Part shown: positions 1 through 32,101 of the stretch, piece after piece | Layout: every line of letters begins with the position of its first letter | Numbering within the stretch: the first letter of the stretch is position 1 | Source: Clostridia bacterium | Lineage (GTDB): Bacteria > Bacillota > Clostridia > Oscillospirales > CAG-272 | DNA length: 32,101 bases | Direction of reading: 5' to 3' | Assembly (NCBI GenBank): GCA_017503865.1 | Contig: JAFVSI010000017.1 | Location: 1 to 32,101 of the forward strand | Translations under genes and position numbers: made by a program | Notes under the pieces: generated by a model | Told to the model about the DNA's origin: nothing | What the model saw: only the letters and a program-made list of their open reading frames with translations | Database searches by the model: none

Positions 1-38
1 ACGGTTCTACAACAATGAACGTATTCAACTCAAAACAA

Positions 39-69
39 AACTGACACCTCTCGAAAAGCGATGTCAGTT
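39..69 (-). terminator. Probable terminator downstream of the THUMP methyltransferase
   Basis: Inverted repeat AACTGACA (39-46 on +) against TGTCAGTT (62-69), with a small inner TCG/CGA stem. Read on the minus strand it is followed by a T-rich tract (TTTTGTTTTG). It lies about 90 bases after the methyltransferase stop. The rest of positions 1-160 shows no coding signal. Confidence 0.5.
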
Positions 70-160
70 CGTTGCTTAATTCTTAATTATACTACCCACA
101 GGGGCTTTTTGTACTGTCCGCACAATTTGGGGCAGTTCATAAAAGGGGGATTTTGTCAAT

Positions 161-1312
161 TTATTTTTTGTTTTGCCACTCTTTTTGCGACGGTAATTTG
201 AAAAACTGATAGAAATTACAAGGAATCATTCCGTTATATAGCTTTCTCGTCTTGTCAGCACGGCGTCCGTAAAGCTTTTCGAAGTACTCGCACGAGGTTA
301 TAACGTATATTTGCCAAGGAGCAAGCTCACGGAAGGCTCTGCCCATATCCCGATATAGTTGCTCTGCCTCTTTTTGCTCCATAAGACGCTCTCCGTATGG
401 CGGATTGCACACGATAGTTGCCCGTCTGTCAAGCTTTTTTATCTTAGTTGCATCCATTTCAAAAAACTTGATTTTCTCATCTACCCCCGCACGCGAGGCG
501 TTTTCCCTTGCGATTTTAAGCACCTCGCCGTCAATATCGGAAGCAAATACCTCAAAATCCTCATCAAGTCGCTCGAGGTCCATCGCCTCTTCCCTTGCCT
601 CAAAGAATATTTTAGAGTCAAAGGCCGCAAACTCCTCTGCGGCAAATTTTCGGTTGACTCCGGGTGCGATATTTGCGAGTATCATAGCTCCCTCAATGGC
701 AATTGTTCCCGAGCCGCAAAATGGGTCCCAAAGAAGAACGTCGGGGCGAGGACGGGAGAGCTTTGCAATAGCCGCTGCAAGCGTTTCGCGTATAGGAGCT
801 ATACCCGAAGCGGGGCGATATCCTCTTTTGTGAAGAGCCGTACCCGTAGTGTCTATCATAAGCGTTGCTACATCCTTGAAAATAAAGAACTCTATTTGAT
901 ATTTCGTACCCGTTTCATCGAACCAATTTATGCCGTATTCAGCGGAAAGTCTTGATACAACTGCCCTTTTGACGATGCTCTGGCAGTCGGGCACTGAAAA
1001 GAGCTTGCTTTTTATTGCATGCCCTTTTACGGGAAAGGAGTCAAGTTGAGAGATATAATTCTCCCAAGGAAGAGCCCTCGTTCCCTCGAAAAGCTCGTCA
1101 AAACTCGACGCGGGAAAATCTCCAAGCTTTATAAAAACTCGCTCTGCAAAGCGAAGAAAAACATTTGCCCTCGCAACTGCACTTTCGTCACCCTCAAAGG
1201 TAACTCTGCCGTCCATAGTGTCGAGCCTTTTGTAACCGAGTGCGTCAATTTCCTCGCCAAGCAAACGCTCAAGACCGAAAAGGCAGGTCGCCACAAGCTG
1301 TATTTTTTCCAT
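161..1312 (-). CDS. THUMP-domain class I SAM-dependent RNA methyltransferase (RlmL/YpsC-like)
   Basis: Predicted to methylate a guanine N2 in 23S rRNA from S-adenosylmethionine in the cytoplasm, by analogy with the RlmL family; the exact target is inferred. The 383-residue protein starts with a ferredoxin-like/THUMP RNA-binding half (about residues 1-155). A Rossmann methyltransferase domain follows, with the SAM-binding loop DPFCGSG at 196-202 and the catalytic NPPYGERL motif at 303-310, the signature of N2-guanine or N6-adenine RNA/DNA methyltransferases. The length fits the single-domain Firmicutes YpsC group rather than the double-domain E. coli RlmKL. The ATG is preceded by an AAGGTGG ribosome binding site. 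It lies 60 bases downstream of fba, separated by a strong hairpin, so it may rely on fba read-through; I see no clear promoter of its own. Confidence 0.9.
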   Translation of the reverse strand: MEKIQLVATCLFGLERLLGEEIDALGYKRLDTMDGRVTFEGDESAVARANVFLRFAERVFIKLGDFPASSFDELFEGTRALPWENYISQLDSFPVKGHAIKSKLFSVPDCQSIVKRAVVSRLSAEYGINWFDETGTKYQIEFFIFKDVATLMIDTTGTALHKRGYRPASGIAPIRETLAAAIAKLSRPRPDVLLWDPFCGSGTIAIEGAMILANIAPGVNRKFAAEEFAAFDSKIFFEAREEAMDLERLDEDFEVFASDIDGEVLKIARENASRAGVDEKIKFFEMDATKIKKLDRRATIVCNPPYGERLMEQKEAEQLYRDMGRAFRELAPWQIYVITSCEYFEKLYGRRADKTRKLYNGMIPCNFYQFFKLPSQKEWQNKK

Positions 1313-1331
1313 AAACCACCTTAAATGTTAA

Positions 1332-1357
1332 GGGTGCCGCCAAGCTTGGCGGCACCC
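1332..1357. terminator. Strong GC-rich palindromic hairpin between fba and the methyltransferase
   Basis: Perfect 26-base palindrome: GGGTGCCGCC, central AAGCTT, GGCGGCACCC. On the plus strand it is followed by a six-T run; on the minus strand only by TTAACATTT. Its U-tract therefore faces opposite to the flanking genes. It probably protects the fba mRNA 3' end, acts as a leaky terminator for fba, and stops antisense transcription. Confidence 0.65.
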
Positions 1358-1372
1358 CGTTTTTTGCAATAA

Positions 1373-2236
1373 TTACGCCTTGTTTACAGAACCGAAGAGC
1401 TCCATCTTCTCACGAACGGTAGCCTTGATAGCCTCAACGCCGGGAGCGAGGATCTTTCTGGGGTCAAAGCCCTTACCAACAAGGTCCTTACCCTCTTCGA
1501 TGTACTGACGAGTTGCAGCAGCGAAAGCGAGCTGGCACTCGGTATTTACGTTGATCTTTGCAACGCCGAGAGAGATAGCCTTCTTTATCATATCAGCGGG
1601 GATACCTGTACCACCGTGAAGAACGAGGGGCATATCGCCTGTCTTCTGCTGAATAGCATCAAGAGTCTCAAAAGAGAGTCCCTGCCAGTTTGCGGGGTAC
1701 TTACCGTGAATATTACCGATACCTGCTGCAAGCATTGTTACGCCGAGGTCAGCAATCATTTTGCACTCATCGGGATCTGCACACTCGCCCATTCCGACAA
1801 CGCCGTCTTCCTCGCCGCCGATAGCTCCAACCTCTGCCTCAAGGGACATTCCCTTTTCAGCACAAACCTTTACGAGCTCCTGTGTCTTTGCAACGTTCTC
1901 CTCGATAGGATAGTGAGAACCGTCGAACATTATTGAAGAGAAACCTGCCTCAATGCACTTATAGCAAGCCTCGTAGGTACCATGGTCAAGGTGAATAGCT
2001 ACGGGAACTGTGATTCCCATATCCTTGATCATACCGTTTACCATACCGACGATAACGTTGTAGCCACCCATGTACTTTCCGGCACCCTCGGATACGCCGA
2101 GAATTACGGGAGAGTTCATTTCCTGTGCAGTGAGAAGGATTGCCTTGGTCCATTCAAGGTTGTTGATATTGAACTGACCTACAGCATATTTTCCTGCCTT
2201 TGCTTTTGTAAGCATTTCTTTTGCTGAAACTAACAT
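1373..2236 (-). CDS. fba: Class II fructose-1,6-bisphosphate aldolase
   Basis: Zinc-dependent cleavage of fructose-1,6-bisphosphate to dihydroxyacetone phosphate and glyceraldehyde-3-phosphate in glycolysis, and the reverse in gluconeogenesis. The 287-residue sequence is a full-length class II aldolase. The HLDHG motif (residues 82-86) supplies the catalytic Asp84 and a zinc ligand His85. The later EAEVGAIGG, NIHG and VLHGGTG segments supply the remaining metal and phosphate sites, and INVNTE is near the end. The ATG follows AAGGAG at good spacing. It has its own strong promoter and uses the codon set of highly expressed genes. The closest relatives by general appearance are Clostridia aldolases of the FbaA type; a tagatose-bisphosphate aldolase activity cannot be excluded from sequence alone. 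Confidence 0.96.
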   Translation of the reverse strand: MLVSAKEMLTKAKAGKYAVGQFNINNLEWTKAILLTAQEMNSPVILGVSEGAGKYMGGYNVIVGMVNGMIKDMGITVPVAIHLDHGTYEACYKCIEAGFSSIMFDGSHYPIEENVAKTQELVKVCAEKGMSLEAEVGAIGGEEDGVVGMGECADPDECKMIADLGVTMLAAGIGNIHGKYPANWQGLSFETLDAIQQKTGDMPLVLHGGTGIPADMIKKAISLGVAKINVNTECQLAFAAATRQYIEEGKDLVGKGFDPRKILAPGVEAIKATVREKMELFGSVNKA

Positions 2237-2273
2237 TTTTATATCTCCTTAAGATAAATTATTTCCAAGTGTT

Positions 2274-2302
2274 ATTATACACCCTTCGGAGAATAAAATC
2301 AA
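2274..2302 (-). promoter_or_regulatory. fba promoter
   Basis: On the minus strand TTGATT (2297-2302), a 17-base spacer, and a consensus TATAAT (2274-2279), about 38 bases before the fba start codon. The box sits just after the stop of the SGNH-like gene, so fba is transcribed independently of that cassette. Confidence 0.8.
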
Positions 2303-2330
2303 TAGAAATACAAAAATTTATTGACAAGTT

Positions 2331-3554
2331 TTAGTTAAATACCGCACAGTAAGCACTGAAAAACACATCTGCCATCTGCTTATAGCCTGCATCAGAGGGC
2401 TGTACTGCCCCCTTCTGCACAGTTTGCGTTACCGACACTCTGGGATTTACGGCAATCTCCTCGGTCTCCATATTATTCTCACTGTCGAAACAGGATAAAA
2501 GGGGAACAAAATAAACGTTGCTAAATCCCTTTGCAGTAATATTTTTTACAATTGTTTTGGCAGCCGAAATTATTATTTTATCGCACTCGGACTTCGTCTT
2601 TCCCGAAAAATCAAGTCCTGCCCCCTCTGTTGTCTGTCGTGCCATTCCGTCTTGAGTTCCCCAAAGCGGTGGTAAAACGACGAATACAGGACAGGCATTA
2701 TCAAGTCGTATAGACGTTATCATCTCGCAAAGATTTTCAGCAAGCTGCTCGGCAGAAACATTGAGAAGCTCACGTTCACCGAAAAATAGCTGAACACCGC
2801 TAACCTCGGTAGCATAATGGAACCATGACCATTCAAATCTTGTTCCTTGACAGAACATATTTGACTCCAATTCACCGCTTTCAAGATCCTCTGCATCATT
2901 TGAATAAAGAAAGGTATTTGTGTCCCATCCCGCAACGCCGGCATGGTAAATCCCCGATTCGCTTTCGCGGGGTCCAACAAATTCAATCGCTGAGCCCGAA
3001 AGATTTTGAACCTCCTCAAGCCAAGACTTGCCGGCTGAATATACGTCTCCCAAGGGGCATATCATTAAATCTTCAAGAGCTTCGGTTGAAGCAATTTTAA
3101 CATTAGCCACCTTGCTGTAAACAAGTTGATCCAAACGGTCATATATTTGAAGCGTCAAGGGATACTCTCCTATAAAATCATAATCCCCCGTAATACTGAA
3201 TTTTCTGCCGTATGCCTTGCCGACATCGCATATCCATTTAAAGCGATACTTGTCGGAATCGGCACAAACACTTGCGTTGTATATCTCTACCGTTCTGCCA
3301 AGTGCAACGTATATTTCGTCGGGAAGGAAAGCTGTCACCTCAGCTATTGTACCGCTGCCGACCGACTCCGAACCGTCAAGTGCCAAGCTCCAATGTTCGT
3401 TTTCCTCGCTCGGCTCTTCGCCTACGTTTGAGTCGTTTGCAACCCACAAACAGCCCGAATGAGTTACCGCGTCAAGGCTCTCGTACTCTACGTCCTCGCT
3501 CCATCTTCCCTTAGGTGTTAACGCCACCTTTCCGATATTTATAGTTTTACTCAT
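2331..3554 (-). CDS. Phage-tail-fibre-like protein with a degenerate SGNH-hydrolase domain
   Basis: A 407-residue protein of unknown function. Residues 1-60 resemble the small tryptophan-rich carbohydrate-binding module found at the ends of phage tail proteins (GRW, CLWVAND, HWSLALDG). Residues about 65-155 look like an Ig/PKD-type beta domain. Residues about 160-407 match the SGNH (GDSL) domain of phage tail and secreted Clostridia proteins: GKSWLEEVQNLSG, EFVGPRE, VQLFFGE, FVVLPP, YFVPL, VNPR, PSDAGYKQMAD. The catalytic positions are changed: the block I GDS serine is GDV, the usual GTN asparagine block reads GER, and the expected VHPS histidine is VQPS. It overlaps the upstream collagen-like gene by eight bases (ATGAGTAA), has a GGAGG site, and shows no signal peptide. 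Binding rather than hydrolysis is the likely role (inference). Confidence 0.7.
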   Translation of the reverse strand: MSKTINIGKVALTPKGRWSEDVEYESLDAVTHSGCLWVANDSNVGEEPSEENEHWSLALDGSESVGSGTIAEVTAFLPDEIYVALGRTVEIYNASVCADSDKYRFKWICDVGKAYGRKFSITGDYDFIGEYPLTLQIYDRLDQLVYSKVANVKIASTEALEDLMICPLGDVYSAGKSWLEEVQNLSGSAIEFVGPRESESGIYHAGVAGWDTNTFLYSNDAEDLESGELESNMFCQGTRFEWSWFHYATEVSGVQLFFGERELLNVSAEQLAENLCEMITSIRLDNACPVFVVLPPLWGTQDGMARQTTEGAGLDFSGKTKSECDKIIISAAKTIVKNITAKGFSNVYFVPLLSCFDSENNMETEEIAVNPRVSVTQTVQKGAVQPSDAGYKQMADVFFSAYCAVFN

Positions 3555-4404
3555 TTATTGTTACCTCCAAAAATCCTTTGTCGCTGAGAGAAAAGCTCAG
3601 GTTGTCAAAAGTGTCGCTGACAGTCATAGTAAGCATTCCACTTTTTACGTCAACCGCAAAGAAAGCAACGTCAAAGCCGCCTGCTTCTCCCTTCTCTCCC
3701 GTGTCTCCTTTATCTCCTTTTTCCCCCTTATCTCCCTTATCTCCCTTTTCTCCTTTATCGCCTTTTTCGCCCACTTCTCCTTTTATATTTCCTACAAATC
3801 TCCAATGGTCTCCCTCTTCGGCAATATAAATGTCATAAGTATCGCTGTTTAAATAAAAATCGTTTGGCACTGCCCCGTCAACGAAAAGATAAACGTCATT
3901 GTTTCCCGACACCGAGTTTCCTACAAACCATCTGTTTCCGTCGACTCCGTTAATTCCGTCGACTCCGTCTTTACCATCAAAAACTCCGCTATCGGCGTCT
4001 TCCCTTACAGAATTTGCAGTATCCACTGCCTTTTTCATATAAGAAAGCACCTGTGCTATCTCGTTTGGGCTCGGCTTTGCGGCAGAATTGTCCACATCAT
4101 CAAGAGTACCGAGAACGTCTATCTCACCACTTACGGTCAAAAGCTTTTTGTCGTCGTCATATCCGACTATGGCGTATTTCGTTCTTCCCCTCACACTCAT
4201 AACCTCGTTTGGAATTACGATAGGACTTCCGTTATAGACCACAGAGACCGCTTCTCCTTCGGGGGGATAAAAAATGACCTTTTTTCCAAGTCCCGACCAT
4301 TCATCGCTGAAGCTTATCTCGAGCGACTCTATACCGTAGCTTCCCTTAGTTCCCGCAATTATCTTGCGAGGGGATATTGTGTAATAATTCGCACTTATCT
4401 TCAT
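3547..4404 (-). CDS. Collagen-like tail-fibre/baseplate-type protein
   Basis: A 285-residue protein with no recognised enzyme domain. The N-terminal 100 residues are beta-rich and resemble the attachment domain at the start of phage baseplate or receptor-binding proteins (MKISANYYTISPRKI, then FSDEWSGLGK). A short helical stretch follows at about 112-137. A first collagen-like segment occupies residues 144-157, a small globular insert (about 158-208) ends in DHWRFVGN, and a second run of about eleven Gly-X-Y triplets rich in GEKGDKG covers 209-243. A 40-residue C-terminal cap follows. Such proteins form trimeric fibres. No signal peptide or anchor is visible. It is translationally coupled to the SGNH-like gene. 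The start is supported by AAAGGAG seven bases upstream. Surface or particle-bound adhesion is an inference; no other phage gene lies nearby. Confidence 0.7.
   Translation of the reverse strand: MKISANYYTISPRKIIAGTKGSYGIESLEISFSDEWSGLGKKVIFYPPEGEAVSVVYNGSPIVIPNEVMSVRGRTKYAIVGYDDDKKLLTVSGEIDVLGTLDDVDNSAAKPSPNEIAQVLSYMKKAVDTANSVREDADSGVFDGKDGVDGINGVDGNRWFVGNSVSGNNDVYLFVDGAVPNDFYLNSDTYDIYIAEEGDHWRFVGNIKGEVGEKGDKGEKGDKGDKGEKGDKGDTGEKGEAGGFDVAFFAVDVKSGMLTMTVSDTFDNLSFSLSDKGFLEVTINE
3676..3780 (-). repeat. Gly-X-Y coding polypurine repeat
   Basis: Tandem 9-base units of the type GGAGATAAG/GGAGAAAAG encode the collagen-like triplets of the preceding entry. The coding strand is almost entirely purine. 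Units are imperfect, but the 9-base periodicity is clear. Confidence 0.85.
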
Positions 4405-4427
4405 AAGATAAAACTCCTTTCTTTCAG

Positions 4428-4440
4428 ATACCTCAGGTAT
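4428..4440. promoter_or_regulatory. Palindrome near the presumed start of the tail-fibre cassette transcript
   Basis: ATACCTCAGGTAT is a perfect odd-length palindrome lying 24 bases before the collagen-like gene. It is next to the weak -10 candidate, so a repressor operator is possible. No regulator gene is adjacent. Confidence 0.35.
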
Positions 4441-4469
4441 TTTAAGGAGCTCTGCTGTCCGACGTCAAT
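4440..4469 (-). promoter_or_regulatory. Weak candidate promoter for the tail-fibre-like cassette
   Basis: Minus-strand TTGACG (4464-4469) followed after 18 bases by TAAAAA. The -10 box is poor. The tsf terminator upstream means the cassette needs its own promoter, and this is the best match I found. Confidence 0.35.
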
Positions 4470-4524
4470 GATACTATTTATGTCTTTTTTACTACTGACA
4501 AAAAAACGTCACTAAAGAAAAAAG

Positions 4525-4552
4525 AAGGCTGTTGCACGAATGCAACAGCCTT
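4525..4552 (-). terminator. rpsB-tsf operon terminator
   Basis: Perfect 12-base-pair stem AAGGCTGTTGCA/TGCAACAGCCTT with a TTCG loop on the minus strand, followed by CTTTTTTCTTT. It lies 15 bases after the tsf stop and insulates the tail-fibre-like cassette from tsf transcription. Confidence 0.9.
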
Positions 4553-4567
4553 TTGTGTAATATTTAA

Positions 4568-5500
4568 TTACTGCTGGCCTGTGAGCTTTGCGATTTCCTC
4601 TGCAAAGTTGTCCTCTCTCTTTTCGATACCCTCGCCCTTTTCGAAACGAACGAAAGATACTACCTTAAGAGAAGCTCCAAGCTCCTTAGCGGTCTTCTCA
4701 ACGTACTTGCCTACCTTAAGATCATCATCCTTGATGTAGTCCATATCGAGCAAGCAGTTGTTCTCATAGAACTTACCGAGCTTACCGATAACCATCTTCT
4801 CAAGGATCTGCTGGGGCTTGCCTGCGTTCTTGGGATCAGCTGCCATCTGAGCGAGAACGATTTCCTTCTCGGACTCGATAACGTTTGCGGGAACGGAGTC
4901 TCTGTCAAGGTAAGGAGTTGTGTAAGCACCGATCTGGAGAGCGATGTTCTTTGCGAACTCTACGAACTCTGCCTTAGCAGCGGTGTCAGCGTCTGTGTCG
5001 AACTTTGCAACAACGCCGATAGAACCGTTACCGTGAATGTAGGTGCTGGTAAGTCCCTCAACTACTACGAAACGGCGGATGCTTATCTTCTCACCGATAA
5101 CGAAGATCATCTCCTTGAGCTTTGCATCAACGGTAACACCACCGTCAATGTAGTCGGAAGCAAGAAGCGCGTCAACGTCAGCGGGCTTGTTTGCGATAAC
5201 TGTCTTAAGAAGGTTCTTTACGAACTCCTGGAATGTTGCATTCTTTGCAACGAAGTCTGTCTCGGTGTTAACCTCGATCATAGCGGTTACGTCGCCGTCC
5301 TTGAGGATATCAACGATACCGTCAGCAGCGATTCTTGTTGCTGCCTTAGCCTCTGCCTTGAGCTCACCTCTCTTACGAAGGATGGTTATTGCCTCCTCCA
5401 TATCACCGTTAGCCTCAACGAGAGCCTTCTTACACTCCATCATACCGATACCAGTCTTTGCACGGAGCGCTGCAACGTCTTTTGCTGTTATATTAGCCAT
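4568..5500 (-). CDS. tsf: Translation elongation factor Ts
   Basis: Guanine nucleotide exchange factor that recycles EF-Tu-GDP to EF-Tu-GTP in the cytoplasm. The 310-residue protein begins with the UBA-like N-terminal domain (MANITAKDVAALRAKTG) and carries the diagnostic TDFVAKN motif at residues 81-87, which with the following helices contacts the EF-Tu GTPase domain. The core and coiled-coil regions follow. It is somewhat longer than the B. subtilis protein (about 293 residues). It is second in the universal rpsB-tsf operon, 73 bases after rpsB, and has an AAAGGA site. Its partner EF-Tu is encoded at the right edge of this window. Codon use is that of a highly expressed gene. Confidence 0.97.
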   Translation of the reverse strand: MANITAKDVAALRAKTGIGMMECKKALVEANGDMEEAITILRKRGELKAEAKAATRIAADGIVDILKDGDVTAMIEVNTETDFVAKNATFQEFVKNLLKTVIANKPADVDALLASDYIDGGVTVDAKLKEMIFVIGEKISIRRFVVVEGLTSTYIHGNGSIGVVAKFDTDADTAAKAEFVEFAKNIALQIGAYTTPYLDRDSVPANVIESEKEIVLAQMAADPKNAGKPQQILEKMVIGKLGKFYENNCLLDMDYIKDDDLKVGKYVEKTAKELGASLKVVSFVRFEKGEGIEKREDNFAEEIAKLTGQQ

Positions 5501-5517
5501 TTTAGTTATTTCCTTTC

Positions 5518-5578
5518 TAATTATTACGAAATTTTAGAGCCGATTACTTCAGTAATTATTACAACAGTAATTATTACT
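5518..5578. repeat. Repeated short palindrome between rpsB and tsf
   Basis: GTAATAATTAC (itself a palindrome) occurs twice as part of a 13-base direct repeat (5551-5563 and 5566-5578), with a third near-copy at 5518-5528. The first copy overlaps the rpsB stop region. The purpose is unknown; it may affect mRNA processing. Confidence 0.6.
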
Positions 5579-6317
5579 CAGCGTCAGTAGCCTCAGCTTC
5601 AGCCTCGGTTGCCTCAACCTCTTCAGCTACAGCCTCACCCTGTCTGCCCTCGATCATTGCGTCTGCAAGAGCTGCAGAGATGAGCTTGATAGCACGGATA
5701 GCGTCGTCGTTACCGGGAATGATGTAGTCAGCATCGTCAGGATCACAGTTGGTGTCAACGATAGCGATTACGGGAATACCAAGCTTCTTAGCCTCGAGAA
5801 CTGCGTTTCTCTCCTTCTTGGGGTCAACGATAAAGATTGCGGAAGGAAGCTCCTCCATAGTCTTGATACCGCCGTAGCTCTTCTCAAGGTCGAAAATTTC
5901 CTTCTGCTTCATAGCAACTTCCTTCTTGGGAAGAAGCTCGAATGTGCCATCCTCCTGCATCTTCTCAAGGCTGTTGAGACGAGCGATGGACTTCTTGATG
6001 GTCTTGAAGTTTGTCATCATACCGCCGGGCCAACGAACGTTTACATAGTACATTCCGCAACGCTGAGCCTCTTCCTTGATTGCGTCAGCTGCCTGCTTCT
6101 TTGTACCTACGAAAAGAAGTGTTCCACCCTGCTCGGAGAGCTCACGAACAAAGTTGTAAGCCTCTTCGAACTTCTTAACGGTCTTCTGAAGGTCGATGAT
6201 GTAGATGCCGTTTCTTTCGGTAAAGATGTACTCCTGCATCTTAGGATTCCATCTTCTTGTGTGGTGTCCAAAGTGAACACCTGCTTCAAGCAATTGCTTA
6301 ATTGAGATTACAGACAT
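5574..6317 (-). CDS. rpsB: 30S ribosomal protein S2
   Basis: Structural protein of the small ribosomal subunit, bound with S1 near the mRNA exit side. The 247-residue sequence has the canonical S2 opening [18 protein letters not shown], the RRWNPKM and IIDLQKT segments, FVGTKKQA, and the closing INPGNDDA-like region [13 protein letters not shown]. An acidic alanine/glutamate-rich tail follows. The start is set at 6317 because AGGAGGA lies just upstream and S2 homologues begin there; the longer reading frame back to 6401 runs through a structured leader and is not credible as protein. It is first in the rpsB-tsf operon, with its own promoter and a leader of about 120 bases that may mediate S2 autoregulation (inference). 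Confidence 0.97.
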
Positions 6318-6440
6318 TTTATGTCCTCCTTCGGTTGATTTCCACCACGTCGTCCTCGGCATATTTATTCCTCTCGTGAGAAACACCGATACGCCCGCCA
6401 CAACGTGTGTGATATTTTATTTTGCGGATTTGCCGCATTG
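6318..6440 (-). promoter_or_regulatory. Structured rpsB 5' leader
   Basis: From the predicted transcription start to the start codon the minus strand can form GGCGTAT (6389-6395) with ATATGCC (6358-6364), enclosing a second stem TTTCTC/GAGGAA (6378-6383 with 6368-6373, ACGA loop). A small TGCGG/CCGCA hairpin is near the 5' end. This is consistent with a ribosomal-protein autoregulatory leader, but I do not recognise a named family. Confidence 0.45.
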
Positions 6441-6446
6441 CGAGAT

Positions 6447-6475
6447 ATTATACCATAATTATAATCGCGACGCAA
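6447..6475 (-). promoter_or_regulatory. rpsB-tsf promoter
   Basis: Minus-strand TTGCGT (6470-6475), 17-base spacer, TATAAT (6447-6452) preceded by TG for an extended -10 (TATGGTATAAT). The same extended box occurs before ruvC. Confidence 0.8.
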
Positions 6476-6534
6476 TAGGCATTTCCTAAATTAACAAATT
6501 ATTTACAATTTCAGCTATTAAACCCTCAAAAATT

Positions 6535-9321
6535 TCATTTTTCCTTACTTATCTGCTTTGCGGGACGCTCAATTCTCACAGCACCCGCGAAAAAATACAC
6601 AGTAGCACTGAGAAGGGGCGGCACAAATGACAGCCACAAGTAAAGCATACTCGAAAATCCTTCTATATCAAAAAGCTTTTCAAGGCTCGGAACCGTAAAG
6701 CAAAGAATGCAAAAAACGAGCATAAACGAAAGATATACGATGCCAAGCACACGGGGCTTTTTCTTTAGAGTTTTCTTGAGACGCGGCAAATTCACTATTC
6801 TCAAATCGAATTTGAGGCAAAGGAAAACGGCGACGTGGAAAAAAACAAACGTAACGAGTGAATACTCGGTCTTATCTATGTATTTTGGAACGTTCGGGAA
6901 AAGCGAGACTATCTCGGGAAGAAGTGACGCAAAAAGTGCTCCGCCCGCAAAGCAGATTATGCGTGTCAAATTTTGGTTCAGCGGGAAAAGCATTTCGAGC
7001 GTTGCCTCGAGGTAAGACCTCTTATGAATATTCACTTCCCTGTCGCTTATATAGTAGAGCAGAACGAAGAGGTCTGCGATCATTCCGCCAAGGACTATAT
7101 GCCTTACGTCAAGTGCCGTACCACCGAAAAGCATAGGAACCATAACGAGCACGAGTCTTGTAAGCTGGATACATACGAGATACCTGAAAAATCCCGCAAC
7201 TCTCACCGCTACCGATGTCGCGTTTGAGAATGCCGAGCTTAACGAGGCGAAGCCGCCCCTTCTCTCGAGCTTTTGCTTTTTGTCAGGACGGGGGATAAGC
7301 ACGTCAGCCTTGCGACGCTCGCTCTCAGCTACCTCTGCCCTTGCGGGATCGTCAAAGGTATGGAGCGTGTCTATCTCCTCTTCAAATCTTCCTTTTAATT
7401 TATAATCGCAAGAGGAAAAGCTTACGTAAACGTCTGCCATTCGGTATATCTTTTCAAACCGTTCGTCAAAGCCGCAGACTGCAACTCTCTCTCTGTTTGC
7501 GTGAGCCACACCGATAAGGTCGCATATCTCCTTGTCGGAGAAAGACTCATACGTGCCAAAGCTTCCTAATTTATATGAAAGAGGCAGCCCGTTTTTCATA
7601 AGGGCATCTCTTGTCATCGCCTCACCGCAAAGCTCATTTGGATAAACGCCGCAAGACGTCACTTTACCGTAAGCAAGGGTATTCTTAAAGAAAATGGGTT
7701 TTACACCGAGAGCTTTAATTTTTTCTATTGCTACGCAGGCGTCTTTGTCGTACGCCTCTCCGAAAACGAGCATACCGACGAAGGTGCGTTCACCGTATTC
7801 GCTGCCCACGAGCCTCGAAACTGTAAAGACCAGAACACTTCTGCCGCCGTTTGCCTTTGTGCGAAAAGCATTCATAAGTCTGCCCCTTGCGTCCTCGTCA
7901 AGAGGAGCTCTTCCGCCGTCAAAAAGGCAGTCGCTGCAATCGTTAATAATGCTGTCGCTATAGGCGACCGAAAGCATATATTTTTCACCGAATTCACTGT
8001 AAAAAAGCTTATCGTCGATATCTGTGCCGTTTCTCGTAGCCGCTGAAAAGCCCGTGATATTACACCTTATTCCAAGTGCTCCCTTGTCGGCAGAGGATCT
8101 TTCTATAAATTCCTTTATCGCACCGTCAAAGTGCTGTGAGCTTTCGGGCCCAGCCGAAAGAGACGTCCTTTGAGCACTGTCGTAAAGAGCCACAAGCTCG
8201 GCAAGACGCTTTTCCGCCTTGCCTATTCTCTCCCCTTCCTCAAAGGAGCATTCACCGTCAGCGGTAACGCTTCTTTCAAAATGAAGGATACCGTCGGTAA
8301 AAACAGCATTGTCAAGAACGAAAAGATATTTTACGTCGGCAAGCTTGTCCATTGTATCGCAAGAACGCACAACAGAGGGCTCGTATGCCGAAAGGCACCG
8401 CTTCATCGACACGGTATAAAACGCCTTACACACCGTCACCGCCGTCTGCGTCATCGACGTAGCGGCAATTGCAAGTGCCGTCATAAACGATACAAAAAGA
8501 GAAAGTGTGGTATTCCCCAAAATAACGCTCAGCACGCTGAAAGGAAGGATAACGAGCATAAGAATTATGCCGAGCCTTCTGCAGTAGTTTTTAAAGAGAG
8601 TGAGAAGTCGCGGTATCCGTCCGTGTGCTTTCGACTCAGACGGTAAAGCACCGAGCTTCGCACCGACATATGTATAATCGCCCGTCGCGGTAACTATCGC
8701 TCTCGCTGTGCCCGAAACGACGACAGACGCGGCGTGTACCGTATTTGAAAATCTCGTGGGATCGTACTCGTTTTGGGGAACTCTGCTCTCAGCCGCCTTG
8801 TCAAGCAAAATATATTTGCCCTTCTCAACAAGCATTTTTACCTTTAGCATACTCGAGCTTACAAGACGTGCGTCAGCGGGAACAATGTCGCCCTTTTGCA
8901 ATAAAATTACGTCTCCCGCAACTACATTCTCGGCTAAAACCGAATAAACTCTTCCCTCGCGTATGACCTTGCACCTCGGCAAAAAGACTCGCTCAAGTGA
9001 GTCACAGAAAAACTCTGAGCGGTAATACAAAAGGAAGGAGACGACAAGATTAAGAACAAGAACAACCGCAGTTACCGTTCCCACCTCTCTATAATCAAAA
9101 AAGAGTGCGAGGAAGGACATCGCGAGAAGCATTACGTAAGCAAAGTCGGAGACTATCTCGCCAAGATAGGAGATAGGCGTCCTTGCGGGCACGAAAAAGA
9201 CCTTGCCGTTCTTCTGAGAAAAACGCCAACGAGCCGCCTTGCGGGAAAGTCCCGAGGCGGCGTTGGTCTTAAGTTTATTTTCTATCTCATTCAAAGAGAG
9301 CAAAAACCATTTTTCGTTCAT
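6535..9321 (-). CDS. P-type ATPase homologue lacking nearly all catalytic motifs
   Basis: A 928-residue multi-pass membrane protein with the full domain order of a P2-type cation ATPase. It has an N-terminal cation-ATPase domain (about 1-45), two membrane helices (about 58-100), an actuator domain keeping GDVILLQKGDIVPAD (136-150), helices at about 250-305, phosphorylation and nucleotide domains, and about six C-terminal helices (705-915). The active motifs are gone. TGES reads EKGK near 166-169, the TM4 PEGLP site reads ATSMTQ near 287-292, and DKTGTLT reads DNAVFTD at 337-343 (only the Asp remains). The ITGD site reads FFKNT near 544-548, and GDGVND is replaced by CGFDERF near 616-622. The frame is uninterrupted. 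Ion pumping is therefore unlikely; a scaffold or regulatory role is an inference. It is last in the ruvC-clpE unit, 37 bases after the clpE-like gene, with a weak ribosome binding site (GGTAAC). Confidence 0.8.
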   Translation of the reverse strand: MNEKWFLLSLNEIENKLKTNAASGLSRKAARWRFSQKNGKVFFVPARTPISYLGEIVSDFAYVMLLAMSFLALFFDYREVGTVTAVVLVLNLVVSFLLYYRSEFFCDSLERVFLPRCKVIREGRVYSVLAENVVAGDVILLQKGDIVPADARLVSSSMLKVKMLVEKGKYILLDKAAESRVPQNEYDPTRFSNTVHAASVVVSGTARAIVTATGDYTYVGAKLGALPSESKAHGRIPRLLTLFKNYCRRLGIILMLVILPFSVLSVILGNTTLSLFVSFMTALAIAATSMTQTAVTVCKAFYTVSMKRCLSAYEPSVVRSCDTMDKLADVKYLFVLDNAVFTDGILHFERSVTADGECSFEEGERIGKAEKRLAELVALYDSAQRTSLSAGPESSQHFDGAIKEFIERSSADKGALGIRCNITGFSAATRNGTDIDDKLFYSEFGEKYMLSVAYSDSIINDCSDCLFDGGRAPLDEDARGRLMNAFRTKANGGRSVLVFTVSRLVGSEYGERTFVGMLVFGEAYDKDACVAIEKIKALGVKPIFFKNTLAYGKVTSCGVYPNELCGEAMTRDALMKNGLPLSYKLGSFGTYESFSDKEICDLIGVAHANRERVAVCGFDERFEKIYRMADVYVSFSSCDYKLKGRFEEEIDTLHTFDDPARAEVAESERRKADVLIPRPDKKQKLERRGGFASLSSAFSNATSVAVRVAGFFRYLVCIQLTRLVLVMVPMLFGGTALDVRHIVLGGMIADLFVLLYYISDREVNIHKRSYLEATLEMLFPLNQNLTRIICFAGGALFASLLPEIVSLFPNVPKYIDKTEYSLVTFVFFHVAVFLCLKFDLRIVNLPRLKKTLKKKPRVLGIVYLSFMLVFCILCFTVPSLEKLFDIEGFSSMLYLWLSFVPPLLSATVYFFAGAVRIERPAKQISKEK

Positions 9322-9358
9322 AAGTTACCAAACTTTTTTGCCAAATGCGGCATTTATT

Positions 9359-11683
9359 TTAGAGGCACTCGATAACGAGCTTGTCGTTCTCCTCGGAGTA
9401 GCCTATCATAACGGTTGCTATCTTGCCCGAATAATTTGAGATCATCTTCTCGGCAAGAACATCCTCGATCTCGCGACGGATAAATCTACGCATATTTCTC
9501 GCACCGAACTTGTAGGAATACGAATTCTTTGCCACGTATCTTGCCGCAGCATCGGTGTAATCGAGTGTTATCTCCTTCTCCGAAAGAACGCTGCGAAGCT
9601 CGCCGAGCATTATCTTTGCTATCTCGACAAAATCGTCCTCGCTAAGAGAGCGGAAGGTGATTATCTCGTCAACTCTGTTTATAAATTCGGGACGAAGGAA
9701 GCTTGAAAGTGCCTTCATCGTCTTATTCTCGGTCAGACTTTGCTCGTCGGAGAAAAATCCAACGGTAGATGCCGAATTATCCGAGCCCGCATTCGTCGTC
9801 ATAACGATAATAGTGTTTTCAAAGTTGACCGTCTTTCCCGAAGCATCGGTAATTCTTCCGTCGTCAAGTATCTGGAGAAGAATATTAAGAACGTCGGGGT
9901 GTGCCTTCTCTATCTCGTCGAAAAGGACTACCGAATAAGGACGTCTTCTTATCTTCTCGGTAAGCTGTCCCGCCTCGTTGTAGCCAACGTATCCTGGGGG
10001 AGCTCCTATGATTCTCGATACCGAATGCTTTTCCATAAACTCAGACATATCGAGTCTTATAAGCGTTTCGGGAAGCTTAAAAAGGTCAGCCGCAAGAGTT
10101 TTTACAAGCTCGGTCTTACCCACGCCCGTAGGTCCTGCAAATATGAAGGAAACGGGCTTACGCTTATAGGAAATTCCCGCACGGCTCCTCTTTATAGCCT
10201 TTGCGACAGCCTTAACTGCCTCGTCCTGCCCTATGATACGCTCACGAAGACGGCTCTCAAGGCTGTCGATTCGCTGAAATTCGTTCTCGGTTATGCTCGA
10301 CGCGGGAACACCCGTCCATATTTCAATAACCGAAGCTATATCCTCAGTAGACAGCTCAATGCTCTCGCACGAAGGCTCTATCTCGCGAAGTCTCTCGGAG
10401 AGCTGTATCTCCTTTGCCTTGATGTTGGCTATCTCCTCGTAATTTCTCTGTACTATTTTTTCGTCCGACGAAGTATCCGACTCTATCTTCTCTCTGCTGT
10501 CCTTAAGACTGAGAAGCTCCTCGCGTATCTTTTGTGCCTCATTGAGCACCGAGCTTGAAAGTGAAAGATAGGACGCCGCCTCGTCAAGAAGGTCTATCGC
10601 CTTGTCGGGCAGGTATCTGTCGGTTATATATCTCTCGGAAAGAACTACCGTTTTTCTGACAACGTCCTCGGGTATTCTTATCGAGTGGAATTCCTCGTAA
10701 TAGTGCTTGATTCCGCCAAGCATCTCGACAGTCTCGTCGATAGAAGGCTCTTCGACCGTTACGGGCTGGAAGCGTCTCTCAAGAGCGGTGTCCTTTTCGA
10801 TATACTTTCTGTACTCGTTAAGCGTTGTAGCACCGATAACTCTTACCTCGCCACGTGAGAGGGCGGGCTTGAGAATATTAGCCGCACTCACGCTTCCCTC
10901 GGAGTCACCCGTGCCGACAATGTTGTGTACCTCGTCAATAACGAGAATAACGTTGCCCGCTTCCTTTACCTCGTTAAGAAGTCCAAGTATTCTCGACTCG
11001 AACTGACCTCTGAACTGTGTTCCTGCAACGAGTGCGGTGAGGTCGACGAGATATATCTGTATTCCCTGAAGCTTGTAGGGCACCTTTCCGTCGGCTATCC
11101 TCTGTGCAAGAGCCTCGGCAATTGCCGTCTTACCGACACCGGGCTCACCGATAAGACAGGGGTTGTTCTTCTGACGGCGGCAAAGAATTTGTATAACTCT
11201 GTCAAGCTCACGCTCGCGGCCTATAATTCTGTCAAGCTGACCGTCAGAGGCCTTCTTTGTAAGATTGCGGCAGTAAGTATCAAGAAATTTATTTTTCTTT
11301 GATTTTGCGTTTTCTTTTCTTTTATTCCTCTCGGACGAGCCTCTCGCACCCTCATCAGGTGCTGGCATAGGCGTTCCCGCCTCGCCGAATATCTGAGGAA
11401 AGTCTATCGCGGGAGCTCCGCCGTCCTCGCCCTCGTCTGCGTCGTTGGCAAGAGGCAGATTGCTTGCCCCCTCGAGCATTTCGTTGACTTCCTGCTCCAT
11501 ATTCTCGAGCTGCTCGGGCGTAATGCCGAATTTGTCCATTACGTTGTCGAGCATATTGTCAACAGGGACGCCCATCTGCTTTGCACAGCTTATGCAAAGT
11601 CCCTCGCTCAGTTTATTGCCGTTTTCAATTCTCGTCACAAAAACGACGGCAACTCGCTTGTGACATTTTGAACACATTACCAT
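9359..11683 (-). CDS. ClpE-like AAA+ unfoldase with N-terminal zinc finger
   Basis: ATP-dependent unfoldase that would feed proteins to ClpP. The 774-residue protein lacks the usual Clp N domain. Instead it starts with a four-cysteine zinc finger (C4, C7, C30, C33) like ClpE and McsA, then an acidic linker to about 130. AAA module 1 has Walker A GEPGVGKT (179-186) and Walker B ILVIDEVH; a short helical middle insertion covers about 380-440. AAA module 2 has AGPTGVGKT (516-524) and [17 protein letters not shown] tripeptide at 641-643 sits where the ClpP-binding loop occurs, so coupling to ClpP is likely. The ATG at 11683 follows AAGG; a second ATG two codons on is possible. It lies 21 bases after pgsA. 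ClpE proteins are usually stress-induced under CtsR, but I see no CtsR-type repeat here. Confidence 0.85.
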
Positions 11684-11704
11684 AATCTAAAAACCTTAAC
11701 TTTA

Positions 11705-12301
11705 TTATAAAGATTCGTTTACCTTTTCTGTTTCGTTGACCTTTTTCTTCGGACGTTTAAGCGAAGAATAGTAGTGCTTTACGTATGCCGCAAAAGCACC
11801 GAGTGCAAACACCGCTGCGGGAATGCAGAGTGCCGCATATGCAAAAGCGTTGCCCGCAAGATAATTCTTAAAGATAATTGAAAGTGCAACGGTCAAATAA
11901 AACAGACACGCCGCCGCCTTTCCGTACCATTTGCTGACGACCACTACGTTGCGTCTCTTGATAACGATAAGCCCCATAACGAGCGTCACTATCTCCTTAA
12001 AGAAGAACACAAGAGCAAACCAATTCGGCAAGATAGCCTTCATACTGAGGATAAATACGACCGTGCATTGCATCAGCTTATCCGCAAAGGGATCGAGTAT
12101 TTTTCCAAGCTCTGTTATCCAACCGTTTTTCCTTGCCAGAAAACCGTCAAGCACGTCGGTAGCTCCCGCCAAAAGAAATATGAAGAGAGCCCAGTAAAGA
12201 GTTGAGTCATTATCTTGTAAAGAGAGATATATAAAAACAAATACAAGCACTATGCGAACGATGCACAGCATATTAGGAATCCATTTTAATTTTTCTTTCA
12301 T
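11705..12301 (-). CDS. pgsA: CDP-diacylglycerol--glycerol-3-phosphate 3-phosphatidyltransferase
   Basis: Integral membrane enzyme of phosphatidylglycerol synthesis: it transfers the phosphatidyl group from CDP-diacylglycerol to glycerol-3-phosphate. The 198-residue protein has several membrane helices and a complete CDP-alcohol phosphatidyltransferase signature: D49, D52-G53, A56-R57, G66, D70 and D74 (DVLDGFLAR, then GKILDPFAD). The C-terminus is basic and cytosolic. Size and motif fit bacterial PgsA. A cardiolipin synthase of the same superfamily is a less likely alternative. It lies 30 bases after cvpA in the long minus-strand unit. Confidence 0.9.
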   Translation of the reverse strand: MKEKLKWIPNMLCIVRIVLVFVFIYLSLQDNDSTLYWALFIFLLAGATDVLDGFLARKNGWITELGKILDPFADKLMQCTVVFILSMKAILPNWFALVFFFKEIVTLVMGLIVIKRRNVVVVSKWYGKAAACLFYLTVALSIIFKNYLAGNAFAYAALCIPAAVFALGAFAAYVKHYYSSLKRPKKKVNETEKVNESL

Positions 12302-12331
12302 CTCAAACTTCCCAAAATTTTATTTTTTTAA

Positions 12332-12832
12332 TTAGAACAAGGAAATTCCCTTATCCCCTATAAATCCTACGAAATACTTAAGTATCGAAGAATCCTCTAT
12401 CATATTGCCGATATTCGTAATTATCTCGGCATTCTCATTGACTACACCTACGACCGTAACGAAAAGCTCGAGCAAAAGTGTAAACAAAAAGATAACCGCA
12501 AGACCGCCAACAGCACCGACAACGGCACCGAGCAGATGGTCGAGTGCCCCAACGTTTAAAACCTTCGTGATGAGTTTTGCCAACCCACCGAGAATTATTC
12601 GAAGCAAGAGGTAAAGCAAAACGAAAGTGAGTGCCGTTCCTACTATAGGTGCGAATTTACCGAGCACGTCACCGAGCAGCGTCTCACCGAGCATTCCGCC
12701 AAAGAGCCTTGAAAGAATGATTGCCGCAAAGAGCGATCCCCACTTTGAAAGTATGCCGAGAAGCCCCTTTATCGCACATATTATAACGAATATCGCAAAT
12801 ATTGCCAAAGATAAAATATCAAATCCGTTCAT
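12332..12832 (-). CDS. CvpA family membrane protein
   Basis: A 166-residue protein with four hydrophobic segments beginning at the N-terminus (ILSLAIFAIFVIICAIKG, then LFAAIILSRLFGG, LTFVLLYLLLRIILGG, VIFLFTLLLELFV). Gly-rich turns and the order of segments match the CvpA/colicin V production family. Members are linked in other bacteria to membrane or envelope homeostasis, but the molecular activity is not established. The ATG at 12832 is preferred over the upstream TTG at 12847 because GGGGGA sits at the right distance before it. It starts 11 bases after the DUF5711-like gene, so the two are probably translationally linked. Confidence 0.8.
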   Translation of the reverse strand: MNGFDILSLAIFAIFVIICAIKGLLGILSKWGSLFAAIILSRLFGGMLGETLLGDVLGKFAPIVGTALTFVLLYLLLRIILGGLAKLITKVLNVGALDHLLGAVVGAVGGLAVIFLFTLLLELFVTVVGVVNENAEIITNIGNMIEDSSILKYFVGFIGDKGISLF

Positions 12833-12843
12833 AAAATCCCCCG

Positions 12844-14157
12844 TCAATCCTTAAATTTAAGATATACAGCCTTTGCCTCGGCACAAACGAGTGCCGTTTT
12901 GCCGTCATATATAAGCATCTTACCGTCCTGAGACTCGAGCTGTTCGTATTTGGAGTCGGAAAGGTCAACTCTCATCACTCCTTCTGAATTTTTTATAAAT
13001 GCGTATCCCGAAGAAAGTGAGAGCTGCTCAATGTAAGACAGAACAGTATCATTATATATCAGTTTTCCTTTTTTGTCAAACACCAGAAGGGTATTTCTAT
13101 CGCCCGAAATTCCGTCATTTACGCTCACTGCGGCGTATTCACCGTCGCACCAAACGGCACTGACGACGCCCCCCGAGTATCCGTCGCTTTCGCTCTTCTC
13201 GACAAGGCCTTTGTCAAAAATTCTCACCGCACCGTCGGTAACAGCGGCAAAGCCACCGCCGCGAAGGAAGGAGCAAGCGAGCGGGAATTCTCCCGTGTAG
13301 GAATATTCATAAAGCTTTTCGTGCTTTTTTATATCGTAAAACACGACCTTTGTCGAGATAATTCCGTTATCGGTGTCGCAATATACCGCACCGAGCCTTT
13401 CCGCGTCGTCGCTAAGCGAGATATCAACGGCAAACGAGCCCTTTTTGAAGTTCACAAGCTTTTCGAAATTCTTATTGTAAACGATTATCTCCGACTCGTA
13501 TTTTTCCGAGCGGGTCAGCACCGCAAAGCTTCCCTCGTCCGAAAAAGAGGCGGCTGTAACGGGATAGTCAAGCTTCTCGCTATACACCTTTGCAAATGAA
13601 TTATAAAGTGCCATATTGCCGTCTCCCATATCGTAGACGAGTAGATATTTGTCTGAGGACACGGCAAAGGGCTTTGAATAAGTATCGTTATTGTTGAGCG
13701 TTCGTCTTCCCGTTGCGGTAAACGCCGAAACGTTTGAGCGGCTCACAACTGCAAGCCCACCTCTGTAAAGACAAAAGCTCTGGTCGCTCGAGGCATCATA
13801 CGAAAGAGTCTCGTAATTCACGCTCTCGGTATCCACTGCAGTCGAAAAATCTTTGATAAGGAAAAAGAAATTATCGTAAGTAATATGCTTGAAATTTACC
13901 GTGACCGAAACTATCGAGAACACGGCAAGGAGTGCGAGAAACACACGCTGAAGCACCTTGTACCACGCACAAACGCTTGCGTAATAAACGTCACCCGCCG
14001 CGTCAAAATTTTCCTCCCTCAGCACCTTTTGCTTTTCGGGCTCGGTAGTGAAATATTTTGATATAACGCCCGATAGCTTATCAAAGCGAGAGTCGGTATT
14101 TTCGGCATTACCGTCAGTACTCTTTTTCTTAAAAAACGAAAAGAAATCTTTTTTCAA
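12844..14157 (-). CDS. DUF5711-like membrane-anchored beta-propeller protein
   Basis: A 437-residue protein of unknown function. It has a charged cytoplasmic N-terminus (about 65 residues), a single transmembrane helix (about 68-88, QRVFLALLAVFSIVSVTV) and a large extracytoplasmic domain. That domain is built from repeated four-stranded blades, each with a short motif such as KYLLVYDMG, EIIVYNKNF, KVVFYDIKK, AVRIFDKG and TLLVFDKKGK. This pattern suggests a beta-propeller like WD40/PQQ-type folds and resembles the DUF5711 family common in Clostridia. No catalytic motif is visible. It lies between truA (24 bases) and cvpA. An envelope scaffold or sensor role is a guess. Confidence 0.7.
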   Translation of the reverse strand: MKKDFFSFFKKKSTDGNAENTDSRFDKLSGVISKYFTTEPEKQKVLREENFDAAGDVYYASVCAWYKVLQRVFLALLAVFSIVSVTVNFKHITYDNFFFLIKDFSTAVDTESVNYETLSYDASSDQSFCLYRGGLAVVSRSNVSAFTATGRRTLNNNDTYSKPFAVSSDKYLLVYDMGDGNMALYNSFAKVYSEKLDYPVTAASFSDEGSFAVLTRSEKYESEIIVYNKNFEKLVNFKKGSFAVDISLSDDAERLGAVYCDTDNGIISTKVVFYDIKKHEKLYEYSYTGEFPLACSFLRGGGFAAVTDGAVRIFDKGLVEKSESDGYSGGVVSAVWCDGEYAAVSVNDGISGDRNTLLVFDKKGKLIYNDTVLSYIEQLSLSSGYAFIKNSEGVMRVDLSDSKYEQLESQDGKMLIYDGKTALVCAEAKAVYLKFKD

Positions 14158-14181
14158 ATTCCGACCTCACTTTCTTAAAAA

Positions 14182-14940
14182 TCAATATTCCACTCGGTTG
14201 AGATAAAGTCCGTCGGGTGGGGCGGTCATACCCGCACGCGACCTGTCGCACGAGGCAATTACCGCCTCTATTTCGTCGGGACTTATCTTTCCCTCGGCAA
14301 CCGCTATAAGCGTTCCCGTCATAATTCTCACCATATTGTATAGGAAACCGTCGGCGGCAACGTAAAACTCCACCGTGTTCCCGTTTCGCACGACCTTTGC
14401 CTCTGTCACCTCTCGAACCGTGCATGACACACTCGAGCCACTTGCCATAAATGCCGAAAAATCGTGCTTTCCAACAAAATATGCCGCCGCCTCGTTCATC
14501 TTTTTGAGTGCCTCACCGTCAATCTCTCGACAGTAATTCCATACCCTGCCAAAGAGGAAGGGATCCTGAATACTCTCGGTATATATCTTGTAAACGTATT
14601 CCTTAAATTTCACGTCATAGCGAGGGTGGAATGCGTCGGAGACGTATTTTGCACTTTTTATGCAAATATCCCCGGGCAGATAGCTGTTAAAAGCCTTTGG
14701 AAGTGAAGGCTCGGGTATAGTCGATTCAATTCCGCTCTCACCCTTTTTTGAGACGGTCGCACAAAATTCGTTTGCGTGAACGCCCTTGTCCGTCCTGCTA
14801 CAGCCGACTATATCGCAATCAAAGCCGAAGAGTGACTTTGCCGCCTCATTCAGCCTTTGCTGAATGCTCGTGCCGTTTTTTTGCACCTGATAGCCGCAAT
14901 AAGCCGTTCCTACGTAGCTCAAAAACAAAAGAATCTTCAT
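14182..14940 (-). CDS. truA: tRNA pseudouridine synthase A
   Basis: Isomerises uridines 38-40 in the anticodon stem-loop of many tRNAs to pseudouridine. The 252-residue protein has the expected length and the catalytic aspartate D51 in SRTDKGVHA (48-56). The N-terminal YVGTAYCGYQ and SIQQRL segments, FHPRYDVKFKEYVY, GKHDFSAF and FLYNMVRIMTG of the second half are all canonical. It lies 13 bases after ecfT, the usual Firmicutes arrangement of ecfA1-ecfA2-ecfT-truA. Confidence 0.96.
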   Translation of the reverse strand: MKILLFLSYVGTAYCGYQVQKNGTSIQQRLNEAAKSLFGFDCDIVGCSRTDKGVHANEFCATVSKKGESGIESTIPEPSLPKAFNSYLPGDICIKSAKYVSDAFHPRYDVKFKEYVYKIYTESIQDPFLFGRVWNYCREIDGEALKKMNEAAAYFVGKHDFSAFMASGSSVSCTVREVTEAKVVRNGNTVEFYVAADGFLYNMVRIMTGTLIAVAEGKISPDEIEAVIASCDRSRAGMTAPPDGLYLNRVEY

Positions 14941-14953
14941 TTTTCACCCGCAC

Positions 14954-15781
14954 TTAAGAAATTGAATATCCTATATTCAAAGTATTTAGTACCACGATAC
15001 CGACACCGAAAAGAATAACACCGAAAAGTGCCACAAAATCCTTAGCGTGAACGTGACGAACGTTCATTCTCGTTCTTCCCTCTCCGCCGTGATAGCATCT
15101 GCATTCCATAGCCACCGCAAGCTCCTCGGCTCGTCTGAATGCCGAAACGAAGAGAGGAATAAGCACGGGCACAAGTGCCTTTGCTCGCTGTGCAAGGCTA
15201 CCGCTCGAAAAATCCGCCCCCCTTGCCTTTTGAGCCGTCATTATCTTATCTGTCTCGTCAACGAGAAGGGGGATAAAGCGAAGTGCTATCGTCATCATCA
15301 TAGCAAAATCGTGCACGGGAACTCCAAGCTTTTTAAGAGGCCACAAAAGGTCCTCAATAGCGTCCGTCAGCTCAATGGGCGTTGTTGTGTAAGTCAAAAA
15401 AACACTCGTTCCAACTATAAGACAAACGAAACGCACTATCATAAGAAGTGCATTATAAATGCCCTCACGGTAGATTGTAAAAATCCACCAATCAACAACT
15501 ATATTTTCGGGGGCACCCGTACTAAAGAAAATATTTATAAGCGAGGTTATCGCAATAATTATAAGAATAGGTCTCACTCCTCTCGCCACAAGCCCTATTG
15601 GCAAGCGGGAAAGGATAATACTGAGAAGTGCAAGTGATAAAAGCAACGCAAAGCTCAGCACGTTTTTACACAAAAAAGTACATACCACAAAAAGTATCGC
15701 AACAACTACCTTAATTCTCACGTCGAGACGGTGTATAGGCGACTCTGCGGGATAATACTGTCCAAGCGAAATACTGTTCAT
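14954..15781 (-). CDS. ecfT: Energy-coupling factor transporter transmembrane protein EcfT
   Basis: Membrane scaffold of the ECF importer: it couples ATP hydrolysis in EcfA1/EcfA2 to toppling of a vitamin-binding S component. The 275-residue protein opens with the conserved YYPAESPIHRLDVRIK segment and has five or so membrane helices. It carries the first Ala-Arg-Gly coupling motif (QKARG, residues 184-188) and the second coupling region AMECRCY at about 224-230, where the glycine of the usual ARG is a cysteine, a variant seen in many Firmicutes. It lies 33 bases after ecfA2. As a group II module it can serve unlinked S components such as RibU at the right of the window. Confidence 0.95.
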   Translation of the reverse strand: MNSISLGQYYPAESPIHRLDVRIKVVVAILFVVCTFLCKNVLSFALLLSLALLSIILSRLPIGLVARGVRPILIIIAITSLINIFFSTGAPENIVVDWWIFTIYREGIYNALLMIVRFVCLIVGTSVFLTYTTTPIELTDAIEDLLWPLKKLGVPVHDFAMMMTIALRFIPLLVDETDKIMTAQKARGADFSSGSLAQRAKALVPVLIPLFVSAFRRAEELAVAMECRCYHGGEGRTRMNVRHVHAKDFVALFGVILFGVGIVVLNTLNIGYSIS

Positions 15782-15814
15782 TATTAAACCTTAAACCTTT
15801 TCGGTCAAAATCCT

Positions 15815-16669
15815 TTATTTTTTAGAAGAGAGCTCCATAATTTTATTGAATGCTCCCTCAACGGTATATATTCCTTCACCGAGGTCAATTCCCTTCTCGC
15901 GAAGGTACATATTGAGCCTTGCTATCTGCGGAAGATCAAGTCCGTTTTTCACAAGAAATTCGGGGTTCGAAAAGACCTTGTTCGGAGTATCGTGCATTAT
16001 GACCTTTGCCCCCGACATAACAACAAGCTCGTCGCAATAGGTGGCAACGTCCTCCATACTGTGACTGACGATGATAACCGTCTTGCCCGTAGCACGTCTG
16101 TATTCTGCAATATTTCTGAATATTGCTGCCCTGCCTCTCGGGTCAAGTCCCGCGGCGGGCTCGTCAAGCACGAGAACGTCAGGTCGCATCGCAATAACTC
16201 CAGCTATCGCCGCCCTTCTCTTCTCGCCGCCCGAAAGCTCAAAGGGAGATTTTTCGAGAAGTGCCTCGGGTAGCTCTACAAACCTTGCCGCCTCGACTAC
16301 TCTCTCCTCTATCTCCTCGTCCGAAAGCCCCATATTCCGAGGACCGAAGGCAATATCACGCCTTATCGTCTCCTCGAAAAGCTGATACTCGGGATACTGC
16401 ATCACAAGTCCCACGCGAAAGCGATGCTCTCTTATCTTTTTGCGGTTTTTCCATACGTCCGCACCGTCGATAAGCACCTGCCCCTCGTCAGGCTCGATAA
16501 GTCCGCCTATCGCCCCAACGAGCGTAGACTTGCCCGAACCCGTATGACCTATGATTCCCGTTATCTTGCCGTCGGCTATTTCAATATTTACACCGTCAAG
16601 TGCTTTTATCTCATAAGGAGTCTTTTTGCCGTAGCTGTAGCTGACTCCCGAAAGTGTGATCCGAGCCAT
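15815..16669 (-). CDS. ecfA2: Energy-coupling factor transporter ATPase EcfA2
   Basis: Second of the two ABC-type ATPases of the ECF vitamin/metal importer, peripheral on the inner face of the membrane. The 284-residue protein has Walker A GHTGSGKST (41-49), a Q-loop MQYPEYQLF, signature LSGGEKRR (145-152), Walker B VLVLDEP with the catalytic glutamate at 170, and the switch histidine in VSHSMED. The QYPEYQLF Q-loop is characteristic of EcfA2 rather than EcfA1. It lies 14 bases after ecfA1 and would form a heterodimer with it. Confidence 0.95.
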   Translation of the reverse strand: MARITLSGVSYSYGKKTPYEIKALDGVNIEIADGKITGIIGHTGSGKSTLVGAIGGLIEPDEGQVLIDGADVWKNRKKIREHRFRVGLVMQYPEYQLFEETIRRDIAFGPRNMGLSDEEIEERVVEAARFVELPEALLEKSPFELSGGEKRRAAIAGVIAMRPDVLVLDEPAAGLDPRGRAAIFRNIAEYRRATGKTVIIVSHSMEDVATYCDELVVMSGAKVIMHDTPNKVFSNPEFLVKNGLDLPQIARLNMYLREKGIDLGEGIYTVEGAFNKIMELSSKK

Positions 16670-16683
16670 TTCTATCCTTTCCT

Positions 16684-17547
16684 TCAGTTGTTTTTAAGCT
16701 CCCCAAAAAGAAGCTCTGCACATTCCTTTGCCGAGAGACATCTGCCCTCGAGCTTAAATCCCGCCTCGCGAAGCTTATAGATAAGCGAGGTGCATTGCGG
16801 CACGTCAAGTCCCATTGAGATAAGCTCCTTCTCGTGCGAGAATACCTCTTCGGGCTTGCCGTCAAAAATAAGGTCACCGTCATCAAGCACAACAACTCTG
16901 TCAGCTCTTGCAGCCTCGTCCATATAGTGCGTTATCATTATTACGGTAATGCCCTTTTCTCTGTTTATCTTCTCAATAGCAGAAAGCACTTCCTGCCTGC
17001 CCTTTGGATCGAGCATTGCCGTAGATTCGTCAAATATTATACATTCGGGAAGCATAGCGAGTATTCCCGCAATAGCCACCCTCTGCTTTTGTCCGCCAGA
17101 AAGGCGGTGAGGCTCGTGCTTTGCGTATTCACTCATTCCAAGCTCCGCAAGAGCATTGTCAACTCTCTCTCTTATCTCGCCTGACGGAATACCGAGATTC
17201 TCGGGCCCGAAGGCAACGTCGTCCTCAACTATTGTCGCAACAAGCTGATTGTCGGGATTTTGAAAGACCATTCCTATCTTTTTGCGAAGCTCAATTATCT
17301 CATCGTCGCTTATCTCGTTAGGTATTATCTCCTTGCCGTCGATAACGACCTTGCCGCTGTCCGCGAAAAGTATCATATTGAGAATTCTCGCAAGCGTGGA
17401 TTTTCCTGAGCCGTTGTGACCGAGCACCGCAAGGAAGTCGCCTCGCATAATATCTATCGACAGATTTTTCAGAACCTGTATTTTTCTTCCATCGTCCTCT
17501 TCGTAAGCATACGATAGGTTCTTAACACTAATAAAGGGTTCACCCAT
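16684..17547 (-). CDS. ecfA1: Energy-coupling factor transporter ATPase EcfA1
   Basis: First ATPase of the ECF importer, partner of EcfA2 and EcfT. The 287-residue protein has Walker A GHNGSGKST (43-51), Q-loop FQNPDNQLVATIVEDDVAFG (the EcfA1-type form), signature LSGGQKQR (149-156), Walker B CIIFDES with Glu174, and the switch histidine in ITHYMDEA. All ATPase residues are intact. It lies 41 bases after the RlmI-like methyltransferase. The ATG follows a purine-rich sequence (AAAAGAATG), so the ribosome binding site is weaker than that of its neighbours. Confidence 0.95.
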   Translation of the reverse strand: MGEPFISVKNLSYAYEEDDGRKIQVLKNLSIDIMRGDFLAVLGHNGSGKSTLARILNMILFADSGKVVIDGKEIIPNEISDDEIIELRKKIGMVFQNPDNQLVATIVEDDVAFGPENLGIPSGEIRERVDNALAELGMSEYAKHEPHRLSGGQKQRVAIAGILAMLPECIIFDESTAMLDPKGRQEVLSAIEKINREKGITVIMITHYMDEAARADRVVVLDDGDLIFDGKPEEVFSHEKELISMGLDVPQCTSLIYKLREAGFKLEGRCLSAKECAELLFGELKNN

Positions 17548-17588
17548 TCTTTTTGACTCCTATATTCCGCATAGCGGAAAGATATTTT

Positions 17589-18470
17589 TTAAACGTCCTC
17601 AGCACCGTCTGCCTGCCAGCGAGCACTTGCTCCGCAAGGAAGCACTCCGCCTGTCTTTGTTACGGGAAGTCCAAGCTCACCCGACGAGAGGGTACCGCCG
17701 AATTTTCTTGAGACCTTGAGCGAGAGTATGTACTGCATCGCGAGAGGAGAAAGTCCCGTTGTATAAGAGTTTATGAGGAAAAAGAGAGGTTTATCCGACA
17801 AAAGCTCAGCACAAAGACCAACGAGCTCGTCAATACTGTCCTCTATCTTCCAGACCTCACCGCCGGGGCCTCTGCCATATGAGGGCGGGTCCATAATAAT
17901 AGCATCGTACTTATTGCCGCGTCTTATTTCACGCTCAACAAATTTTTTGCAGTCGTCGACTATATATCTTATCTTTGCGTCTGCAAGTCCCGAAAGTGCC
18001 GCATTTTCCTTTGCCTGTGCGACCATTCCCTTTGCCGCGTCAACATGAACGACAGCCGCTCCCGCACTTGCCGCCGCAACTGTAGCTCCGCCAGTGTAAG
18101 CGAAAAGGTTAAGCACCTTTACGTCACGCCTGCCAGATTTGCGGATAAGCGAGGAAAACCAATCCCAGTTTGCCGCCTGCTCGGGAAAAAGCCCCGTGTG
18201 CTTAAAGCCCATAGGACGAAGCACAAAACCGAGAGAGCCGTATTTTATCTGCCACTGCTCGGGAAGCTTGTTTTTCACCCACTTTCCGCCACCGCTTGAC
18301 GAACGCTTATAAACTCCGTCAGCCGTACGCCACGAGGGGTGAGAGGCAACGTTCTTCCAAATTATCTGAGGATCGGGACGTACAAGCACGTACTTTCCCC
18401 ATCTTTCAAGTCGCTCCCCGTCAGAGGTGTCGAGAAGCTCGTAATCCTGCCATTTATCTGCTATCCACAT
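17589..18470 (-). CDS. Class I SAM-dependent methyltransferase, RlmI-like
   Basis: Predicted rRNA methyltransferase related to RlmI (m5C1962 of 23S rRNA) but lacking the N-terminal PUA domain. The 293-residue protein has a beta N-terminal domain (to about 105) containing HTGLFPEQ. The methyltransferase domain has SAM loop NLFAYTGG (121-128), the acidic VHVDAAK ribose-binding strand, and DPPSYGRG (194-201) in the substrate pocket. RlmI-type enzymes use a cysteine in the loop after the DPP motif; here the segment after DPPSYGRG is GPGGEVWKIED with no cysteine. A different target or base chemistry is therefore possible. It lies 20 bases after ruvC. Confidence 0.8.
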   Translation of the reverse strand: MWIADKWQDYELLDTSDGERLERWGKYVLVRPDPQIIWKNVASHPSWRTADGVYKRSSSGGGKWVKNKLPEQWQIKYGSLGFVLRPMGFKHTGLFPEQAANWDWFSSLIRKSGRRDVKVLNLFAYTGGATVAAASAGAAVVHVDAAKGMVAQAKENAALSGLADAKIRYIVDDCKKFVEREIRRGNKYDAIIMDPPSYGRGPGGEVWKIEDSIDELVGLCAELLSDKPLFFLINSYTTGLSPLAMQYILSLKVSRKFGGTLSSGELGLPVTKTGGVLPCGASARWQADGAEDV

Positions 18471-18490
18471 ACTGAAAATACCTCAATAAA

Positions 18491-18991
18491 TCATTTCTTG
18501 TTAAAGTAAGACGCGAGCCTTGACGCCCCCGTGTGTGCGTGGCAGATCGCTATCGCAAGTGCGTCTGCCGTGTCGTCGGGCTTTGGAGCCTCGTTAAGTC
18601 CGAGGAACTTCGTTACCATTGTAATAACCTGCTTTTTGTCGGCTCTGCCGTATCCCGTAACCGACTGCTTGACCTGAAGAGGAGTGTACTCAAAGGACTC
18701 AACTCCCTTTTGCTCGGCACAAAGAAGAATAACTCCCCTCGCCTGAGCTACCTTTATACCCGTCGTAATATTCGTATTAAAGAACAATTCCTCGACCGCA
18801 AGGGCGTCGGGCTTGAATTTGTCGATGATACCCGAAAGGTCCTCGTAGATGGTATTTAGCCTCTTTTCGAGTCGCTCTCCCGCAGGAGTTTGAATTGAGC
18901 CGTAGGCAACCACCTTGAAGTGAGAGCCAACGTAGTCGATCACGCCCCAACCGACTATGGCAAACCCGGGGTCTATTCCAAGTATTCTCAA
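18491..18991 (-). CDS. ruvC: Holliday junction resolvase RuvC
   Basis: Dimeric Mg-dependent endonuclease that resolves Holliday junctions with RuvAB during recombination repair. The 166-residue protein keeps the RNase H-fold active-site acids: D7 (GIDPG), E67 (AVEELFF), D140 and D143 (KPDDTADALA). It also has the conserved VKQSVTGYGRADKKQV DNA-binding helix. Translation starts at TTG (18991), supported by AAGGGGG seven bases upstream. It is first in a long co-directional unit. ruvA and ruvB are not adjacent, unlike the arrangement in many bacteria, so they must be elsewhere. Confidence 0.95.
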   Translation of the reverse strand: MRILGIDPGFAIVGWGVIDYVGSHFKVVAYGSIQTPAGERLEKRLNTIYEDLSGIIDKFKPDALAVEELFFNTNITTGIKVAQARGVILLCAEQKGVESFEYTPLQVKQSVTGYGRADKKQVITMVTKFLGLNEAPKPDDTADALAIAICHAHTGASRLASYFNKK

Positions 18992-19040
18992 TTCCTCTCC
19001 CCCTTACTTAACTACATTAGATTAAATTATGTCAAATTAC

Positions 19041-19069
19041 ATTATACCATAATAACCCATTTAAGTCAA
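19041..19069 (-). promoter_or_regulatory. Promoter of the ruvC superoperon
   Basis: Minus-strand TTGACT (19064-19069), 17-base spacer ending in TATGG, then TATAAT (19041-19046): an extended -10 promoter with near-consensus boxes. This is the strongest promoter in the region, and no comparable one is seen in the short gaps of the next eleven genes. Confidence 0.87.
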
Positions 19070-19130
19070 ACATTTTTGCAAAAAAATCACGAATTAACAC
19101 TCTTGTAACATAAAGAGCAAAAAAGATTAA

Positions 19131-19158
19131 AAAAGAGACGCAGAAATGCGTCTCTTTT
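19131..19158 (-). terminator. Second of two tandem terminators after the helicase
   Basis: Stem AAAAGAGACGCA/TGCGTCTCTTTT with a four-base loop. On the minus strand it runs into a T tract (TTTTTT, then AATCTTTTTT). It separates the helicase operon from the ruvC promoter. Confidence 0.9.
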
Positions 19159-19186
19159 CCTTATTCTTCACAATAACTTTCAAAAA

Positions 19187-19212
19187 AAGAACCGCCCTTA
19201 AGGGCGGTTCTT
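19187..19212 (-). terminator. First of two tandem terminators after the helicase
   Basis: Perfect palindrome with 11-base arms (AAGAACCGCCC and its complement) around TTAA, followed on the minus strand by seven Ts. It begins about 10 bases after the helicase stop codon. Confidence 0.92.
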
Positions 19213-19221
19213 AAACATTTG

Positions 19222-21813
19222 TCAATATCTGAATATTGCTCTATTATTAAAATTTATTTGATACGGATTCTTAATAAAACAAGAAGGATTATCCTTAGAA
19301 AAGAAAATATAAATCGAATGTTTTGCCCTAGTGAGAGCAACATAGTAGAGGCGGGCCTCATCTTCCATAATTGTTTGCTCATTTTCACCAAAAACACTAT
19401 ACAAATTACTATCGGGATGAAAGATGGGAAAAGAGTTTTCATCCACATCAGTTAAAATCACGATATCTGCCTCCTCGCCCTTAGAGCTGTGAACGGTTTT
19501 CACAGAAAAATCAGGAGAAGCTGTTTTGCATAATCTAGGATGCTTAAGAATCTTCTCAATCTCATCAAGATCCTTGCCAAGAAAACTGCCTTTTCTATTA
19601 AGAATCATTATTTTCTTTCCGGGATTTTCATTGATGATCTTAGTACAAACTTTTATATATGCCTGAACGTTACGCTTGTTAACGGTTTCGCTTTGCTCCC
19701 AATCTCCGCCTTCACTTACCAACCAATCGAAATCATCTATATCTATATCAAACAGGTGTGCGTCTATAGGCTCTTCCTTGAAAACTCCCGAATCTGAAAG
19801 AAAACCTCTTTGCTCCTTTCCTCTTATACCAAAACGCTTCATAAAATCTCCCGCGTTCTTAACAATATGATTCTCACATCTATAATTTGTTCCAATATTG
19901 TAAGATGTTGAATTGGAAAAATACCTTTTAAAATCAAGAAAGAATTTCAAATCGGATCCGGCAAATCGGTTGATTGCCTGCCAATCGTCTCCTACGCAAA
20001 ACAAAACGATATCAGGGTTACGTGATAGAATTGCACAAATAAGATTGTGAAATAGTTCGCTAAAATCCTGATATTCATCTATTAGTATCCATTTCAAATG
20101 CTTAATGCTGGAATCGCATTCACCCGAGCGTATTTTTTTCGCCGCAAAATTCAAACAGTGGTTAAAATCGAGCTTATATTCCTTGTATTGGGGAAATTCA
20201 TTAGAATTTCCAAAAAGAACCTTGTTATACTCTTGATAAACCATATAACCAAGACGGAGAAAATTTTTTTCACGCTCGTCGTATATTTGGTTTGCCCGTT
20301 CCACAAATAGTCTTTCGTCGTTAAGATATATTTGCTGGAATTTATCAATGAACTGCCTGATCTGCTTTGTAAAATAGTCCTCTGCGTTTTTCCACACATT
20401 TTCCATAATAGTATCTTCAGAAAGTTTTTTACATTTGACTCCATTAGACTCAAGCAGTTTTTTTAACTTTAGCTCAATATCACTTCGCTCACTTGACTGA
20501 AAATAATCAGGATCTGTTTCTATAAGCTTTTTTATTGATTTAAAATCGTTTACATATCTTTGCGTTACGTTAAGCTTATGTCTCCAAGAATTCCAAAATG
20601 AGCGCTTCCACTCCTTTGTACGTGCATAAGCATCATAGTCGCCAACTACCCTTGTGAACTCATCTTTTTTTGGTGCTGTTTCACGACCGGTAATACCCCA
20701 ATGCTCCCAAATCAAATTATAATCCTCAAGATAAAAATCGGGAACAGTTTCTTTCTTTGACTCGTTCAAGCTTTTATATTTTAAAAACTCACTATCGGTT
20801 AAATTATGGTTGTTAAGATCAATTTTGTTCAAATAAAAGTGACGCTCGTATTTGTATCGAATACCGTGCTCAAAAAGAAAATCGGCAATGATCTTTTCAG
20901 GAATTGATTTTACGTGCTCTCCCTTCAAGGTACGATAGCGACTATTGCGAACAAACTGATAGTAATGCTCTATGGAATTGAATTTTTTACGATCAATTTT
21001 TAAAGTATCTGATAAAAAATATTTCCTCAAAATTTTTTCAAATTTAGGATTTTCGGATCTAAGCTTAGAAATGATTTCTTTGATCAATCTTGTTCTAACA
21101 GGAGCAGGCTCATCTACAAGTATTTTACCGCAGTCATCTCCCAAAGTAGCTTTAGCATATGCGTGAAAGGTACTGACAACGTCAAGCTCACGAGTTTGTG
21201 ACTCTCCATCTACTTTGCATTTTGAGTTTAGTCTGTCACGTATTTCCTTTGCTGCCCCACGATTAAAGCAAAAAGCAAGAACCTCATCCTCTTTGATGCC
21301 TTGGTTAAAAAACAGATCTATCAATTTAGCAGTTAATACTCTTGTTTTTCCTGATCCCGCTCTAGCAGTAACAATGGAATTTGTGGATGAAATAATGGCA
21401 TCTGCTTGTTCATTGTCAAGCACAAACGGTTTTCCATCCAGTTCAACTCTTGTCGCGAAAAAATTTTTCTTTTCTTCCCGTATGCAATCCAGACAAATCG
21501 TTTTATCATCATCAAGAAGATTCTTTTTACAAGAGGGACAAACCTTTATTTCACCGCTCTCAGGGATTAATATAGTTCCAAGTTGCAGGGCCTTCTTCAA
21601 CATCCACGCCCTACCACCACCGATATACTCGCCGGTTTCATCTTCTATCAAATTAACTTTGTAGTCGTTTCCTCTTTGTTCAAGGTTTGCTATGCGTGCC
21701 ACTATTGTACAACCTGCATCGTTTCCGTTTTTTTCAACAAAGAGAACGATCATACCTTCTTTTATGTTTTGAGGTATTTCGTACGATGAATATGAAAAAT
21801 CCATTATTTTCAT
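19222..21813 (-). CDS. UvrD/PcrA-like SF1 helicase with zinc ribbon and possible nuclease insertion
   Basis: An 863-residue DNA helicase of superfamily 1A. The N-terminal about 85 residues are unrecognised. A zinc ribbon follows (C92, C95, C107, C110: CPSC and CLDC). Helicase motifs then run: Walker A ARAGSGKT (about 150-157), TFHAYA, IDEYQD (578-583), GDDWQAINRF (608-617), TNYRCE, TVHSSKGEEAD and YYVALTRAKHS. Between motifs Ic and II is an insertion (about 300-380) with FLFEHGIRYKYERHFYL and VPDFYLEDYNLIWEHWG. This recalls the PD-(D/E)XK-like insertion of other bacterial UvrD-type helicases, although the canonical lysine is unclear. The start is 21813, since AGGAG lies eight bases upstream; the GTG three codons earlier overlaps that site. 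Its ribosome binding site overlaps the end of the upstream gene. Base composition is visibly more AT-rich than all neighbours, suggesting acquisition. A repair or defence role is unproven. Confidence 0.85.
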   Translation of the reverse strand: MKIMDFSYSSYEIPQNIKEGMIVLFVEKNGNDAGCTIVARIANLEQRGNDYKVNLIEDETGEYIGGGRAWMLKKALQLGTILIPESGEIKVCPSCKKNLLDDDKTICLDCIREEKKNFFATRVELDGKPFVLDNEQADAIISSTNSIVTARAGSGKTRVLTAKLIDLFFNQGIKEDEVLAFCFNRGAAKEIRDRLNSKCKVDGESQTRELDVVSTFHAYAKATLGDDCGKILVDEPAPVRTRLIKEIISKLRSENPKFEKILRKYFLSDTLKIDRKKFNSIEHYYQFVRNSRYRTLKGEHVKSIPEKIIADFLFEHGIRYKYERHFYLNKIDLNNHNLTDSEFLKYKSLNESKKETVPDFYLEDYNLIWEHWGITGRETAPKKDEFTRVVGDYDAYARTKEWKRSFWNSWRHKLNVTQRYVNDFKSIKKLIETDPDYFQSSERSDIELKLKKLLESNGVKCKKLSEDTIMENVWKNAEDYFTKQIRQFIDKFQQIYLNDERLFVERANQIYDEREKNFLRLGYMVYQEYNKVLFGNSNEFPQYKEYKLDFNHCLNFAAKKIRSGECDSSIKHLKWILIDEYQDFSELFHNLICAILSRNPDIVLFCVGDDWQAINRFAGSDLKFFLDFKRYFSNSTSYNIGTNYRCENHIVKNAGDFMKRFGIRGKEQRGFLSDSGVFKEEPIDAHLFDIDIDDFDWLVSEGGDWEQSETVNKRNVQAYIKVCTKIINENPGKKIMILNRKGSFLGKDLDEIEKILKHPRLCKTASPDFSVKTVHSSKGEEADIVILTDVDENSFPIFHPDSNLYSVFGENEQTIMEDEARLYYVALTRAKHSIYIFFSKDNPSCFIKNPYQINFNNRAIFRY

Positions 21814-21824
21814 GTAATCCACTC

Positions 21825-22475
21825 CTAAAACTTTTCTATATTCTCACGAACGTAGTTTAAAAGCTTTTTCTTTATGTAGGGCTTGTTTGAGATAAGGAAT
21901 TCTCTTGTCTGCTTCATGTTTACGGGGTTTGCCGCCTTTAGCTGACGGATTGCCGCCGCGAGCTGAATGTCTCCGTTTTGAGCCACCCCCTCAGCGATGC
22001 AGTCGACAGTTCTTTGAGATGCCATCACAAAGCACTTCCACGCCGCCTCACTGTCACTCTCCGCCATATCAAAAAGGAGCTTGTAGGAGATTACGGGACG
22101 CATCTCTCGTGCGATAGCCGACCTATTGTTTTCAAGCACGCCGTCAGTCCATATCTTTGCCTCACTCTTCGCAAAACCCGCAAGAATTTTGTTGACCTTT
22201 TTATCGACCGTATCGAAGGTGAGCTTTTCGGGGTTGATATTGATATTGAACGAGGAATTGAAAAGAAAATAGTTTGGCTTTACTTCACGCGAAAGCAAGA
22301 AGAAATATCCAAGCTCAACGCCAATAAGGAGCAAAACGAAGGACGCTACGAAAAGTACCGCCTTTGCAAACGAGCTGTTATCGTAAACGACACCGAATAT
22401 AAAAATACCTATTGCAAAAAGCACGGACGCCGCCGTTGCAGAAAGCAAAAGAAGCTTTGTTTTTTTCTGATCCAT
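21825..22475 (-). CDS. Two-helix membrane protein of unknown function
   Basis: A 216-residue protein I do not recognise. Two closely spaced transmembrane helices lie at about residues 9-31 and 37-60, giving a hairpin with both ends probably cytoplasmic. The remaining 150 residues are predominantly helical and charged (KKVNKILAGFAKSEAKIW, ETEAAWKCF-like DSEAAWKCFVM, then QLAAAIRQLKAANPVNMKQT). No catalytic motif or cysteine pair stands out. Its base composition matches pepD rather than the downstream AT-rich helicase, whose ribosome binding site it overlaps. It lies 31 bases after pepD and has an AAGGGGAA site. A partnership with the helicase is possible but not shown. Confidence 0.7.
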   Translation of the reverse strand: MDQKKTKLLLLSATAASVLFAIGIFIFGVVYDNSSFAKAVLFVASFVLLLIGVELGYFFLLSREVKPNYFLFNSSFNININPEKLTFDTVDKKVNKILAGFAKSEAKIWTDGVLENNRSAIAREMRPVISYKLLFDMAESDSEAAWKCFVMASQRTVDCIAEGVAQNGDIQLAAAIRQLKAANPVNMKQTREFLISNKPYIKKKLLNYVRENIEKF

Positions 22476-22506
22476 TTTTAAAATTCCCCTTTTCGTAAGG
22501 TTTTTC

Positions 22507-23943
22507 TTATCTTTTAGTGCTAATAAGCGTAGCTATGACGTGTGCAAATCTTGCGAATGAAGCCACGTCAAGAGCCTCATCGGGCGAGTGCAAGTTTTTC
22601 ATATTAGGACCGCAGGATATAGGATCTATATCTGGCAGAGCCGCTTTTATTATGCCGCACTCAAGTCCTGCGTGTATAGTCACTCTCTCGACCTCATTTC
22701 CGTAAAGCTCACGGCAAACGGCAATATATTCATCTGCAATATCACTCTCACCGCTATACGACCACCCCGTATAATGACCGTGTGTTCTGATATTTGCTCC
22801 GCAAAGAGAGGCAAGAGCAGCTATCTCACGCACTGACGCGTCAAGCTGATATTCAAAGGTTGAACGGGAATTTATGACAAACAAAACTTCCCCGTCCTCG
22901 CTTCTTACCACACCGAGATTTTTGGAATATTCCACAAGCTCTGGGAGCTTCTTGCTCATCTCAATAATCCCATTTTTAACGCAGGACAAAAATGCCACGA
23001 CTCTGTTAGTGGAGTCAGTATCCATCATTTTTCCTGACTTGTCAGTTGTTTGCTCACACGAGATCGAAAACTTTTCGTCATCTTGTGAAAGCTCGCCACG
23101 CACAAACTCAAAAAAGGCGTTTGCGACCTCTCGCACGCACAAAAAGTCCCTTGCCGCGATATACGCTGTCGCCTCACGCGGTATTGCGTTGTCCTTTGTT
23201 CCGCCGTTTATCGAAACGAGAGAAATATCGGTTTTTTGAAGAAGACCCGAAAGAAGCTGTCCCATAAGGATACAGGCGTTTGCCCTTCCCGAATTTATAT
23301 CCTCGCCTGAATGTCCGCCGCAAAGTCCGCTTATCTTTATTTTGACAAGCTCACCAGAGGTCTCGGTATAAGAAACGGGCAGGCGTACATCGGTACAGAC
23401 ACCGCCCGCACAGCCAACTATGACCGCCCTTTCATTCTCACCGTCCATATTTATAAGTTTTCTTGCATAAATCCTTGAAAAATCGAATGCCTTGACACCG
23501 TCAAGCCCGACTTCCTCCGAGGTGGTAAAAAGACACTGCACGTCACCGTGCTCGCTCGCACCGCCCTCGATAATGAAAAGCATGATTGCAACAGCTACGC
23601 CGTTGTCGGCACCAAGCGTTGTGCCGTCAGCCACAAACCAACCGTCTTTTTCAATGATAGAAATACCCTCGCAGTTAAAATCGTGACAAACTCCCTCGTT
23701 CTTTTCGCACACCATATCGAGATGCCCCTGCAAAAGGATAGGCTCTCTGCCTTCCATTCCCGCAGTTGCCTTAACGTTGACGAGGACGTTGTTTGCTTCG
23801 TCACGGTAATACTCACAGCCGCATTTTTCTGCAAAATCGCAGATAAAATCGGCAATTCTATCTTCCTTGTACGACGGTCTCGGAATGCTGCTTACCGCCC
23901 TGAAAAGCTCGACAACTCTATTTTGCACCACCTGAAGATCCAT
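22507..23943 (-). CDS. pepD: Aminoacyl-histidine dipeptidase (M20 family)
   Basis: Cytosolic metallopeptidase that hydrolyses Xaa-His and other dipeptides. The 478-residue protein has the M20C pattern: metal ligand and acid in LQGHLDMVCE (H74, D76), the bridging aspartate in GADNGVA (D113), the general base and ligand in TSEEVGLDG (E143-E144), GLCGGHSG in the dimerisation domain, and a late histidine ligand in LHSPDE. All expected residues are present. The start has CGAGGA just upstream. It lies 16 bases after mreB and is probably co-transcribed with it, a pairing without an obvious functional reason. Confidence 0.93.
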   Translation of the reverse strand: MDLQVVQNRVVELFRAVSSIPRPSYKEDRIADFICDFAEKCGCEYYRDEANNVLVNVKATAGMEGREPILLQGHLDMVCEKNEGVCHDFNCEGISIIEKDGWFVADGTTLGADNGVAVAIMLFIIEGGASEHGDVQCLFTTSEEVGLDGVKAFDFSRIYARKLINMDGENERAVIVGCAGGVCTDVRLPVSYTETSGELVKIKISGLCGGHSGEDINSGRANACILMGQLLSGLLQKTDISLVSINGGTKDNAIPREATAYIAARDFLCVREVANAFFEFVRGELSQDDEKFSISCEQTTDKSGKMMDTDSTNRVVAFLSCVKNGIIEMSKKLPELVEYSKNLGVVRSEDGEVLFVINSRSTFEYQLDASVREIAALASLCGANIRTHGHYTGWSYSGESDIADEYIAVCRELYGNEVERVTIHAGLECGIIKAALPDIDPISCGPNMKNLHSPDEALDVASFARFAHVIATLISTKR

Positions 23944-23959
23944 AAAAATCCTCGAAAAA

Positions 23960-25015
23960 TTATTTTCTCTGTCTGCCGACTCTCGAAAGGTCTATCATAC
24001 CTGCAGGCATTTCGTCAAGGTATTCAAGTGCGAGTCCCGTTCCGTTTACAACGCAGTCTGCAGGATTCTTCGCAACTCTCGTTTTTATGCCCGTAACGTA
24101 CTCTATAAGCTTATCGAGACCGAAAAGCATACTTCCGCCGCCCGTAAGAACTATTCCGTCGCGGATTATGTCACCGATAAGCTCGGGCGGAGTCTTTTCG
24201 ATAACAGAGCATATCGCGTCAAGAATAGCCGAAATAGGCTCCATAAGTGCCTCAAGCATCTCTCGTGATGAAATGGTTATCTCCTTAGGGAGTCCCTGCA
24301 GCATACATCTTCCCCTTACCTGTATCTCCTTAGGATCGGGATGCTCAAAGACCGCACCTATTTTAACCTTTATGTATTCAGCAGTACGCTCGCCTATAAG
24401 CACGTTATGCTGTCTGCGAACGTATTGCATTATTGCCTCGTCAAACTTGTCGCCCGCGTTTTTTATAGACTCCGAAACGACAACTCCGCCAAGTGAAATT
24501 ACGGCAACGTCGGTAGTTCCGCCACCGATATCGACCACCATTTTTCCGTTGGGGCTGTAAATATCAAGTCCCGCACCGAGTGCTGCCGCAACGGGCTCCT
24601 CAATAAGATAGGTCTTTCGTGCCCCCGCCTGCGTTCCCGCATCGATAACGGCACGCTCCTCGACCTCGTTTATTCCCGTAGGAATACATATCATAACTCT
24701 CGGCTGCATAACGGTATTTCCGCAAGCACGGCGAATAAAATACTGTATCATTTTGAGGGTTATGTCGTACTGATTTATAACTCCGTCACGAAGAGGTCTT
24801 ATTACGTCTATGTTTTCAGGATTTCGACCGAGCATAGCACGGGCATCCTTACCGACCTTCGTAATATGGTCGGTGGTTTTATCTATTGCAACAAAGGAAG
24901 GCTCTTTCAGTACCACTCCCCTTCCTTTTACGTAAACGAGAACGGTAGCGGTTCCAAGATCTATTCCTATGTCCCGCGACAAAAGTGCCGCGGATTTTTT
25001 GAAAAATTTAAACAT
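23960..25015 (-). CDS. mreB: Rod-shape determining protein MreB/Mbl
   Basis: Bacterial actin homologue that polymerises under the membrane and directs elongasome peptidoglycan synthesis. The 351-residue protein has the actin-fold phosphate loops DIGIDLGTATVLVYV (15-29) and VDIGGGTTDVAVISLG, with the adenosine-contacting GIVLTGGGSMLFGLD near the C-terminus. EEPVAAALGAGLDI and the helical interface are also typical. The N-terminus (MFKFFKKSAALLS) is slightly longer and amphipathic, consistent with membrane binding. It is not next to mreC/mreD, so it may be the Mbl/MreBH-type paralogue. It has its own promoter and heads the mreB-pepD-membrane protein-helicase unit. Confidence 0.93.
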   Translation of the reverse strand: MFKFFKKSAALLSRDIGIDLGTATVLVYVKGRGVVLKEPSFVAIDKTTDHITKVGKDARAMLGRNPENIDVIRPLRDGVINQYDITLKMIQYFIRRACGNTVMQPRVMICIPTGINEVEERAVIDAGTQAGARKTYLIEEPVAAALGAGLDIYSPNGKMVVDIGGGTTDVAVISLGGVVVSESIKNAGDKFDEAIMQYVRRQHNVLIGERTAEYIKVKIGAVFEHPDPKEIQVRGRCMLQGLPKEITISSREMLEALMEPISAILDAICSVIEKTPPELIGDIIRDGIVLTGGGSMLFGLDKLIEYVTGIKTRVAKNPADCVVNGTGLALEYLDEMPAGMIDLSRVGRQRK

Positions 25016-25050
25016 TACACTTTACCGCCAACAATTTTTTTACTCTTTTC

Positions 25051-25079
25051 ATTATACACTTTTTCAGTGCGTTTTGCAA
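25051..25079 (-). promoter_or_regulatory. mreB operon promoter
   Basis: Minus-strand TTGCAA (25074-25079), 17-base spacer, TATAAT (25051-25056), with about 35 bases to the mreB ATG. Confidence 0.82.
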
Positions 25080-25118
25080 CATATATTTTCACGAAATATA
25101 TAAATATTTTATTAACGC

Positions 25119-25170
25119 CTTCTCACAAAAAAAACAGCTCTAAATTAGTATTTGTAGGGGAGTTAGTTTG
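25119..25170 (-). terminator. Possible large-loop terminator of the metK-recD2-comF unit
   Basis: On the minus strand GCTCTTAA and TTTAGAGC can pair (7 of 8) around a loop of more than 30 bases, followed by TG and eight Ts (about 25127-25134). A GGTGGG/CCCGCC hairpin (near 25180-25196) lies just upstream. Neither is a textbook terminator, but the T tract is clear. The rest of 25080-25227 shows no gene. Confidence 0.4.
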
Positions 25171-25227
25171 GGTTAAGAGCGGCGGGAGCACCCCACCAAC
25201 AAATCAAAATTTCAAAATTGAAAACAC

Positions 25228-25971
25228 CTATTTCGGCGTATAAGCCAGCGAAAAAAGATAAAATTTCTCTACACCAACCGACTTTAGTGCAGATACCGCT
25301 CTGTACGCACTTATGCCCGTAGTTACCACGTCATCGTACAAAATTACGGCACGGTTATTAACAAGACTCGCACACTTTTTGTTAAAGGCGAACATTCCCT
25401 TTGTATTTTTAAGCCTTTGCTTTACCGTCAGCTTCTTTTGAGAGCTTTTACCGTCGTGAACTCTTTTGATAAGGGGCAAACACTCAATATGAGCTACCCT
25501 TCCGAGTGCTTTTGCGACAAGCTCCGCTTGGTCTACACCGTATACGGCATAGGAGCGTCTTGAACGGGGAATGTAGGTTATCACGACCTCGTCTCTTAAA
25601 AGCCCCTCGTCTGCCAAAAGCTCGTCAATTCTATAAGAAAGCTGCTCTGCCGCAAAGGTTGCCACCCTTGCGTTTTTGTGATTTTTGAGAAAATAAACGA
25701 GCTTATTCTCGGGTAGCCACGGCTCGCTTTTTCGATAGTAAAAGAGCTTTCGATGCTCCTTAACTCCCGCCTCCGAAAGTCTCTTTGCAACGCAACGGCA
25801 GTCAGCCATTGCTCTCATACACTCAGGACAGCTCTCGCTCTTTGCCTTCTCAAACGCAACGCGACAAGCATCGCAATAGGCATCGTTTCTATATTCATAC
25901 CCAAGTCTCTCTCCGCACGAAACGCACTTGCGAAGGTAAACGTATCTCTGAAAAAACTCGGAAAAGGTCAT
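25228..25971 (-). CDS. comF: ComF family protein (phosphoribosyltransferase-like)
   Basis: Homologue of ComFC/ComF, a cytoplasmic factor needed for uptake or processing of single-stranded DNA in natural transformation. The 247-residue protein has the N-terminal zinc-finger region with cysteines at 16, 19, 33, 36, 48, 51, 58 and 60. A type I phosphoribosyltransferase domain follows with the PRPP-binding loop ILYDDVVTTG at about 210-219. The VTYIPRSRRSYAVYGVDQAE segment is typical of the family. Its start overlaps the recD2 stop by four bases (ATGA), so the two are translationally coupled. ComFA is not adjacent; the link to RecD2 suggests DNA uptake or recombination (inference). Confidence 0.9.
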   Translation of the reverse strand: MTFSEFFQRYVYLRKCVSCGERLGYEYRNDAYCDACRVAFEKAKSESCPECMRAMADCRCVAKRLSEAGVKEHRKLFYYRKSEPWLPENKLVYFLKNHKNARVATFAAEQLSYRIDELLADEGLLRDEVVITYIPRSRRSYAVYGVDQAELVAKALGRVAHIECLPLIKRVHDGKSSQKKLTVKQRLKNTKGMFAFNKKCASLVNNRAVILYDDVVTTGISAYRAVSALKSVGVEKFYLFSLAYTPK

Positions 25972-28190
25972 TTTTCTTCACTTTCGGATGATGCGAGAAT
26001 TTTTGCGAGTCCTGTATATCTGAGGGATTGTCGGTCGTTTTCAACCATTCTTTTCGCTACTTCCTCACTGCCAACGAGTATAACCATATTTTGTGCTCTC
26101 GTAACGGCAGTATAGAAAAGATTTCTCGTCAAAAGCATTTGCGGAGCGTTGCCGAGAGGTATCAGCACGATAGGATATTCACTTCCCTGACTCTTATGCA
26201 CCGTGACCGCGTAAGCGTGCTCAATATCGTCAAGCTCGGTCATATCGTAGATAGTCCTGCGGTCGTCGAATATAATCACCATCGACTTATACTCGGGATT
26301 TATTTTTTCGATAACGCCGATGTCTCCGTTAAATATTCCGCTTCCGCTCTTGCCGTCGCTCTCGCGTGACCACTCTATATCGTAATTATTTCTCGTCTGC
26401 ATTACCTTGTCTCCCTCGCGGAAAACAACGTCCTTAAAGGGATGCTCTCTCTTTGTAGCATCGGGGGGATTGAGTGCGTCCTGAAGTATTCGGTTAAGAT
26501 GCTCCGTGCCTATCTCGCCTTTACGCGAGGGGCATATTATCTGAAGCCCTATCCGTCCCATCTCGCCGTATGCTCTCGGTAGTCTCGTTCGGCAAAGTTC
26601 AACTATCGTTACCGCAATCTCTCTGTCCGACTGACGCCTCATAAAGAAGAAATCGTTGTCCTTAACGTCAAGAAGGGGCATCTCTCCCGTATTTATTCTA
26701 TGGGCGTTTGTTATTATAAGACTCTTTTGTGCCTGACGGAATATCTCATTGAGGCGAACTGTAGCAAAACGACCGCTGTCAATGAGGTCGTGAAGAACGT
26801 TTCCCGCACCGACAGACGGGAGCTGATCCGAGTCACCGATAAATATGAGCCTCGCACCCGGCTTTATCGCCTTCGTGAGTGCATCCATAAGGATTATGTC
26901 GACCATCGACGCCTCGTCAACTATGATAACGTTCTCGTCGAGATGCTCGTGCTCGTTTCTGCCGAATTCTGCGTGTCCTGAGTCATCGTATCCCATCTCA
27001 AGAAGTCTGTGAATGGTTTTTGCATTCCTCGAGGTAGACTCCGAAAGTCTTTTTGCCGCACGTCCCGTAGGGGCACAGAGAGCGACCTTGAAATCCATAC
27101 TCTCAAAAATATTTATAAGTGCTCTTACAACGGTAGTTTTACCCGTACCGGGACCACCCGTAAGGATCATAACTCCGTATCTGAGGGCATCGGCTATCGC
27201 CTGCTTTTGAAGTGCGGCATAGGCGATTGCGTTCTTATTCTCTTCCATTTCGACAAATCTGTCGATATCGGGCAAGGAAACTGCCGCACAGAGCTTGTCG
27301 AGAAGATAAAGCTTTGAGGCAACGTACTTTTCGGCATCGTAAAAATACTTGCTGTAGATCATCTGAACGCCGTCAAAAAGCCTGTATTTAAGTACGCCTT
27401 GACGCAAAAGCTCGCTTATTCCCTCGTCAGCCCTTTGCTCGCTGATAGAAAGAAGTTCCGCCGAATTTTTCACAAGCTCCCCTCTCGCAATACAAACGTG
27501 TCCGCTTTGGGCGGCGTATGAGGACAATATGTAATCTATACCGCTCATAACTCTGTCGAGATTGTCGCCCTCAAAGCCGAGCTTTTGTGCCATCGCATCA
27601 GCCTTTTCAAAGCCTATTCCATCTATCTCGTTGCAGAGCTTATATGGATTCTTCTTTGCGATATCAACAGCACGCGATCCCCACTTTTTATATATTTTTA
27701 CGGTAAGTGCCGCACCGAAATAGTCTCTGAAGAAAAGCATAGCACTACGCATTCCCGTCTGCTGCTTAAAGTCCTCGGACGCCGCCTCGGCTATCTTTTT
27801 AGATATTCCCTTTATCTCGGTAAGCCACTGCGGGTGATTTTCGATGACGTCAAAGGCGTCCTCACCGAATTTTTCGATAATCTTCTGTGCCGTTTTCGGC
27901 CCTATCCCCTTTATCGTTCGGGAGGCAAGATAACGAAGCATAGAAGCAGTATCGGCAGGCATACGCTTCTCATAGACCGAGACGCTAAACTGCCTGCCGT
28001 ACTTGTGGTTGTGTACCCACTTTCCACTAACGCAGACACTGTCCCCCTCGGATACGAACGGCATAGTTCCGACGATAGTGATTATATCGTCGTCAGACGA
28101 TGCCATATCGCAGATTGCATAGCCGTTTTCAGCATTCGAGTATATGACCGCCTCGATGCTTCCTTCAAGCGTGATCTCTTTGTCAGACAC
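25968..28190 (-). CDS. recD2: ATP-dependent RecD2-type helicase
   Basis: 5'-3' DNA helicase of the RecD/TraA group, acting in DNA repair without RecBC. The 740-residue protein has an N-terminal OB-like domain (1-75), helix-hairpin-helix segments (KGIGPKTAQKII, 94-105; EIKGISKKIAEA, 125-136), Walker A GGPGTGKT (345-352) and VDEASMVD. It also has IGDSDQLPSVGAGNVL and the UvrD-like C-terminal motif AVTVHKSQGSEYP. These are the hallmarks of RecD2 rather than RecD of RecBCD. Translation probably starts at GTG (28190), with GGGAG eight bases before it. It lies 38 bases after metK and so appears to be downstream of the SAM-I riboswitch. Confidence 0.93.
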   Translation of the reverse strand: MSDKEITLEGSIEAVIYSNAENGYAICDMASSDDDIITIVGTMPFVSEGDSVCVSGKWVHNHKYGRQFSVSVYEKRMPADTASMLRYLASRTIKGIGPKTAQKIIEKFGEDAFDVIENHPQWLTEIKGISKKIAEAASEDFKQQTGMRSAMLFFRDYFGAALTVKIYKKWGSRAVDIAKKNPYKLCNEIDGIGFEKADAMAQKLGFEGDNLDRVMSGIDYILSSYAAQSGHVCIARGELVKNSAELLSISEQRADEGISELLRQGVLKYRLFDGVQMIYSKYFYDAEKYVASKLYLLDKLCAAVSLPDIDRFVEMEENKNAIAYAALQKQAIADALRYGVMILTGGPGTGKTTVVRALINIFESMDFKVALCAPTGRAAKRLSESTSRNAKTIHRLLEMGYDDSGHAEFGRNEHEHLDENVIIVDEASMVDIILMDALTKAIKPGARLIFIGDSDQLPSVGAGNVLHDLIDSGRFATVRLNEIFRQAQKSLIITNAHRINTGEMPLLDVKDNDFFFMRRQSDREIAVTIVELCRTRLPRAYGEMGRIGLQIICPSRKGEIGTEHLNRILQDALNPPDATKREHPFKDVVFREGDKVMQTRNNYDIEWSRESDGKSGSGIFNGDIGVIEKINPEYKSMVIIFDDRRTIYDMTELDDIEHAYAVTVHKSQGSEYPIVLIPLGNAPQMLLTRNLFYTAVTRAQNMVILVGSEEVAKRMVENDRQSLRYTGLAKILASSESEEK

Positions 28191-28228
28191 AGCACCGTCT
28201 CCCTTCCTTGATTTTTTGTTTTACTGAA

Positions 28229-29413
28229 TTAAAGCCCAAGCTCCTTCTTGAGTGTGTCCGCAAGATCCGTCTTTTCCCAGGGAATATTGAGATCCTCGCG
28301 TCCCATATGACCGTATGCTGCCACCTGACAGTAGATAGGTCTGCGAAGCTCAAACTTCTTGATAATTGCCGCAGGACGAAGATCGAAGCACTTTTGTACC
28401 GTTGCCGAGATCTTTTCCTCATCGACCTTTGCCGTTCCAAAAGTGTCTATCATAACCGACACAGGTCTTGCAACACCGATAGCGTATGCAAGCTCTACCT
28501 CACACTTGTCGGCAAGTCCTGCTGCAACGACGTTCTTCGCAATATATCTTGACGCGTATGCTGCCGAGCGGTCAACCTTTGTCGGATCTTTACCCGAGAA
28601 AGCTCCGCCGCCGTGACGTGCATATCCGCCGTATGTATCAACGATTATCTTTCTTCCCGTAAGTCCTGTGTCACCCGCAGGACCGCCAAGAACGAAGCGT
28701 CCCGTAGGATTTACGTATATCTTGGTCTTGTCATCAAGAAGAGTCGCGGGAATAGTGGGCTTTATGATAAGCTCGATAATGTCGCGTCTTATCGTCTCAA
28801 GAGACGCATCCTCATCGTGCTGAGTAGACACGACTACCGTATCAACTCTTGCGGGTACTCCGTCGTGATATTCAACTGTAACCTGAGTCTTTCCGTCGGG
28901 GCGAAGGTACTTAAGAGTTCCGTTCTTGCGAAGCTCGGTAAGCTTTATAGCGAGCTTGTGAGAAAGCGAAATAGGCATAGGCATAAGCTCCTCAGTCTCG
29001 TTACACGCGTAACCGAACATCATACCCTGGTCGCCCGCACCCGTGTCAAAATCGTCGACAAGAGTTCCCTCTTTAGCCTCAAGAGAACGGTCTACACCCA
29101 TAGCAATATCAGGCGACTGCTCGTGAATAGCACTCGAAAACTTACAGCTCTCAAAATCGAAGCCGTACTCCTTCTTTGTGTATCCTATCTCCTTAACCGT
29201 CTGGCGTGCGATAGCCTCGTAGTCCACGTCAGCTGTCGTGGTTATCTCACCCATAACGTTTATCATTCCCGTTGTGCAGAAGGTCTCGCAGGCAACGCGT
29301 GCCATAGGATCCTTCGCAAGAATAGAGTCAAGTATAGCATCGGAAATTTTATCACAAACCTTATCGGGATGTCCCTCTGTTACCGACTCCGACGTAAAAA
29401 GAATTTTTTTCAT
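28229..29413 (-). CDS. metK: S-adenosylmethionine synthetase
   Basis: Makes S-adenosylmethionine from methionine and ATP. The 394-residue protein has the N-terminal [15 protein letters not shown] motif with the ATP-binding HPDK (15-18), the central [12 protein letters not shown] hexapeptide-type loop, and the [20 protein letters not shown]-loop-like segment. All are intact. The start is placed at 29413, where homologues begin and AAAGGAGAGG precedes the ATG. The longer frame to 29476 passes through the riboswitch terminator and is not coding. Expression is controlled by the SAM-I riboswitch, which would shut it off when its own product is abundant. SAM feeds the two methyltransferases in this window among others. 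Confidence 0.97.
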
Positions 29414-29439
29414 AATTTTACCTCTCCTTTGAATTAAAA

Positions 29440-29463
29440 AAGCTCCGTCGACAGACGGAGCTT
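29440..29463 (-). terminator. SAM-I riboswitch terminator
   Basis: Stem AAGCTCCGTC/GACGGAGCTT with a four-base loop, followed on the minus strand by a T run. The alternative antiterminator pairs GACAGATG (29474-29481) with CGTCTGTC (29450-29457), using bases of both the aptamer P1 and the terminator. Confidence 0.93.
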
Positions 29464-29471
29464 CTTTATGT

Positions 29472-29553
29472 CTCATCTGTCAGGAATTAGCACCTTACAA
29501 AAAGCAGGTTGCCGTGGTTTCACAGAGCCTATCTCTCCACCACTCTTGATAAG
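29472..29553 (-). ncRNA. SAM-I (S-box) riboswitch aptamer
   Basis: The minus strand shows the S-box core in order: CTTATCAAGAG at the 5' side, GGTGGAGGGA-like GGTGGAGAGATAGGC, GAAACCACGGCAACC, AAGGTGCTAATTCC, and GATGAGA closing P1 (CTTATC with GATGAG). It sits between a good promoter and metK. SAM binding stabilises P1 and lets the terminator form. Confidence 0.97.
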
Positions 29554-29592
29554 AATTTCTATATTTTTTTGAATATGTTTTTCTCAATTAAG

Positions 29593-29621
29593 AGTATAAC
29601 ACATTTTTCGTCAAATTTCAA
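29593..29621 (-). promoter_or_regulatory. metK/SAM-riboswitch promoter
   Basis: Minus-strand TTGAAA (29616-29621), 17-base spacer, TATACT (29593-29598). Transcription would begin about 30 bases before the aptamer. A second TTGACG nearby is too close (10 bases) to serve as -35. Confidence 0.75.
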
Positions 29622-29648
29622 TAGTAATTTTATTTTTTAGAGATATTT

Positions 29649-30149
29649 TTAGAGCCAAGCGAAAATCGTCACTACGCCGTAGGAAACGAGCGACATTATT
29701 AGTCCCGCGACAAGCACCCCAATAAGAGCCGAAAGCACCGCCTTGACAAACTTAATATCTATCATTGCTGCAACAAGCGAGCCTGTCCAAGCCCCCGTCA
29801 TAGGAAGCGGAATCGCAACGAAGATAGCAACGCCCCAGAAGGAATATTTTTCGATTCTTGCTTTGTTTTTCTCCGCCTTCGCATAAACCCAGTTTGCTAT
29901 TTTATTAAAAAGCTTTACCTTGCAGTGGCTCATAAATTCAAGTACCTTTTTGACAAAGAGCAAGATTATCGGCACGGGAAGTATATTTCCGACAACGCTC
30001 AAAAGGTAGCTCTGCCAAAGCGGAAGTCCAAGTGCCGCACCAAGCGGAATAGCTCCGCGAAGCTCAATTATAGGTATCATCGAGCAGAAAAAAACGCACA
30101 GTTCCTTCCCTACAGTTTCGAGAAAAAAGTTTTCGATCAATTCAACCAT
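29649..30149 (-). CDS. COG2426 small membrane protein (annotated small multidrug export protein)
   Basis: A 166-residue integral membrane protein with about four hydrophobic segments. The conserved SMIPIIELRGAIPLG motif (about 23-37) defines the family, and VAIPLPMTGAWTG (about 111-123) forms the second half of a pseudo-repeat resembling DedA-like re-entrant loops. The family carries the name small multidrug export protein, but direct evidence for drug export is thin. It lies 32 bases after ribU with an AAGGA site and no intervening terminator or promoter. It therefore seems to be part of the FMN-riboswitch operon, which hints at a role connected with flavin or general membrane transport (inference). 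Confidence 0.88.
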   Translation of the reverse strand: MVELIENFFLETVGKELCVFFCSMIPIIELRGAIPLGAALGLPLWQSYLLSVVGNILPVPIILLFVKKVLEFMSHCKVKLFNKIANWVYAKAEKNKARIEKYSFWGVAIFVAIPLPMTGAWTGSLVAAMIDIKFVKAVLSALIGVLVAGLIMSLVSYGVVTIFAWL

Positions 30150-30181
30150 AATCTATATCCTTATATTATTTTTCGTTACAA

Positions 30182-30886
30182 TTATTTTTTGATAACTCCG
30201 TCAAGAAAAGAGATATTTCCACCAAGTATGACAAAAATCACCACTAAAGAAAGAGAGATAACAGCGAGCGCGACCATAGAAATAATTATAGATCTCGTCT
30301 TGGATGCCTTCACAGTCTCTGTATTTTCCATCACAGTACTATCAAGGAGTCTGTTCTTTTTCAACGCTCTCGAAAGAGGCTTGTAAAGGAGAAGAACCAC
30401 TGCTGCATTGAGTGTTCCCTTGACAAGATTGAAGGGCAAGAGGAGTGTTGGGATAAGAGAGACAACGTCCGCTCTTGAAACGTGCATATAAAATGGAGTA
30501 ATGAAAAGATTAGCTACCATCATTATAGCCGTCATTGAAACCACCGAAACACAAAGTCCGAGAATTGCCCCGTTGAGTGTTTTCTTATACTTGTATATAA
30601 GTCCCACGGGAACGCAGAGCGATACCGAGGAAATAATGTTCATTATAAGTCCGTATTCACCCGTGCCACTGACTGTAATATATTCAAGAAGAGGCACGAC
30701 CACCGCTGCAATCATTCCCGACGGAACACCAAAGAATAAGGTACAGAGCATTATTATCGAGTCCTTGACGTCCATTGTCAGAAACATTACCGGGAATTTA
30801 ATAAGAACGGTGCAAAGAAATGCAAGTGCACATAGAACCGCTACCGTTGTATGTCTTTTAAGTTTCTTCGAAAAACTTGTTTTCAT
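30182..30886 (-). CDS. ribU: Riboflavin ECF transporter S component RibU
   Basis: Substrate-binding membrane subunit that captures riboflavin and docks with EcfA1-EcfA2-EcfT, whose genes are in this window. The 234-residue protein has about six membrane helices and a typical S-component N-terminus (KRHTTVAVLCALAFLCTVLIKFPV) with the family's small-residue helix-1 surface. MDVKDSIIMLCTLFFGVPSG corresponds to the RibU DxxD/P-gate region. The C-terminal about 30 residues add an extra helix after a charged linker. The start at 30886 is chosen because GGAGG lies just upstream; the in-frame ATG at 30901 is inside the regulatory hairpin. The upstream FMN riboswitch strongly supports riboflavin as substrate. 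Confidence 0.92.
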   Translation of the reverse strand: MKTSFSKKLKRHTTVAVLCALAFLCTVLIKFPVMFLTMDVKDSIIMLCTLFFGVPSGMIAAVVVPLLEYITVSGTGEYGLIMNIISSVSLCVPVGLIYKYKKTLNGAILGLCVSVVSMTAIMMVANLFITPFYMHVSRADVVSLIPTLLLPFNLVKGTLNAAVVLLLYKPLSRALKKNRLLDSTVMENTETVKASKTRSIIISMVALAVISLSLVVIFVILGGNISFLDGVIKK

Positions 30887-30895
30887 AAAAAAAGC

Positions 30896-30915
30896 CTCCA
30901 TAATTATTTATGGAG
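30896..30915 (-). promoter_or_regulatory. FMN-switch expression hairpin sequestering the ribU ribosome binding site
   Basis: Minus-strand CTCCATAA/TTATGGAG stem with an ATAA loop. The 3' arm contains part of the GGAGG of ribU, and the stem is followed by GC then six Ts. It could block translation and weakly terminate transcription. TCTTCTCC at 30912-30919 can instead pair with the aptamer end at 30975-30982. Confidence 0.75.
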
Positions 30916-30971
30916 AAGAAAGTCTAAAAAATCAATTGTTGTCTGCATCAGGCAGACGAATAAGATTATTT

Positions 30972-31093
30972 ATATCTTCTCCCATCCGGACTTTACCGTC
31001 GGTGTAGGAATTTCACCTACTCGGCACACTTTTTTAGTTGTGTGTTCGCGGACTTTTACCGCCGGTATGGAATTTCACCATCCCCAAAGATAT
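30972..31093 (-). ncRNA. FMN riboswitch (RFN element)
   Basis: The minus strand carries the RFN core: GGGGATGGTGAAATTCC, ACCGGCGGTAAAAGTCCGCGA, GTAGGTGAAATTCCTAC, CCGACGGTAAAGTCCGGATG and GGAGAAGA. P1 is ATATCTT (31087-31093) with AAGATAT (30972-30978). It precedes ribU and should turn it off when FMN is high. Confidence 0.97.
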
Positions 31094-31110
31094 TTATTAT
31101 TTTGTTTTAA

Positions 31111-31138
31111 GACCGTGCTCGGTAAGCCGAGCACGGTC
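31111..31138 (-). terminator. Hairpin after tuf
   Basis: Perfect 12-base-pair stem GACCGTGCTCGG/CCGAGCACGGTC with a four-base loop, 24 bases after the tuf stop. The downstream tract on the minus strand is only TTAAAACAAAAT, so termination may be incomplete. It ends 17 bases before the FMN aptamer. Confidence 0.7.
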
Positions 31139-31162
31139 AATTTGTGAGTTATTTAAATTAAA

Positions 31163-32101
31163 TTACTCAATAATGCTGGATACGACACCAGAACCAACTG
31201 TTCTACCACCCTCACGGATAGCGAAGCGGAGTCCCTCTTCACAAGCGATAGGAGTGATGAGCTCAACAGTCATATCAACGTTGTCGCCAGGGCGGCACAT
31301 ATCAACGCCTGCGGGAAGCTCGATAACACCGGTAACGTCAGTTGTTCTGAAGTAGAACTGAGGTCTGTAACCTGCGAGGAAGGGCTTCTTACGTCCGCCT
31401 TCCTTCTCAGTAAGAACGTAAACGTGACCTACGAACTTTGTGTGGGGATGAACGGAGCCGGGCTTAGCAAGAACCTGTCCACGCTCGATCTCGTCCTTAG
31501 CAACACCACGGAGAAGAGCACCGATGTTGTCACCAGCCTCAGCCTGAGGAAGAAGCTTGTGGAACATCTCAACTCCGGTTACGGTTGTGGACTTCTTCTC
31601 GTCAGAAAGACCAACGATTTCAACAACGTCACCAACCTTAACTGTACCTCTCTCAACTCTACCAGTAGCAACAGTACCACGGCCGGAGATGGAGAATACG
31701 TCCTCGACAGGCATAAGGAAGTCGAGGTCAGCCTGACGGTCAGGAGTAGGAATGAACTCGTCAACAGCTGCCATAAGCTCAAGAATAGCTGCGTACTCAG
31801 GAGCAGATACGTCTGTGTTTGTGCTCTCAAGAGCATCACGAGCAGAACCACGGATGATAGGAGTATCATCGCCGGGGAAATCGTACTGAGAAAGAAGATC
31901 ACGGATCTCCATCTCTACGAGATCAAGAAGCTCATCGTCATCAACGAGGTCCTTCTTGTTCATAAATACAACGATTGCGGGAACGCCAACCTGACGAGCA
32001 AGAAGAACGTGCTCACGAGTCTGCTGAAGAGGTCCGTCTGTACCTGCAACAACGAGGATTGCACCGTCCATCTGTGCTGCACCGGTGATCATGTTCTTAA
32101 C
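31163..32101 (-). CDS. tuf: Elongation factor Tu (partial, 5' end outside window)
   Basis: GTPase that delivers aminoacyl-tRNA to the ribosome. The 312 residues visible run from [18 protein letters not shown] through to the stop; roughly the first 85 residues, including the P-loop, lie beyond the right edge. The NKKD guanine-specificity motif, GSARDALES, domain 2 ([18 protein letters not shown]) and domain 3 ([45 protein letters not shown]) are all intact. Codon bias is strong. No promoter is visible in the window. Confidence 0.97.

Follow-up and report, generated by a model that had tools for sequence, protein, structure and literature searches.

Why does a bacterium keep an uninterrupted, full-size gene for a P-type ATPase homologue in which the catalytic motifs cannot be recognized? 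The question is raised by a gene on the minus strand of the window studied here, that is, the whole stretch of 32,101 nucleotides of contig JAFVSI010000017.1.

6535..9321, minus strand: pseudo-P-type ATPase P0001, 928 aa (open frame; Pfam E1-E2_ATPase; family-profile alignment to lmo0841)

No strand was given for the gene in the original prediction. The frame is open over all 928 aa, and a random frame of 928 codons would lack a stop with a probability of ~4e-23 at the GC content of the window (45.5%). The original prediction for this gene was a full-length P-type ATPase homologue maintained by selection as a pseudoenzyme, with a regulatory or scaffold role. The analysis leads us to propose that P0001 belongs to a bacterial family of P-type ATPase pseudoenzymes which has been conserved, and that it is probably a partner or regulator of a ClpE-like unfoldase at the membrane. 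We consider this proposal as a whole to be evenly poised between right and wrong; its pseudoenzyme part is well supported by the sequence comparisons, and it is gene coupling alone that points to the Clp role.

Pfam E1-E2_ATPase (PF00122) matched residues 115-308 of P0001 (E 3.5e-19), and many P-type models of NCBIfam matched the protein as well, all under their own cut-offs. The top NCBIfam match by E-value was TIGR01647, the model of the P3A plasma-membrane H+-ATPases (Pma1), but its score for P0001 was 80.8 bits where the cut-off is 615.5, and the catalytic motifs are absent. The best solved relative was the Listeria Ca2+-ATPase lmo0841 (phmmer E ~3e-24). A profile of 54 homologues aligned with lmo0841 over 12-658 and 707-926 at 412.7 bits, and scored 369.5 bits against SPCA and 295 against SERCA. 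In the hydropathy plot of P0001, M1, M2, M3 and M5-M10 were visible; M4 was below the threshold and would fall in a less hydrophobic stretch at ~275-312. Among nine other family members scanned, eight were matched by Cation_ATPase_N and Cation_ATPase_C (some below the Pfam cut-off), three were matched weakly by the HAD hydrolase model, and one (L107) had the actuator domain match alone, as in P0001. The actuator domain and the homology along the chain place P0001 in the P-type superfamily as a homologue, in agreement with the original prediction, and the alignments identify it as a homologue of P2-type cation pumps over nearly its whole length. A P-type fold is suggested by sequence homology only; an AlphaFold2 model built from three sequences had a pLDDT of 39, too low to be used. 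A recent duplication in the own genome was considered and rejected, as the second identical copy lies on a redundant contig (C5), all 7174 bases of which are 99.986% identical to window positions 5284-12457.

The state of the catalytic sites was read from alignments, with the following result:

8866..8916, minus strand: actuator-domain signature GDVILLQKGDIVPADAR, residues 136-152, retained (alignment of 54 homologues)
8815..8826, minus strand: dephosphorylation loop erased, EKGK (166-169) where pumps carry TGES (alignment)
8443..8463, minus strand: M4 ion-site motif erased, ATSMTQT (287-293) vs AAIPEGL in an intact paralogue (alignment)
8290..8316, minus strand: phosphorylation motif erased, LDNAVFTDG (336-344) vs DKTGTLTEG in pumps (alignment)

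The alignments agreed with the original prediction that KGDIVPAD is present, that TGES has become EKGK and the M4 PEGL site ATSMTQ, and that TGD and GDGxND are gone. KGK stands at the aligned TGE site, TQ replaces the PE of the intact paralogues in M4, and nothing similar to the P-domain motifs TGD and GDGxND was found in P0001 when it was aligned with two intact P2-type ATPases (L003 and L004), which were found in the own genome away from the P0001 locus. On one point the prediction was off by one residue: the phosphorylation motif was said to keep its Asp, but the alignment puts Leu336 at the phosphoacceptor position and Asp337 at the position of the Lys. None of the features looked for in a functional pump (the Asp of DKTGT, TGE, TGD with GDGxND, and PEGL in M4) is present in P0001. 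A P-type protein that lacks the phosphoacceptor, TGE and GDGxND should be unable to catalyse or to drive transport by ATP. With the residues for phosphorylation, dephosphorylation and P-domain catalysis lost together with the M4 Pro, P0001 would not pump by the P-type cycle.

Homologues were collected by a one-sequence search of the bacterial family to which the window belongs. Matches at E 1e-30 or better were obtained in 106 of 246 genomes and 42 of 71 genera (own genome included), which is likely an undercount, and the genomes lacking a match may hold more diverged copies; the nearest relatives of P0001 in this search were 33-39% identical to it. The 82 homologues analysed comprise 80 loci with flanks, from the 105 matched genomes other than the own one, and two named Oscillospiraceae MAG loci; of the other matched genomes, five were seen only in the motif table and 20 were left out. 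The aligned set of 101 sequences consists of P0001, these 82 and 18 later additions, chosen because a homologue had been found.

The results showed that the losses are common to this set. DKTGT was found in none of the 82 fetched homologues, and none of the 101 sequences has a complete DKTGT, TGD, GDGxND or PEG at the aligned sites. The catalytic Asp occupies its aligned site in a single sequence (L055, DREGALT), and Pro is at the phosphoacceptor position in 43/101. The Glu of TGE is aligned in 14/101 and TGE is complete in six, with TGES in none; the string TGES occurs in two of the 101 (L047 and L072), off the aligned site. The Pro of M4 is kept in 2/101 and its Glu, which is Gln in P0001, in 70/101. 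Single P-domain residues survive more often, namely the Asp of TGD in 39/101 and the last Asp of GDGxND in 37/101. The loss is therefore graded across the homologues, six of which still carry TGE, a point against the proposal. L055, which retains most, looks from its sequence as if the same loss had gone less far. An alternative alignment that would rescue DKTGT or GDGxND was rejected, as these strings are absent anywhere in the 101 sequences. DKTGT and GDGxND are likewise missing from the degenerate copies in a separate order-wide set of loci. By string presence only, L138 of that set has TGES and L124 has PEGL or PEAL.

Upstream of the P0001 gene lie four closely spaced genes on the same strand:

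9359..11683, minus strand: ClpE-like AAA+ unfoldase with two AAA modules, ClpB D2-small and an N-terminal CxxC...CxxC (Pfam and sequence)
11705..12301, minus strand: CDP-alcohol phosphatidyltransferase, PgsA-like, closely spaced upstream (Pfam PF01066, E 6e-33)
12332..12847, minus strand: CvpA-like membrane protein, closely spaced upstream (Pfam PF02674, E 3e-11)
12844..14157, minus strand: DUF5711 protein, closely spaced upstream (Pfam PF18975, E 1e-31)

The ClpE-like, PgsA and CvpA neighbours had been named in the original prediction and match Pfam models; the unfoldase at 9359..11683 is one that we take to be ClpE-like. Its gene (clp) ends 37 bases ahead of the start of P0001, and a second Clp gene, 46% identical, is carried on contig C64 of the own genome. 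The linkage proved to be stronger than the original prediction could have shown: 78 of the 82 loci have clp no more than 235 bp upstream of the pseudo-ATPase gene, and the gap between the two has a median of 22 bp, does not exceed 60 bp in 66 of these 78 and is an overlap in seven. Of the four loci where clp is not adjacent, one is at a contig edge (L051) and three (L058, L081 and L084) have no clp on the fetched stretch. Among the later-added homologues, clp adjoins in 16/18, among them eight members of family f19 and one of family f16. The DUF5711 gene is upstream of clp in most relatives. The close spacing after clp makes co-transcription likely. Genes like rpsB and tsf come after the P0001 gene on the same strand. 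A pattern scan found no terminator after the P0001 gene, which may therefore not be the last of its operon.

No intact orthologue was seen directly after clp in the loci examined, and this copy is not alone in its losses. A 640-aa ORF bearing DKTGT (20.5 bits) is present several ORFs downstream of clp in L191 (family f11), and in L218, outside the order, a Clp gene lies ~6 kb from an intact pump with other genes between them. The large ORFs that follow clp in L151, L196, L202 and L190 were rejected as candidates, since they had no match to the family profile and the parts read look unrelated.

Order-wide and class-wide searches, in which two candidates were scored per genome, were used to follow the gene further. 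Ten loci of family f19, chosen by high profile score, comprised seven degenerate copies, six of them directly after clp and one at a contig start, and three intact pumps elsewhere. A survey of the clp side in 22 other families of the order covered 32 of the 37 genomes searched and found the degenerate gene in two of three genomes of f19, the one genome of f16 and one of two genomes of f18, where the sole homologue found sits 5.9 kb from clp; the contig ended less than 2 kb after clp in five of the 32. On this sequence evidence, degenerate relatives with the same losses are present in four families of one order. In the class-wide search of 392 genomes, the 16 genomes from outside the order that passed a strict threshold all have intact pumps. 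In a quick tree of 56 sequences, unrooted and with many long branches, the ten intact pumps formed one side of a branch with an SH-aLRT of 100, in keeping with the degenerate group having arisen once.

Selection was measured in the 30 closest pairs of sequences, all from the window's own bacterial family and thus relatives of P0001, not P0001 itself. The dN/dS estimate was finite in 28 of them and ranged from 0.044 to 0.237 (0.044-0.131 in the ten closest pairs). Three same-genus pairs, an indirect test of the window's own lineage, had 0.18-0.20. The adjacent clp gene had a dN/dS of 0.026-0.179 in the same pairs, and the ratio of pseudo-ATPase to clp reached about five in one pair. Pooled over seven pairs, dN/dS was lowest in the phosphorylation region (321-352; 0.053), followed by M5-M6 (0.065), was 0.10-0.12 in the large cytoplasmic domains and was highest in M7-M10 (0.179). 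The residues invariant across 54 diverse sequences include G24, P115, R121, G136, D137, G144, D145, D150 and G204. These results demonstrate that purifying selection acts on the close relatives tested. Shared losses and low dN/dS together bear out the view that the clade is selected rather than decayed: P0001 is the homologue of an enzyme, has lost the catalytic residues and belongs to a group conserved by selection, as judged from its relatives.

A binding function on the cytoplasmic face of the membrane is suggested by three features, namely the actuator core, which is conserved, the new loop that replaces DKTGT and is itself constrained, and the coupling to clp. The preserved cytoplasmic surface may let the membrane-anchored protein dock or regulate a partner, most likely the ClpE-like machine; the pseudo-pump would either recruit this machine to the membrane or allow the membrane to tune it. 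As a history, we tentatively suggest, with considerable doubt, that the ancestor was a cation pump, captured on the downstream side of a ClpE-like gene; its catalytic cycle would then have been lost and its ion site sealed by an Arg-Asp pair, leaving a membrane adaptor or sensor for Clp unfolding. The ClpE-type protein is 58-73% identical in 18 of 20 genomes, and the fast divergence of the pseudo-ATPase against this stable protein is unlike a tightly co-evolving interface and counts against a Clp partnership, as does the roughly fivefold dN/dS relative to clp in one pair.

It is also conceivable, if rather doubtful, that the protein does some conserved job other than pumping which has nothing to do with Clp, the adjacency reflecting a shared housekeeping or envelope operon; this explanation overlaps with the others. 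The distribution of the neighbouring genes is in its favour. In most of the remaining genomes of the 32-genome survey, clp is part of a string of genes that presumably are ecfA-ecfT-truA-DUF5711-pgsA-clp, without the pseudo-ATPase, implying that the pseudo-ATPase was probably added behind an older string. Within the window's own family, the clp side of 18 chosen genomes showed the pseudo-ATPase in seven, a gene taken to be rpsB directly after clp in three and a contig end in one, and no homologue after clp was found in 7 of the 18. As clp is kept in many relatives that lack the pseudo-ATPase, clp does not need it. However, the adjacency to clp survives great divergence (78/82) and recurs in f16 and f19, which speaks against this explanation.

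A transporter that is not driven by ATP, that is, a passive or secondary path for ions or protons, or a lipid scramblase, is a live though unlikely alternative. Two residues in the old ion site bear both on it and on the proposed pseudo-pump:

7156..7158, minus strand: Arg722 in M5; Glu in intact paralogue L003, Ala in L004 (alignment)
7072..7074, minus strand: Asp750 in M6; Asp in both intact paralogues; covaries with residue 722 (alignment)

M5 carries Arg or Lys in 86/101 sequences, every one of them with Asp or Glu in M6; none is basic only, one is acidic only and 14 have neither. In a tree made without both columns, four independent pairs lay on well supported branches (six on all branches), and the second trait followed in 3.7 independent pairs on average (sign test p 0.125). 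The covariation thus comes from few independent events and is not significant, only suggestive. As part of the main proposal, we infer that the membrane ion site may have been rebuilt as a fixed Arg(M5)-Asp(M6) pair. The yeast proton pump Pma1 is reported to have a pair, R695-D730, that forms a salt bridge in one state (PMC8575881). Since Pma1 is an active pump, such a pair alone is no proof of an inert site, and its apparent likeness to the Arg-Asp pair here speaks for a transport path, as do the Glu in M4 (70/101) and the acid in M6 (87/101). A lipid role would fit the PgsA-like lipid-synthesis gene close by and human TMEM94, which holds a lipid beside M4 and for which no ATPase activity was found (PMC12134183). 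On the other hand, the Pro of M4 is nearly gone (2/101), M5 is basic in most sequences, M7-M10 are the least constrained part of the protein, and a passive transporter has no obvious need of the constrained large cytoplasmic domains.

Less probable still, though also a live alternative, is that P0001 serves as a subunit that regulates one of the intact P2-type pumps of its own cell, much as some inactive paralogues modulate their active counterparts. Candidates would be the two intact P2-type paralogues found in the own genome, and in L079 (genome G007) the degenerate copy has as its tail-to-tail neighbour, on the opposite strand, a gene for an intact P2-type ATPase. The other 81 loci, however, have no second P-type ATPase listed near the degenerate copy, and bacterial P2-type ATPases are generally regarded as monomers. 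Finally, a decaying pseudogene under fully relaxed selection, free of stops by chance in this genome, can hardly be credited and is rejected at the family level on open frames and dN/dS: it would account for how quickly the sequences diverge from genus to genus (56 representatives have a median pairwise identity of 21%) and for the failure to find the gene after clp in several relatives, but frames of 881-1338 aa are open in 80/82 loci (the other two, of 828 and 856 aa, reach contig ends), dN/dS is at most 0.237 in the 28 pairs with finite estimates, and at least nine residues are invariant over 54 diverse sequences.

Comparison with known systems places the pseudo-pump family apart. It is like the P2A Ca2+-ATPases (lmo0841, SPCA and SERCA) in near full-length homology and in the actuator-domain core, but differs in that not one of DKTGT, TGES, TGD, GDGxND and PEG is complete at its aligned site in any of the 101 sequences and in that M5 is basic in 86 of them. 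The P6 ATPase CtpE resembles it in that the ion site of its membrane domain is a variant one; according to a 2023 review of P-type enigmas, however, P6 ATPases have PEGL but no Asp in M6, the reverse of the pseudo-pump family (PMC10654040). A term search of that review found no mention of inactive or degenerate members (PMC10654040), and no description of a bacterial P-type pseudoenzyme family was found in the open-licence literature searched. By published description the nearest analogue would be TMEM94, which has P-type-like domains and ten helices, is without TGES and showed no ATPase activity (PMC12134183). It is eukaryotic and, unlike P0001, retains an Asp proposed to be phosphorylated (D417) and an M4 motif with Pro (PMC12134183). 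Its status is contested: under the name 'ERMA' it is reported to be an active Mg2+ pump in another paper (PMC13322241).

The findings may bear on this dispute over whether TMEM94 is a pump. They also provide a test set: 101 diverse aligned sequences, a pair of covarying residues at the former ion site and, as candidate partner, the ClpE-like gene. Transport ATPases are regarded as model examples of active machines, and annotation based on similarity is likely to label such proteins as cation pumps. Inactive rhomboids and pseudokinases reuse enzyme scaffolds in a like manner, and a clade maintained by selection without a catalytic cycle would show that bacteria have reused the scaffold of a pump for another job.

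Among the features of the window outside the pseudo-P-type ATPase gene were the following.

2331-4404, minus strand: a pair of ORFs flanked by an fba-like and a tsf-like gene
19222-21822, minus strand: UvrD-like helicase ORF, GTG start, adjoining ruvC
29470-29555, minus strand: SAM riboswitch, located where a metK-like gene begins
30970-31095, minus strand: FMN riboswitch, preceding the gene of an ECF substrate-binding component

One ORF at 2331-4404 contains collagen-like GxY repeats with a weak match to Pfam Collagen, and a Pfam scan of the 407-aa ORF there gave no match; together the two resemble a small module, phage-tail or surface in type, that has been inserted. Inspection by eye of the UvrD-like ORF showed a four-Cys segment close to its N-terminus.

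A further contig of the same genome, C5 (locus L206; 7174 bases), was considered as the site of a second pseudo-ATPase gene. The contig is near-identical to window 5284-12457 and was rejected as an assembly duplication. A degenerate copy adjoining an intact P2-type ATPase gene, tail to tail, was listed for only one of the 82 fetched loci, L079 of the relative's genome G007; the two genes are placed as follows.

4822-7668, plus strand: one gene of the pair
7823-10654, minus strand: the other gene of the pair

In L191, a locus from bacterial family f11, a 640-aa ORF carrying the DKTGT phosphorylation motif is located downstream of the clp (ClpE-like unfoldase) gene, at a distance of several ORFs. 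This ORF scored only 20.5 bits against the profile of the pseudo-ATPase family and probably represents another P-type subclass.

Among the pseudo-ATPase homologues, the frames of L057, L059, L060, L061, L063, L090 and others span 1000-1338 aa, far exceeding pump length. In a clade of bacterial family f19 (L164-L167, L170, L172, L173 and L178), the M4 Glu position is occupied by Asp, and a non-basic residue and Asn replace the M5-M6 Arg/Asp pair. Judged from these residues, the ion site of this clade is predicted to be a different rebuild.
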